Of a stretch of DNA of 64,000 nucleotides, positions 1 to 64,000 are shown piece by piece. The position numbers and the translations under genes are program-made. The stretch is taken from NCBI RefSeq assembly GCF_018143015.1, contig NC_054748.1, positions 14,994,967-15,058,966 on the forward strand. Reading direction: 5' to 3'. The notes beneath the pieces were generated by a model. That model did no database searches. It was not told the origin of the DNA and saw only the letters and a program-made list of their open reading frames with translations. The stretch comes from Lytechinus variegatus. Its lineage: Eukaryota; Echinodermata; Echinoidea; Temnopleuroida; Toxopneustidae. The first letter of the stretch is position 1. Each line of letters begins with the position of its first letter.

Positions 1-105
1 CTCTTGTCATGATCTGACCAATACTGCCATGCTTTTTATACAGCGAGCAACTAGACCTTTGAGTGCGACTCTAAGTCATACTTAAAAGTTTTTTTAAACA
101 ACTCC
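1..105. repeat. Right part of a palindromic MITE, cut by the window edge
   Basis: The words gtcatgatctgacc, agtgcgactctaagtc and acttaaaag match, with changes, the right half of the complete element at 43584-43795. Only one arm lies inside the window, so its target site cannot be read. No coding capacity is seen. Confidence 0.5.
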
Positions 106-111
106 CCATGT

Positions 112-225
112 TCATTACCCATAATGCAACCATGGACCCTACTCTCTGAGCAGTGTAGTCTTGTAATATAGGCCCACTTAAATGATAACACACCAATTCA
201 CTACTCAATAAAATAGTCATGATTT
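112..225. repeat. Unclassified dispersed repeat, copy 1
   Basis: This block (cataatgcaac, then agcagtgtagtcttg, then an AT run and acttctcaata-like words) recurs at 6838-6925 in the same orientation. It probably lies in the last intron of the gene ending at 530. No terminal repeats could be defined. Confidence 0.4.
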
Positions 226-447
226 ACTTTTAGTCAGTAACACCCTTTTCGTTAAAATTTACAATTTTGCCTTACAAAATCCACCTCTTTTTCTGTTATC
301 ACTTGCCCGTTTTAGGAGCCATAATACCCCTTTTCTTTATTAAACGGCCCATGTGAAGTGATTTTGTTCTTTTGTAGTCCTGCATCATTCATATTTCATG
401 ATCGTCTTTTGATTACTATTTTATATCTTTTGTCTTTTGTTTGCTAG

Positions 448-530
448 GAGGTAATCAGAGGTACCAGAACCAGCGAGGAGGCTACGGTCGCGGTCGCAAC
501 AGAGGAAGAGGGAGGGGTCGATACTACTAG
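448..530 (+). CDS. Last coding exon of an RG/RGG-tailed protein (partial gene)
   Basis: A pyrimidine-rich acceptor ending ttgctag (AG at 446-447) opens an exon whose first two bases complete a split codon. The next 26 codons read GNQRYQNQRGGYGRGRNRGR and on to GRGRYY before a TAG at 528-530. The dense Arg-Gly repeats are typical of RNA-binding RGG boxes, such as those of hnRNP-type proteins, which bind RNA and are arginine-methylated; that is family knowledge. The rest of the gene lies left of the window, so the protein cannot be named. The exon is more GC-rich than its surroundings, as expected for coding sequence. The main alternative is a chance open stretch, but acceptor, composition and a clean stop all agree. 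Confidence 0.7.
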
Positions 531-614
531 ATAACCCATCATCATTGTATGCTAGCTGTAAATAGACAGAATACTTCACTCTAGTCTGTACTTATTCCAC
601 CTCTGTCATACCTG
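531..614 (+). other. Probable 3' UTR of the RGG-tail gene
   Basis: The sequence after the TAG holds no obvious AATAAA before the MITE that starts at 615, so the UTR end cannot be placed. Confidence 0.3.
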
Positions 615-1141
615 AGGGGGGCGTTTCACAAATCGATGAGTGCGACTTCTGCGGGTTTGCATGAAACTTGCGTTCAATCCCCTATCATGCGCAATACCCC
701 CCAAATAAGCATTGGTACTTTGATCAGGGATGACGAGAAGGCCGGTACTTCCGAGTCACGAGGTCGATGGATAAAATGCCCATTGACTATATACACATGA
801 CTCGGCCCAAAGGCCAAGGCCGGCAAATCTAACCTCAAGGCCGGCCTTGAGCACACACCGGACTTTGATTTAACGCTTATTTTTAGTTGACTCCAATCTA
901 TTGCAACACCCAACCATGCTTCATTTTGCAATTGAACAAAAGTTTCTTGCAACACTCCATCAGTGTCATAGCTTAGACGTCAACCCGCACATGATATATA
1001 ATGCCTAACCTTGTGGTGAATAGACAGTGGTGCATGTTGTCCGAGATTGATTTGACCAATGCGATGATGCGTTATATAACCCATGCAATTATTAATCAAG
1101 TATGAGTTTCAGTCGCACTTAACTTTTTATGAAACACCTCC
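615..1141. mobile_element. MITE with GTTTCACAAA ends and CTG target repeats, carrying a second repeat inside
   Basis: The left end AGGGGGGCGTTTCACAAA and the right end TTTATGAAACACCTCC are imperfect inverted repeats. Each is bordered by CTG (612-614 and 1142-1144). Inside, about 697-951, lies sequence ending CTTGCAACACTCC, which matches the ends of the element at 2077-2292 and suggests a nested insertion. An open frame on the minus strand over 674-955 has no recognisable product. Confidence 0.55.
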
Positions 1142-1144
1142 CTG

Positions 1145-2076
1145 GTATTATACAAAATTTCTGTGACGATTTCAAGGTCGGCTAATCAAATTCTCTTTCA
1201 ATAGCTGTGAACACCGACTGTCTTTTTTAATTGTGCTGAATGACCTGTCTCATCTAATATAGTGAGCTACAATTATGTGTTTTATTGAAATATTGCCGGT
1301 TTACTGGCCAAGAATGAATTCATCATTAGTGACTGATTTAGTAATATCGTGAAAGAGCGGCCATTGTGATGATACTCATCCGTGGTTTCAAGTTGGTTCA
1401 TGACGCGATAGGTGATAGACAAATCTTCACACTCTTGGTTTTTGCTCCATGATCACCAGCAAAATGTTCTCTGGACGGATCGCTCTGTCATCTATGACCT
1501 TTGAAAGAATTACGGTGTATTTAGAATCTTGCGTAGAGTGTACCCTGCCTTGAATGAATACTTTTGAGGATTATCCCATCTAATGATATGACTGTAAAAG
1601 ACTGTTTTGTCGCTTTTTTTAAAAACATGTTCGGTCATAGAGAACCAATCTGTTGGGAAGAAAGGTTAAAGAGGAGAGGTTTGGGCATTGTAACTCGATA
1701 ATTTCAAAAATTCGGACATCATTATCAACAAAACCCTCGCCGTGTTGGTGAAAGGTCACATACACTCTTCTTTTCATGTAAGTTGAATGCATTCAATTTG
1801 CAAAGGAAATGTTAGAGGATATTTTTAGGATTAAGCAGAATGTAAATTTGCATTTTGAAGAAGGTATATGTCTAAAAATTATCCTTTAAACACATGGGTC
1901 TACTCTATGTCAGGAACATCCAATGTCTAATTGAGCACACAATTACATCAGAATAAAATTACTCCTTGTTTAACATTGCTTTCTGTGCTTAAAATTATTT
2001 TAAGTTGGCCAAATTTACTTGTACTGCCGAGGTTGTAAAGACTCCTTTTATATTTTGTCACTTTTATATTACTTAG
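1145..2076. other. Unannotated AT-rich intergenic DNA
   Basis: No gene, tRNA, or terminal inverted repeat could be supported here. Confidence 0.5.
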
Positions 2077-2292
2077 GGGGTGTTGCAAGATTTGTTATCA
2101 TCAATTGCAAATTTCTGTTGCAATTTTACGATGGGTAGATCAGTTTTGATTATAGCACACTGATTTATACTCCTTGTTAGAAGCAGGGCAGTAAATCAAG
2201 GGCAAAGTTGCATTTAATGGCAAGACGAATGGTTGATTTTGGACCCAAGGTAGACTAGCAATTGATTGCAAGTTTCTTGCAACACCCCGATA
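2077..2292. mobile_element. MITE with GGGTGTTGCAAG ends
   Basis: The left end GGGGGTGTTGCAAGA and the right end TCTTGCAACACCCC-like sequence are inverted repeats about 215 bp apart. No clear target duplication is seen. Confidence 0.55.
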
Positions 2293-2376
2293 GTTTGTTA
2301 TTATTTGTTGTTGACGTTAGTAGGGTAAGGCACCATAGTAAATATCTCTGAGGTGTTGTAGCTGTGCATCTTTTAA

Positions 2377-2762
2377 AGGTATATGTTCCTGGGATTTAAG
2401 AGGGCGCTGTTGGACACAGCTACGCGCTGCACGGAGTGCCAGCTGCCCATTGATGCCGACTTGATATGATGCTGATGCAGATACCATGTTCTGAATGTCC
2501 GAACTCTAGAGGATTCTCAGCTGCTGTTTTGAAGATCTTGGCTCCGGCTTCTGTGGGAACTGACATCAAAAAATGTTTGGACCAGCACCAATGTAGCCAA
2601 AAGCAGCCCAGCGTATGTGAACATTACATGTGTGCATGTTCTCCACAACTGACTGAAGATTGACAGCTGCATCGCGTTGCATTGATCTTTGTAATTGCGG
2701 CGAGTACAGCACACATCGAAACCGTCCAACAGCCCTCTCCTGAATCCCAGGAGCATATACCT
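2377..2762. mobile_element. TTAA-flanked foldback MITE
   Basis: Arms AGGTATATGTTCCTGGGATT and its near complement near 2738-2762 face each other. TTAA precedes the left end and TTGA follows the right end, consistent with a piggyBac-type TTAA target with one later change. The inner arm continues as GGGCTGTTGGAC-like sequence on both sides. Confidence 0.6.
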
Positions 2763-3372
2763 TTGAAGCAGTTTCCCTTCCATCCTTTGTTGTTAATATG
2801 ATGAAATAGCAGGATTATTTATTATTATGATAAAAATGCACTTTCCAGATTCCTGTTGAAATACATTTTTTTTTTACTTTTGTCTTATTCTTTTAGTATA
2901 CTGATCAAGGTTTTGTAAATGTTTAAAGAAATTTTGTTATACAAGTACACCTAATTGTTTTTTTTTTATTTAAGAAAGACCAAATTAGTCTATAATTTAT
3001 ATGCAAAGGAAACTGCGTGTGACTTATCTTCTACTTTTTAAAATAAAAATGCGGACAAAGAGGGAGTTGAAATGGAGTTGGATAATCTACAAATGTAATG
3101 TTCTTTGCACGATTCTTTGGTGTGTTAACAAAATCTTACTGTCAGGAGAATTAGGGGAGGGACTTCAAATTATTTATATTTGTAATGTTCTAGAACTTAA
3201 TAAAATCTATCAATGTGAGAAATAATCATTTAACACAATTGTGAGCATGTCAATAATGTCATAAATAACGATAAATACATTCTGCTTGTACAAATGTTTT
3301 TAAAGAAGATTTTGTCCTGTTCTTTTCTGTACACTTTCTTCATTCTGAATTTCTTTAATGCCACTGCACACC
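2763..3372. other. Intergenic AT-rich DNA, no supported feature
   Basis: The open frame at 3001-3225 has AT-driven composition and no splice or protein signal. I see nothing else. Confidence 0.5.
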
Positions 3373-3376
3373 TTAA

Positions 3377-4077
3377 CCCTAAAAAGACTGGGGGGGGGGG
3401 GCTGATTCAGCCCCCCTCGACATTTTTCGCGATAGATCGGCCGCTCGAAATTGTTTGACCGCAACACTCTATGACTTTTTATTTTCAAGTCTCGCGCAAC
3501 TTTTGAGACCAAAATTGTGACCCCCGGTACGCGGTTCTGAAAATTACGCAACATTTTGTAAGTGCATGCAGACCCAAAATTGTGAATTTGTGTACAAATC
3601 CAATGCAAATAGTGTTTTCAACCAAAAATTATAAAATGTACCATTATTTTGCCTTTTAGTGCTAAAATCAATTAATTTTACCTTATGGCCAAAATACAGT
3701 AATCGACAATTTCCATTGAAAAAGAAATTTAGAAGACAATAGAATACATAAGAAAATAAACGTGATGTTAAAATTTTTTAAAAATAAATTTGATCAGATG
3801 CCTATCTAGAGTATGTAAAACAAAAATTAGCATTTAAGGGGCATCATTTTATTAATTAGAGCAAACTTATGATTTTACACATAAATTAGCATAATTAATG
3901 AGCAATGAGATTTTTCGCAGAATTTGATATTATAGTTTTGTAGATAATGCCATGGGTAATGCACGCGCCAATTTTCATCACAATCGCGCGATCGACGGCC
4001 GAGATCATACGGAGGGGCTGAATCAGCCCCCCCCCCCCCGTCTTCTTAGGTGTCGAAATAGCCCTGTCTATTTAGGG
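3377..4077. mobile_element. piggyBac-like non-autonomous element (701 bp)
   Basis: TTAA at 3373-3376 and 4078-4081 brackets ends CCCTAAAAAGAC and its counterpart TATTTAGGG. CCCT...AGGG ends with a TTAA target are the hallmark of piggyBac. Just inside each end is a poly-G block and the word CTGATTCAGCCCCCC or its complement, making long subterminal hairpins. No transposase is encoded. A second, partial copy lies at 40350-40606 in AMBRA1 intron 11. Confidence 0.75.
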
Positions 4078-4374
4078 TTAAGATTGGTCGTGACCCGACT
4101 TTAGAATAAAACAGTAAAATTTGTTGTGAATAACGAGACCTTAAACTTCTAACTGTAAAAAGTTCTAAATCATTGTACGAACATTGGGACTACCCTTCTT
4201 TCCACATTAGAATAAATGTGAATTCAGCATTTTAGTCATAATGACGTCATATAGCATCCAGTACACTTAGCCATAATTTGAAATCAATGTATCATCCTTT
4301 ACTCCAAAATAGTGGCTTGCAATCATATGAAATTGGTACATTAGTTTTCATTGAACCTTAAATAAGATACTTTT

Positions 4375-4935
4375 CATTTGCCTATTCAGAAAATAATCAA
4401 AATGTGGTTTGTTCCAAAATCAGATCGTGGACCACTCGTGAGGTGTGCAGAGGCATTTGTCCGTTTCCACATCAGTGTAGTCTTTTATCGGGTGCTTCCG
4501 CTTTATTCTGTCTGTCACTGTGTCTGCCCTTTCTTTCGTATTAGACACGGTGCCCTCTCATCGCCCCTCCTCTCTGTGCCTTAGCTCCCCGCATCATGTA
4601 TCACTCTTACTCTCTCTCAGTCTAACCCCCTTCTATCCACATATCTCCCCCCACACAAACACACACGCACAGACACTGCACAGTCTTCCACCATTCACCC
4701 CCAGTTCCTTTCTGGACTCACACACACACACACAACAGACACCCACATGTACCATCTACAACCCACATATGCGCTCCCAGCACACACTGTACAGTCTTCA
4801 CCTTTCACCCCCAGTTCCTTTCTGGACTCACATACACACCCACACCAGCATGCATACCCTCACACACTAGACACACACACCCCACTCACGCACATATACC
4901 CTCTTTCACCCACACATGCACCCTCACGTACACAC
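4375..4935. repeat. CA-rich microsatellite with a duplicated module
   Basis: Runs of (CA)n interrupt two copies of a module containing cagtcttcacc and ccccagttcctttctgg, near 4680-4730 and 4790-4850. Open frames here are Thr/His/Pro-rich by-products of the repeat. Confidence 0.7.
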
Positions 4936-4942
4936 ACTGACT

Positions 4943-5260
4943 CAGAAGCGGATCTAGAGGGGGGGTTGCAACCCCCCCAAAAAAAAATCCGGGGACCATT
5001 TTTTTAAATCTTATTTTTTTTTAAAACTTGTAATTTTATTTTATTCTATTTCAATGTATTCATTTCATTTATTATGATTATTATTATTTTTTTTTAGATG
5101 CAAGAAAACGCCATTTTCACACACAGATTTTCAAAAAATTTTCCCTACTGTGGGAGGGGGACACCCCCCTTGCTCGCTCCGCTCGCTTGGACTCGGTCGC
5201 TACGCTCCCTCGCATACCACCCCAACCCCCCCCCTTTATAAAAAGCTGGATCCGCCCCTG
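4943..5260. mobile_element. Short hAT-like element with poly-G/poly-C subterminal runs
   Basis: The left end CAGAAGCGGATCTAG and the right end CTGGATCCGCCCCTG are inverted repeats followed inward by G or C runs. TGACT directly borders both sides (4938-4942, 5261-5265). hAT elements usually give 8 bp, so only part of the duplication may survive. It inserted in the CA microsatellite: cacagtcttccacc resumes on the right. Confidence 0.5.
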
Positions 5261-5399
5261 TGACTGCACAGTCTTCCACCTTTATCTTCATCAGCTCTAT
5301 CACTGACCTATATAAGAGTAACTGATTATTACATAAATTGGAGAAGATTGGAGAGATAAATGGTCTCAATTTGTGAAAATGAAGATATATTCTAGGAGA

Positions 5400-5850
5400 T
5401 AGGGGGCTTTATATCCTACATTAATTAAATTCTGTATACTGATTGGTTTAAATAGCATCATGTGACCAAACATATTCTCACTATTTTGCGATGATGTCGA
5501 AAATGAAACGCCCACCGAAGAAAATGTGCTATTCCGTGACGTCAATGATGGAATAGTCGACTATTCCATCATTGACGTCACAGATCATTGACACAGATCA
5601 TGCAATTTCTCGGGCGCACCGGTCAGCGAGTTGACTCTACCGGGCAAGTCCCGTGAAGGGACGGCGCAGGCACAAATCCGCGTTCCGCTGAGCGCATGGT
5701 TTCGGAAAAAGTAGATCAGCGCAGCGCGTTATCTATACCGGTATTTAATTTCAGATTAGCAAAAGGTGAACTGCGTGTACAAGAGTAGATAAACTATTGT
5801 TCTACATTATTCAGTTATTAAATGTAGGATATAAAACATATATCAGGCCT
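5400..5850. mobile_element. Foldback element with arms near TTTATATCCTACATT
   Basis: Inverted copies of tttatatcctacatt occur at about 5410 and 5822. The element contains the 46-bp perfect palindrome at 5536-5581, listed separately. No target duplication was resolved. Confidence 0.45.
5536..5581. repeat. Perfect 46-bp palindrome with two TGACGTCA sites
   Basis: Two 23-base arms meet at GTCGAC with no spacer. Each arm starts GTGACGTCAATGATGG, so each holds a TGACGTCA, the consensus CREB/ATF site. Perfect unspaced palindromes are unstable, so it is either young or recently converted. Confidence 0.8.
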
Positions 5851-5895
5851 TTATTTCAAAAGTATAGAGGGAATTATTTATCCTCGGTTGTACTG

Positions 5896-5935
5896 GCCAA
5901 ATTACTATTTTCCCCTCGGGAAAAATAGTAATGCC
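5896..5935. repeat. Short hairpin (TTACTATTTTTCCC type)
   Basis: Sequence near 5901 (attactattttcccc) is followed after a few bases by ggggaaaaatagtaat-like sequence, forming a stem of about 15 bp. It probably belongs to a decayed foldback element. Confidence 0.5.
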
Positions 5936-6648
5936 AGTCCAACCTCCGATGAATAATTCCCGCTATACTTACTCAAAGCCTGGTATATTTGTAAATTATT
6001 CAGAATTTTTGGTGGGGAAGGTTTGACAGGCTTATCCGGGTAAAATTGTGTGCTGATTCCCAAAATGTCAATCTTATTGATCACACTCACGCCATTTTGA
6101 CCAATTTTTGACAAAACATGACCATCTTGACCACTCTTTGGAAAATGGTCCCTTAACAGAATGCTTTTGCAACCACATCCAATCTATCCTAAGTAAAAAT
6201 GCACCCAGATTCCAGATAAAGTGGTTTCATTTGCCAAATAATAATAGAAGTGGACATTTTGGCCATGTTTTGACCAAGCATGACCATTAATTACATGATA
6301 GTCTTTGTCCAAATGTGTTACAAATATTGATCAGAACTACGATTGGATGTCTTTAGAAATCCAGATTCTTTTTTTTAACGTGCTCTTGATCATAACAATC
6401 AACCTCATGTAATTTATTCCTTCAGTTTTGACCTATGAGGGTCATTTTGGGTAGTTTAGACATAGCTGACCATTCGGCCATTCTTCGTGCTGTTTTGCAT
6501 CATAAATTGTTTGAATAGGCACTTTTTTAATAAATGTCCAAAGTGACTATCTGATTGTGATTTTTAGCATGGGCCACCCCCCCCCCATTTTTAAAACCAT
6601 TCCATGGTCACTGAACAGCTCCACAAGTCCTCAACTATACTCAAACCT

Positions 6649-6820
6649 GGGGGCCGTTTCATAAAGCTGTTTGTAAGTTAAGAGCGACTTTAAGAACGAC
6701 TGGTGAACCTTTCTTACGCGCTATTCCATCGCCAATGGTGTATACCATTTACCACAAGAAAGGATCACCAGTCATTCTTAAAGTAGCTCTTAACTTACGA
6801 ACAGCTTTATGAAACACCCA
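6649..6820. mobile_element. Palindromic MITE with GCCGTTTCATAAAGCTG ends
   Basis: The arms (GCCGTTTCATAAAGCTG, gtaagttaagagc, gaacgactggt) are repeated in reverse complement on the right. The whole element is about 170 bp with a short unpaired centre. No coding. Confidence 0.65.
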
Positions 6821-6837
6821 CCAGGCCAGAATCCTAA

Positions 6838-6925
6838 CCCATAATGCAACAGTCTGAGCAGTATAGTCTTGTATAATATATATAGACCCAGTTGAATGAT
6901 ACCACAGCTACTTCTCAATACATCC
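6838..6925. repeat. Unclassified dispersed repeat, copy 2
   Basis: It matches 112-225 in order and orientation, including the word agcagtatagtcttgt. Confidence 0.45.
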
Positions 6926-7053
6926 AGACAGCAGTAATTAGTGTGTTATCAATTAAGAAGCAATGCAAGGCCTATAATTTTTACATGTATCTTCTCTGTG
7001 CAAATATAAACTCATAGATAGTAAATCAAAAAGAGAAACCCAACAAATAGACA

Positions 7054-7450
7054 TAATACAACTTATCATCTTCTTCTTCTTCTGATCTTCTTTTCTCCTC
7101 CTTCTCCTTCTTTTGATCTTCTTCTCTTTCTCCTCCTCCTCCTTCTTCTTCTCCTTCTTCTTTTGATCTTCTTCTTCTCTTTCTCCTCCTCCTCCTCCTT
7201 CTTCTTCTCCTTCTTCTTCTCCTTTTTCTTCTACTTCTTCTTTTCCTCCTTCTTCTTTTTCTACTTCTTCTTCTCCTTCTTTTTCTTCTTCTTCTTCTCC
7301 TTCTTCTTCTTCTCCTTCTCCTTCTTCTTCTTCTTCTTCTTCTTCTTCTTCTTCTTCTCCTCCTTCTTCTTCTTCTTCTTCTCCTTCTTTTTCTTCTTCT
7401 TCTTCTTCTTCTCCTTCTCCTCCTCCTCCTTCTTTTCTTCTTCTTCTTCA
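7054..7450. repeat. About 400-bp pyrimidine microsatellite, (TTC)n with CTC variants
   Basis: The plus strand is almost pure C/T. Long Arg/Lys-rich and Phe/Ser-rich frames on the two strands are translations of the repeat and are not genes. Such tracts can form triplex DNA. Confidence 0.9.
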
Positions 7451-7586
7451 TAATCATTTGTTATATTATTATCTTGATTAGCCTATTTTTGAAAAAGTAA
7501 AATGTACATACTGTGTAATCCATAGGGGTGTTCATTTAAAGAAATATATATTGTTTTGTTCATCGCTTTCTTGGCAAATCTGCTCA

Positions 7587-8165
7587 TTAAAGGAAAAGTT
7601 CATCCCAACAAAAACTTGATTTTAATAAAAACAAGCACAACTCTGAAAATTTCATGTTCTCACGTTTCATGAAAATTCAGTTTCGCATAAGAATATTGCA
7701 ATATGGGAGAATTAAAAAAAATTTATAGGTGTGGACCTAACCCCTTTTGCAACTAAACTCTTCTGAAGAACTCATTTATCAAAAGGGGTAGGTCCATTAT
7801 TCATAAATTTTATTGGTTTCTGTCTCTAAACTCATTTAGTCACTCTGATGCCAAAGACAATTTGAAAACGTGAATGAAAGTGGCAAAGAAAAATTACTTT
7901 TTTAATCAAAAGAGATTGGATTCATTTTCAGTTCATTTGCAAAAGGGTTAGGTCCACAATTATATTTTTTTGATATATATAAAAAAAATTGAAGACAGGT
8001 AAATTTCTTTTATACCCAATTTTATGTTCACATGGTAGGATAGTCACGGTACGTCATGACAATTTAGTTTCTCATAAGAATATTGCAATAAGTGAGAATA
8101 AAAACATGTTTTTTCTCGGAATGGTCCAAAGTGGACCTAACCCCTTTTGCAACTAAACTCTTGAT
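7587..8165. repeat. Repeat block with alternating GTGGACCTAACCCC words
   Basis: A TTAA at 7587 is followed by aggaaaagttcatcccaac, the end type of a TTAA MITE family. Inside, GGACCTAACCCCTTTTGCAA occurs at about 7733 and 8132, and the reverse form gcaaaagggttaggtcc near 7938. The second end is not clear. Confidence 0.45.
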
Positions 8166-8266
8166 TTTGTACCGGTATTTCGTAATAAATTAAAACCGGT
8201 GCATTTATAACCACTGAATACCAAATTAAACTATCCGAGTAGTGAGCAGCAACGGGATTAAGAGTT

Positions 8267-8383
8267 CAATGTTTACGTTTTCGCGATGACGTCGTTCTCT
8301 CTCCGGCACGTGACCGAATAACGAGTACGATTCGGTCACGTGTCCGTGCGAGAACAACGTCATTCGGAGAAAACGTAAACATT
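8267..8383. repeat. Foldback repeat with two CACGTG sites just upstream of TMEM86
   Basis: Arms beginning CAATGTTTACGTTTTC are repeated in reverse complement at the right end. CACGTG lies in both arms, near ATTCGGTCACGTG and its complement. It sits about 370 bp before the TMEM86 first coding exon, so it may lie in the promoter; that role is inference. Confidence 0.6.
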
Positions 8384-8559
8384 GCAATTGTTCTCGAGGT
8401 ATACGGTACCGTACTTACGTTATGCAACGACATCAATGAAGCCGGGATAACAATGGGATTCACACACAAAGGATTCTAAACTTTAATATTAACAGATGGA
8501 ACCAGACTTGGATGTGTTTTTAAGTGATCCAGTGTTAAATCTGTAGCCATATTGCCCAT

Positions 8560-8651
8560 TCGTAAATCGTATTTCGATAACTTCCCGGTTAGACTTTCTG
8601 TGATTTTCGCGCGTGTAAAACTAGAACTTCGTTCAACGTGATTGTGAACAG
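8560..8651 (+). promoter_or_regulatory. Candidate 5' UTR exon and promoter zone of TMEM86
   Basis: A possible splice donor (gaacag then gtgaaa, break after 8651) precedes an acceptor at 8748-8749, which suggests an untranslated first exon. No TATA box or start site could be fixed. Confidence 0.3.
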
Positions 8652-8772
8652 GTGAAACGTGAAAACAGCTCGCTACTCGACGACATTATACGCTACGAAT
8701 TTTCGTAGAGAGGATCAGGATTGTTAATCTTTTTCTAATTCTATTCCAGGCTGAGGCTGAACTTCTGAAGTC

Positions 8773-8805
8773 ATGCATGTGATCAAGATGTTCAAAGTTG
8801 ATGTT
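8773..8805 (+). CDS. TMEM86: TMEM86 coding exon 1
   Basis: The exon starts at 8750 after an acceptor (ctattccag). Eleven codons follow the ATG, then GTAAGT. The short N-terminus fits the variable leader of the family. The assignment rests on phase and position, since 11 residues are too few for homology. Confidence 0.6.
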
Positions 8806-11629
8806 GTAAGTTAAATTAGCTTGAGTTGAGGAGGACTAACTTTTTGTATTTTCCGAAAACAGTTAGGTGTCCATATTAAACATAATAATATTTGATTAGG
8901 CCTAATCATTGAAAACTAACTCACTCTTTCACCGAGAATGGCTTAAGTGCACTGGCGTAAATCCCGGGGGGATGGGGGGATATATCCCCCCACTTTTCGA
9001 GGAGGGGGGGGGGGATGGCCTGTACAAACATCCCCCCACTTTTTACGGAAGAAATGAAAAAAATCACAAGAGATAATTGTTTTGTTGGTGAAAATTCTTC
9101 CTAAAATACCGCTTAACAAATAAAACAATATCATTGGATCATAAAATGCAAATAAAGAGGCAGTTCACCATTTGCAAACGAAATACTTATGTCCTTATTA
9201 TAACATTGAAGAGAAACCCCTGTTTCTTCCAATTCATCAATGTTGGGGTTTTGGGGGGAGGGATTAAGATGGAATGTCAAAACATTTTGAATGTAATCTC
9301 TAATAAAACCATTAAACCATCATGGGGTAAAAAAGATAACTATATCGGAGGGGTATTTGCCATATGGACATACAGTGGCGTAACTTAATACCCCCCATCG
9401 GCTGACCACCCCCCCAAAAAAAAAAAAACAGGGAAAAGGAGAAATGAGGGAGAAAGGAAGAGAAATGTAGTGGGAAAGAAGAAAATATAATTCATTATAA
9501 TGTTATATTATAATTATTTATGTTACATAACATAAGAAACATTTTTTATCATAACTTTTTAGTTTATGAAACATAATTTGCCCAGGGCCTACGTCTTCAT
9601 TGTTCCTGGTGCTCGCATTGTCTGTTTAACAAGATATATAATCCTGTTGTACTAAAACATCACGTTTTTAAGTCAATATAAACCAAATATATTTTCTAGC
9701 ACTTGAGTTATCATATATTGACATATGCTTCTTTTACATGACTCAAAAAGTGATTGCCCCATGTTAAGGTCTCCGTATATAAACATTTCCTGTCCGTGAT
9801 TACGTTCGCATTAGTGGATTGGTGAGATATGTCTGCTCTTCGTGAATTCCTAAAATCAGTCCTTAAAATGTCCCTTCTGATCTGAATATGAAAAATTTTC
9901 AGCTCGCGCTTCGCGCTCGCATCATTTGGTTAATGAAATACCTATATGGTCCTAGTTAATTCCTACAAAGAAACCTTAGAATGCCCCACTTCAGGTCTGA
10001 ATTATCTAAATTTTCAGCTCGCGCTTTGCGCTCGCAATATTTGATTGGTGAGATGCGTATGATAATCATGATTGCAATGACTACAAAGAGTGTTTCATGT
10101 GTTCAGATGTAATTCTAATAAAATCAGCAAGCGCTTGGCACTTGCATTAGGGGACTATGGTGAGATATGCATACTCTTAATAGATTCCTAAAATATATTC
10201 TAAAAAATATCGCTGTTTGTGGTCAAAATATACGAAAATTTCAGCTCGCGCTTCGCGCTCGCATTGTTTAGCAAGACAGGTACCTATCATGATTACATAA
10301 ATTTGATAATGTCCCTTTTTAGGTGTGAATATAAAAAAAATCAACTCGCGCTTCGCGCACTCATTCAGTGATTAAAGAAATTTGCTGGTGCCTCCACAAT
10401 GCCGTGACCCACGGAACGCCAGTGTGGACATATCAATGACAATTCCTTGCATATCTAAAAACATGATTGCAAAAAAATGCCAAAATATTTCAGTCATCCC
10501 CCCACCCATCAACACGGATTTACGCCAGTGCTTAAGTGTGATACCAAAACAAATCCAGTTAAAATAAATTTTGACAATCAAATGTCATATGGTCTAAGTA
10601 TTAAAATTTTCAAACAATTATGGAATATTGCTTGCAATAAATGCAAAGTTCTTCGAATTGCATCCTGTTCAGACAATCAACGCCTCTGACAAGAGTCACA
10701 ACTCGCAAGAATATGGGATTTTACGTACATTTATCTATCAGATTCCTATTCTTATGTACAGCAGCGCTTTTTTAATCAGGTCCAAAACGATTAGGCCTAC
10801 ATCTACGACTACTGCTTTATACTACTATTAAAGTACTACAATATTAATAATCAGTAGACCCTGTATTGATAACAATAATAATAATGATCATGATAATGTA
10901 AATGTATCCCTTTTTATCTTCCTTCAGGCCAGAGCAGTATGTCCGAGACTCATCCCATTCATCAACGGAACCATCCTCTACTTTCTGCTCCGACCGGAAC
11001 CCTCGTGGCTGGCCATCGCTTGCAAGTGTCTCCCGATCCTCTGCCTCTGCGGCTTCGTCATACACGAGATTTACCTCTTCTGCAAGCAAGGGTTTTCGGT
11101 CTTTCCAAAGTACCATCTCGCAATCCTAACCGGTCTTGTCCTGTCCTGCATAGGCGATGGTTGTCTCGTCTACGTCAACCAATACTTCATCCACGGACTT
11201 CTCTTCTTTGCGCTGGCGCATGTCATGTACATCTTTGCGTTTAGTTTTGGTACAAACCCAATAAAACCCTCCATTCTGGTGCCCTTGATGCCCTTTGCTG
11301 GGGTCGTCTACGGCTTCCTCTACCCAGGTTTTGCCGCATACGAACTTACATTCCTCGGCGCCCTGTACATCATCCTCATCATGCTCATGCTGTGGAGGGC
11401 GATCGCCCGGGTCCAGTTTGCGGAGAACCTCTGGACATGGACCAAAATGGCTGCCGGGATAGGCGCGGTCCTGTTCTGTATCTCGGACCTGGTCCTGGCG
11501 ACGAATATGTTTCGCAGCGCTATCCCATCATCCCAGTCCATCGTCATGACAACCTATTACACAGCTCAGCTAGGAATGGCGATGTCAGTTGTCAGCCATG
11601 GACACGTTATTGAAAAGAAAGAGAAATAG
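8773..11629 (+). CDS. TMEM86: TMEM86-like lysoplasmalogenase (two coding exons)
   Basis: The joined exons 8773-8805 and 10928-11629 encode 244 residues, close to the 240 or so of vertebrate TMEM86A. The family (YhhN) is a multi-pass ER-type membrane protein that hydrolyses the vinyl-ether bond of lysoplasmalogens. The sequence shows many hydrophobic segments and the two conserved Asp-bearing motifs: CIGDGCL (Asp near residue 88) and CISDLVLATN (Asp near residue 198). The N-terminal motif CPRLIPF aligns with GPKLVPF of the vertebrate protein. Exon 1 codes MHVIKMFKVDV and ends at a GTAAGT donor in phase 0; exon 2 opens after CCTTCAG in the same phase. The first ATG is chosen because it follows the acceptor directly; an ATG five codons later is an alternative. 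The intron is largely a hAT element. A or B paralogue status cannot be decided. Confidence 0.9.
8950..10530. mobile_element. hAT-type non-autonomous element in TMEM86 intron 1
   Basis: Ends CACTGGCGTAAATCC and GGATTTACGCCAGTG are perfect 15-bp inverted repeats. The 8-bp CTTAAGTG borders both sides (8942-8949 and 10531-10538), as hAT elements produce. G runs lie inside the left end and C runs inside the right. No transposase frame is seen. Near 9374 a second end-like word (cagtggcgtaac) with C runs suggests a related insertion inside. The right half holds the tandem motif array at 9890-10370. Confidence 0.85.
9890..10370. repeat. Tandem units with the word AGCTCGCGCTTCGCGCTCGC
   Basis: Four clear copies of a GC-rich word centred on CGCGCTTCGCGC lie about 100-120 bp apart, each preceded by an A/T stretch and followed by gattggtgagat-like sequence; a fifth, decayed unit is near 10125. 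A copy of the same word occurs in the hAT element at 53795-54279. It may be an internal transposase-binding repeat. Confidence 0.7.
10928..11629 (+). CDS. TMEM86: TMEM86 coding exon 2 (most of the protein)
   Basis: The acceptor AG is at 10926-10927 and the frame stays open to TAG at 11627-11629. It encodes 233 residues from ARAVCPRLIPF to HVIEKKEK, including both family Asp motifs. GC content is far above the flanks, as expected of coding DNA. Confidence 0.93.
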   Translation, partial: ARAVCPRLIPFINGTILYFLLRPEPSWLAIACKCLPILCLCGFVIHEIYLFCKQGFSVFPKYHLAILTGLVLSCIGDGCLVYVNQYFIHGLLFFALAHVMYIFAFSFGTNPIKPSILVPLMPFAGVVYGFLYPGFAAYELTFLGALYIILIMLMLWRAIARVQFAENLWTWTKMAAGIGAVLFCISDLVLATNMFRSAIPSSQSIVMTTYYTAQLGMAMSVVSHGHVIEKKEK

Positions 11630-11740
11630 CCTGTCTTCCAAGACATCGTACTTAGAATCCCTATTTTCATAAATGCTGCTTAATATTTTAACATATATTG
11701 CGACTTACATTTATTTAGAAATAAAAAAGAAAAAAGTCTT
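11630..11740 (+). terminator. TMEM86 3' UTR and poly(A) signal
   Basis: AATAAA at 11720-11725 lies about 90 bp after the stop and is the first candidate cleavage signal. Confidence 0.45.
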
Positions 11741-12640
11741 GCTCTGTTTGTAATATAATATATTGCAATATATATGAAGGTAGAATATAACTTGCATTTT
11801 ATCACATTGCACAAATTATTTTTGCATAAACAGTAAATATATATTAAAGTAATGTGCATTTTTTTTAAATGTAATCCATAAAGATTGTGTCTTTTGTTTA
11901 GTGTGCTCTTATACAACATGTAGATTTTTAAGATCCATCAGTTTCACCAAATCATCAGGGCATCCCTGTTTGGTCTTCCATACTGATTTATTATTCATTG
12001 GTTTATTTCATTTCTCTTTCAATTATTCAATTGCAAATAATAATGATAATGATACTTATAAAGCGCCTAATTATTTCTTTATCAAAGGCCAAAAAATTCT
12101 ATATGAAGCACTCTACAATAAATCAGAAATACTAAACAAATCAATGATACAAAAACAAGTGAACTTACAGAAATTTGTGAGTGGGTAGTATGGATCATAC
12201 TTAAACGAAATACATCATCATTTCTCAAATAAAGTATCAAATTTTTAAGATTTATGTTTGAGTGTTTTGTGGTCTGATCATGGTGCCTATATATGTACTT
12301 ACATGTACAGCTTGTTCATGTTTTCACTAGTTAGGAATAAGCAATTGTTCAACATCAATTATTCGCAATGGGCAATTCTTCATGAAAAAAGAATCATCTC
12401 ACTCTATATGTGTCAAGTTGTCAACCAAAGTGAAAACAAACCAAAAGTAATTAGCCACTACACAAATCTTTGGATACAACATTTTTGCTACATATGACAG
12501 TCTATACAAGTATATTGTTTTGTGAAAAAATGAAATTGTATCAATTTCAGGTCATTATATTGCAAAGGGTAAACACCATATACCACAATATCTGAAAAGA
12601 TTGTATTGATTGTAGACAATTTTTCTAATGGTATTCTCGT
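11741..12640. other. Intergenic AT-rich DNA, no supported feature
   Basis: Only short low-complexity frames are present; I see no gene or bounded repeat. Confidence 0.5.
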
Positions 12641-12647
12641 GTAGTGT

Positions 12648-12802
12648 TCTGAAAAGAAAGGACTTTTAAATAGATGGAATACATGTACAAGAAGTCAACA
12701 ATAAGAGTAAAATTATAAAAGAATGTTATAGCATTTGGAAAAGAAAGGATTTTTAATTGGATGGAACACATGTACAAGTAGTCGACAACAAGAGTAAAAT
12801 TT
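12648..12802. repeat. Direct duplication of a ~70-bp unit
   Basis: Two diverged copies share gaaaagaaagga, then atggaayacatgtacaag, then caacaagagtaaaat, starting near 12648 and 12737. Confidence 0.65.
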
Positions 12803-12805
12803 GCA

Positions 12806-12832
12806 ATATATATATATAAATTATATATATAT

Positions 12833-12873
<41 letters not shown>
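12806..12873. repeat. (TA)n microsatellite
   Basis: Alternating TA with two short taaatta interruptions. Confidence 0.9.
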
Positions 12874-12880
<7 letters not shown>

Positions 12881-12946
12881 CATCATTATCATCATTATGT
12901 GCACAATGTGATTTTTTCACAACTCGCCTAGTTAGCTTTACATATG

Positions 12947-13510
12947 AAAGGTCAAGTCCACCCCAGAAAAACATTGAATTGGATAAATAAAGAAAATTCA
13001 AGCAAGCATAATGCTGAAAATTTCATCAAAATCGGATGTAAAATGAGAAAGTTATGACATTTTAAAGTTTCACTTTTTTTTCACAACTCAGTGACATGCA
13101 AATGAGACAGTAGATGATGTCCCTCACTCACTATTTCTGTTGTTTTTTATTGTTTGAATTATACAATATTTCATATTTGACAATAGGGACTTGACTGAAC
13201 CATATAGTATTAAACAATGCTAATTCCACATGTTGAGGGAGGAATTAATCATCGTATCACTTGGCAATGAGAATAAAATTAAAAATTTCATATAAAGCAA
13301 AAGAAATGGTGGGTAGATTATATCATATTCTCCTCATTTGCATACCAGCCAGGATGTGCATATAACTGTTTTATTGAAATTAAGCAAAACTTTAAAATGT
13401 CATCTAACTTTCTTATTTTGCATCCAATTTTGATGAAATTTAATAGGTGTTGTGTTGTTTGATTTTTCTCTTTTTATTCAAATCAACTTTTTGTTGGGGT
13501 GAACTTGTCC
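12947..13510. mobile_element. TTAA MITE, CAAGTCCACCCC family, copy 1
   Basis: The left arm aaggtcaagtccacccc faces a right arm ending gggtgaacttgtcc, followed by TTAA at 13511-13514. The inner arms share atcggatgtaaaatgagaaa and its complement. The related copy at 26945-27554 has TTAA on its left. Confidence 0.65.
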
Positions 13511-14033
13511 TTAAACTAATATTAACATACATCATTCAGGGAGCATATTTATTTTGCTGGCTGTGTTTCATCACTATGCCTCAGGTAATATAAAGAGGTT
13601 TTAAACTTGCCATTGTTTTTCTGACTCAATTGTTAATGCGCATTATACTACCAGTAAGGTTTTTATCTGTTTGCAACTCCAATGTACATAAAGCAACTAG
13701 TCTTTATCTCTGGTGTTCTGGTGTATTTAGAGTTGATATTCGCACAAATAGGGCGGTTTATTCTTGTTATTATTTTGGTTTAAAAATCTTTAATACATGA
13801 TTCTATTTTCCAAGGGTATGTTGGATGTACAGGTAGATGATATGAACCATTTTATCTTAATCCATGTCCATTACTCTTTAATTCATGTCAATTACTATTT
13901 AATTCTTTAAATTAAATGGTAAAAAACAGTGGACATATATGGTAAGAGAGGCTGTTACGTTTAGATGTTTTTAGAAGGTTGTCTTAATGAGAAATCATTC
14001 ACTTCATAGAATTGAATTAGGATATGTTCTTAA

Positions 14034-14529
14034 AGGGGAAGTTCACCCTGAAGAAAACTTTGTTGTAAAAAAAGCAGAAAAAATAGATAAAGATATTGAT
14101 GAAGGTTTGAGGAAAATCCGTTAAAGAGTAAGAAAGTTATTAGAGTTCAAAGTTTTGGATTTGTGACGTCATAAACGAGCAGCTACCCCATGTGTTATGT
14201 AATATAAAATGCAGGAATTTCAAATTTTGTATAGTTCCTGATGACTTAATTTTGTTTTCTATTCATGATCGGGTGTGAAATGATTTGTCTATTGATACAC
14301 AAAAGGTAAAGTGAAAACCATTTTCAATTATCTGAGAAAAAGACATTTCATTGATTTTTTACCATTCGCTATGTAGGAATGCTGCTCGCATATGACGTCA
14401 CAAATCAAATAATTGAAATTCGAATAACTTTTTAATTATTTGATGAATTTTTCTCAAACCTTCGGCAATATTTTTTATAAATTTTTCTGCTATTTTACAA
14501 TAAACTTTTTGTCAGGGTGAACTTCCCCT
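14034..14529. mobile_element. TTAA MITE, AAGTTCACCCTGA family, copy 1
   Basis: TTAA flanks both sides (14030-14033 and 14530-14533). Ends AGGGGAAGTTCACCCTGA and TCAGGGTGAACTTCCCCT are perfect inverted repeats. Further copies lie at 17293-17790 and 56609-57097. Non-coding. Confidence 0.8.
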
Positions 14530-14810
14530 TTAATGAAATTGCACCTACCTGCATTGGCAGTGTTTTGGACACAATCTAATCTAATGCTTAAATTGTGGAT
14601 ATATCCACACTATTCTGAAAAATATAAAAATAGGGGGGGGGGGAGAGAACAAAGAAAAGGAAAAAATTGTCAGGTTTCAATATTCTCCCTTTTTTGTTTG
14701 TGTGTTCAAAATCTTGAAATACGGGACAAAACGGCATCCTGGACAGGGTCTCACGGGACAAACTGCTAAATTATGGGACTGTCCCTAGAATTTTGGGACG
14801 CCATGGGCCT

Positions 14811-15082
14811 GTCTTACAAAGAGTTATGATTGATCAAATCAATTGCAACTATGGAAAGCCAGCAAAGTCAACATATATACACTGACTGCATGTTTGCTCA
14901 AATTTTTTTCTAGATATGAATGTATATTCATAAATTCATTGATTTCTTGACAGCTCGGTGTGTTCTCCTTTGTTTACAAAGGACATTTGCACATTTCCTG
15001 TAGAAAAAATTATGACATTGATGGATTTCCATAGAATTAATATTGATTTGATCAATCGTAACTCTTTCAGACGAGGCCTAGG
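14811..15082. mobile_element. MITE with TCTTACAAAGAGTTACG ends, copy 1 of 5
   Basis: Both ends carry a variant of cttacaaagagttrygattg followed by GATCAATC-type palindromes. The core shares agccagcaaagtcaac, gatatgaatgtatat and gatggatttccatag with copies at 16929, 31876, 41444 and 45968. Confidence 0.75.
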
Positions 15083-15124
15083 TCACCCTTTTTTATGGCC
15101 CATTTGAATTGGATACATGTATTT

Positions 15125-15540
15125 CAGATAAGCACTTGCCCGATTGCCCGGGCAAGTAAAAGTTAGAGAAGGGCACGTGTTTTGAAGTAAAGACCAAAAC
15201 TACTTGCCCGAATTGGGCAAGCAAAATATCTCACAGTAGAATGACCAAAATTAGGGTCGATATTTTTTATATGATATCTACCCTAATTTTGGTCATGGTG
15301 GGCAAGATAAAATCACTTTAGAAAAAGACATGCAATAACAAGGTACATCAGTTCATGTCAAAAGCTCTAGAGAAAAGCAGTTCAATGGTTTATAAAACTG
15401 CAATACTGTCTTTTGAAGAGGTAAAACTTTTTTTTCAAGGATTTTTCGGACAAGTGAAATGGATTTTGGGGCAAGTATATTCCAACTATTTAAAAATTTA
15501 CTTGCCCGACTAAAAGTTTAAAAAGTTATGTTGCACCCTG
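15125..15540. repeat. Repeat with scattered CTTGCCCG/CGGGCAAG words
   Basis: Inverted words acttgcccgat and cgggcaagta recur at about 15135, 15150, 15212 and 15500. This suggests a degraded foldback element. Ends are unclear. Confidence 0.45.
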
Positions 15541-15708
15541 CTATTATCTATGCTTATTTTTTTTATTTTCTATCATGATCACGCATGTGGAGTAGACCTT
15601 GTCATAGATAGCAATGTATGTTTGCTATTCTCCACTGTTTGTTTATTTTTTTATCTTTTTTTATGTACATGAACATGTATTAATGTATTATTTACATTGG
15701 CCCGTATT

Positions 15709-15990
15709 CTGAAGTCGGGTTTAAAGTTGTGGTTTAAGTATGGATAGCCAATTGTTACATAAATCACAAACAGTAGAGATATCATATTTCAGCTCATTTG
15801 GCTCTCAAATCATTCATAATTGTCTAGGAAGTTTAAATCGATGATCGTCTTCACCATAGAATAATCAGGAAAGAGCAACGTAAATATAAGAAACATACAA
15901 CTTAATAAAAATGTTGATACTTTTGGCTTCCCATATTTAAACCACAACTTTAAACCTGAGTTTAAGTTAAACCTGACTTCAGAATACGGG
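15709..15990. mobile_element. MITE with GCCCGTATTCTGAAGTC ends, copy 1 of 3
   Basis: The left end GCCCGTATTCTGAAGTCGGG is matched by cctgacttcagaatacgggc on the right. The core words catttggctctcaaatcattc and aggaaagagca recur in copies at 30855-31166 and 45852-46415. Confidence 0.75.
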
Positions 15991-16092
15991 CTCTTGTATT
16001 TATTTTCTTCCTTGATTTTGTTTTATCCAAATTAGACTGTATATAAAGAGAGAGAGAGAGGGAGATGTATGTATGGCATTTAAAGAGAAATG

Positions 16093-16470
16093 CCAGTAGT
16101 TGCAATAAACACTGATTTCATGAGAAAGTCTGTAAAACCAGGCTTAATTGTCAGAACATAATCGAGGATCTAGATCTGGTACACTTACATAAGCTGAACT
16201 TTGTGAAATCTTGAAAACTACGCTGAAAAAATTAATGTTCACAATGAAGATCACCGACACAGATAGGCACACGTGGGACATTGTATTAATATTGCTGGAA
16301 TAAAGACCTGACGGAAGTGACCGAAACCGCGCTTATTTTGCTTATTTCTTAGCAAGTACACAATTTCTTCCAGAATCCCTTGGCACTTATTTTTTATTCA
16401 TACAAACAGACACTTGGGTGGTCATTATATCAGATTCTGTCAAAAGTCATTTTGAGGTCGTTACCAAAAC
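16093..16470. repeat. Dispersed repeat, uninterrupted copy
   Basis: It parallels 32160-32905 word for word with many changes (gagaaagtct, gaagatcacc, gcacacgtgggaca, cttgggtggtca). The other copy carries a Harbinger-like insert, so this one shows the empty site. Confidence 0.6.
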
Positions 16471-16547
16471 TGGAATTTATCTTTAAGTTAACTACGCAAG
16501 CTAAAGTGGCTTTATATTTGAGTATTTTTTTCAAGATTTTTTGTAGT

Positions 16548-16667
16548 GGGCCTGTTTCACACACAAAAAAAGAAATGACAAAGTTCCTCAACCTACTAAA
16601 TGCCAGGTTTTAGAAGCTTGTAACAATTGTAACTTGCCAGTGAAGGGTTTGTGAAACAGGGCCTATA
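16548..16667. mobile_element. Small MITE with GGGCCTGTTTCAC ends
   Basis: gggcctgtttcacacac at the left faces gtgaaacagggcct at the right, about 115 bp apart. Confidence 0.55.
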
Positions 16668-16928
16668 TTCAGATTGATGCAGGTACTTATTGAATTTTAA
16701 TCTCATTATTGTTCAGACTTACACATGCCCTGGAATGCACTTATAATAAGAGCGCTTTTGCTGTATTATCTTTATGGTAATAAAAATACTATAAAAATCC
16801 ACAATTAACGCTGTTGTTTTTTTTTTATTTCTCAATATTCCGTAATGACCTTGTGAGCTTAGGAAGTCATGTAAAGAGTTGATTGCTCTCCTTTATTCTT
16901 TCATTTCTTTGCTTTTATTCACATCTGT

Positions 16929-17205
16929 GGCCCATCTTACATTGATCAGATCAATCGCAACTATGTTAAGCCAGCAAAGTCAACACATAAAATGCATATT
17001 TGTTCAAAATATTTTCCAGATATGAATGTACTTGTATATCCATAAATTCATTGATTTCTTGATAATTTGGTGTGTTCTTTTTTGTTTAAAAGGACATTTT
17101 CCAAATTTCCTGTTGAAGTAATTATGACACTATGACTATTGGATTTCCATAGAGTTACGATTATTTGGATCGATCGTAACTCTTTGTAAGATGGGGCCCT
17201 GGTAT
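16929..17205. mobile_element. MITE with TCTTACAAAGAGTTACG ends, copy 2 of 5
   Basis: It has the same ends and core as the copy at 14811. CTG precedes the left end and follows the GGGGCC of the right end, fitting a 3-bp CTG target duplication. Confidence 0.75.
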
Positions 17206-17292
17206 TTGTTAATGAAAACTTCCCATTCAATGTTTTCTGTATTTCAGGCTGAAAATAATGACATCTAAAATTCTAAATAATTACACTCTTAA

Positions 17293-17790
17293 GGGGGAAT
17301 TTCACCCTGAAGAAAACTATGTTGTAAAAATTGCAGAAGAAATAGTTAAAAAATATTGGTGAAGGTTTGAGGAAAATCCGTTAAAGAGTAAGAAAGTTAT
17401 TGGAGTTCAAAATTTTGGATTTGTGACGTCATAAACGAGCAGCTGCCCCATGTGTTATGTAATATAAAATGTATGAATTTCAAATTTTGTATGGTTCCTG
17501 ATGACTTAATTTTGTTTTCTTTTCATGATCGGGTGTGAAATGATTTGTCTATTGATATACAAAAGTTACAGTGAAAACCATTTTCAATTTTCTGAGAAAA
17601 TGACATTTTATTGATTTTTTACCATTCGCTATGTAGGAATGCTGCTCGCATATGACGTCACAAATTAAATAATTGAAATTCTAATAACTTTTTAATTATT
17701 TGATGAATTTATCTCAAACCTTCGGTAATATTTTTAATAATTTTTTCTGCTTTTTTTACAATAAACTTTTTGTCAGGGTGAACTTTCCCT
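17293..17790. mobile_element. TTAA MITE, AAGTTCACCCTGA family, copy 2
   Basis: TTAA at 17289-17292 and 17791-17794. It is closely similar to the copy at 14034 through its whole length, sharing gacgtcataaacgagcagct and gctgctcgcatatgacgtca. Confidence 0.8.
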
Positions 17791-17795
17791 TTAAA

Positions 17796-17980
17796 AATGT
17801 TGGGCAACGTACTGTCCACACAACTATTGGTTAGAACTTTATCCAATTCTGGGTAGTTTTAAACAGATAATGTGTGTTTTGGGTGAAGACTACACAGTAT
17901 TGGTTGAATTTGAAAACTACCAAGAGTTGGATCATTTTTGTTAACCGATTGTTGTGTGGACAGTATGTTGTCCAACATTT
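17796..17980. mobile_element. Foldback MITE with ATGTTGGGCAAC ends
   Basis: Arms of about 70 bp (atgttgggcaacgtactgtc and its near complement) close on a short centre. It lies next to the TTAA MITE. Confidence 0.65.
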
Positions 17981-18137
17981 TAACCAGGCAGAACGCTGAA
18001 AATTTCATCAAAATAACTATATAAAATATATAGTTATTGAACTTTTCAGTTTGGCAACATTCTGTGGAAACAGTACATGCGCACCCTAGTGGATATGCAA
18101 AATATGTGCTTTATCATCATATCCCTACTTTCCCTTT

Positions 18138-18770
18138 CAAGTTCAAGTTCAAGGTTCATCTTTATTTATCCATATTGGAAATTTGTTTTGTTCACAACTT
18201 CAGTTAAATAAACATATAAAACCATTAATAGTAATACATTTATAAGAATTATATTCAGTGAAAGTAAATACATGTTTACATAAAGACTAAAGCTATATTA
18301 CCACCAAAAAGGTTTTTGAAAGGTGTGTATAATCAATATTCCATCACTAACAATTTAAAATTTCATTCCAATTATCTGCATGTAGTATAATTAAAATATC
18401 AATTCCAAAAATCATTGTATTGCCTCCAAAATTATTAAAAATACATGTGTGTTATCAGCATTTCAGGGATTTCATTACAGCTTTAAAACTTTCTATTGCA
18501 TCAAATATATAATCAACATTTGTGTAAAGACATGTCACACTTATTTTTCCTTCTTTGGGGGAAATTATATACATAATTTCACGTAGTGCAAACGAATAAG
18601 TGGGGATGCGATGTCGTCAGCTTGTTCATTGCCACGATATACACAAATATAAAGCTGTTCCACTGAAATAATTTTGAAATATATAGTTTTGTGATTCCTT
18701 GTACGATGTAATGTTTTGTCCCATTTTACAATATCTGTTCACATCTCGCAATTTTCAGCCTGGACTACCC
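18138..18770 (-). mobile_element. Probable 3' end of a LINE on the minus strand
   Basis: On the minus strand the sequence ends with gataaataaagatgaacc followed by (TTGAAC)-type hexamer repeats. This is the tail style of CR1/L2-like non-LTR elements. No RT frame survives, and the upstream limit is not clear. Confidence 0.4.
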
Positions 18771-19188
18771 CTTTAAGTAGAGAGAGGGAAAGGAGCTCGA
18801 GCTAAATGGGGGAGGGGGAGCCTCACTGATAGTGTGGGTGTGTTTTAGAGAGAGGGGAGGAGGAGTGAAAACCTATAGAAAAGTGAGAAAATAGCTTAAG
18901 TGCCTGCATGTGGGTGTATATGCGGTTTGAAATTGTCATTACGACGGAATATATACTTTCAAATGGAAACTTTAAAATAAACAAGTAATTTGTGATGATT
19001 CCCCTACACGAGTAATGCTTCAAATATTTTCTTTTTGATATAAGGCGAGCAACTGACCCTTTCCCCTGATCGATCAATTGGTAATTTTGTTACAATTTTC
19101 AAACTATGTATAGTATAGGCATGGTAGGCCTATGCTTTTACGCCGGCCAATGATGAAATTTAATCTTTGACGTGTTTACCATTATGGA

Positions 19189-19466
19189 ATCCCATTTTTC
19201 ATGGCAACCTCCCCCCCCCCCAATTAAGAGAGAGAGTGGGTGGGAAACGGGGGGGGGGATATAATATTGAGCATAATGGAAATGGGTCCACTAAAACAGT
19301 GCCCCCCCCCCCCTTTGAAACTGAAGACCTTTTGAAACATCCTAAATTTTTTGTTATAAAAAAAATCATTTTATTTATTTACTTTTTTTGTTTGGGGGGG
19401 GCTTGTAAAATTTTCCTCGGAAAAATGTGCCCCCTCCCCCTTTTGGAGCTCTTGGATACGCCCCTG
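19189..19466. repeat. Poly-C/poly-G rich element remnant
   Basis: G and C runs border the stretch, and its right end reads ggatacgcccctgg, the end type of the hAT-like elements elsewhere in the window. The left end is not resolved. Confidence 0.35.
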
Positions 19467-19709
19467 GTTTACGCGTTCCGATGCCTTCGGGATGTCGTAC
19501 CTTCCAATTCCCAAAATTTGTAAAACAAGTGTATACGGCCTAACAGTCACACCCTAAACATAGATCCCGACCGATCAAAGCTAGTATGTGCTAGCTGACG
19601 TTAACGGCACACGATACAAATCGATCAAAAATTTGCGATTTCGTGTGACTGTTTTGCCACGGTTGAAGCTGCCGCTTGCGTCTCCGCCTAATATCATAAG
19701 AGGGACAAC

Positions 19710-19841
19710 ATGAAACTCCCGAAAAAATTATTGCGAGGCGTAAGAGATCGGGAAATTGGGATTAAAAGGAAGCCTGGAAGTAATGATATCCTTAGAAATT
19801 ATGCAGATTTTATTAGTGCCAAGTATTCTTCTAAAATTGTG
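19710..19841 (+). CDS. AMBRA1: AMBRA1 coding exon 1
   Basis: It encodes [20 protein letters not shown] through SSKIV (44 residues), ending at a GTAAGT donor in phase 0. The [11 protein letters not shown] stretch parallels ILWGRERGAR at the human N-terminus. A 5.7-kb intron follows. The link to exon 2 rests on phase, order and this short similarity. Confidence 0.75.
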
Positions 19842-22800
19842 GTAAGTAAGACGAGCGTTTGTAATTCTTTGGTCCCGAGTGCTTGTTTTTATGTAGGCCT
19901 AGGCTAAATAAAGTAACGTTATTGATCCAGCGACGAAAACGTCGCCCAAATGATCCAGTGACGAAAACGCGACGTTATACTAGTAATACTAATGACTAAC
20001 AGACTGAATGGGGCCCGGGGACCAGTAAAATAATATGAATATATTGCTGTACTCCTGCGTAACCAAAAATGCATAAAAAAGAAAAAGCACTCGACTCTTT
20101 TTTTCCATTTCATTCAGTTTTGGACGCGGGCCACGCGAGCACATATAATTTTTTACACTCACACAACATGCGAGGTTAGTAATACTAACCTCGCACAACG
20201 CATGTGGTTTCATAGTGGACTTTGACGTTTTCATTCATCACACGAATGTGAGGGAATGAAAAACGCCAAACATTTGAGTATTTCTCCACTAATGGAAATT
20301 TGTTTTTATGATTTAACTTTTTTTTTTAATGAATTGGAAATTATTTATAAAAGTGTTTTTATCGCTTACCTCCAAGTCTCAACCAGGATACTCCGTTCGA
20401 TCCGTCCTTAATACTGCGGTGGAAAGTACGCAAACAACAATCGAAAAGCAATTTTTCGTATCGAACATTCTCAATTCAAGTCGTCAGCGCATTAATACGA
20501 AATTGTACCAAAAATCAACAGGTTGCATCTCATGTATATACTTATTGGTAAAGTACGCCATCTTTTGACAAGATGATGATGAAAGTGGATTGAACGAGCA
20601 AGAAAATAATGCTGATCGCCTAGAATGCAGCTAGCTTGCAACACCGTAAACAAAGGTACGGTAGGCACTTAAGAACCAAGTTTGAAAGGACACTCGTAAA
20701 ATTACGTCACTCTCGCGATGAATAATCATTAGATCGTGGTCGTGCGTGTTCAATAAAAACTCTCTGCATGCATGCACTCAGTGTGTATTGAACACGCACG
20801 ACCACGATCTAATGAATATTCATCGGCGAGAGTGACATAATTTTACGAGTATCCTTTCAAACTTGGTTCTTAAGTGCCTACCGACTTTGAAATAATATCG
20901 CGCGCCCTCTTTAGGCAAAAGTTGATATCAACGCTGATCAAGAGGCATCGACGTGAAGATCACGAAAAATGCTCTTATTTTATTAAAAACAACACCAAAC
21001 AGAATTCAACAAACGATCCATATGGTTCGGTAAGTGTCATAGAATAAATATAATGCTTAGCTACGATGTAAAGTCATAGTTATTTTAGTAAAAAGGGTGT
21101 GAAAGATTCGCGTGCACCAGGTGCATATGAATCCTTCACACACGAGACGATTTGAAACCATGAGTGAATTTTTTATAGGCCTAAACGTTGTTTCAAGGAA
21201 TAAGGGGTGGCCTATCAAACACACTAATTTAAGAAAAAGGGTGGTTTTGAAAATGAAAGAAAGACTTCTGTGAGGTCAAACTTAGACAGCTGGCAGCCGT
21301 CTGTTTCGACATGTTCGAGGGGTTTTTTAACATTAAATTTTTTTTCATTTCTCCTCGCGTACCAAGAGTCAAGACGGCTCGTGATCATGCAGTTGCTATT
21401 ATTAGGGGGTATTAACAATGCAAAATCCCCCTGACAGGGCTCATCGATTTTTGTCTTTATTTCATAAAAATATGTAAAAAGAACTGGACCAAATCAAGAT
21501 TATTGTTCTGTTTTGGCCTGAATTGCACCAAAACGGATAGGCCTAGGCCTAAATAAACTTAAACAGAAAAAAATGACTCACTTCGTCTGTTGCATAGGCC
21601 CGGTTTGAAAGTCCATTTTTGATGCACGTGTACACTAGGGCCTACATGTAGTGTACACGGCATGTTTTTCGGTCTCGTACAGGTTGTAAACACAGCGAGT
21701 TAAGGTATGTTTTCAGTTTTTCCGACATGTGAATATTCAGGTACTCGCATCAACATGACAATGTAACATAAATAGGGTCTATATAGCAGAGCTACCAAGT
21801 CTCATGCATTGTGCGTGCGACTCACGCATTCAGGGTCCGTCTCACGATCTCATGCATGGCACCCATTTTTCTCACGCATCGGGACCCGACAGAAAAAAAA
21901 GAGAAAAAGTAGCATTATTTCGCCAGATTATACGACTGACCGACCGCCTTCGCGTCTAGCCCGGTACGCGAGACGAATCAAAAGTGCAGTCAGCGCACAG
22001 CTAGTACGTGATACGATGAATAGCGTGCGTGCATCGCATGGTTTTGAAGCCCATATCTCATGCGCGTTGCGCGCGCACCTTTTCGCAACATACGAGTGTA
22101 AGTACTGGCCGTGCGCGCACAGAGACGTCGAGTCATGAAAATCTCACGCATTACATTTTTTTAACTTGGAATCGCTGATATAGCTTAAGTCACAGTTTTA
22201 AAGCTTACCTGAGAAGTTGGAAGTACCTTATCAATCCACAAAAATTGGTACAATTAAAAAGTTTACTCAGCTTAGCAGCGCATTCAATTAATGAAGAATG
22301 CAAGTAAATCAGTGCAGGGCCCTAGCTAGCGACGACATTCGTTGGATGCGCATTTTGCATACTGTAGGGGAGACCGGGGTTAGTTGGAAAATGGGGTAAG
22401 TTGAAACATTGTAATTTTCTTAAAAGCCTGTGAAATAAATTTATGCAATACTGCCCTCAATTTATTACTTTTAATAAAGCAGTGTTGAATTATTATTGCA
22501 ATAAATTGAGGGCAGTATTGCATAAATTTATTTTACAGGCGTTAAAGAAAATTACAATGTTTCAACTTACCCCATGTTCCAATTAACCCCGGTCTCCCCT
22601 ACCGTACACGCATGCACAGATCGCTGCAGAATTAAGTGTAACTGAAGTTATCGATTGATTTTCATTATTTTATTGCCAATTTGAGTGTGTGTTTGTAGGC
22701 TTGTAGCAAAAGGGTATGGGCGGATAGATACGTAAATGGAGCAATGATCGCTGTCACAATTGTTTATTCTCAAATTGGCACTAAAAGTGATCGAGCAACG

Positions 22801-25800
22801 CTTTTGAGACCGGAGGTGGAGCATACCCATTTCGTGGTACATAAACTTGAGTCTCCAGATGAAATGTGGAATAAATCAGCGATTTTGGAAGTAAACTCAC
22901 ACTAGGTTAATTGATATATATTGACATAATAGTTATTAAAACATGTGCAGTGTCTGAGAACTAAGAATTAATGTGAGGCTGTGAACTTGTTCACTGACTT
23001 TACAGTCCCACACAAGCTTTATTCAGATGCTACCGTGTACATGGTGATGGAATTTAGTACACGTGCACTGACTTGACCGTGAGTGTACGTGTGTACCCGA
23101 AACGGGCCTACTGTCGCGCAGCTCCCACTCCTTGATTTATCCAAACTCAATATATCTATAAACATGGCCATTGAGTCCCTGTACAGATGGAGTTAGAACT
23201 TCGATCTCTGTATTTTTTTGAGTGGAGCCAAACCAGAGACTGAAGCTTTTGGTCTAGGCAAAACGTATTTAGGGTACTGCCTGTTAAATATATTTTTTTC
23301 CCCAAAATGTTTTCCCCAAGCTTTTTTATTTTCCCGGGCCCAGGGCTTTTGAATTAATCAACATTAGGCTATGTGATGAATTTGGGATGACACTTATTAC
23401 AGTGTTTTGTGGTGTGACCTTAATTTGTGCGTAACCTAATTTTGCACACAGTCGAATATCTCAATATCTAATTAATATCTTGAAAAACTGATATCACCAA
23501 CAGAAGAAGCGACCCAAAATTACTCTTGAAGGTAAGGTCTCAATTTGTGAAAATATTGGCAAAACATTGGCAAATTTTGTTACCTTACATTGCATCAAAT
23601 TTAAGAATGGTGTTTAAGCTGATATAATCTGATATAATTATTTTACATGTCTGCTTGATTTCGTTTCTAAGGATTTTTACAGCCAAGCACGAACTAGTCG
23701 ATAGCCATGGAATTATGAGATTGCATTACCAGAAAAGCCCTTTACTTACTTTATAATTCCGTCAAGCGAATTTGACTTTGGAATCTTGCCTTCCATCTGG
23801 CACTTAAGATTTTGATTAATTTTGTGTGAAATGCAAGAAATTTTTGATTGAAATTCAGCTTCATGATGATTTTTAGAAATTTGCGCAAAAGTATGGCTAC
23901 CCCTTTTGTAACGTTATTCCGACCTTTGTGGTACTTAAACACCCTTTTTACACACGCTAAAATTTCCTTAACCCCGTACTATAGGTGGGGCTAAATTGCC
24001 ATTTAGCCCCACCTATAGTACGGGGTTAAGCTTAGCCCACTTTCTTTTTACACAGCATTTTTGCAAAGTGGGCTAACCCCACCTTTAGTACGGGATTATT
24101 TGGCCCTGCAAAAAAGCAGGGTTATCCCAGCAATTGCGGTGCTAAGAGCGATAGTACGGGGTTAAGATCGCTAGTGTAAAACGAAAAAACTATAGGTGGG
24201 GCTACCTATAGTACGGGGTTAAGGAAATTTTAGCCTGTCTAAAACGGGTACGAGTGAAGTACTTGTATTACGAATGATCAACAAAAACCACTAATCCTGG
24301 GTTAGCAAGTTTCGTGTGTGAAAAGAAAGCATTCCTTATCCGGGGTTAGCAATAACAATTTGGCATGTGTGAAAAGGAAAAAAAATAGTACAGGGTTAAG
24401 GATAGTACGGGGTTAGCGATAGTCCGGGGCTAAGAAAATCCTGTGTAAAAAGGGTAAAACTTTACTGCACAGGGGCCTAGATCAAACTTGTTGAGGTGTC
24501 ATAATTCAAAACGTGTAAATGAAGCCTGCGAAAAACTTGTTTCTGGGGGTTATTTTTCACAAAGAGTAAATCTTGTTTAGGGAGTGTTTGGAGATAATTT
24601 GGTCACTCATGAGTACAGCAACACATTTGACCCCCCCCCCCAGGGTAATGGGGCATTTATATGTCTAAAAATGAAACTAATGATTTAACATGGATTTCTC
24701 CTTTAAAACTCCATGAATTTTCAGTTGATATTGTTCCTTAATTTTGAAGAGTATGTGTGCCAAAAATCTCGAGAAAATCAGAAGAAATAAGAATCATTAT
24801 TTTTTTGCAAATAAAAAACCCCACGGCCTGCTTGTCATTACGGTAGACCCTAAACTGAGAGTTATCTATCTCATAACAATTTTGATGCTAGTATATAGAA
24901 TTCGAAAAAGATGATGAATATAATATGATACCCAGGTTGGTTGATCGAAAGGTTGTTGAACCATTATTGGCAATACCTTCCATTTCATTTTCAAAAAGTA
25001 CAAAAAGATCTAGAACTACAATGTAGTTTAACTTGGAGTCCTGGAGAGTGTTTCATCAACATTCTTGTCCGACAAGATGTCAGATCTGACATCTTTCTCT
25101 TACTCTGGGGAGCGTTTCATGAAAGGACTTGTCGGACGTTTTATCCGACAAGTCCCATTTTATCCGACAGTTACCATAGGAACAGTGCCTCTCAGCCAAT
25201 CAGAATCAAGAAAAGATGTCAGAGCTGACAACTTGTCGGATGAAAATATTGATGAAACGCTCCCCTGATTGGCTGTGAGGCACTGTTACCACGGTAACTG
25301 TCGGATGAAATGGGACTTGTCGGATAAAACGTCCGACAAGTCCTTTCATGAAACACCCCCCTGGTTTCCTTTTTCTAAATGATCTATGCATGAATTGAAT
25401 CATTCATACCATACATGTATTTTGAATCAAAATGAAGAAGAAAAGCTTGATTTTATGATAAATAAAGACCGTTCAAGTGGTTTTGCTATGTTGATTTTTT
25501 TTCTTTTTCGTAGGATGCACTGTATTGTGTTCTTTTATGTGTTCTTCCTATGCAGCCTTTGATGCTTCAAAGCAATGTCCGCTCCACCTTCTTGGTCAGC
25601 TTCAGCCATGACAGCGCCCTCATGGCTTCGACCCATGGCAACCATCATATCTATATCTGGACGGTCAAGACCCAGGAGTGTATACAAACCCTAGTGGGCC
25701 ACCCTCGGACCCCATGGACCATCATGTTTCATCCCTCTTCGAAGGAGATCTTGGCTTCCGGTTGTCTGGGTGGTGAGGTCCGTGTCTGGGATCTCCAGGT

Positions 25801-28800
25801 AAATACCCATGGATTTCATCCATTACAGACCCCAGTTTTCAGGGATGTAGGCAAGCCTGGCCTTGAGACCAAATGATGATCTTGGCCTTGTTTCAAGCCA
25901 CATGTACAAAGTCTATGGGAGAAGGTTTTCTCCTGCAGCCTCTTGACCCAGAAATACTGGCCTTGACGACATCCCTGCTAGTTCTCCACTTTCTGAAATG
26001 CCAGTCTCGTGTCCTTTAGTGCTCTAATTATAGTGTTCTTTGTAGACATGTACAAAAGCATGTATATTAAATTATAAGTAGTGAAAATCTAAGAGAAAAT
26101 TGAGTTTCTATGCTAATAAAGCTTGCTAAACAATGTTACATGTGAAATGTTTGATTGGCAGATTTTCAACCATGCACAGTTATGTTGTGCGTATTGGATT
26201 TTGCTTTGATTTAATGATTTTCACTGTATTTTCTTGTAACACTATTTTTGGGGCCTATTCCTTTTGTGGCATACGTTTGATTAGACATGGAGGAAAAAAT
26301 ACCTCTCGAAAAGTTGCTTGAAATTTGCATTTCACATCTCTTCATTCATGAAGTGGCTATTGTCCATATTGCTTTTGAAAGTATTGTAAACAAAAACAGT
26401 AACCAAGACAAGTTTGATTATTCCCTCCTTTCTACATGTAGACTATGGAAGATCAATTTCAAATGATGTCACACTAGCAGCAGGTTGCAGAAAGAGTTGC
26501 GATCGAATGCAACTTCAAAAATCAAGCACGACTTTACTTTCAACCAATGAAATGTCTGCATTAGATCTGCGCCTTTTTTTTTTAGTTGCATTTTCTTTCT
26601 GCAATGGGCCCCAAATCTGCCAACATGGATGTATACATGTTGGATTTGAATTCCACATTTAGTTGAAGCAAATCACAATGCCATTCTTCTCTCTTGAATT
26701 ACAGGGTAGCAGCGAGAAATGGTGCTCTCCGAACCGAACCACCATCACATCCCTCTCGTTTCACCCTCGGGATAGACTCCTCGCGATCGCCACGGGCAAC
26801 CAGATCTTTCTCTGGGACTGGAACGAGCCGTCCCCCTTCACCAGCGTTCAGACCAACAGTACCTTTGAAACTGTCAGGTAAGTGGTGTGCAGGGGGTACA
26901 ATAACATGGGGCTTGGCGTGACTTTGCCCCTGGTAATGTTTTAAAGGTCAAGTCCACCCCAGAAAAATGTTGATTTGAATAAAATTTTTGTCTAAATCGG
27001 ATGTGAAATAAGAAAGTTATGGCATTTAAAAGTTTTTCTTAATTTCTCAAAACAGTTATATGCACATCCTGGTCGGTATGCTAATGAGGAGACTGATGAC
27101 ATCACCCACTCACTATTTCTTTTGGAACCTACTATATGAAATATTAAATATTTTTATTTTCTCCCCCTTGTCATGTGAAATTGAGTTTTATTCCTCCCTG
27201 AACATGTGGAATTAACATTGTTTACCATTATGTGGTTCAGTCAAGTTTTACGTTATTGTCAATTCTGTCAAATTTGAATATTGTATAATTCAAACAAAAA
27301 ACAAAAACATTACTATTATTGTTAAAATCATTGACATATACATTTTTTTTATTATATTGATTCAATAAAACACATAAAAAAAACAGTGAGTGATGGACAT
27401 CATCGACTCTTTCATTTGCATTTCACTGAGTTGTGCATATAATTGTTTTGAGGAAAATATTTTACATCCGATTTTGATGAAATTATCAGTATTATGCTTG
27501 TTAGATTTTTCTATATTGATTCAAATCAATATTTGTCTGGGGTGGACTTGACTTTTAGGCCTTCAGGTATACAGCTTTGGATTTACCTCCTATAGTTCTA
27601 ATCCTAATATCTGATTTTCTGCATATTCTGTAAACTGTAAAGTTGTAATTTGTTGACATACATTATTTCTTCAAATCAGAGTAGCCATTCCAAAATGAAT
27701 ATATGCAATCCTGCAAATCTGTGTATTTTCCCAATTTACTTGGAGATTAGCAGAAAAACTGCATAAAATCCTTGTTAATTGATATTTATATTTCATTTTA
27801 TTTTGCAATTTGCAGATTGGTGAAGTTTGACTCACTAGGCCACTTTCTGTTGACTGGCATTGCCAATTTGCTACCTGAACAAGATGCGAGCAATAGTGAT
27901 GAGAAGTAAGTCGTCAAGAATATTCCTTCGTTCACATTTACTAATCTTTTATCAAATTTTTCCAAATGAAATTAGAATAAAGAAGCTCCTTATCACAGTC
28001 AATATTAAGAAATAATGACCTATCATGTTCCATTTGAGGAAACCAATCTTTACAAAATGGCCTATTTAAATTCAAATAATAAAACACAAAAAATACATGC
28101 ATAGTTTGTGACATCATCAGCTTTCTCATTTGCATTTCACCAATGATGTACATATCAATGCTTTTTTTTTATGGAGGAAACCTGGGATATGATAAATGTG
28201 ATCATTGCAGCTACATGTATAATCACAGCTGTGATGGTGCATTAATCTATCACTGAAACAAATTGACATAATGTTATACCTCAGTCACATTTACTCTACG
28301 GCCGCCATTAGGTTATTCGAAAAGAGCAATTTTTACATTTTTGTACTAGCTACATAGAGCATAGAGCATATGTAACTGAGGCGTAAGTAATATTCAATTT
28401 TCAGGTGTGCGGCTGCCATTTGCACTGTATGAGTTGAAGCCAACCATTACCATTACTTTTCACTGCAGCCCCTTTTCTTATTTTTTTCTCAGTGCTCAAG
28501 ACTCCAACCAAGGGTCAGAGGAGAGTGACCCGGAGCCTCTGGAACCTGATACATACCCTGCCCCCTCAATACCAGAACCAGCTATACCCCCTGATATACT
28601 ACAGGGACAGCAAGGGTAAAATGTTTACATGTATTTTTATATTGACTGCTTTTGAGTGCAATGCTAAGGATATACCATGAAAGAAATGCAAGGGTGAAAT
28701 ATTAGTGTAATACTGCCTGCTTTTGGGTGCATAATTTCTGATATACCGTGAAAGAAATGAAGGGTGAAATATTCATGTACTGTAGTATTCGTTGCTCAAG

Positions 28801-31800
28801 AAAGCAATATTTCTGATATACCATGGAAGAAATGCAAGGGTAAAAGAGTTATGCAGATTGAACTGCTTTTGGGTGTAAATATTTCTGATATACCATGAAA
28901 GAAGTGCAAGGGTAAAATATTGATGTAATATTGACTGATCTTGAGTGCAATAGTTCTGATATACCATGAAAGAAAGGCAAGGGTGTTATGCAATGTTGAC
29001 TGCTCTTGTGTGAAATATTTCTGATATGCCATGAAAGAAGAGCACTTGAGCATAAGATATTCATGTAATATTGACTGATATCAAGTGAGATATTTCTGAT
29101 ATGCTTATTGCTACGAAAGGGTAAGGCTGAAGTATTTATTTAATATTGCTTGCTATTTAGTGCAATATTCTGGATATGCAATGAAAGCAGTGCAGGGGTA
29201 AAACATCTATGTAATATTATCTGCTTCTGAGTGCATGAATGAAAATTCATTAAAAATTCTGCAGAGCTAAATGAGTGTTTAATACTGATAACTTTTTCTT
29301 AATTTTATCCCCTCAGAGAGTCTTCTATGAATCGTCCAATGTCTCCAGAGTCCATGGACACATTAGAACAAGCGAGGGAGTATGCGGCTTCCGTGACATT
29401 GAACGCATTACGAAGCCGCCACCAGAGGGGGTTTGTTCCTGGCGATCCCCCAAACTACCCAAGTAGCTTTGCGCAACCTCTTGGGTATTTAACCCGTACC
29501 AGCCTCCCGGCGCACGAGGCTTCTACCTCACGAGAGAGGAGATTTACAGGCACGATGCAAGAACAGAGGACAAGGCATTCTGTGGAGTCGCTGTCAAACC
29601 TTGCCAACTTTGCTTCTAATCCTCCGACCAACAGCCTCTCTCAGTTGTCTCAGAATCTCACTAACGAGTTTGCCCTGCCACGCCCGGCACCCGTCGAAGC
29701 GGATAGCACCAGCCCTGTCAACGAACAGCCTCAGGAGATCGTCATCCCCTCCGATGATTCAGACACCCCTCCCGTGTCTATGGAAGAGTCCAGGGAGGCG
29801 GAACCGGTCATGGTGGAGGTTGAAGGGGAGAATGTCCAGGTTGCGGTGGTCACGGACACAAGAGCTGGTCCGTCGTCAATCCAGCCAAGAGCAGAGACCG
29901 CCTATGTTGCCAGGATTCCTTCCCGAAGACCACGCACACAGCCGAATGCAGAATCCAGCGGGTCACACTTCCCTACTGCCCTTAGTCATGCCATGTCTGT
30001 TAGAGGAAGAAGTGTAGCAAGATATCAAGGTATCTATTCCAATATTAAAAATCCTTAGAAGAGTATACATGTACAAGTACCTTATTAAGGCATGATTAAC
30101 ACAGGAATATTTCCAAGATTTACCAGTTTCATTTCTAAATTGTATCTGTCTTTAAAGCTAGAAATAGAAAAGTATAATTGTGGTTCCAAGTATGATTTAG
30201 CTTTGTAAGTTCGTAATGAAAATGAGTTCATCGTGTCTCTGACATCTTTAATCTTCGCTCAAACTTCCGTCGCAGCTCAACTTTCTCGGCGCTCCCTGCC
30301 AGGTAATTTGAGTGCTGCAGGTCGCAGATTCGGGCAGGGCTTATCCGGGGAGCTGCAATCTTCATCGAGGGAGGAGGGGGAAGGGTCACCGTTGCCGGAA
30401 GGATCATCGAGACGACGGAGGGCCATGCCACAGCTGAGCCGACGTTCCCTCCAGGGGCAGATGAACATCGCAGGCCGGCGGTATAACCCCAGTGTTGTTG
30501 GGGAGCAGTCGTTGGGTAGACAGGGGGATGATGAAGGCCAGTCGGGTGAGGGAATGAGAAGAAGAAGACCGTCTAGGTTTGGATTCCATCGCACGGCTCT
30601 CAGGTCAGTTCGGTTTCACTTTAATATGCAGTGTCCTGTTTATTTTGAAGTCAGGTTTAATTCAAACTTAAACAAAAAAATGTTTCAAATTGAGGAAAAG
30701 TCAGGGAATTTTGATAAGCTCAAAAATCAAAAGTAGCCAGACTCTGTTAGATATTTTTACCTGACAAAGCAAAATTCATTGGATAACTGAGTATGATTTT
30801 TTTTTGGTATAGCCTATTTGACTGCAGTACAGATATCTGTAGTGCATTACACTGAGGCCCGTATTCTGAAGTCGGGTTTAACTTAACCTCAGGTATAAAG
30901 TTCTGGTTTAAGTATGGATAGCAAATTGTTACATAAATCACTTACAGTAGAGATACCATATTTCAGCTCACTTGGCTCTCAAATCATTCATAATTATCTA
31001 GGAAGTATAAATAGATAACTGTCTTCACCATCGATAAATCAGGAAAGAGCACAGTAAACATAAGAAACATACAACTTAATAAACATTTTGACACTTTCAG
31101 CTTGCCATAATTTTAGCACAGGGTTAGACCATGGTCTAAGTTAAACCTGACTTCAGAATATGGGCCTAAAGATCCAAGCCGGAGTAATGCCACACATTTA
31201 AAATTCAAAATGAGTTGAAGTAATTATCATGGACGTTTGTGACTTTATCAGGAAAAAATCAAATAAATACCAGGGAACTTTGATTTCTTGAAATACTGGG
31301 AAGTCTGTGTCTTATTGTTGCACACTTGCTCTATTTCTTATAGATACATATAAAGCCACATAGTTGATAATCAAAAGAGGATTTGATGAAATATTTGTTC
31401 GCCTTTGTCTTTTGCAGGAGACGGGTGCTACACAGTCATTATAGTACAAGCTTGTTTGATAACACACAGCCTCCATCACCATCGGTACATTATGCTATCA
31501 ACAGAGCCATTGCAAGTAAGTCTAATGTATTGTTATGTGATGATATGACATATTTCACATATTCAATAATATATCAAGAAACAATCAATACTTAATCAAT
31601 ACTTCTACAGGAAGTATAACAGGAAATCATGTGTTTACCAATTTACCAAGTTATGACATACAGATTGTTTTGGTCAAGCATCCAAGGTTATCCAACACCT
31701 GTTTGGTTATAGAGTCTTGACAATACCAATATAAAAGGGGTTCACTTCTGAACCCAAGTCAGAATAGAGATTGGAGTTTAGAAGAACACTAATAAGCACT

Positions 31801-34800
31801 TGATCCTGTTTTATTTTTGTTTTTATTTAGCCCAGATAAATTTGGTGAAAATAACATGGAATTACTTTTTAAGCTGGGGCCCGTCTTACAAAGAGTTGTA
31901 ATTGAACCACTCAATCGCAAGTTCTATGGAAAGCCAGCAAAGTCAAGATACATGTATATAATGCATGTTTGTTCAAATTTTTCTTTAGATATGAATGTAT
32001 ATCCATTAATTCACTGATTTCTTGACAATTTGGTGTGTTCTCCTTTGTTTACAAAGAAATTTTGCAAATTTCCTGTAGAAAAAAAATTATGACACTGATG
32101 GATTTCCATAGAGTTACGATTGGATGGATCAATCGTAACTCTTTGTAAGACAGGGCCCTGTAGTTGCAGGAAACAATGATTTCAAGAGAAAGTCTTTAGA
32201 TTTGAGGTGTACTGCCATTATATCTCGGTAGATTTACATCTGGTTCGCAAATCAATCTCTGAAAACATGAAATCTGAGCTGAAAACTGTTGAAATTAAGA
32301 TCACCAACATAAATCAGCACATGTGAGACAGTGTGTTATTATTGCTTGGAAAAATAGACCTGAAATATGGCTCGAATCCCACACTAATTCCATTCATTTT
32401 GAAGCAATTACCCAGTTTCCAACAGAATCATTTAGCACAAATTCTTGACTCATTAAGGCCGCCGCACACCTTACAACCCGACTGGTCTGCGACTGAGTGA
32501 GTAGAGATGAATCGCATGAATAGTCATAAGCACACCTTGCGATCTGACTACCATGCTGTCTGCGACTCACGCATGCGCTTTATGCTTTTTGCCTTAGCAA
32601 CTGAGAAAATGGCGCTTACTACTGCGTATCCGCGTTGTGTACCATATACGCGTCGTGCAACTCTGCTGTCTGATTGGATGGAAGTTGAATTGAGCTTGTG
32701 ATCCAGTCATAAGTATTCAACATGTCAAATCCTTACGATTTTCCTTGCATCTTGTCTCTGACTTGTCTGCGACTCTCAAGCTAACAAGAGCCCTCACTCA
32801 GTCGCAAGCCAGTCGTAGACCAGTCGGGTCATAAGGTGTGCGCTGGCCTTTATACATACAAACACTTGGCTGGTCACTTTCATATTGGATTCTGATTGAA
32901 GTGACTTAGATTATTACTATAACTAGCATTTATGTTTAACTTTCAAACTTCTTTGAAACTGTGGGACTTTCTAAAGCTGCTCTCTTTTCTCTCACTCATC
33001 CAGATGCACTGGCAGGGCGAGGTCAAATGGCTGTTGCAAATAACATCAGTAACCGCACCCACAGGCTTCAATGGTGGGATATGTCGGATTATTACCTACC
33101 AGATATCACAGATGGTAAGTTATTTAAAGGGGTACTGTGTGCTGAGACTAATAAGTAAATGGTGTAAAATCTTACGAGCAGAATGCTGAAAACGTAATAT
33201 AAATCTGATAACAAATACCAAGGTCACAGGAAGGGTGTTGCCCCAAAGTTGTGTGAATTTTTTCTTCTCATAGAGGTACCTGTACATTGTTTGAGCTCGT
33301 AACGTCTCCAGAGCTCGTAAAATGTATGTCTGTATTTATGGAATTGCCGACTAATATAGTAGTACAGACTTTATTAAACAAATTACACTGTAAGGTCTGG
33401 TTTTGTAGGGAATAGTGAAAAAAAAACAGTAAAACTTTTTAATGAAAATTAGATAATAAATAATAAACATCATATAATATTGACTTGATGAGGCATTAAG
33501 AAATAGTTGTGTCTTTCATGCTATTTTGACTCATAAAAGTTGGATGATATTTTTGGAATGGTATACGAGTATAATTGTATATGAAATGGAGGAAACTGTT
33601 CATTACATTCTTTCCTAATTTGCATTCTTTTTATAGCACAAAGTAATGTGATCGTCGCAGAGTGTAAGATCCATAACGATGCCAGCGTTGATATCTCAAG
33701 CGATCGCCGTCTGGCTGCATTTATCCCGAGCCACATGGGGTTTCCGGATCACGGCGTCCTGGCGGTTTGTTCACTCGAAAGACACAACCTTGGAGAAGTG
33801 CTCTTTACTAAGAGTTTTGGTAAGATCTTCCATCCGTTTAGACACACGGATTACAGTATGTTGAACTACACTGTAGAGACTGCTTTACATGGGACCACAC
33901 TGGATCAAAAAGAAAAAAGAAAGGGAAAAATAAATCACTGGATAACAGAATAGAGACATAGGGGTGCTTACTAGAAAGACATAATTTTGGAGAAGTCCTC
34001 TTTATAAGACTTTTAGTAAGACCTTCCATCGATTTAGTGTGGGGCATTGTGGCCCAGTGGATTAGTCTCCGGACTTTCAAACAGAGGCATATGGGTTCGA
34101 ATCCCAGCCATGGCGTAATTTCCTTTGGCTAGAAATTTATCCACATTGTGCTGCACTCGATCCAGGTGAGGTAAATGTAGTGCTACAGCCGAACCGCCGA
34201 ACCGAACGGAATTTCGCTGAACTTGGCACTTCCGAACCGGACGTTCAATGCAATGCTTAAGTGCGATGACTACATAGATTTAAGTATAAAATTAAAAGAA
34301 AAATATTGGTTAGTGATTGTGCACAAAGAATTCCACTCAGTATATTTTTAAAATCCACTATGATTCCTCCCATCTCGTCTTTGATTGAACTGTTATCAAC
34401 TTAAGAATATTTTATTATAAATATATTTTTTCTTGATAAAATGAGGGGACATTTTGAAGCTAAACTCGGTATAAAAGTGTGGTGTAATTACGTATTGCCG
34501 TAATAAATCGTGATCGTAATCGGACCTAATCATTTTGTATTTAATAAAGAAAAAGAATTCATTCCTCGTAAATGACAAAGTAGGGAGTGGAGGATGTGCA
34601 CACATTGTGTGCGGGAATGACTGATTGAATCCGATGACCGGGGTAATAATATATCAGTAAAGTGCTTAGAAACGTCGTTCCGATGGATTAAGCGCTATAT
34701 AAAAGCGGATTATTATTATTATGACAATTTCGGTCTCGTGTTTGATTAAATTTTCAATTTTTTTTTATAAACATGAATATATTTTTTTCCTTATAAAATG

Positions 34801-37800
34801 TGGGGACATTTTTAGCTTAACTCAGTTAAAAAGGGTAGTTAAATTGCGTATTGCTGTAATCAGACGTACATTTAATTTTTATGTATTCAAAAAAGAAAAA
34901 GACAAGACATAAATTAATTCCTTGTGACTGACAAAGTAATGGTAAAAAGTATATATATTCCACCTTCTGAAATTTCCATATTAATATAAAAGATAAATAA
35001 ATAAGACATGAAGGAATGAGGGTGAAAAAACAGAAAAGATAAAAATCAAACCAAATCAACGCATGTTCCCTGATCGATGTTCCGGAAATGGTTGGTAAGG
35101 AAAGTTGAAACAGGAAGTCCAAACAACCTGCTCTCGGTTGCTATTATACAGGTAAAATTCGTATTCCGAACTTGAAACGTTTTTCCATTGTCAATATTTT
35201 CTTAAAAGTGGTTTAATCTGGTCAATTACTGAAAATGAAATGATAGATTATCAGTTCCGTCTTAGTTCTGACGATCAACGCCGAGTGATTTCACAACACT
35301 AAAATACACAGTACAGTCCCATGTACTCATTTTCGTGTTGGAAATATGTTTGAAGTCACGTAGCGTCGATCTTTCTGGACCAAGAATGGACTGATATTTT
35401 TATCTTTTTAAAGTAATTCATTGACCAGATTTTACCACTTTTCAGAAAATAGGGACTTTCTAAAACACTCATATTCTTTGGAATGTGAATTTTACCGGTA
35501 TAATAACAGTTGAGTGGAGGTTGTTTGTCTACTGTTTCGACATTCCCGATCAACACTTTCCAATTTGAGAAGCTGCGTTGGCAATGACATCGTAATCGAT
35601 CATGATCATAGCTACATGAAATAATCATGAAAAAAAATATTCTGATCTTTGTAATTCTGTTTCTGTCCTGATTCTCTCGTTATCAATATTTTTTCTTTTG
35701 ATTTTTTTTATTTTCATTTTAAAAATGAAAGTAGAAATGACTGTTATTTTTTGTTTAAAGATTAAAACAAAAGAAAGTTCAACAATTTTCATAACTATTC
35801 TTTTTAGAAACAAAATTTATTATAAATATATGACAGATCTTCCTAGAGATTATTAGTTTGTGGGTCGGCGATCCTTATTTTTTATATATTAAATTTAATA
35901 TGGCATTTATTGCCGAACCCCGAACCGAACCCGAACATGCCGCCTGACTTGCAGCACTAGGTAAATGGGTACCCGGTAGGATTTATTCCTTGAACGCTTT
36001 AGCGCCTTTTAGTATGGCGGCTCAGCTACAGCTGGGGTACTAATATGATACCAAGTATCAAAGCGCAGTTGAGTATATGCACATAGAAGCTGCACTATAT
36101 AAATGGACATATTATTTTTATTATTATGATACATGGATTAGCCTACACTGTGTTGGACTTCACTATTTTAGTTATATAATTCAAAAAGAGGGTGTCACAT
36201 TGATTTGAAAGAGAAAGGAAAATTATACCTTTACAGCAATTTGTCGTAAAGTGCTTTAATACTCATCATGAATCTTGATGATTTTTGCTGTGCACTGACA
36301 ATGTTATTTCAAAAATATTTGAGAAACAGTGAATTAAGAATGAAACATCCATGGAGGACATTACAATATCAAACTTTGAACATTTTTATTTTCATGATGA
36401 TTTTGTTTTCATACTGATTTGAGGACCCATGCCAGTGCTATCACTTTATAAAGTCTCTATCCCTCTGGTATAATGCATGTACAGTTAACTACCATCCACA
36501 TGTGATAAATTTGTGTTTTTAAACATTTTTTCATACTGATTTGAGGACCCAGTGCTATCACTGTAAGTCTATATGTCCCTCTGGTATATACATGTACAGT
36601 TAACTACCATCCACATGTGATAAATTTGTGTTTTTAGGTGGTCTGTCTATGACAGATCACCTATTGTTTTCGCCAGAATTTTCTTTATTTCTTTCTTTCT
36701 TTATTTCTTTATTCTTGGCACCTATGTTTGTCGCCAACTTTTCTCGGAAATGGCTGAATCAATTTTGCTGATTTTTTCGTCATACATAGAATCTATCATA
36801 GAGACGGCATACTAAGCTTTTCAAGGTCATCTGGTCATGATGACGTCATCTACGCGCCATTTTGTAAAATTCTTCATTTGATCATATCTTCATTATCAAT
36901 TATCAGAAATTAACAATATTCACATGACATTAACTTCAGGTCAAGGGTCAACTGTCAAGGTCATCAAAGGTCATGTAAAGGTCATGACGCGCGCGTCAAA
37001 GGTAAAAAAATCGTCCAAATGGCCTATAAAAAATTTTGGATACGTTTTAGGTCATTTTAAGCATTTCAAAAATTTGCGCGCGCGCGTTACCATGCGTAAC
37101 GCCTAAACGCAACGCAGAAACACCGTTTTTTTTAATATCATTCCATTGCTAATGAAATTCTGAGCAATTTGATACCCAATTTAGCTCTCTGTGACCAATA
37201 GTAACGAAATTAACACCCGTTAAAGTTTGCAGCACGTGTGCGCGCGAGCTCTCACTATAGGCTATATATGGGCAAAAACATGCCTATTGCAAATTCACTG
37301 TAGCTCTTTAAATAGTCCATTGACCCCCAATTTTTTTTTCATATATCGATAGAGTATTAGTTGTAGATTTGATTTCATGTCACCAATGTCCCTCAATTTG
37401 ATCATGACGTCATCAAAATGGCGCCTAAACTAAAAATTTCATTTTTTCAAAAATGACGTCATCAAATTTATGCAAATTTGGTTGTAACTTCTCGAATATC
37501 GATTGTTTTTCGCCCAGATTTGGATATGTTGTAGTTTAGAATGTACTCTTTCTCCTCAGTAAACATCAATTTTCATTTTGAGAAACGCATCATGGCGTAA
37601 AACAGCGATGAAAAGAGGCTTGTCATTTTTCCTCATTTTGCGTGTAATCTCTATGGGACATGACTTTTTCTCAAAACTGGATTCGACATTCCTCTATTTC
37701 GTGAGCCATATCTCCATTTTTTAGTGTCACTTTTCCCTGAGCTTTTAGTATGATGTAGCTGAGATCCTAAGCTTTCGGGAGTGTTCCCTCCATTTTTTTA

Positions 37801-40800
37801 TCAGATGCCGGGATCATGCCCGTTTTTCACTTGCAAAATTGGAATTGTAATTCTCAAAATTGCTTACCTCTATGGGGAAAAATGTGGCTCAATTGATAAC
37901 GCATTTGACTTGCTTCCTCGAGGGCGGAGGTTCGAGTCCTGGGGTAAACAAGATGATTTTTTTTCCCATTTTTTTTTTCTTTTTACCACCTCGTACATGA
38001 TCCTTTATGATAATTTAAAGGTACAAAAGTTAAAATTTAGCAAGATAAAAGAGATTATAATTACTTTTTTCATATCACATGTAGCACTTCCCATGCAATA
38101 CTTTCTTTAGTTCAAACAGTTGCCAAAGCTTATGACAAGTCTTCGAATACGATTGGTATGTTCTTAGATTTTTCTAAAGCATTCGATACAGTTGATCATA
38201 ATATTCTCCTTTATAAACTTTCTCATTATGGAATTAGAGGGGAACCACTAAAGTGGTTCAAGAGTTATCTAACCGGGCGTTCACAGTTCGTTTCACTTGA
38301 TGGTAATATTTCTGAACGTAAACCTGTTCTTTGTGGAGTTCCACAGGGCAGCATTCTTGGCCCACTTTTGTTCATTACTTATATAAATGATATTGATATG
38401 TCATCAAGATTGCTTCAATTTATACTTTTCGCTGATGACTCTAATATATTTCTGTCACACCCCGACCCAGATCAATTAACGCAAATATTCAATGACGAAC
38501 TAAAAAATGTTTCTAAATGGATAACAGCTAACAAACTCTCTCTTAACCTAGCAAAAACTAGCTACATGCTATTTAGCAACAAGATTACGACTGTACCAAA
38601 AGATGTAATTTTAAATGATACTGTTATTCAAAGAGTGCGATCTACTAAATTTTTGGGACTGTTCATTGACGATAAACTTTCTTGGAAAACACATATTGAT
38701 AATATTTGTAAAATCATTGCTCGCAATATTGGTGTCATTAGAAAATTAAGTCACTTCTTACCCCATTATATTTTGTTATCATTATATTCAACGTTAATTT
38801 TACCTTATCTGAATTACGGAGTTGTTGCATGGGGTAACGCAGCGAATTCTCAAATTAATAGACTTTTTATATTACAAAAAAGAGCGATTCGTATTATTAG
38901 TCATGCAGAATTCAGGGCACATACAAATATAATGTTTTTGAAAAATAAAGTCTTGAAGGTTAAAGATTTATATTCTTTTCAACTCGGACAGTTAATGTAC
39001 AAGTTTATTAATAAACAATTACCGTTACCTTTTAATAATATGTTTGTAAAAAATAATACAATTCATAAGCACTTTACTCGCCAGGCGAGTTCCTTTCATT
39101 TACCTCTGAATAGAACATCGTTTGCACAGAAGACATTTGTTTTTACTGGTCCAAAATTATGGAATTCTTTTTCAAAGGATATTATACAATGTAATTCAAT
39201 ACAAAATTTCAAAGGAAAACTGAAAAAATATCTTCTGGATTCATATTAGATTATCGTTTTTTTTTCCACAAAGTTATGTAACTCAGAACTTAATATGTAA
39301 ATGTGTTTGTTAATTTCTCTTTGTATATATGTTTAATCGTTTTATGATTTCTGTATACAGTGTATACTGATTCATTAATTTTTATTTTTATTTATTTTTA
39401 TTTTTGTTTATTTTTTATTCATTGTATTATGTATTGTTTATTTCTTTATTTTATCATATTTTTATTCATAAAATGTACTTATGAAAGGGGGCCTTCACCC
39501 TACAAGCTCTGCTTTTTAGTTGGTCTCCTTCTCTTTCGATTTCATAGCATTATTGTATTATAGAAATGATTTATGTATTATATTTTGTAAATATGTCTAT
39601 TGAACTATCATTGTAAATGTAAAAAGATTGAAAGAGAAAATAAATGAATTGAATTGAAATTGAATTGTCATACATCAAAGAGACCCTTTTCACAGTGCTT
39701 TATCATCTCCCGTCTTTCACAAGTATTCCATCCATAATGAGCATTCCATTGTCATCATGAAGATCATATTGATCTGCATGAACATGGTAATAGTGATCAT
39801 GATGGCAATAATAAAGACAGACCACCTAATTCGTCCGCATGACGAATTAAATTCTAGTTAAACATTATTTTCTTATGCTGATTTCAGGACCCAATGCCAT
39901 CACTGTAAGTCTATATGTCCCTCTGGTATAATGCATAATTAATTTCCACATGTTATATTAATTTTTTAAACATTTTTTTTATGCTGATTTCAGGACCCAA
40001 TGCCATCACTGTAAGTCTATCTCCCTCTGGAAACTACATTCTTGTCGGTCTGGCTGCAAGAAGGCTCCAGTGGCAGATGTTTCATGGGGTAAGGTTCCGT
40101 AATCCAATTCATTCCAGTCAATTTATTTGTCATATATTCATAAAAACAAAACATAACAAGTGCTTTGCTGACAACAGATACATTAACATAAGTGTACATA
40201 GTGTATTGCAAATGAATACATCAGAACAGTAAGTACATCAGAACAAAAATAATAATACAAAAATGGAGATATCCCCACTCTCCGATAGATTATTTCTATA
40301 TAGATGGTGCTAAACAAATGCCTAATATTACTCTTCGGAACTTTGATCTTTAACCCTAATAAGACGGGGGGGGGGGATAAATCCACCGGGAAGTTTTTTG
40401 ACTGCGTCACTTGCTGACTTTTTACTTTCAAGTCTCGCGCAACTTTTGTGACCCCCAGGTACGCGGTTCCGAAAGTATGCAACATTTTGTAAGTGTATGC
40501 AGACCTAAAATTGCTCAAAAACATGAATTTGTGTACATATCGAATGCAAATAGTGTTTTTAGCCACAATTCATAAGTGTATCAGTATTTTTCCTTTTTAC
40601 TGATTAAACTCATAACTCATTTGGTAAAGCGGTGGTTTCAGATTTCAGTGACCAAGGATTCAATCCCAATTGGTTTGCTAGTGCCATTTGTAAAGCCAAT
40701 ACCAGTTCCCTCGCCCTCTGTTAATAAAGCAATCATGTAAAAATGTTACCACCACCACCACCATATTAAAGAAATTACCTATTCAACAAACTTTTCTTGT

Positions 40801-43329
40801 TCATAGTTAATGGCCGATGTCTACCAGCTTCAAAAGCCAGAAGCAGGTGAGGACTCGATGACGTTCGTCAATCGTATAATTCATCCATTAGACCCCCAGC
40901 AGAGATTGGTTGTTAGCGTGAACATTGCTCGATGGATCCCAAGACCCGGAGCTGGTCTGGTCTACGGGACAAACAGAGGGGACCTTTGCTTCTGCACTCC
41001 AAAGTAAGCTAACTTTTCATGTATATTTCATTGAGGCATTGTGGTTCTGTCCCTTCAATCTTTAATAAACAAAGGGTTAAGGGTTCAAATCCAACCCAGC
41101 AAAATGAAAAAGAAATTGGGGGAAAAGGCTTTTTTTATGCAAAAGCCCTCGGTATGGAATTCCCTCCCACGAGAGATCGGTGATAGCCAGTCTGTCGTAA
41201 CATTTAGCCTAAACAATAGAGTTACCTACTATCCTTTCTATCAGTGATTGAGTCGAATATTTATTTTTTCCTTTGTTGTTTTGTTTTACTCCCCTTTCAC
41301 TTGTGTGCCTTGAGCATCTCTAAAGAGATTGATATAGCACCTTATGAATTGCATATATATTATTATTTTATATTTCTGTATCAAAGAGAGTACCCTAACG
41401 CAGATGTGTTGTGAAGTATATTGAATAAAAATGTGTTTTACATGGGGCCTGTCTTACAAAGAGTTGCGATTGATCTGATCAATAGCAACTATGGGAAGCC
41501 AGCAACGTCAACATATGAAATGCATGTTTGTTCAAAAAAATTTCTAGATATGAATGTATATCCATAAATTCATTGATTTCTTGACAATTTGGTGTGTTCT
41601 CCTTTGTTTACAAAGGACAATTTGCAAGTTTTCTGTAGAAATAATTATGACACAGATGGATTTCCGTAGAGTTATGATTGATCCAATCAATTGTCAATCT
41701 TTGTAAGATTGGGCCCTGGATATACAGTATCTCATGATTTTACATTGAATTTGATTCGTTGTTTATTGCAGGCTGGACAATGAAGATGAACCTGTGGTTA
41801 GTCAAGGCACATCAACATCAGAACTTTGTGATACCACGGCTAATCAGTTGGACATGGTGGAACGTCGTCGAAGCTACCGAGAACTTGGCATGATGGCTGT
41901 CCGACTGTCCAACTCTCAGACCGGCAGTCCATCAAGCGAAGCATCCCGCCAGGCATCGGTGTCTCAGTCTACCCAGACAGGAAACAGCATGGTGCAGAAC
42001 ATGTCCACCCAGACTGATTTCGGGAACGAGGGCCACGTGGCGGGCAGGGAGAGGATAGCTGAACGGAGGAGCGATGTCTACGAGGCTCTTCGCAGCGGCA
42101 CCTTTGTGGAGGAGAGGGCAGCAGGGAGCAGCGAAGGAAGTGGCCAAGACACAGTGGAGGATATGCAGGGGCCATCGGGGTTGCATCAACGGCAGGTGTT
42201 ACAGGATGACGCGACAGGAGAGAGCGATGATAGTGGCGAGAGTTCATCAGGAATTGGTGGAAGTGAACGTCGCGAAAGCTGTGATGCAAGCACAGAGGTT
42301 GGTAATCATGGTAACCAATTTATGAGAGGACAGGATGGTGACACTAAGAATTCAAGAACAGAAGAGTGCCTAGCAGAAAGGCACAGTGGATCAGTTAGCC
42401 ATCAAGGTTCTGATACCATAAGCAGACTTGCATCAACAAATGCTATTTGCCGTCAACCGTCCGAGACAAACTCTACCCAATTTCCTAGCTCGATTAATCC
42501 AGAAGCAAGAATTGTCTCCCCACTAGTGGTGCCCACTCGGCGTGCGTCTACTGAGAGGGATATCCCAGCATCAAGTCAGTCATGCCGGATGCTTCGGCTG
42601 GACTCGCCAGATAGCTTTGAGCAACCTGACAGTACTTCTTCAGGAAATGGAATCCGTTCCTCATCAATGGGAAGGGAACGTTCAGCATTTCATGTTGTTG
42701 GACCAGGCGGAGATGTGAGCAGCTCTGGCCTGTCATCGTCATCTCGATCATCTACCATCTCGTATGGACATCGCAGCCTGAGCAGGCCTCCAGTCAGATT
42801 CATTGAATCTATGAGCCAGGAATCAGATGGCAGCGATCCTGAGGAACAGAGAAACTTGACAGGTGTAAGTCAAAGTTTGAACTCCAGAGGGCGCCCTATT
42901 CAGAGCAGAAGACAGCATCTAAGTTTGGACTTACCTGCCACTCATGTTGTAAATTCAAGCACAAGTGACAGTCTTTCTCCAGGCGAAGTCGACGAAGGAA
43001 GTTCTACTATATCAGAAACACCAAGGTCAAGGTCTTCCCATCTTTTAATGGAAGATCAAACGTCAGACGATCAAGTCAGTTCAAGGTCAAGACCTCAGGC
43101 AAACCCAGATGGCCTTCATGTAGTTATGGACAGTCATATTACAGTACAAGCATCAAACCTGAACACTGACCCCTTGAATGAATCCTTACAAGAGCACGAA
43201 CAGTACCAGGAACTAGAATCGGATCCAAACTCTTTTGCAGGAAGTGGTGCATTTTCAGACACTGAAGGGCAATCGAGGCTGGCCACAATGGAAATTGATG
43301 ATGGGAGCAATACAGCCCAAGGTTCTTAG
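19710..43329 (+). CDS. AMBRA1: AMBRA1, autophagy and cell-cycle ubiquitin-ligase adaptor (13 coding exons)
   Basis: Coding exons 19710-19841, 25556-25798, 26705-26877, 27816-27905, 28493-28615, 29317-30029, 30276-30603, 31418-31515, 33004-33114, 33637-33819, 39994-40088, 40807-41003 and 41772-43329 join in frame to 1347 residues plus TAG; vertebrate AMBRA1 is about 1300. AMBRA1 is known as a substrate receptor of CUL4-DDB1 that acts on cyclin D and as a Beclin-1 pathway regulator. Residues 45-213 form the N-terminal WD40 half ([17 protein letters not shown]). About 214-633 are disordered and Ser/Arg-rich. Residues 634-829 are the second WD40 half ([32 protein letters not shown]). The tail is Ser/Glu-rich. 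Two TQT motifs at 896-898 and 908-910 match the dynein-light-chain sites and spacing of the human protein. The start ATG has A at -3. Confidence 0.95.
19919..20663. other. AMBRA1 intron 1, first part
   Basis: It contains a short palindrome (gcgaggttagta and complement, near 20170) and words such as acgaaaacgtcgc repeated at 19930 and 19960. No coding signal is seen. Confidence 0.4.
20664..20878. mobile_element. Palindromic MITE with TA target, GGCACTTAAGAACC ends
   Basis: Long arms (GGCACTTAAGAACCAAG, ttgaaaggayactcgtaaaa, gtcgtgcgtgttcaata) pair over nearly the whole 215 bp. TA borders both sides, as in Tc1/mariner-type elements. It lies in AMBRA1 intron 1. Confidence 0.75.
21280..21560. 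repeat. Repeat block shared with 61980-62190
   Basis: Shared words include cagccgtctgtttcga, ctcatcgatttttgtcttta and aagaactggaccaaa. A continuation appears at 23100-23270 and at 62205-62340, so this copy is interrupted or rearranged. Confidence 0.6.
21786..22165. repeat. Repeat with GCAGAGCTACCAAGTCTCA start
   Basis: The same start occurs in reverse orientation at about 61890. TCTCACGCATT-type words recur through the block and at its right end (aatctcacgcatt). Confidence 0.5.
22367..22599. mobile_element. 233-bp near-perfect palindromic MITE with TA target
   Basis: Ends GGGGAGACCGGGGTTAGTTG and its complement are flanked by TA (22365-22366, 22600-22601). The arms pair for about 110 bp each (ataaatttatgcaatactgc and complement). 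It should form a long hairpin if transcribed within AMBRA1 pre-mRNA. Confidence 0.8.
23100..23275. repeat. Repeat block shared with 62205-62340
   Basis: Common words are catggccattgagtccctg, acagatggagttagaact and gagtggagccaa. Confidence 0.6.
23941..24455. mobile_element. 515-bp multi-hairpin element with repeated TAGTACGGGGTTA words
   Basis: Ends ACCCTTTTTACACA and TGTGTAAAAAGGGT are inverted repeats. Inside, at 23967-24030, is a perfect stem of 30 bp closed by TGCC. The word tagtacggggtta, with close variants, then recurs about eight times in either orientation. No target duplication is certain. A second copy begins at 63778. Confidence 0.75.
24640..24815. repeat. Repeat block shared with 62490-62680
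   Basis: It shares tttcagttgatattgttcc, agtrtgtgtgccaaa and gaaataagaatcat-like words with the right-end region. Confidence 0.55.
25044..25360. mobile_element. CTG-target MITE (outer copy), split by a copy of its own family
   Basis: The left part 25044-25107 and the right part 25265-25360 join across the inner copy. CTG borders the outer ends (25041-25043, 25361-25363). The end words are GAGAGTGTTTCATCAAC and TTTCATGAAACACCCCC. The arms carry TTGTCCGACAAG and GTCGGATAAAACGTCCGAC palindromes. Confidence 0.8.
25108..25264. mobile_element. CTG-target MITE (inner copy)
   Basis: It is a complete 157-bp copy with ends GGGAGCGTTTCATGAAAG and GATGAAACGCTCCC, bordered by CTG at 25105-25107 and 25265-25267. 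It is inverted relative to the outer copy. Confidence 0.85.
25556..25798 (+). CDS. AMBRA1: AMBRA1 coding exon 2 (WD40 blades)
   Basis: It encodes [20 protein letters not shown] to [10 protein letters not shown]. The acceptor is tatgcag and the donor CAG/GTAAAT; phase 0 at both ends. [18 protein letters not shown] and [15 protein letters not shown] match the vertebrate N-terminal propeller closely. Confidence 0.97.
26482..26620. repeat. Remnant of a TTGCAGAAAGAGTTGCG repeat
   Basis: ttgcagaaagagttgcgatc at the left and gcattttctttctgcaatggg at the right are inverted, so a small MITE in intron 2 is likely. Confidence 0.45.
26705..26877 (+). CDS. AMBRA1: AMBRA1 coding exon 3 (WD40 blade)
   Basis: It encodes GSSEKWCSP through [11 protein letters not shown] to TFETV plus two bases of an Arg codon. 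Acceptor attacag, donor AG/GTAAGT. It matches the vertebrate segment ending HFWDWSRREPF. Confidence 0.96.
26945..27554. mobile_element. TTAA MITE, CAAGTCCACCCC family, copy 2 (intron 3)
   Basis: TTAA at 26941-26944 precedes AGGTCAAGTCCACCCCAGA. The right end is ctggggtggacttgactt followed by TTAG. It is homologous to 12947-13510. Confidence 0.7.
27816..27905 (+). CDS. AMBRA1: AMBRA1 coding exon 4
   Basis: It encodes the end of the Arg codon, then [20 protein letters not shown] to NSDE and two bases of the next codon. Compare human LVRFDPLGHYLLTAIVNP. Acceptor ttgcag, donor GTAAGT. Confidence 0.95.
28493..28615 (+). CDS. AMBRA1: AMBRA1 coding exon 5
   Basis: It encodes an acidic/proline stretch ([19 protein letters not shown] to DILQGQQ). 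Acceptor tttctcag, donor GG/GTAAAA; phase fits both neighbours. This lies in the disordered linker. Confidence 0.88.
28605..29215 (+). repeat. Tandem array seeded on the exon 5 donor
   Basis: About eight units of roughly 70-95 bp share gcaagggtraaatatt, gactgcttttgagtgcaa and tctgatataccatgaaag. The first unit overlaps the true donor (gcaagg/gtaaaa). Later units keep GGGTAAA or GGGTGAA, so they are decoy donors within intron 5. Confidence 0.75.
29317..30029 (+). CDS. AMBRA1: AMBRA1 coding exon 6 (disordered linker)
   Basis: It encodes about 238 residues from [20 protein letters not shown] to [12 protein letters not shown]. Ser/Pro/Arg-rich, with an acidic segment near residues 380-430. Acceptor cccctcag, donor G/GTATCT. 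Phase agrees with exons 5 and 7. Confidence 0.93.
30276..30603 (+). CDS. AMBRA1: AMBRA1 coding exon 7 with a duplicated RRSL motif
   Basis: It encodes [19 protein letters not shown], then an acidic spacer, then [19 protein letters not shown]. The two 18-residue repeats lie at 493-510 and 544-561. Human AMBRA1 shows a single comparable RRSLGG site. Acceptor cgtcgcag, donor AG/GTCAGT. Confidence 0.92.
30855..31166. mobile_element. MITE with GCCCGTATTCTGAAGTC ends, copy 2 of 3 (intron 7)
   Basis: Ends gcccgtattctgaagtcggg and cctgacttcagaatatgggc; same core as 15709-15990. Confidence 0.75.
31418..31515 (+). CDS. AMBRA1: AMBRA1 coding exon 8
   Basis: It encodes [20 protein letters not shown] to HYAINRAIA. 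The last words parallel human HSSVNRVLAG just before the second propeller. Acceptor tttgcag, donor A/GTAAGT; phase 1 out. Confidence 0.9.
31876..32160. mobile_element. MITE with TCTTACAAAGAGTTACG ends, copy 3 of 5 (intron 8)
   Basis: CTG precedes GGGCCCGTCTTACAAAG, and the right end reads gtaagacagggcc followed by ctg. Same core as the other copies. Confidence 0.75.
32161..32905. repeat. Dispersed repeat interrupted by a Harbinger-like MITE
   Basis: It parallels 16093-16470 up to about 32452 and again from 32853. The intervening 394 bp is the insert listed separately. Confidence 0.6.
32456..32849. mobile_element. PIF/Harbinger-like MITE with TTA target
   Basis: TTA borders both sides (32453-32455, 32850-32852). 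Ends AGGCCGCCGCACACCTTA and TAAGGTGTGCGCTGGCCT are inverted, and the arms continue with cgactggtctgcgactgagt-like words. The TWA 3-bp target with GGCC-type ends is typical of PIF/Harbinger. Confidence 0.8.
33004..33114 (+). CDS. AMBRA1: AMBRA1 coding exon 9 (second WD40 half begins)
   Basis: It encodes [20 protein letters not shown] then [16 protein letters not shown]. Human: [27 protein letters not shown]. Acceptor catccag, donor G/GTAAGT. Confidence 0.97.
33637..33819 (+). CDS. AMBRA1: AMBRA1 coding exon 10
   Basis: It encodes [20 protein letters not shown] to [12 protein letters not shown]. It matches human [21 protein letters not shown] and HNLGEMLYTKRFG. Acceptor tttatag, donor G/GTAAGA. 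Confidence 0.97.
33967..34033 (+). repeat. Duplicate of the exon 10 end and its donor
   Basis: Words ctagaaagacataa, ttggagaagtcctcttta and agtaagaccttccatcg copy 33772-33835 (tcgaaagacacaacc, ttggagaagtgctcttta, gtaagatcttccatcc) about 200 bp downstream, with changes. A GT donor is kept at 34016. Confidence 0.75.
34037..34177 (+). mobile_element. tRNA-derived SINE, left part
   Basis: An A box-like ggcccagtggattag (34051) and a perfect B box GGGTTCGAATCCC (34093-34105) lie at pol III spacing. The body reads gaaatttatccacattgtgc. It is split by a hAT element and resumes at 35960. Confidence 0.85.
34178..35959. mobile_element. hAT-type non-autonomous element (1782 bp) inside the SINE
   Basis: Ends TAGTGCTACAG and CTTGCAGCACTA are inverted, and the 8-bp GGTAAATG is duplicated at 34170-34177 and 35960-35967. 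CCGAACCGAAC words lie near both ends. Inside are a direct duplication (about 34400-34515 against 34760-34870), a SINE tail (gcgctatataaaagcgg, 34693) and a long inverted repeat (about 35125-35175 against 35475-35530). No transposase. Confidence 0.85.
35960..36130 (+). mobile_element. tRNA-derived SINE, right part
   Basis: It continues the SINE body after the 8-bp duplication: gtaaatgggtacccggtagg, ttccttgaacgc, then a tail ending tatataaatggacatatt and ATT repeats. Confidence 0.8.
36397..36635 (+). repeat. Two decayed copies of the exon 11 acceptor region
   Basis: Units beginning catactgatttgaggaccca lie near 36411 and 36531 and continue with gtccctctggtat and ccacatgtgataaatttgtg. They resemble the true exon 11 start (gatttcaggacccaatgcc) at 39984. 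Confidence 0.75.
37875..37945 (+). ncRNA. tRNA-like pol III promoter module inside the Helitron-like element
   Basis: The A box-like tggctcaattgataacgc (37884) and the perfect B box GGTTCGAGTCC (37929-37939) are spaced as in tRNAs. Copy B keeps it with one B-box change. It looks like a captured tRNA or SINE head; a full cloverleaf is not convincing. Confidence 0.6.
38084..39664 (+). mobile_element. 5'-truncated LINE (CR1/L2/Rex1-like) inside the Helitron-like element
   Basis: The open frame continues from the 5' boundary to TAA-type stop at 39249 and carries the RT palm motifs [13 protein letters not shown] (A), [13 protein letters not shown] (B) and FADDSNIF (C), then a thumb and a C-terminal PKLWNSF-type motif. 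Endonuclease and RT fingers are missing through 5' truncation. The 3' end carries an AATTG-type repeat tail (39642-39664). Copy B of the host element shows the unoccupied site. The intact frame suggests a recent insertion. Confidence 0.9.
38158..39249 (+). CDS. Partial LINE reverse transcriptase
   Basis: 363 codons from the first internal Met; the frame is also open upstream to the truncation point, reading [20 protein letters not shown]. The catalytic Asp residues of motif A (DFSKAFD) and motif C (FADD) are present. It lacks the N-terminal endonuclease, so this copy cannot move itself. It lies in AMBRA1 intron 10, same strand. Confidence 0.92.
   Translation: MFLDFSKAFDTVDHNILLYKLSHYGIRGEPLKWFKSYLTGRSQFVSLDGNISERKPVLCGVPQGSILGPLLFITYINDIDMSSRLLQFILFADDSNIFLSHPDPDQLTQIFNDELKNVSKWITANKLSLNLAKTSYMLFSNKITTVPKDVILNDTVIQRVRSTKFLGLFIDDKLSWKTHIDNICKIIARNIGVIRKLSHFLPHYILLSLYSTLILPYLNYGVVAWGNAANSQINRLFILQKRAIRIISHAEFRAHTNIMFLKNKVLKVKDLYSFQLGQLMYKFINKQLPLPFNNMFVKNNTIHKHFTRQASSFHLPLNRTSFAQKTFVFTGPKLWNSFSKDIIQCNSIQNFKGKLKKYLLDSY
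39864..39973 (+). repeat. Near-perfect upstream copy of the exon 11 acceptor and exon start
   Basis: atgctgatttcaggacccaa with AG at 39886-39887 repeats the true acceptor (AG at 39992-39993) 106 bp upstream. The copy follows the exon for 34 bases, then reads ctatatgtccctctgg where the exon has ctatctccctctgg, which shifts frame and meets TAA. Confidence 0.85.
39994..40088 (+). CDS. AMBRA1: AMBRA1 coding exon 11
   Basis: It encodes [20 protein letters not shown] then [12 protein letters not shown]. Human: [24 protein letters not shown]. Acceptor tttcag, donor GGG/GTAAGG. An internal ACT/GTAAGT in the coding sequence is itself a strong donor. Confidence 0.96.
40350..40606. mobile_element. Partial piggyBac-like element (intron 11)
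   Basis: ttaaccctaataagacggggg opens sequence homologous to 3377-3640, sharing tttcaagtctcgcgcaactt and gcaacattttgtaagtg. The right end is absent. Confidence 0.65.
40608..40765 (+). mobile_element. tRNA-like SINE fragment (intron 11)
   Basis: A box-like aactcatttggtaaagc and B box-like ggattcaatccc, about 50 bp apart, followed near 40750 by an (ACC)n run. Confidence 0.5.
40807..41003 (+). CDS. AMBRA1: AMBRA1 coding exon 12
   Basis: It encodes [20 protein letters not shown], then [20 protein letters not shown] and LCFCTP. Human: [25 protein letters not shown]. Acceptor ttcatag, donor GTAAGC; frame in phase with exons 11 and 13. Confidence 0.96.
41034..41105 (+). mobile_element. SINE head fragment related to the SINE at 34037
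   Basis: gaggcattgtggttctgtcc and the B box gggttcaaatcc parallel the head of the SINE at 34037-34110. Confidence 0.5.
41110..41390 (+). mobile_element. LINE 3' fragment directly after the SINE head
   Basis: A short frame reads [20 protein letters not shown] to a stop at 41247, the typical C-terminus of CR1/L2-like reverse transcriptase. It is followed by a 3' UTR with ttgatatagcaccttatgaa and an ATT-rich tail. Confidence 0.65.
41444..41715. mobile_element. MITE with TCTTACAAAGAGTTACG ends, copy 4 of 5 (intron 12)
   Basis: Ends gtcttacaaagagttgcg and ctttgtaagattgggccc; it ends 56 bp before exon 13. Confidence 0.7.
41772..43329 (+). CDS. AMBRA1: AMBRA1 coding exon 13 (C-terminal tail)
   Basis: It encodes residues 829-1347, opening [18 protein letters not shown] after acceptor attgcag. 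It holds [19 protein letters not shown]: two TQT motifs 12 residues apart, the DYNLL1-binding arrangement known in AMBRA1. The rest is Ser/Glu/Gly-rich and predicted disordered. TAG at 43327-43329. Confidence 0.95.
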
Positions 43330-43583
43330 AACGTTTTTTTGTTCATGAATGTCATAATTTGTTGCTGGGGTAATTTTAGAAGTTATATCTCAAATCTAGG
43401 TGTTGGTGTTGGGCTGCTTTTGACATCTGCGTACCATTGAAATTAGGTTGGTGGTTTTGGGACAAATATTTCGAGGAATTCAGGAAGAATTTCACAGAAA
43501 ATGCAAATTTAAAGGCCAAAATACATGCATTTATCTTTATTTCCAAAAAATCACCATTGAAAATCAAAGAAAAAAGTAACCTA
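43330..43583 (+). other. AMBRA1 3' UTR, near part
   Basis: The sequence after the stop has no AATAAA before the MITE at 43584. The transcript may continue; an AATAAA lies near 44716. The true end cannot be read. Confidence 0.4.
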
Positions 43584-43795
43584 GGGGTGTTTTACAAAGA
43601 TTGAAGTATGACCTAGAGTTGCACTTAGATGCCGACACATACATGATATGCAACGCGCAATCTTCCTGATTAATATGCAGTAGGGTGCGTCCTTGGCATG
43701 ATCTGACGAATGTGGTCATGCCTTTTCTAACGCACACAACTAGGCATTTATGTGCGAATCTAAGTCACACTTGAATCTTTGTGAACCCCCCCCCA
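43584..43795. mobile_element. MITE with GGGGTGTTTTACAAAGATT ends and CTA target
   Basis: CTA borders both sides (43581-43583, 43796-43798). Arms agtatgacctagagttgcac, gccgacacatac and complements fold back. It relates to the fragment at 1-105. Confidence 0.65.
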
Positions 43796-43989
43796 CTAGG
43801 TTATTGAAATTTTTATTTTGTAGAAGGGGGAATTGATAATTCATTAACATTCTTATATGTTTGTAGAACATAAATTTATGCTCAAAATGAGCATATGATG
43901 GAGTAGTGGTGTGTGGTATGGTCCAGTAGTATCTTGTTAACATGTCAGACTATGTTTGAATATTGTCCAATAGTTCTGGTGCCAGTTTC

Positions 43990-44110
43990 ATAAAACTTGT
44001 TATAATAACAAATTCGCAATAACAGTAAAAAGCTACTGTAATCAATCAATCTGATTGGCTGATAGCAACTTTGGTACGGTTTACTGCAGTCTCTTCATCT
44101 TGGATAACGG
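43990..44110. other. One-ended MITE-like fragment
   Basis: gccagtttcataaaacttgt is the end type of the GTTTCATAAA elements but no opposite end is found. The remainder up to 44700 is AT-rich with no supported feature. Confidence 0.3.
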
Positions 44111-44699
44111 GAATCCCAAAAGCTGCTAGTTTTGCCAGTATGCCTACAGATTATGTCAAACCTTATGAATTATTTTCTGAGGTAAATTTAAAATTCAATT
44201 TCAATTTAAATTGTCAAAATTTATAATGAAATATTATAATGTTTCTTTTGTAATAATTTGACCTGGTACATGTATTTTTATCTTGCCATTTTTTATTCGT
44301 GAGTTTAATCAAGTGCTTTCCATCTAAATCTAATGGATCATGTTTACAATTTTTTTTTTCCTGTACAATGATTTATCATACAAGGAATGGCCAACATGTT
44401 TTTAAATGAATTCAAATACATGAATTTGTTTCATATTTATGATAGCTGCACTTTTTTTCAGTGAACCTATGTGTATGGCTAGTGCTAAACAAATAGCTTC
44501 TGTAAAATTACTTTCAAATTATCAATGCTTTGAAAATTAAAATTTTTTAGATGATATTTAATAAATTCATGGGCATTTTTCTGATGGGATACTAGTATTT
44601 AGAAATCCTTTATGACTATGGTCATATGTATTACAAATTGTTTTGTGATGAAAATCTGCTTATAATACCCATCAAAATCTACAAAATGTATCGTTGATC

Positions 44700-45480
44700 T
44701 TGTCCCACATCATTGAATAAACAGCTTGATGTTCCCTCATGTACAAGGTTATGATATAACATCGTTGTCCTCAGTTAAATATATGTGGTGAATAAGAAGT
44801 GAATGTCTAGATATTTTATTTTTTGCTTATTTTCTTATGATCTAGTGGATAAATACCTTTTTGCACAGCCAGTGTTTATGGGACCTACAGACAATTGTTT
44901 TTTCATATTGCCTGGCCCTAGACCTAGTTGAATTCTTTGAATGATTGTTTTTCTAATAAAAAAAGTAGTTAGAGAGTCAAAAGGGGCCTAAGCTTTCGAT
45001 CCTAGCAGAATCTTCGTTGGAGGCAAAAAAGTAGTTATGGGCGTGTGTGTTTGACTTTTGTCAGACGTGTATCAATCAGAAATGATTATTTACGTCTGGG
45101 ACCGACCTTTAACGTCACCATCCGAAAGACGTGACAAGGGCTCGAACCTTGAACCTCTGCATCAATCTGTAACTTCCCCACAGCTTGGATTACAGGCGCA
45201 TGCCACAACGCCCAGTTAGCTATATGTTTTACTTTCCACCAATAGAGGGCCTCCCCAAATTATGCTCAAGATCAGTTTTTGAGCATGCATGTGAATTAAA
45301 AAAAAAATCATCTCTGAGATTTATATTGAAAAATGGATTATTATTGGAATGGAGTATTGGGATGGGGGTCAGCTGTCCGGTCACTTTATATTTTAAGCCT
45401 TCTTTTTTGTGTTTGGATTACACTAAAAATATGAATTCAATAGTTGTTATCATCTTCTATTTTGTTCTCTCTTATATTTC
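44700..45480. repeat. Repeat shared with 60900-61300, split here by a SINE
   Basis: tacaaggttatgatataac and tactttccaccaatagaggg with flanking words occur in both places in the same order. The 61-kb copy lacks the SINE at 44955-45220. Confidence 0.6.
44955..45220 (-). mobile_element. 7SL-RNA-like (Alu-like) SINE
   Basis: Read on the minus strand the head is ggcgttgtggcatgcgcctg followed by taatccaagctgtgggga, then gaggttcaaggttcgagccc. This order matches the 5' domain of 7SL RNA and Alu (GTGGC..GCCTGTAATCC.AGC.., then TTCGAG.CC), including the box A position (45195-45206) and box B GGTTCGAGCCC (45138-45148). The body continues ctttcggatggtgacgttaa and ends near tctgctaggatcgaaagctt, which are SINE-body words rather than 7SL. 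Confidence 0.65.
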
Positions 45481-45851
45481 GTAACATTTTGTACTAAAAA
45501 TTGAAGAAACTTTGCTTGTAAATTTTTCCAAATGCCTTTCTAAAATTGATCGTCAGGACACACAACCTGTCCGGAAACAAAACAACTTGGGGTACGTGTT
45601 ATTAAGGTGATATTTTAAACATTGTTTTAGAGAGTGTGTTGTTGCATAAAGACTCAAGGACTGTCGGGTGTCGCAGACGTGGGCATCGGGGCACAGGATT
45701 GTCCTTTGGTCATGGGGGGGGGGACAAACACAAAAGGCAATCCTTTGTACAGATGCCCTTGGTTGCAGACTACCAGTGCTTATAGGTGTGGATGTCTGGA
45801 AAGAGATTGGTTTGTATTATATATGTCTGTAAAGCTATTTTGGAGATAAAG

Positions 45852-46415
45852 GCCCTTATTCTGAACTCGTGTTGAAATTAAGATTATGGTCTAACTTGTG
45901 GTTAAAGTATGGATAACCTATTGTATAAGAGGAATCTCTAACAGTACAAGTTCAATTGGCCAGCTCAGGGCCCCCGTCTTACAAAGAGTTACGATTGATC
46001 TGATCAATCGTTACTATGGACAGCCAGCAACTTCAACATCTATTATGCATGTCTGTTCAAAATAATTTCTAGCTATGATGTATATTCATGCATTCATTGT
46101 TTTCTTGAAAATTCACTGCACTTCTCTTTGTTTACAGAGGACATTGTGCAAAATTTTTTGTAGAAAAAAGTATGACACTGATGGATTTCCATAGAGTTAC
46201 GATTGATCCGATCAATCGTAACTCTTTGTGAGACGGGATCCTGATCATTCTTAGCTGACTGGGAATAATTACTGAAATCGTTCTCTTCATCATTGAAAAA
46301 ATGAGGAAAGAGCCAAGTCAAGACAAGAAACATGCAATTTTGACACATTTGGCTTTCCATAATTTTAACACAGAGTTAGACCATAGCCTAAGTTAAATCG
46401 GACTTTAGAATATGG
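45852..46415. mobile_element. MITE with GCCCGTATTCTGAAGTC ends, copy 3 of 3, split by another MITE
   Basis: Left part 45852-45967 and right part 46242-46415 match the two halves of 15709-15990. The insert is a TCTTACAAAGAG element. Confidence 0.7.
45968..46241. mobile_element. MITE with TCTTACAAAGAGTTACG ends, copy 5 of 5 (nested)
   Basis: Ends cccccgtcttacaaagag and ctctttgtgagacggga; it lies inside the GCCCGTATTCTG element. Confidence 0.75.
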
Positions 46416-46423
46416 GCCAAATG

Positions 46424-46978
46424 CCCGGGGGGGGGGGCCACTTCCATTCACGAGTGGATACCATGCGCGACCATGGGGTCTGGAAAAGCACCCTAAACAC
46501 GTAATTTCCATATTCTGAAAATGCACCCCTTAACAAGTATTGGCGTGTGAAACCCTACCCTTAACAAGTATTGGAAACAAAACGATACTCTTGGCAAATA
46601 TTCCCTGAAATTAACCCCTAAACAAGTACAGGAATGTTTTATTGTTACGAGTCCTTCGGTCGTCGGCTTTACCTTATTTGGTTTAGTACGACCCCACCTT
46701 CTACACCTCGCGCAAATCGGACTCTAAACACGAAGTGTTGGGGCAAAAAGGACATCCTTTATAAAACATTTTAATTTTGTTTTATCATCCCGACAATTTC
46801 GACCCTAAACACGTAATTTTCCTAGTGAAATAGATACCCTTTTTTCATTATTTTTGTGTTTTTGACACCCTTATCACGTTACGTACGTAACGTGCCCTAT
46901 CGTGAAAAAGACATCCTTTTTACGTGTTTTTTTGGTCGCGCATGGTATCCACTCGTCAACGTAAGTGGCCCCCCCGGG
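46424..46978. mobile_element. MITE with GGCCACTT ends and 8-bp target GCCAAATG
   Basis: GCCAAATG occurs at 46416-46423 and 46979-46986. The ends are CCCGGGGGG...GGCCACTTCC and the complement, followed inward by cgagtggataccatgcgcga on both sides. Internal aaacacgtaattttc and aacaagtattgg words repeat. The 8-bp duplication suggests hAT or Merlin. Confidence 0.75.
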
Positions 46979-46986
46979 GCCAAATG

Positions 46987-47910
46987 GTTTAATATAATAT
47001 GTTTCGTACTGTATGAATCCATGCTGAGTATTGTCATTCATTTGATTCTCTTTAATGAGAGAGAGAAAAAAAATCATGATTGAGATTAAATTAAAGCTAA
47101 GCTATTGCTGCTATATAAGATCTACATGTAGTGTTTTGTCTTTTACTTCATTTGTCATTTTAAGCCCACTTTGATGGGCTAGTCCTGCGCAATAAAACAT
47201 GAATAAAAAGAGAAAAGTCTAACAAATATAACTCTGACAATTTCATCAAGATTGGATGTAAATTATGACCTTTTACAATCTAGCCTATTTTTCACAAATC
47301 AGATGCAAAAATGGGCATATGTTTCCTGAAATTAAGGGAATATCTAAAGTGTCTTAACCTTTTTTTTACATCCAATTTGACATGGCCATGTGCATCACAT
47401 TTTTTGGAGGGCGGGGTATGAGGGCAAGCAAAATTTTTGAAGGAACTCGAGAGTGAAGGGACAAAATTTGTCATTGGGTGCTGTTGCAAACTCTAAATCA
47501 AAATTTCTTGCACGGTTGGCGGGTGTGACTATCTTTTTTTTTTGGGGGGGGGGGCAACTGCACCACCAATGTTGATGGATCTTATTGAAGGTTTCAACCC
47601 TGCCTTATTTGATGTTTATGTTTTATTTCAAAACTACTCTTTGTTTATGCCCTTTTTAAGACTTCAAAGACTTGAATTGTGAGCAGAAATATTACTTTTA
47701 GTGGTATTACAGGGAGATTCACTTCCCAGTATTATTCCTATTTGAATCTCCATCTCCTTTTTTTAAGGGGGGGGGGGTGGGCAGGGCCGTTTTGGAGCAG
47801 CCCTTTGTTCTTTTTTTTTCATTTTTTCCTCACCTCTACTGTATGGTGGCGTGTGTAAAAAATAATAAAAGAAATTCGATACAATTAACGCCGGGTGATC
47901 ATTGATAGGA
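46987..47910. other. Intergenic DNA left of the giant palindrome
   Basis: 47200-47300 resembles the interior of the CAAGTCCACCCC family (caatttcatcaagattggatg). Poly-G runs at 47543 and 47766 mark further element edges. No gene is supported. Confidence 0.4.
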
Positions 47911-47922
47911 GGCGGAGTGGTT

Positions 47923-49285
47923 CCGGGACAGCCCGACCACCGGACAGCCCGACCCTGGACAGCCCGACCCGCTGCCCTGGACAACTCGTCCCGGTCGAGT
48001 TGTCCAGGGTTGGCTCTGAATCGGACAACTCGACCACTTGAATTCTTCTTCAAAATTTCATGAAATAAGATTTCAAACTTTACTTCAAAAGTATTTTCCC
48101 GCATAATCCATGTTTCTACAATATATTCTCGACAGAAAAATTGACATTTTAGTTCATTTTGAACTATTTTGAAAGAAAATAGAGCGAGTTCCCTTGCAAC
48201 GAGAATAATCCGATACCGCCGGCGAGCTGTGTTCTGCAACTTGCAAGGTCTTCAAAATTGAGTTGATTTTTCCGTCACTTGACATATTTTAATGGTGAGT
48301 GTGTGCTATTTTGTATTTTCATATTCCATTTTCACATTTCCTGTACTTATTTAAAGTTATTGCATTGCACAAAACTGATACTTAATGCAAACTTTTTAGA
48401 TAGTTCACCTGGAAAGGACACCGATGCGGTGCTTCGCCTCGCCGGCCAGCTGGGCGACCGGCTGTGCTGTGATTGTGACTGAGTGAGGCAGTCAGCTCAA
48501 CTAGCTATGCGAGGTCGAACTTACTTATTTTAGTTAATTTGTCCGTCTCTTGACATATTGCCCATATTCCATTGGCGAGAGTGTGCTACTTTTGTATTTT
48601 CACGCTTCTTTCACTTATTAAAAAGCTTTTTTTTTCATGTCACTAACAAAAGGAAATAAAATGGATTTGAAAATGTCTCAGTAGCCGGCCTCTGTAATTA
48701 GTTATGAAGTTTACATTTTTTGTAGGAAATTCATTGTCTTTATTTTTGTTCTTAAATAACTATTACAATTTGTTTTATTGTTTTCTAAGTTTAGAAGAGC
48801 AGGGTGGGGTGCACAACTGACAATAGATTGGGTAATTATAATTATCAAAATTGAATAAGTCCTAGTTTATTGAAAAATGAAATGTATTCTGCCGAAATTG
48901 AAAAACTTACCTTTTTTATCAAAATCTAAAAACTTGCTTTTCGTTAGCGAAAAACATGTCTCTCATGTTTTACCTGTTGGTTACTGTCGCAGCTTTTTTT
49001 AATGCAACTTCCATTGGTAACAAGTAACAACGGGTCTTCTGGAGGATACAAGCACTTGGGCTGGTACCTAAGTGTACCAACCTACACCAGGGATGAGGAG
49101 AAGAGGTTTCAGACTCAACAAGCGATGGCCTTTCCATTTCCTTCACGAGCAGAAATAATACCGAGTTCCAATGACTTAGGCATCAGAGCGGCAGTCCCTT
49201 GATGGATGAGGTAAATACAGCTTCTTAGTTCCAAAAAATCAATTTTTGTGCAGGCATGTCAAAGTTAAATTTCTGGGTTTTTTTT
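47923..49285 (+). repeat. Left outer arm of the giant palindrome
   Basis: It starts with three tandem GGACAGCCCGACC units, then a hairpin (CCCTGGACAACTCG, loop TCCCGGT, complement). At 48269 and 48540 a ~60-bp unit (cttgacatatt..gagtgtgctattttgtatt) is duplicated. Small frames at 48279-48482 and 49002-49202 recur in the right arm but match no family I know. Confidence 0.85.
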
Positions 49286-49730
49286 GTATTTTCAAATTCT
49301 TTAAAAGAAAAAAAGGACAACTGAATTGTAAAAAATTTTACTTGTTTTACTTTGGTATAAGTTGGAACATTTCAAATTAATTTGTGGATATGGTAATGCG
49401 AAATTTATGTGGATCTTTTATGTTATGTAAATCTTCCAGAAGATACCAGATATGGTTCTACTTCTAGTGTGTTTAGCAAATTAACTTAACTTTTATATAT
49501 TCGAAAATGTATTGCTTCTAAATTGAAGACAAGATAAAGATTGAAAATGGTCGGATTTGTTTTAGTATCAAGAGGTGCAGACTGCAGATCTTCAAATATT
49601 TGAAAGTACAATAATTTTGTCAATAATTCATTTCATACTTCATTTCATCTTTCCAGCTGTTTGATTTAGTTGAGACAACATGGATTGCAAACTGTACTTA
49701 TTTATAAAACAAAACAAAAGGAAGTGCTGA

Positions 49731-49800
49731 AAGGACAAGTCCACTCCAACAAAAAGCTGATTTGAATAAAAAGAGAGAAATCCAACAAGCATAATAATTG
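49731..49800. repeat. Fragment of the CAAGTCCACCCC MITE family
   Basis: aaggacaagtccactccaac followed by agctgatttgaataaaaaga; one end only. Confidence 0.55.
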
Positions 49801-50344
49801 TAGCTTTAAGATTGTCCATATTGTTACATTGGCACCCAAAGCAGAGGATATTGTTCTCAATTGGAGTTACGAATCAACAAATGTAACTATGATAACTATG
49901 GGCACACATGAATTTGTGAATATGTACAAATAGTATACAAATATAACAGACTAAGGAAGTATAGCAGGAATTATTTGTCTGATGTTGGACTGGCAATTGC
50001 TCATTATACTAAGAGGCAAAGTATGACTGGGCACACATGACTTTGTGATAATATGTAAGTAGTAAACAAATATACCACGAATAGTGCACTTTGATTTTCT
50101 TTATGTTTTTTTTTCAACAGCATAACAAGGCAGTATTTTGTTATGTGATGCTATACTGTTTGTAAGATATAACAGAAAATTATGTGTTACTTGGTAATTT
50201 CAGTTGTGATTAAGTTTATCATATTGTTATATAGAAAATAAATACATGTAGTATACTAAAAAAGTATTGTGAATATTGGGTTCTATTACCCTCGTGTATT
50301 TTTTTTCTGCTGAACATTTTACCTTTAAGTGCTGTGGTGATCAG

Positions 50345-50740
50345 ATGGACATTTTGGGAGAGATGAAGTTGAAATTGGAGGGATGGAGACGATGATATGA
50401 AAAGGATGGTTATGAAAAGTGGGTTGGAGATGAGAGGAAGGGTGGAGATGATGAGAGGAGGGATGGAGATGAGAGGGATAGAGTTGATGAGATGAGGCAT
50501 GGAGATGAAAGGAAGGATGGAGATGAGAGGAATTATAGATGATGAGAGGAGGGATGGAAATGATGAGAGGAAGGATGAAGGGGATGAGGGGGATAGAGAT
50601 GAGAGGGATAGAGATGAGAGGATGCATGGAGATGAAAGGAAGGATGGAGATGAGAGGGATGGAAACTATGAGAGGAAGGATGAAGGGGATGAGGAGGCGA
50701 TGGAGATAAGACGGATTGAGATCAGGGGATGGAGAGGATG
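50345..50740 (+). repeat. GGATGGAGATGAGAGG minisatellite
   Basis: Irregular units built from ggatggagatgagagg and gatgag. The right arm carries the complement at 54780-55610. Confidence 0.85.
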
Positions 50741-50749
50741 AATGGCGCA

Positions 50750-51270
50750 TCATCAACATTATCATCACCAACATCATCTCTATCATCGCCAAATCATTGC
50801 CATCACCACCATCATCACCATCATCACCATAATCAATATCGCTATCATCATCGCCACCATTATGTTAATCACCATCATCGCATTACCATTCAACATCATC
50901 ACCAACATCATCGTGTTTATCATCGCCACCATCAATATCGCAATCATTGCCATCACCACCATCATCATCCATCATTATTGTCATCATTGCTATCACCACT
51001 ATATCATCACCACCAACATCATTCTCATCCATCATCGCCATCATTATTATCACCATTATCTTCATCATCACGTCACCATCATCGTCACCATCACAGTCAT
51101 CATTGCCATCACCACCATTATAACCTTATCCATCATTCTTGTCATCATCATCGTATCACCACTATAATCACCAACATCATCACCACCATCGTCACCGTCA
51201 TCCATCATCATCACAAACATCATCATCATGACCATCATCACCATTGCCACCAACATCCTTTTCATCATCT
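50750..51270. repeat. (CATCAC)n/(ATC)n microsatellite
   Basis: Trinucleotide-based repeat; His-rich or Ile/Thr-rich frames are artefacts. The right arm carries gatggt repeats at about 53700-53794 and 54280-54740. Confidence 0.9.
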
Positions 51271-51289
51271 CAGGAATATTGAGAACTTC

Positions 51290-52382
51290 GTGGAAATGAT
51301 ACAATCCCGAAGGTAATTGATTCGATCTCATCAGTGGCGTAGCTGCCTTGAACTTTTGTAGGGGGAACCGAGATTAATTATGGGGATAGTCCTGCAGACC
51401 AAAGTTTAAGAAAATCATAATTTTATTCTAAAAAACACGATTATCTCAAAAGGCCTAAATAAATGATGTAATTAGGACCCTCGCTCTCTTCTTTCTCTTG
51501 CTTTTTCTTTCTCTTTTCCTCTTTCCCCTTCTTTTTCCTTTCCTTTCTCCCCCTTTCCACTGTTTCATTTGCTCTGTCTTTCACTTTTCTCTTCTTCTTC
51601 CCTCATTTTTTCTATTCTTCAGGCGCGTTTTTTTTTTGGGGGGGGGGGTGGGGGATAAAGCTCCTCCCCCCAAAAAAAAAATCGCTCAAGCCCCATCAAA
51701 AATTTTAACCACAAAGAAAAATAATTTATGTGGGCCATATTATGTATTGAATAATGTACTATTCCATTCATGTCATCTAGTGCTCTTAGAATCAAAGTTT
51801 TTACTATTCAAATTCTTCAAAGATTTTCTCCCCGTTTACCACATTCCCTCATAATCCCCTGCCATGTTCTATCCATGTAGGAGTGCGAAATTGATGTTCG
51901 AACTTGGGAGTGCCAAATGATTACCAAGAGATTGACTGATTAGGCCTATGATGATTTATTAAATAATTTATTGAAAAAAATGAATATTTGAGCATATTTC
52001 ACATTAATTGAGTTGATTTATTGATAAATTTTTGACAAAATAATTGAAAGGTAAAAGGTGAAACCCCAATTTTCGGAACTTATCATTAAATTCCGAAAAT
52101 TCTGCTCTGGACTTCATACGTACATAACTCCCATGAACACATTGCTGAGATCCACAAAGTAAAGTATGATGCTGCCCCAAAAATTGCAATGTGTGTTGAA
52201 CTTCACTCATGTAATAAAGTTCAATATAATAATTTATGAAATTTGCTTTAACAACCAAAACTGGCCAGCACGATTGATCATCACAACACCCTTAACTCTG
52301 CAGGTTCTAACGGCTTTGCCTTTCAAAAACTGACAGAAATTGGAAGGCTAATTTCAGCCTAATTTTCATACCTTGTGTTTGA
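51290..52382. other. Central spacer of the palindrome, left part
   Basis: It contains an end-like cagtggcgtagctgcc at 51335, C/T-rich sequence at 51480-51620 and facing G and C runs near 51640-51680, suggesting a degraded hAT-like element. No gene. Confidence 0.4.
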
Positions 52383-52950
52383 AGGAGAATGAAACCATTG
52401 GAACAAGATAGCTTGTGTGAAAACAGAAAAAAATCAAAGAATCAGATCAACGAAAGTTTGAGAAAAATCGGACAAATAATGAGAAAATTATGAGCATCTG
52501 AATATTGCAATCACTAATGCTATGGAGATAGCAAATTGGCAATGCGACAAAGATGTGTGATGTCACTTGTGAACAACTCTCCCCATTACTTTAGTATACA
52601 TTTCACTTGAATTGCCTCTTTTATCACATCTATCCATAGATCATGTGTTATACATATTTTTTAAGAATACATCATGGATAAAGAGTTTGTATCATCATAA
52701 GAAAAAGCAAAAAGAGACATTTTGAGGGTATTTTATAGTCCACCAAAGGGAAAGTTGTTCATCAGTGACATCACACATCCTTGTCGCATTGCCAATAGGA
52801 GGATCTCAATAGCATTTATAGTGATTGCAATATTCAAATGATCATAACTTTCTCATTATTTGTTCGATTTTTCTCAAACTTTCTTTATTCTTATTCTTTG
52901 ATTTTTCTATTTCTACACAAGCCTATTTGTTCCAAAGGTTTCATTCCCCT
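52383..52950. mobile_element. TTAA MITE with GAATGAAACC ends
   Basis: TTGA precedes and TTAA (52951-52954) follows. Ends aggagaatgaaacc and ggtttcattcccct are inverted; inner arms share ttgagaaaaatcggacaaat and complement, and gtgatgtcact-like words. Confidence 0.7.
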
Positions 52951-52954
52951 TTAA

Positions 52955-53794
52955 GTGGGTAGTGTTTGCTCAACACCTTTTGGTGTCATTTGAAAGTTGA
53001 CTTTATTGGCTTCCATATATGTTGCCCCCCCCCCCTCCCCGTGATACATTTTTTATTTGGCAGCCATGTCAAAGGTTAATAGTTTTTTGGGAGCTAACTT
53101 CAAGTAGATAAAACTAGTATTGTACCCATGTGTCAGTCAGGGTTGTATCTAGGGGGCACATTCAGGGGGCGCAAAAAGAAAAGGGTCGCGAATAAAGATA
53201 TGGAAAAAAGGAAAGATAATGAAAATAAATAAAAGTGCAGAAAAGGGATACCACTGAAGGTGATTAATACCCCGTCTTTTGTTTTTTTCCATGGTAATGC
53301 CGTTTCCAACACATTTAAAAATGAATCTTGCATGTCTTTATCCAAGGATGAATATTCGTGCCACTTTTTGATTAATGATAATCATACCAATTCTCTACAA
53401 GAATTCCAACAAACAGCTTTAGCTTGAAATATTCCTTTTTTCAAACGCAAATATGACTTCTTTATAGCTGCGGGTTTGAATCTTGATATTTTACTTTTCA
53501 TTAATTCTCACAAATAGTTATGAAATACATTATTATCTGGTTCCATTTTCAAAGCTTTTCAACACGCGCTGATTTGATAAGGGAGATATAAATCCTCTTT
53601 ATTGATTAAAATATCCTTTTTGGGTGAGAATATATAAAGTCCATCTTAGGCATGGTAAGAGATGAATAATGTGACATTAGTACTAGTATCTGTGTATGAA
53701 ATTACAGATGAAATAATCATGAAGATGATGATCAAGATGTGATGAGATGGGAGGTGGTAATAGTGATGGTAATGATGTCGATGATAGTGGTGGT
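52955..53794. other. Central spacer of the palindrome, right part
   Basis: AT-rich with no supported gene; GATGAT repeats start about 53700. Confidence 0.4.
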
Positions 53795-54279
53795 CAGAGG
53801 CGTCGATCCTGGGGGGGGGGGGGGGGGCGATCGCCCCACCAATGAAAATATTTGGGGCAAACATATCGTTTTGCCCCCCCCCCCATAATTCCGCATGTGC
53901 AAAAGAAAATGAGATTGTATTAATGTTACATTAAAATGGTGCTTAAAATGTCCGCTTTTCATATTGCAATATAAAAATTTCCAGCTCGCATCATTTCTGT
54001 TATTATATGTGTAGTGAGATATGTATCCTCCTCATTAGTTACTACAAATAGTCCTGAACAGGCACCTTTTTCCTGTTTTCAGATCATTATACTAAACAAA
54101 TTCAGCTCGCACTTCGCGCTCGCATTAATAGGTTGGTGAGACGTGTCTCTTTTTCATGGGTCACATACATGTATATATATGCATATATATAGTGTGTGTG
54201 TTTGAGTTGATTGGAACGTTGATTCATGACTTTGCCCCCCCCAAAAAAAAAAAAACTGAAAAACGGACCGACGCCCCTG
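53795..54279. mobile_element. Short hAT-like element with GTGGTGGT target
   Basis: Ends CAGAGGCGTCGATCC and GGACCGACGCCCCTG with G and C runs inside. GTGGTGGT borders both sides (53787-53794, 54280-54287), though the surrounding repeat makes that weaker. It contains an agctcgcacttcgcgctcgc motif as in 9890-10370. Confidence 0.7.
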
Positions 54280-54779
54280 GTGGTGGTGATGACGATCGGA
54301 TGATGGTAATGAAGCTAATGGTGTTGATGATGATTATTATGACGATAGTAATGATTAAGTAGATGGTGGTGATAATGAACAGTGGAAAACAGGTGGTGGG
54401 GGATCAAGGTCTTGGGGGCAAGAGCACCCCCCCCCCCCCCCAAAAAAAGGAAGATAAAATACAAAGAAGAATAAAAAACATTAGAGATAAGAGTTTTAGT
54501 ATGATGTCATAATCTATCAAAAAATTGAATTTGCGTAATAAAATGTCAACATTTCTGCTCGTTCACAATTTTTAAAAGATAACTTTGGCATGATGGGCCA
54601 TATCTTACCCCTCAAAATCTTTCACTCATTACGCCAATGATATGATGAAGTTCGTGGTGATGATGATGTCATGATGACGGTAATGATATTGATGAAGTTG
54701 AAGTTGGAGGCAATAATGTTTGTGATGATCACCCCCCCCCCCTTTCATCTCTATTCCCGTCTTCTCCAACCATTTTCGC

Positions 54780-55610
54780 ATCTCCATCCCTATCTAATTT
54801 CAATCCCTCCCCCTACTCATGTCAGCCCTTCCACATCATCTCCATTCACCTCATCATCTCTACTCCTCTCATCATCACCACTCATCACCATCTCCATCCT
54901 CATCTCTAAACCTTATCATCTCCATCCCTCCCCGCATCATTTCCATCCATCCTTGCATCATCCCCATCCCTCCTCTCATCATCTCCATCCACTCATCCAC
55001 ACCCCTCCCATCAACTCCTTCACTCCTCATCATGGCCATTCCACCTTTCATCATCTCCATCCATCCTTGTATCATTCCTCCTCTCATCATCTCCATCCAC
55101 TCATCATCTCTACTCTCATCATCACCACTCCTCACCATCTCCATCCTCATCTCTAAACCTTATCATCTCCATCCCTCCCCGCATCATTTCCATCCATCCT
55201 TGCATCATCCCCATCCCTCCTCTCATCATCTCCATCCACTCATCCACACAACTCCCATCAACTCCTTCACTCATCATGGCCATTCCACCTTTCATCATCT
55301 CCATTCATCCTTGTATCATCCTCCTCTCATCATCTCCATCCACTCATCATCTCTACTCTCATCATCACCACTCCTCACCATCTCCATCCTCATCTCTAAA
55401 CCTTATCATCCCCATCCCTCCCCGCATCATCCCCCATCCCTCCCCCATCATTACCATCCATCCTTGCATCATCCCTCTCATCAACTCCATCCACACCCCT
55501 CCCATCAACTCCATCACTCCTAACATGACCATCCCACCTTTCATCATCTCCATCCTTCCCCCCCCCCTCCATCTTCATCTCTCCAATCATCTCCATCTGA
55601 TTACCATGTG
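54780..55610 (-). repeat. CATCATCTCCATCC minisatellite with a ~245-bp higher-order unit
   Basis: Three large units start at ctctaaaccttatcatc near 54904, 55151 and 55393 (spacing 242-248 bp), each built of catcatctccatcc sub-repeats. It is the complement of the left-arm minisatellite, expanded. Confidence 0.85.
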
Positions 55611-55658
55611 ACACAACATTTGCTCCTGCGACAATTGCCCCAGGCTTAATTTTTCTAA

Positions 55659-55777
55659 AGCCCCTTTCACAATTGGTGGTGCGACTGCTTACGACCCTTC
55701 ACCGTTGCAATTCTGTGCAACATAAAATTGTGACCAAGTGATAGCAAACGATCGCACAAGCAGATGTGAAAGTCCCT
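55659..55777. mobile_element. 119-bp PIF/Harbinger-like MITE with TAA target
   Basis: TAA at 55656-55658 and 55778-55780. Ends AGCCCCTTTCACA and TGTGAAAGTCCCT; inner gtgcgactgc and gcgatc-type words pair. Confidence 0.7.
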
Positions 55778-56608
55778 TAAGATAGAGGTTTAGGGTTGCA
55801 ATAGGGTTTTAAGTTAGGTTTAGACCTTACTGGTTAAAGCTGTTCATAAGATTATGGTGTAGAATTTACAGCGGAGCAATTGTTGCCAGAGCAAATGTCA
55901 TGGAACCCGTCACCACAGCTCTCATTAAAAGGTAAATATCCAGCGAGAAAAGGGATACACAATAGTGAGAGAACCGAATATTCAAAATACTTCTTTGGAG
56001 TTAAGTGGGTTTTATTAAGTAACATTAAGGTAAACTTGATCAGATCTAAAATGACATAGTAACACACATTGAACTTCATTGTATATAAGATATTATATCC
56101 CACTTAAAATAAATACTGGTTCAAAATTTCAAATAGCATTACATTAACAAATTATGATAATAAATATGACACAATTCCAGTTGGGAACAATATCCTCTGA
56201 CTTTGGTGTTTATGTAAAGCTAACAATAAGGACAATCTTAAAATTACATTAGTGCTAATATGAATTAACATTCATCCAACAATTGCAATTTCAGGAATAT
56301 ACAACCTGTTATACATTATTTGGTTTCCATGGCAATTACATGATCCCTAACTTAGCTGGAGGGATTTTCAACCCTCATCTTTTTTTTTGTCATACAAAAA
56401 CTGGCCATACAGAGCTTGCAATTCAGGTGGTCTCAAAGAGCTAGAAAGATAGAAATAAAATAGAGTAATTTCAACTATTTGAAGCTCTGCACCTATTTGC
56501 TACTGAAAAAAATCAAACTATTTCAACCTTCAATTTAGAAGCAAATACATTTTTTTAAATATATTTAAATTAAGTTAATTGCACCTAGCTGAGGCTAGCT
56601 CAATCTTG

Positions 56609-57097
56609 AAAAAAAGTTCACGCTGAAGAAAAGTTTGTTGTAAAAATAGCAGAAAAATAATAAAAAAAATATTGGTGAATGTATGAGGAAAAGATTAAAA
56701 ACGTTATTCGAATATTAAGTTTTGGATTTGTGGGGTCATAAACGAGCAGCTGCCCCATATGTTATGTAGAAATGTTATGTAATATAAAATGCATGAATTT
56801 AATTTTTTCAATGGTTCCTAATGACTTTTTTTCATGTTTGGGTGTGAAATGTTTTGTTTTTTTATATACAAAAGGTAGAGTAAAACCATTTTCAATTTTC
56901 TGAGAAAATGACAATTTCTTGATTTTTTTACCATTTATTTATATGTAGAAATGCTGCTCGCATATGACATCACAAATCAAATAATTGAAATTCTATTACT
57001 TTTCAATTCTTTGATGGATTTTCCTCAAACCTTTGGCAATATTTTTGATTTTTTCTGCTGTTTTTACAATAAACTTTTTGTCAGGGTGAATTTCCCT
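56609..57097. mobile_element. TTAA MITE, AAGTTCACCCTGA family, copy 3
   Basis: Homologous to 14034-14529 but more diverged; ends aagttcacgctgaagaaaag and ctttttgtcagggtgaattt. It interrupts the right arm of the palindrome and is absent from the left arm. Confidence 0.7.
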
Positions 57098-57424
57098 TTC
57101 AAGCTCACTTGAACGATACTTGGTATCATCTAGAAGATGTGTATGACATAAATGTTCCACATGAATTAAGCGCAACCTCTACATACCCAAAATTAATTTA
57201 GAATGTTACAACTTCTACTTAACCTAAAAATGTAGTGGTTAGTCACATTTTTAAGAAGTAATTTTGAATTTTTATGAATACAATAATGTAAGTAAGAAAA
57301 ATAAGTTAAATTTTTGTTCAATTCAAATAATGTATAAAAGAAAAAAAATTATTGTTCAATTCAATTGTACTTTCTTTCTTTTAAAGAATTTGAAAATACA
57401 AAAAAAAAACAGAAATTTAACTTC

Positions 57425-58754
57425 GACATGCCTGCATGAAGTGCACAAAAATTGATATTGTATCTAAGAAGCTGTATTTACCTCATCCATCAAGGGACTG
57501 CCGCTCTGATGCCTAAGTCATTGGAACTCGGTATTATTTCTGCTCGTGAAGGAAATGGAAAGGCCATCGCTTGTTGAGTCTGAAACCTCTTCTCCTCATC
57601 CCTGGTGTAGGTTGGTACACTTAGGTACCAGCCCAAGTGCTTGTATCCTCCAGAAGACCCGTTGTTACCAATGGAAGTTGCATTAAAAAAAGCTGCGACA
57701 GTAACCGATAGGTAAAACATGAGAGACATGTTTTTCGCTAACGAAAAGCAAGTTTTTAGATTTTGATAAAAAAGGTAAGTTTTTCAATTTTGGCAGAATA
57801 CATTTCATTTTTCAATAAACTAGGACCTATTCAATTTTGATAATTATAATTACCCAATCTATTGTCAGTTGTGCACCCCACCCTGCTCTTCTAAACTTAG
57901 AAAACAAAACAAATTGTAATAGTTATTTAAAAACAAAAATAAAGACAATTTCCTACAAAAAATGTAAACTTCATAACTATTTACAGAGGCCGGCTACTGA
58001 GACATTTTCAAATCCATTTTATTTCCTTTTGTTAGTGACATAAAAAAAAAACTTTTTAATAAGTGAAAGAAGCGTGAAAATACAAAAGTAGCACACTCTC
58101 GCCAATGGAATATGGGCAATATGTCAAGAGACGGACAAATTAACTAAAATAAGTAAGTTCGACCTCGCATAGCTAGTTGAGCTGACTGCCTCACTCAGTC
58201 ACAATCACAGCACAGCCGGTCGCCCAGCTGGCCGGCGAGGCGAAGCACCGCATCGGTGTCCTTTCCAGGTGAACTATCTAAAAAGTTTGCATTAAGTATC
58301 AGTTTTGTGCAATGCAATAACTTTAAATAAGTACAGGAAATGTGAAAATGGAATATGAAAATACAAAATAGCACACACTCACCATTAAAATATGTCAAGT
58401 GACGGAAAAATCAACTCAATTTTGAAGACCTTGCAAGTTGCATGAACACAGCTCGCCGGCGGTATCGGATTATTCTCGTTGCAAGGGAACTCGCTCTATT
58501 TTCTTTCAAAATAGTTCAAAATGAACTAAAATGTCAATTTTTCTGTCGAGAATATATTGTAGAAACATGGATTATGCGGGAAAATACTTTTGAAGTAAAG
58601 TTTGAAATCTTATTTCATGAAATTTTGAAGAAGAATTCAAGTGGTCGAGTTGTCCGATTCAGAGCCAACCCTGGACAACTCGACCGGGACGAGTTGTCCA
58701 GGGCAGCGGGTCGGGCTGTCCAGGGTCGGGCTGTCTGGTGGTCGGGCTGTCCGG
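57425..58754 (-). repeat. Right outer arm of the giant palindrome
   Basis: Reverse complement of 47923-49285 with few changes, including the GGACAGCCCGACC triplet, the hairpin and both small frames (58195-58398 and 57490-57729 on the minus strand). Confidence 0.85.
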
Positions 58755-58862
58755 ACCCCGGCGGAGTTGTTAAAAAAAACAAACATCCGCATCTTCTGTT
58801 GTCGTTGACCCTGTTTTAAGATGTAAGTAGACGTTTGTTCATTTCTTTAAGCTTCCTTTCAT

Positions 58863-59081
58863 TTATTTTGAGGCATAGAGGTGTTCATCGTTTGCAAGTT
58901 GAGTGAGACTCTGAGTACTCTGAGAGTGAGAAAGTGCAGCCGGGGCGCGTCTCTCACTCTCTGGGAGCTCGTACCGTGGTCGTGAGGGGCGCTGGCCGGC
59001 GAGCGCGAGCGGCGTCGTACATGGGTCCCGACCTCCCAGCATGGCCTGGCGGCGTGATTCGAATGTCGGGTCTAACACTGA
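58863..59081 (-). CDS. Candidate terminal coding exon, unknown gene
   Basis: On the minus strand an acceptor-like ttaattagacag precedes a frame SVLDPTFESRRQAMLGGRDP to SQSTQSLTQLANDEHLYASK and a TAA, overlapped by an AATAAA. The 72 codons are GC-rich and lack low-complexity bias, unlike the surroundings. I do not recognise the family. It sits just right of the palindrome and left of a Helitron-like copy; upstream exons would lie at higher coordinates. It may also be a captured or dead exon. Confidence 0.4.
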   Translation of the reverse strand, partial: SVLDPTFESRRQAMLGGRDPCTTPLALAGQRPSRPRYELPESERRAPAALSHSQSTQSLTQLANDEHLYASK

Positions 59082-59191
59082 CTGTCTAATTAAACAGTTG
59101 CAGTTAGACTATGTCTACGGCCAGGCCAATACAAAAAGATTAGGCCTAGTCTAATGTTATAAAAACTTGAGAGAAAAAAACAAAAACAAAA

Positions 59192-60864
59192 CTAGAATTT
59201 AATTCGTCATGCGGACGAATTAGGTGGTCTGTCTTTATTATTGCCATCATGATCACTATTACCATGTTCATGCAGATCAATATGATCTTCGACTTCATGA
59301 TGACAATGGAATGCTCATTATGGATGGAATACTTGTGAAAGACGGGAGATGATAAAGCACTGTGAAAAGGGTCTCTAAAGTTTGATGTATGACAATACAT
59401 GTGATATGAAAAAAGTAATTATAATCTCTTTTATCTTGCTAAGTTTTAACTTTTGTACCTTTAAATTATCAAAAAGGATCATGTACGAGGTGGTTAAAAG
59501 AAAAAAAAAATGGAAAAAAAAATCATCTTGTTTACCCCAGGACTCGAACATCCGCCCTCGAGAAAGCAAGTCAAATGCGTTATCCATTGAGCCACGATAT
59601 TCCCCATAGAGATTACACGTAATCAATTTTGAGAATTACAATTCCAATTTTGCAAGTGAAAAACGGGCATGATCCCGGCATCTTAATCTTATAAAAAAAT
59701 AGAGGGAACACTTGCGAAAGATTAGGATCTCAGCTACATCATACTAAAAGCTCAGGGAAAAGTGACACTAAAAAATGGAGATATGGCTCACGAAATAGAG
59801 GAATGTCGAATCCAGTTTTGAGAAAAAGTCATGTCCCATAGAGATTACACGCAAAATGAGGAAAAATGACATGCCTCTTTTCATCGCTGTTTTACGCCAT
59901 GATGCGTTTTTCAAAATGAAAATTTACTTTTACTTAGGAGAAAGAGGAAATTCTAAACTACAACATATCCAAATCTGGACGAAAAAAAATGTATATTCGA
60001 GAAGTTACAACCAAATTTGCATAAATTTGATGACGTCATTTTTGAAAAAATAAAATTTCTAACTTAGGCGCCATTTTGATGACGTCATGATATATTTGAG
60101 GGACATTGATGACATGAAATCAAATCTACAACTCATACTCTATCGATATATGAAAAAAAAATTGGGGGTCAATGGACTATTTAAAGAGCTACAGTGAATT
60201 TTCAATAGGCATGTTTTTGCCCATATATGGCCTATAGTGAGAGCTCGCGCGCACACGTGCTGCAAAGTTTAACGGGTGTTAATTTCGTTACTAATGGTTG
60301 TAGAAGGTTGATCAAGGTATCAAATTGTTCAGAATTTTATTATCAATGCAATGATGTAAAAAAAAACGGTGTTTCTGTGTTACGTTAGGGCGTTACGTGC
60401 GGAAACGCGCGCGCAAATTTTTGAAATGCTTAAAATGACCTGAAACGTACCCAAAAAATTTTATAGGCCATTTGGAGAATTTTTTTACATTTGACGCGCG
60501 CGTACGCGCGCGTCATGACCTTTACATGACCTTTGATGACATTGACAGTTGACCTTTGACCTGAAGTTAATGTCATGTAAATATTGTTAATTTTTGATAA
60601 TTGATAATGAAGATATGATCAAATGAAGAATTTTACAAAATGGCGCGTAGATGACGTCATCATAACCATATGACCTTGAAAAGCTTAGTTTGCCGTCTCT
60701 ATGATAGATTCTATGTATGACGAAAAAATCAGCAAAATTGATTCAGCCAATTCCGAGAAAAGTTGGCGACAAACATAGGTGCCAAGAATAAAGAAAGAAA
60801 TAAAGAAAGAAATAAAGAAAATTCTGACGAAATCAATAGGTGATCTGTCATAGACAGACCACCT
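59192..60864 (-). mobile_element. Helitron/Helentron-like element, copy B (uninterrupted)
   Basis: About 1.67 kb, reverse orientation, homologous to copy A along its whole length except for the LINE. Same AGGTGGTCTGTC start, subterminal GACAGACCACCT, TTCGTC/GACGAA hairpin and CTAG end. The site of the LINE reads continuously here (acatgtattgtcatac on the element strand). Confidence 0.78.
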
Positions 60865-60899
60865 AATAATTTGGTTAGGCCCTAGGCCTAATTCAGTTC

Positions 60900-61300
60900 A
60901 GCTGTAGAAATCTAGATCTACAGAGTATGATCTAGGCACTCATTCAATGAACAAGGTTATAATATAACCTTGTTCTCAGTTATATCTCCATGTGTGGCAA
61001 AATAAGGGTGGCAATGTTTGGCTTATTTCCTCTTTTTCTTTGGGGCAAATGCCTGATTTTTTTACACTGACAGTTTCCATTATTTAAATTTGATTCTTTA
61101 AATCATTTTTTTCTTAATTAAAAATAGAGATCAAAAAATGAAAATTTTCTTGCCATATTACTTTCCACCAATAGAGGGCGTACCCAAAACTATGCCCAAA
61201 ATTCAAGTTTTTGAGCGCTCTGGTGAATACAAAAATTATTCCCAAGTTACTAATGAAAAATAAATTGCAACTGTATGGAAATTTTTAATTTTGGTCACAA
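60900..61300. repeat. Repeat shared with 44700-45480 (empty of the SINE)
   Basis: It shares aacaaggttataatataac and tactttccaccaatagaggg. The 44-kb copy has a SINE between these words. Confidence 0.6.
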
Positions 61301-61362
61301 AAGTGATATTTTATGATTTGTTAAAGTGTGCCCTGTACAACATTGGCATACCATAGTCCTAC

Positions 61363-61510
61363 CTGTAGATTCACCACAGACAGGGTGATGGCAGTGAACA
61401 AGTGGATCTACATGTAGGCCTAGTGTATTCTCAATCTCATTCTGAAACTCCGACATTGGCATTGTTATTGACTTTTGTCTTTTGATTGACATGAACTCAG
61501 TCACTGCCAT
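61363..61510 (-). CDS. Candidate coding exon, unknown gene
   Basis: A minus-strand ATG opens MAVTEFMSIKRQKSITMPMS, then EFQNEIENTLGLHVDPLVHC and HHPVCGEST, up to a CAG/GTAGGA donor. 49 codons are free of stops and look non-repetitive. No upstream acceptor or downstream partner was found. Low certainty. Confidence 0.3.
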
Positions 61511-61649
61511 GCGAATGCACCGCCATACACGCCATGCATGCACCGCCATACATGTTTTTTCTCGATTTGAGCCAAGTGATGACCAGCCAAGAGAGAGGGC
61601 ATGGCGTTGATAGTGGTGGTAGACTGATCAAGATCTACTCATAAATAGT

Positions 61650-61895
61650 TTGGCATCAATTGCATGCTGCAAAAGGTAAATGCAGGATCAGAGATGCCAA
61701 GTTCAAAGACCAGCTATGCGTGAGATTTTCTGTAAATCTGAGTGAGATCACAGACATTGTGTACAATGTATATTATATGGGGATAGGCTGTGATAGTTGC
61801 GTGAGACAGAGAATTGAGGGGATGAACAAGACTAGAGCCTAAAATGCTTCAGTCTTACGCATAATGCGTGAGACTTGGTAGCTCTGCAGGATTGA
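61650..61895. repeat. Repeat ending in GCAGAGCTACCAAGTCTCA (reverse)
   Basis: Reverse-oriented relative of 21786-22165, sharing the terminal word and TCTCACGCA elements. Confidence 0.5.
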
Positions 61896-61979
61896 TAATT
61901 AAGAATGAGGGAGAGTATGCCTATTCAGCTCAGTAAACTAGGATTGGAGGAGAGTAGCCCAAGGGCAGCCCTAGGCTAG

Positions 61980-62690
61980 ACAGCCGGGCAGCCATCTGTT
62001 TCGAGGATCTCGTACACAGATGGCCTGCAATCGTGAAGCAGCCATAAGGGGCTAACATTAATGCAAATTCCCGCGACAGGTCTCATCGATTTTTGTCTTT
62101 ATTTCATAAAAATATATATAAAGAACTGGACCAAAATAAAGATTATTATTTTGTTTTGGTCTGAAATGCACCAAAACAAGGACAAAAAACAGTGACTTTC
62201 TTTGGCTATCGCGCAACTTCCACTTCCCTTGTTTATCCGAACTTAACACATAAACATATGGCCATTGAGTCCCTGCACAGATTGAGCTAGAACTATGGTC
62301 TCTGTAATTGGTGAGTGGAGCCAATAGAGTTCAGCGGAACAACCAATATAACACTACAGAGACCAAAGTCATTGGTTTAGGGCAGCCCAAGACTGCAAGA
62401 ATCAAGGCAAAGGGCCTTGATTCTAGGACTAGCTAGAAGTATGAAATAAAGAGTATGATGGTGGGCCCCAAGTCTGCGTACCTAACAATTTGAGTTAAGA
62501 TTTAACATGAATTTCTTCTTATTTCACAAAATCTTTCAGTTGATAATGTTCCTTACATCATGATGAGTTAGTGTGCCAAATATCTCATAAAAAATTGAAA
62601 GAAATCATAGGATTTTCTTGGAAAAAACCTCGGGCAGTCATGTTCATATTGAAAAAAAAATGGTACCCCATGTCTGCGCACTCATTCACT
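61980..62690. repeat. Compact copy of the repeat split over 21280-24815
   Basis: Blocks 61980-62190, 62205-62340 and 62490-62680 match 21280-21560, 23100-23275 and 24640-24815 in order. In the AMBRA1 intron they are spread out by insertions. Confidence 0.6.
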
Positions 62691-63223
62691 TTGCACACGA
62701 TTCAGGGATTTTGATGACAAAGGCTGCATTTTGAGGCTGTCAAATGAAATGCCCGAAATTCATTATTTTTCCACCATTTTGAGTCAGATTTTTTAAAGAA
62801 TACCTGTGTATGCATTGCATGTGCAAAGTTCCTGCTCGTTGCGTATCTTCAGATACGCGAGTGCGCAGACTTGGGAGACCGCGCAGACATGGGGGAACTG
62901 ACCATAAAAAAAGGAGGGTAATTAGAGGGGGAGAGTTGAGAAAGAGAGGAGGGTAATCAATCCTGGGTTTAAGGGGAAAAAGTTTGTCTGCATCCTGCAG
63001 ATTTCACCACTACACAAAACTATTATCACACAACCATTTTTTATTGATAGCCCCTCCTAGACCAAAACTCCCTAATGAAAGGGGGGGGGGGGGGTGGTGG
63101 CAGCACCCATGGCTGTGGGGGAGGGCTATAGAGCTATCAATCATTTTACAGTGTGCTAATAATAGCTGGGATGAGTTGGGTGAAGTTAGTAAGCAACCGC
63201 TTCAGTGTTTGCAAATTATTTAG
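62691..63223. other. Intergenic DNA, no firm feature
   Basis: It holds G runs near 63080 and the word cgcagacwtgggrgac repeated at 62864 and 62882. Nothing else is supported. Confidence 0.35.
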
Positions 63224-63344
63224 TCCCCTGAAACCCAGGATTACCGAGAGGAAAAGCGGGACGAGGAGGAGTAGGAGAGAAGATCATCGAGATCAGTTGG
63301 AGGAGTGGTGTAGAAGAAGGGGAATCCATTTTTGCCCAGTGGCA
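63224..63344 (+). CDS. Candidate internal coding exon, unknown gene
   Basis: Between acceptor attatttag and a GGCA/GTAAGT donor one frame reads PLKPRITERKSGTRRSRRED then HRDQLEEWCRRRGIHFCPVA with no stop. It is Arg-rich, and EEWCRRRGIHFCP could be a folded segment. No partner exon is visible, so the gene would extend right of the window. Confidence 0.4.
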
Positions 63345-63777
63345 GTAAGTTCTCATTAGTTGCTGTCTATCTGCAACCAAGCTGTCTGGTTTGTAATCTA
63401 CACCCTCCCCCACCCCCCCAAAAAAAAGGATTTTGTACTAACAAGTACTTGATTCCATTCATTATGATTTATGATCTGTTTTTCGTTGTAAGAGTTGTCA
63501 AGCTTATGTTTTGTGAGGGTTTATTTCCAATTCGTCTAATGCCATTTTGTCCAATTGCCAACTCATCTATTCATTTGATGATTGGACCAAATGGTTGTTA
63601 GACAAAATGGATGGAATGGCATTAGACTAAATGAAGGTAGACCATGTGGTGAGTGGACGAGTTGGCAGAGGACAAATTGGCAATTTACCTTTTGTGAGGC
63701 CCTCTAATATTGATGGAATGTAACAAATGTAGCCCACAAACTTTCTTTTTTAAATAAAAAAATTGGGTGAAACTGAT

Positions 63778-64000
63778 ACCCTTTTTACACAGGCTAAAAT
63801 TTCCTTAACCCCGTACTATAGGTGGGGCTTAATTGCCATTTAGCCCCACCTATAGTACGGGGTTAAGCTTAGCCCACTTTCTTTTTACACAGCATTTTTG
63901 CAAAGTGGGCTAACCCCACCTTTAGTACGGGATTATTTGGCCCTGCAAAAAAGCAGGGTTATCCCAGCAATTGCGGTGCTAAGAGCGATAGTACGGGGTT
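63778..64000. mobile_element. Second copy of the TAGTACGGGGTTA multi-hairpin element, cut by the window edge
   Basis: It matches 23941-24163 almost base for base, with one clear change in the first long stem (gcttaat for gctaaat). The near-identity implies recent activity. Confidence 0.8.

What the first reader, a model, noticed from the sequence alone, without database searches (positions are those of the whole stretch)
47911..58771. A 10.8-kb palindromic unit with near-identical outer arms and 11/12-matching flanks
The outer 1.35 kb on each side are close to identical inverted copies, while the inner arms are clearly homologous but heavily diverged. Minisatellites and microsatellites are mirrored too. 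GGCGGAGTGGTT and GGCGGAGTTGTT at the two borders look like a target duplication. Together these suggest one large mobile unit with very long terminal repeats, whose ends are kept alike by conversion or selection. No protein family known to me is encoded, so it would be non-autonomous or of an unknown type.
Basis: partly seen in the sequence, partly recalled or inferred. Interest (0 to 1): 0.85.

Follow-up and report, generated by a model that had tools for sequence, protein, structure and literature searches.

The report
Palindromic Mutator-type foldback transposon, sea urchin
This is one copy of a family of large, nearly mirror-image jumping-DNA elements in what is most likely a sea urchin genome, built from two inverted copies of part of an older Mutator-type transposon; it is real and mobile, but of a kind already known.

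Summary
The unit spans 47919-58759 (10,841 bp), has inverted arms (99% identical in the outer 785 bp) and is flanked by an exact 8-bp target duplication, GGCGGAGT. The genome (bindin present, so most likely a sea urchin) holds 120 matching tips; 98 form 49 inward-facing pairs, each joining a left-type to a right-type tip. Of the 49, 26 have exact 8- or 9-bp duplications. "No protein family" was wrong: the arms carry mirrored relics of a Mutator-like (MULE) transposase exon, and one copy with the same tips holds longer exons. So it is a non-autonomous MULE foldback element, made by inverted duplication of part of a MULE. In 7 of 31 copies the interior is inverted relative to the tips, three of them with exact duplications, so arms recombine; outer arms look concerted within subfamilies while the tips stay distinct. 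Tm1 of nematodes has the same tip design, Muta1 of mosquitoes the same 8/9-bp duplications, TU elements of sea urchins (recalled) similar arms. New member of a known kind. Open: the active transposase, and whether the arms make silencing hairpin RNA.

The parts
47911..47918 (+). left copy of the target-site duplication, GGCGGAGT
   Evidence: identical to 58760-58767
58760..58767 (+). right copy of the target-site duplication, GGCGGAGT
47919..58759 (+). whole element, left-type tip to right-type tip, 10,841 bp
47919..47930 (+). left-type tip GGTTCCGGGACA
   Evidence: pattern search with up to 2 mismatches, 57 sites in the genome, 0 for the reversed pattern
58748..58759 (-). right-type tip GGGGTCCGGACA (reads inward on the minus strand)
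   Evidence: pattern search with up to 2 mismatches, 63 sites in the genome, 0 for the reversed pattern
47926..47970 (+). three 15-bp tandem units (GGACAGCCCGACCCC) next to the left tip
58708..58752 (-). the same three 15-bp units next to the right tip
47975..48009 (+). small self-complementary stretch inside the left outer arm (mirrored at 58669-58703)
47926..49348 (+). left arm (long terminal inverted repeat)
57337..58752 (-). right arm (long terminal inverted repeat)
49003..49199 (+). relic of a MULE transposase exon, left arm (with a stop and frameshifts)
   Evidence: E 1.4e-4 here; 9e-15 (D), 5e-14 (C), 1e-13 (M), 2e-13 (J) in sister copies; 0 hits in 11 reversed copies
57491..57682 (-). 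mirrored relic of the same exon, right arm
   Evidence: E 5e-7
49621..49701 (+). relic of the start of the next MULE-like exon
   Evidence: E 0.003 here; 13 of 16 copies searched match at E 2e-4 to 0.05 (not G, L031, L037)
56375..56444 (-). expected place of the mirrored copy of that exon start, right half; not matched in this copy, only in sister copies
   Evidence: 7 of 12 homologous stretches match at E up to 0.001 (B, C, D, H, J, K, M); the window copy did not; place inferred
49339..51267 (+). left inner half, blocks of which are homologous (65-78%) to the inverted right inner half; minisatellite 50425-50731, CAT-rich 50748-51244
53717..57234 (-). right inner half (mirrored blocks), with minisatellite 54834-55559
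52379..52954 (+). younger nested palindromic insertion, about 575 bp
   Evidence: copies C, F, G, J, K, M and L037 run across its place; B keeps about 33 bp of its end

Best explanation
A non-autonomous cut-and-paste DNA transposon of the Mutator-like (MULE) superfamily, foldback type, most likely in a sea urchin. SHOWN: a paired-arm family with target duplications of 8 or 9 bp, two different tips found together in every pair, arms carrying mirrored relics of a MULE transposase exon, interiors that are flipped relative to the tips in some copies, outer arms that agree within a subfamily but differ between subfamilies. INFERRED: an autonomous MULE with 15-bp subterminal repeats gave rise to a palindrome when part of it, from the tip through at least two exons and an intron, was duplicated in inverted order, which ended its coding ability. 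A MULE transposase supplied in trans then binds the subterminal repeats, pairs one left with one right tip, cuts, and reinserts with a staggered 8-9 bp break. Between moves the arms recombine with each other: crossovers flip the interior, conversion keeps the outer 0.3-1.3 kb alike and fades inward. The last few bases stay different because the transposase needs one of each, or because conversion tracts rarely reach the end.
For: 120 tips, 98 of them in 49 inward pairs: 27 right-left, 22 left-right, 0 left-left, 0 right-right. Target duplications: 19 exact 8 bp and 7 exact 9 bp, 26 of 49, 5 more with one mismatch; 0 of 2,070 wrong pairings of 46 copies match exactly. MULE: exon relics in all 11 whole copies; the 122-aa exon of C11:12667460, a copy with the same tips and exact duplication CTGATTAT, matches 4 of 6 fetched loci that score for Pfam PF10551 (E 9e-8 L128, 1e-7 L129, 3e-6 L132, over 35 residues each, and 6e-5 L127). 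A profile of four MULE-type exons finds copies C and D (E 1.5e-4 to 5e-4), though not the other 9 whole copies. Flips: 7 of 31, 3 with exact duplications; at least two events on a tree of 15. Concerted arms: at 100-500 bp within-element difference 1.6-2.3% against 4.5-8.6% between subfamilies; 20 sites in the outer 500 bp fixed in both arms within each subfamily but differing between subfamilies, 0 such at 720-1300 bp.
Against: No intact transposase with these tips was found: 31 PF10551 matches, none inside the 49 pairs, the nearest 211 kb from any tip, and a home-made three-sequence profile of the catalytic region found nothing in C11:12667460. Pfam gives no MULE hit for the exons. 18 of 49 pairs show no good duplication. 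Within a subfamily, an element's two arms are not closer to each other than to the sister copies' arms (1.55% against 1.39% at 100-300 bp), and 12 sites in the outer 500 bp keep a fixed left-right difference inside some subfamily; C and D differ by 6.5% between arms at 100-200 bp. So homogenisation is shown per subfamily, not per copy. Merlin, P and hAT transposases were not searched.
Confidence: 0.85

Rival explanations
1. The element is moved by another superfamily with 8-bp duplications (P, hAT, Merlin, KDZ), and the MULE exon relics are captured sequence.
For: Most exact duplications are 8 bp (19 against 7 of 9 bp), and no catalytic MULE domain was found inside a pair.
Against: Mixed 8 and 9 bp is what the mosquito MULE Muta1 makes (PMC5225508). 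The relics lie in all 11 whole copies, and a copy with the same tips carries longer exons of a MULE-like gene. KDZ: 2 matches over the cut-off, both on C15 and more than 5 Mb from any tip.
Confidence: 0.09
2. A segmental inversion, local duplication or assembly join, not a mobile unit.
For: 18 of 49 pairs lack a good duplication; C6:636272 and C6:1564313 share the 14 bp shown on each side, so that pair looks like a host-DNA duplication.
Against: 49 pairs on many chromosomes, each left with right tip, 26 exact duplications, 0 in 2,070 wrong pairings.
Confidence: 0.01
3. Two separate shorter elements inserted by chance in inverted order.
For: 22 of 120 tips are unpaired.
Against: Copies share collinear or flipped interiors of many kb, and the duplications lie outside the outer tips.
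Confidence: 0.01
4. The outer arms are alike by selection on binding sites alone, not by exchange between arms.
For: The stretch 20-100 bp differs by about 0.3% even between subfamilies, as constraint predicts, and 12 sites in the outer 500 bp keep a left-right difference inside some subfamily.
Against: At 100-500 bp subfamilies differ by 4.5-8.6%, yet both arms carry the same subfamily state at 20 sites; crossovers between arms are shown independently by the flips.
Confidence: 0.15

Closest known systems
Tm1, Mutator/Foldback family of root-knot nematodes (PMC3169594, passages read)
   Same: Composite inverted termini with 13-15 bp tandem repeats, different 7-bp motifs at the two outer ends (A1 CGGTTAA, A2 CCTACCC) followed inward by GGA, 8-10 bp duplications, a transposase-bearing class. 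Here: GGTTCC... at one end, ...GGACCCC at the other, 15-bp repeats, 8-9 bp.
   Different: Tm1 is 0.17-2.5 kb; here 35 of 49 pairs are 9-13 kb, with a palindromic body, transposase relics in the arms and flipped interiors. One Tm1 copy has A2 at both ends; here 0 of 49.
TU elements of Strongylocentrotus purpuratus (recalled; only a citation seen, in PMC4079207)
   Same: As recalled: very long inverted repeats with an outer domain of 15-bp repeats and an inner domain, 8-bp duplications, exchangeable middle segments, sea urchin host.
   Different: No TU sequence was at hand, so kinship by sequence is untested; the transposase class of TU is not known to me.
Muta1, active MULE of Aedes aegypti (PMC5225508, passages and section 7 read)
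   Same: 8 or 9 bp duplications with no apparent preference, subterminal 12-bp tandem repeats, classed there as a foldback type, many non-autonomous derivatives.
   Different: 3.2 kb, 145-bp inverted repeats, intact transposase.
Galileo, Foldback-like P element of Drosophila (PMC4168063, passages read)
   Same: Very long inverted repeats that can grow by recruiting internal sequence.
   Different: P superfamily; its duplication length differs (recalled).
Mu killer of maize (PMC3440606, start of abstract seen in the search listing)
   Same: A partial inverted duplication of a MULE transposase gene with two copies of a terminal repeat region.
   Different: Proposed to silence MuDR through a hairpin RNA; here a dispersed mobile family with no expression data.

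Membership tests
Mutator-like (MULE) superfamily | MULE transposase encoded by autonomous kin with the same tips | tested here: inconclusive
   Partial MULE-like exons in C11:12667460 and relics in the arms; no catalytic domain inside any pair
Mutator-like (MULE) superfamily | 8-10 bp target duplications without fixed sequence | tested here: met
   19 exact 8 bp and 7 exact 9 bp of 49
Mutator-like (MULE) superfamily | long terminal inverted repeats | tested here: met
Foldback type (Tm1-like) | composite inverted repeats with short tandem repeats near the tips | tested here: met
   for the window copy; the same units seen by eye at both ends of the 11 whole copies
Foldback type (Tm1-like) | two different terminal motifs, one per end | tested here: met
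   49 of 49 pairs
TU elements | sequence homology to TU1 | not testable with these tools
   no TU sequence at hand; two searches found no paper giving it
TU elements | host is a sea urchin | tested here: inconclusive
   bindin PF02084, E 4e-66, absent from 14 controls; bindin is also reported from sea stars (recalled)
KDZ superfamily | KDZ transposase near the tips | tested here: not met
   2 matches in the genome, both on C15 and more than 5 Mb from any tip
Merlin, P and hAT superfamilies | their transposase near the tips | not tested
   Merlin search twice unanswered; P and hAT not run

The most novel reading that the evidence does not exclude
The family is a mobile, dispersed counterpart of maize Mu killer: a transposon turned into an inverted duplication of its own termini and transposase exons, whose read-through transcripts fold into long hairpins, feed small RNAs and silence the autonomous MULE, while still riding on its transposase. 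This would fit the failure to find an intact autonomous copy, and arm-to-arm conversion would keep the hairpin near perfect.
Probability: 0.07. Interest if true: 0.75.

Novelty: new member of a known kind. Interest (0 to 1): 0.45.

Why it matters
It ties a giant palindromic foldback family to the Mutator superfamily by relic exons, and gives a natural series (49 paired copies, several subfamilies, flipped isomers, unlike tips in every pair) for asking how foldback elements arise, how far conversion runs along inverted arms, and whether a transposase needs one tip of each kind. If the hairpin reading held, it would be an animal case of a transposon making its own silencer.

Tried and rejected
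KDZ/Zisupton element: the KDZ search gave 2 matches, both on C15 and over 5 Mb from any tip. Working exon in the arm (97-aa frame at 57490-57783): rejected, since the alignment of 22 arms shows frame-breaking indels and Pfam finds nothing; it later proved to be a decayed MULE exon. Young autonomous copy among four pairs of 12.23-12.25 kb: the one read whole (C2:75290218) is the same non-coding family. Pairs of odd length as autonomous copies (read): of seven read whole, L031, L032 and L037 are the same family, L034 and L035 are little more than the two ends, L036 has the two ends around about 870 bp that match nothing fetched, and L033 (C13:24482312) differs and resembles C11:12667460. Part of the 28-kb pair (L038) holds a frame that looks like a LINE reverse transcriptase (by eye). 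Interiors of 11 further pairs sampled: 10 match the family in at least one sample, C11:12667460 does not. The 9 kb upstream of the related exon at C3:53911658 showed no MULE domain. The cluster at C1:17.219-17.227 Mb repeats a unit of about 2.5 kb with an exon relic and tip-like repeats, and is no source.

Choices before counts: one search scored 40 of 158 first-look candidates, one search scored 40 of 2,398; of those 40, 9 lay outside the 49 pairs and were left out of the flip count. Pairs were limited to adjacent inward tips under 40 kb with at most 2 mismatches, so copies with worn tips are missed. One search parsed 46 of 49 pairs; the other 3 were added. Arm statistics use 11 of 49 copies, those fetched whole first. 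The tree uses 15 copies. E-values are for very small databases. One sub-threshold Pfam match in an arm frame (PF22149, E 0.028, below its cut-off) and two in the C11:12667460 exons (PF21629 E 0.11, PF01661 E 0.035) were taken as chance.
Full report
WHAT IS THERE. The window is C9:14994967-15058966 of an 869.6-Mb genome in 33 contigs. The unit runs from 47919 to 58759. Its arms (47926-49348 and 57337-58752) are 96.5% identical over 1,435 aligned columns and 99.4% over the outer 785. Further in, mirrored blocks are only 65-78% alike, including minisatellite and CAT/GAT-rich stretches. So the element looks like an old palindrome whose outer part has been kept fresh. An extra palindrome of about 575 bp near the middle (52379-52954) is a younger nested insertion: copies C, F, G, J, K, M and L037 run across its place, and B keeps about 33 bp of its end beside a deletion.

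BORDERS. Exact 8-bp repeats GGCGGAGT lie at 47911-47918 and 58760-58767. The left tip reads GGTTCCGGGACAGCCC, the right tip, read inward, GGGGTCCGGACAGCCC.

THE FAMILY. Searching the genome for the two tips with up to 2 mismatches gave 63 right-type and 57 left-type sites, and none for the reversed patterns. Of these 120, 98 form 49 adjacent inward-facing pairs under 40 kb: 27 right-left, 22 left-right, none of like with like; 22 tips are unpaired. Sizes run from 310 bp to 28 kb, median 10.6 kb, 35 of 49 between 9 and 13 kb. Target duplications: 19 exact of 8 bp and 7 exact of 9 bp, together 26 of 49; 5 more with one mismatch; 18 with neither. When left and right flanks of 46 copies are paired wrongly, 0 of 2,070 pairings match exactly over 8 or 9 bp. 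This settles that the family moves as whole units.

WHAT IT COMES FROM. The window copy has no usable gene; its long frames are repeat-derived or lie in the arms, and the five frames given to Pfam had no match over a cut-off. But copy C11:12667460-12677456, with the same two tips and the exact duplication CTGATTAT, has another interior with open exons of 122 and 90 aa. The 122-aa exon has few relatives in the genome (13 matches from 18 candidates). It matches 4 of 6 fetched loci that score for the MULE domain PF10551, just downstream of that domain (E 9e-8 at L128, 1e-7 at L129, 3e-6 at L132, each over 35 residues, and 6e-5 at L127 over about 100; not L130 or L131). A related gene at C12:8.03 Mb supplied the preceding exon, with the MULE-like stretch around CNFHWKQ...LMALPFLP (the likeness of this stretch to MULE proteins was first recognised from memory). 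That exon matches the arms of the foldback family: E 9e-15 in copy D and 5e-14 in copy C, 49-52% identity over about 60 residues; E 5e-7 and 1.4e-4 in the right and left arm of the window copy; some match in all 11 whole copies; no hit in 11 reversed copies. A profile of four such exons found copies C and D (E 1.5e-4 to 5e-4) and no other whole copy. The start of the following exon also lies in the left half (49621-49701; E 0.003 here; 13 of 16 copies searched). Its mirrored copy in the right half is found in 7 of 12 homologous stretches, but not in the window copy. Thus both halves most likely descend from one stretch of a MULE that included exon, intron and exon: the arms are an inverted duplication of the transposon's own gene region.

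FLIPPED INTERIORS. Relative to the tips, the interior has one orientation in most copies and the reverse in others: 24 against 7 of the 31 paired copies among the 40 scored matches. Three flipped copies (C11:25708554, C18:9357619, C12:12342427) keep exact 8- or 9-bp duplications, so the flip lies inside the element. On a tree of 15 interiors the flipped copies C and D form one clade and J falls in another well-supported group, so at least two events are needed. Recombination between inverted arms is the plain explanation. It also makes exchange of sequence between arms likely.

CONCERTED ARMS. In the 11 whole copies, differences between the two arms of one element are 1.6-2.3% at 100-500 bp from the tip, against 4.5-8.6% between subfamilies; at 720-1300 bp the two become similar (7-12% against 8-14%). 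In the outer 500 bp, 20 sites are fixed in both arms within each subfamily and differ between subfamilies, against 12 sites with a fixed left-right difference inside some subfamily; at 720-1300 bp the numbers are 0 and 31. Against simple per-copy conversion: within a subfamily, an element's two arms are no closer to each other than to the arms of sister copies (1.55% against 1.39% at 100-300 bp), so the exchange may have happened mostly in the subfamily founders; and C and D still differ by 6.5% between arms at 100-200 bp. Constraint explains the outermost 100 bp equally well, since it hardly varies at all. The tips stay unlike in every pair.

MECHANISM. Most likely a MULE transposase in trans pairs a left with a right tip, cuts, and inserts with an 8-9 bp stagger; Muta1 of mosquitoes makes 8 or 9 bp (PMC5225508, passages and section 7). 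No intact source was found: 31 PF10551 matches, none inside a pair, the nearest 211 kb from any tip, and no catalytic domain in C11:12667460 by a home-made profile. Copies with worn tips are missed, so absence is not shown. Merlin, P and hAT were not searched.

KNOWN RELATIVES. Tm1 of nematodes (PMC3169594, passages) has the same tip plan: unlike 7-bp motifs at the two ends, then GGA, then 13-15 bp tandem repeats, with 8-10 bp duplications. TU elements of sea urchins, as I recall them, have long inverted repeats with an outer domain of 15-bp repeats and 8-bp duplications; [quoted passage not shown] Recruitment of internal sequence into long inverted repeats is described for Galileo (PMC4168063, passages). 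Searches for sea urchin foldback or MULE papers and for internal inversion in foldback elements listed no paper on this family, judged from titles and starts of abstracts; many journals are not held, so that is weak evidence.

VERDICT.

Noticed in passing
window 52379-52954: Nested palindromic insertion of about 575 bp; seven other copies lack it, B retains about 33 bp of its end, so it may be older than the A-B split.
   Followed up: partly
L122 and L123 (C1:17218047-17223917): A tandem cluster with units of about 2.5 kb that mixes a MULE exon relic, tip-like 15-bp repeats, and frames that look to me like Harbinger and Penelope pieces (by eye; Pfam gave nothing).
   Followed up: partly
L030, right flank of C2:75290218-75302460: Just outside the right tip stands GGTTCCGGGACCCC, which looks like a left tip fused to a right tip with everything between them lost.
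   Followed up: no
L011/L012, flanks of copy C (C2:30665374): The host DNA on both sides is itself an inverted repeat of about 26 bp, as if the element sat at the centre of another palindrome.
   Followed up: no
C6:636272 and C6:1564313: Two copies with the same 14 bp on each side on one chromosome, so a host-DNA duplication seems to have carried the element along; several more tips crowd the first 1.7 Mb of C6.
   Followed up: no
L033 (C13:24482312-24489120): A copy whose outer part is about 97% like the coding copy C11:12667460 but whose middle carries GATGGA and ATCATC repeats like those of the non-coding family, possibly a link between the two.
   Followed up: partly
L036 (C6:31056104-31057514): A 1.4-kb copy with both ends and an exact 9-bp duplication around about 870 bp that match nothing fetched here, perhaps captured sequence.
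   Followed up: no
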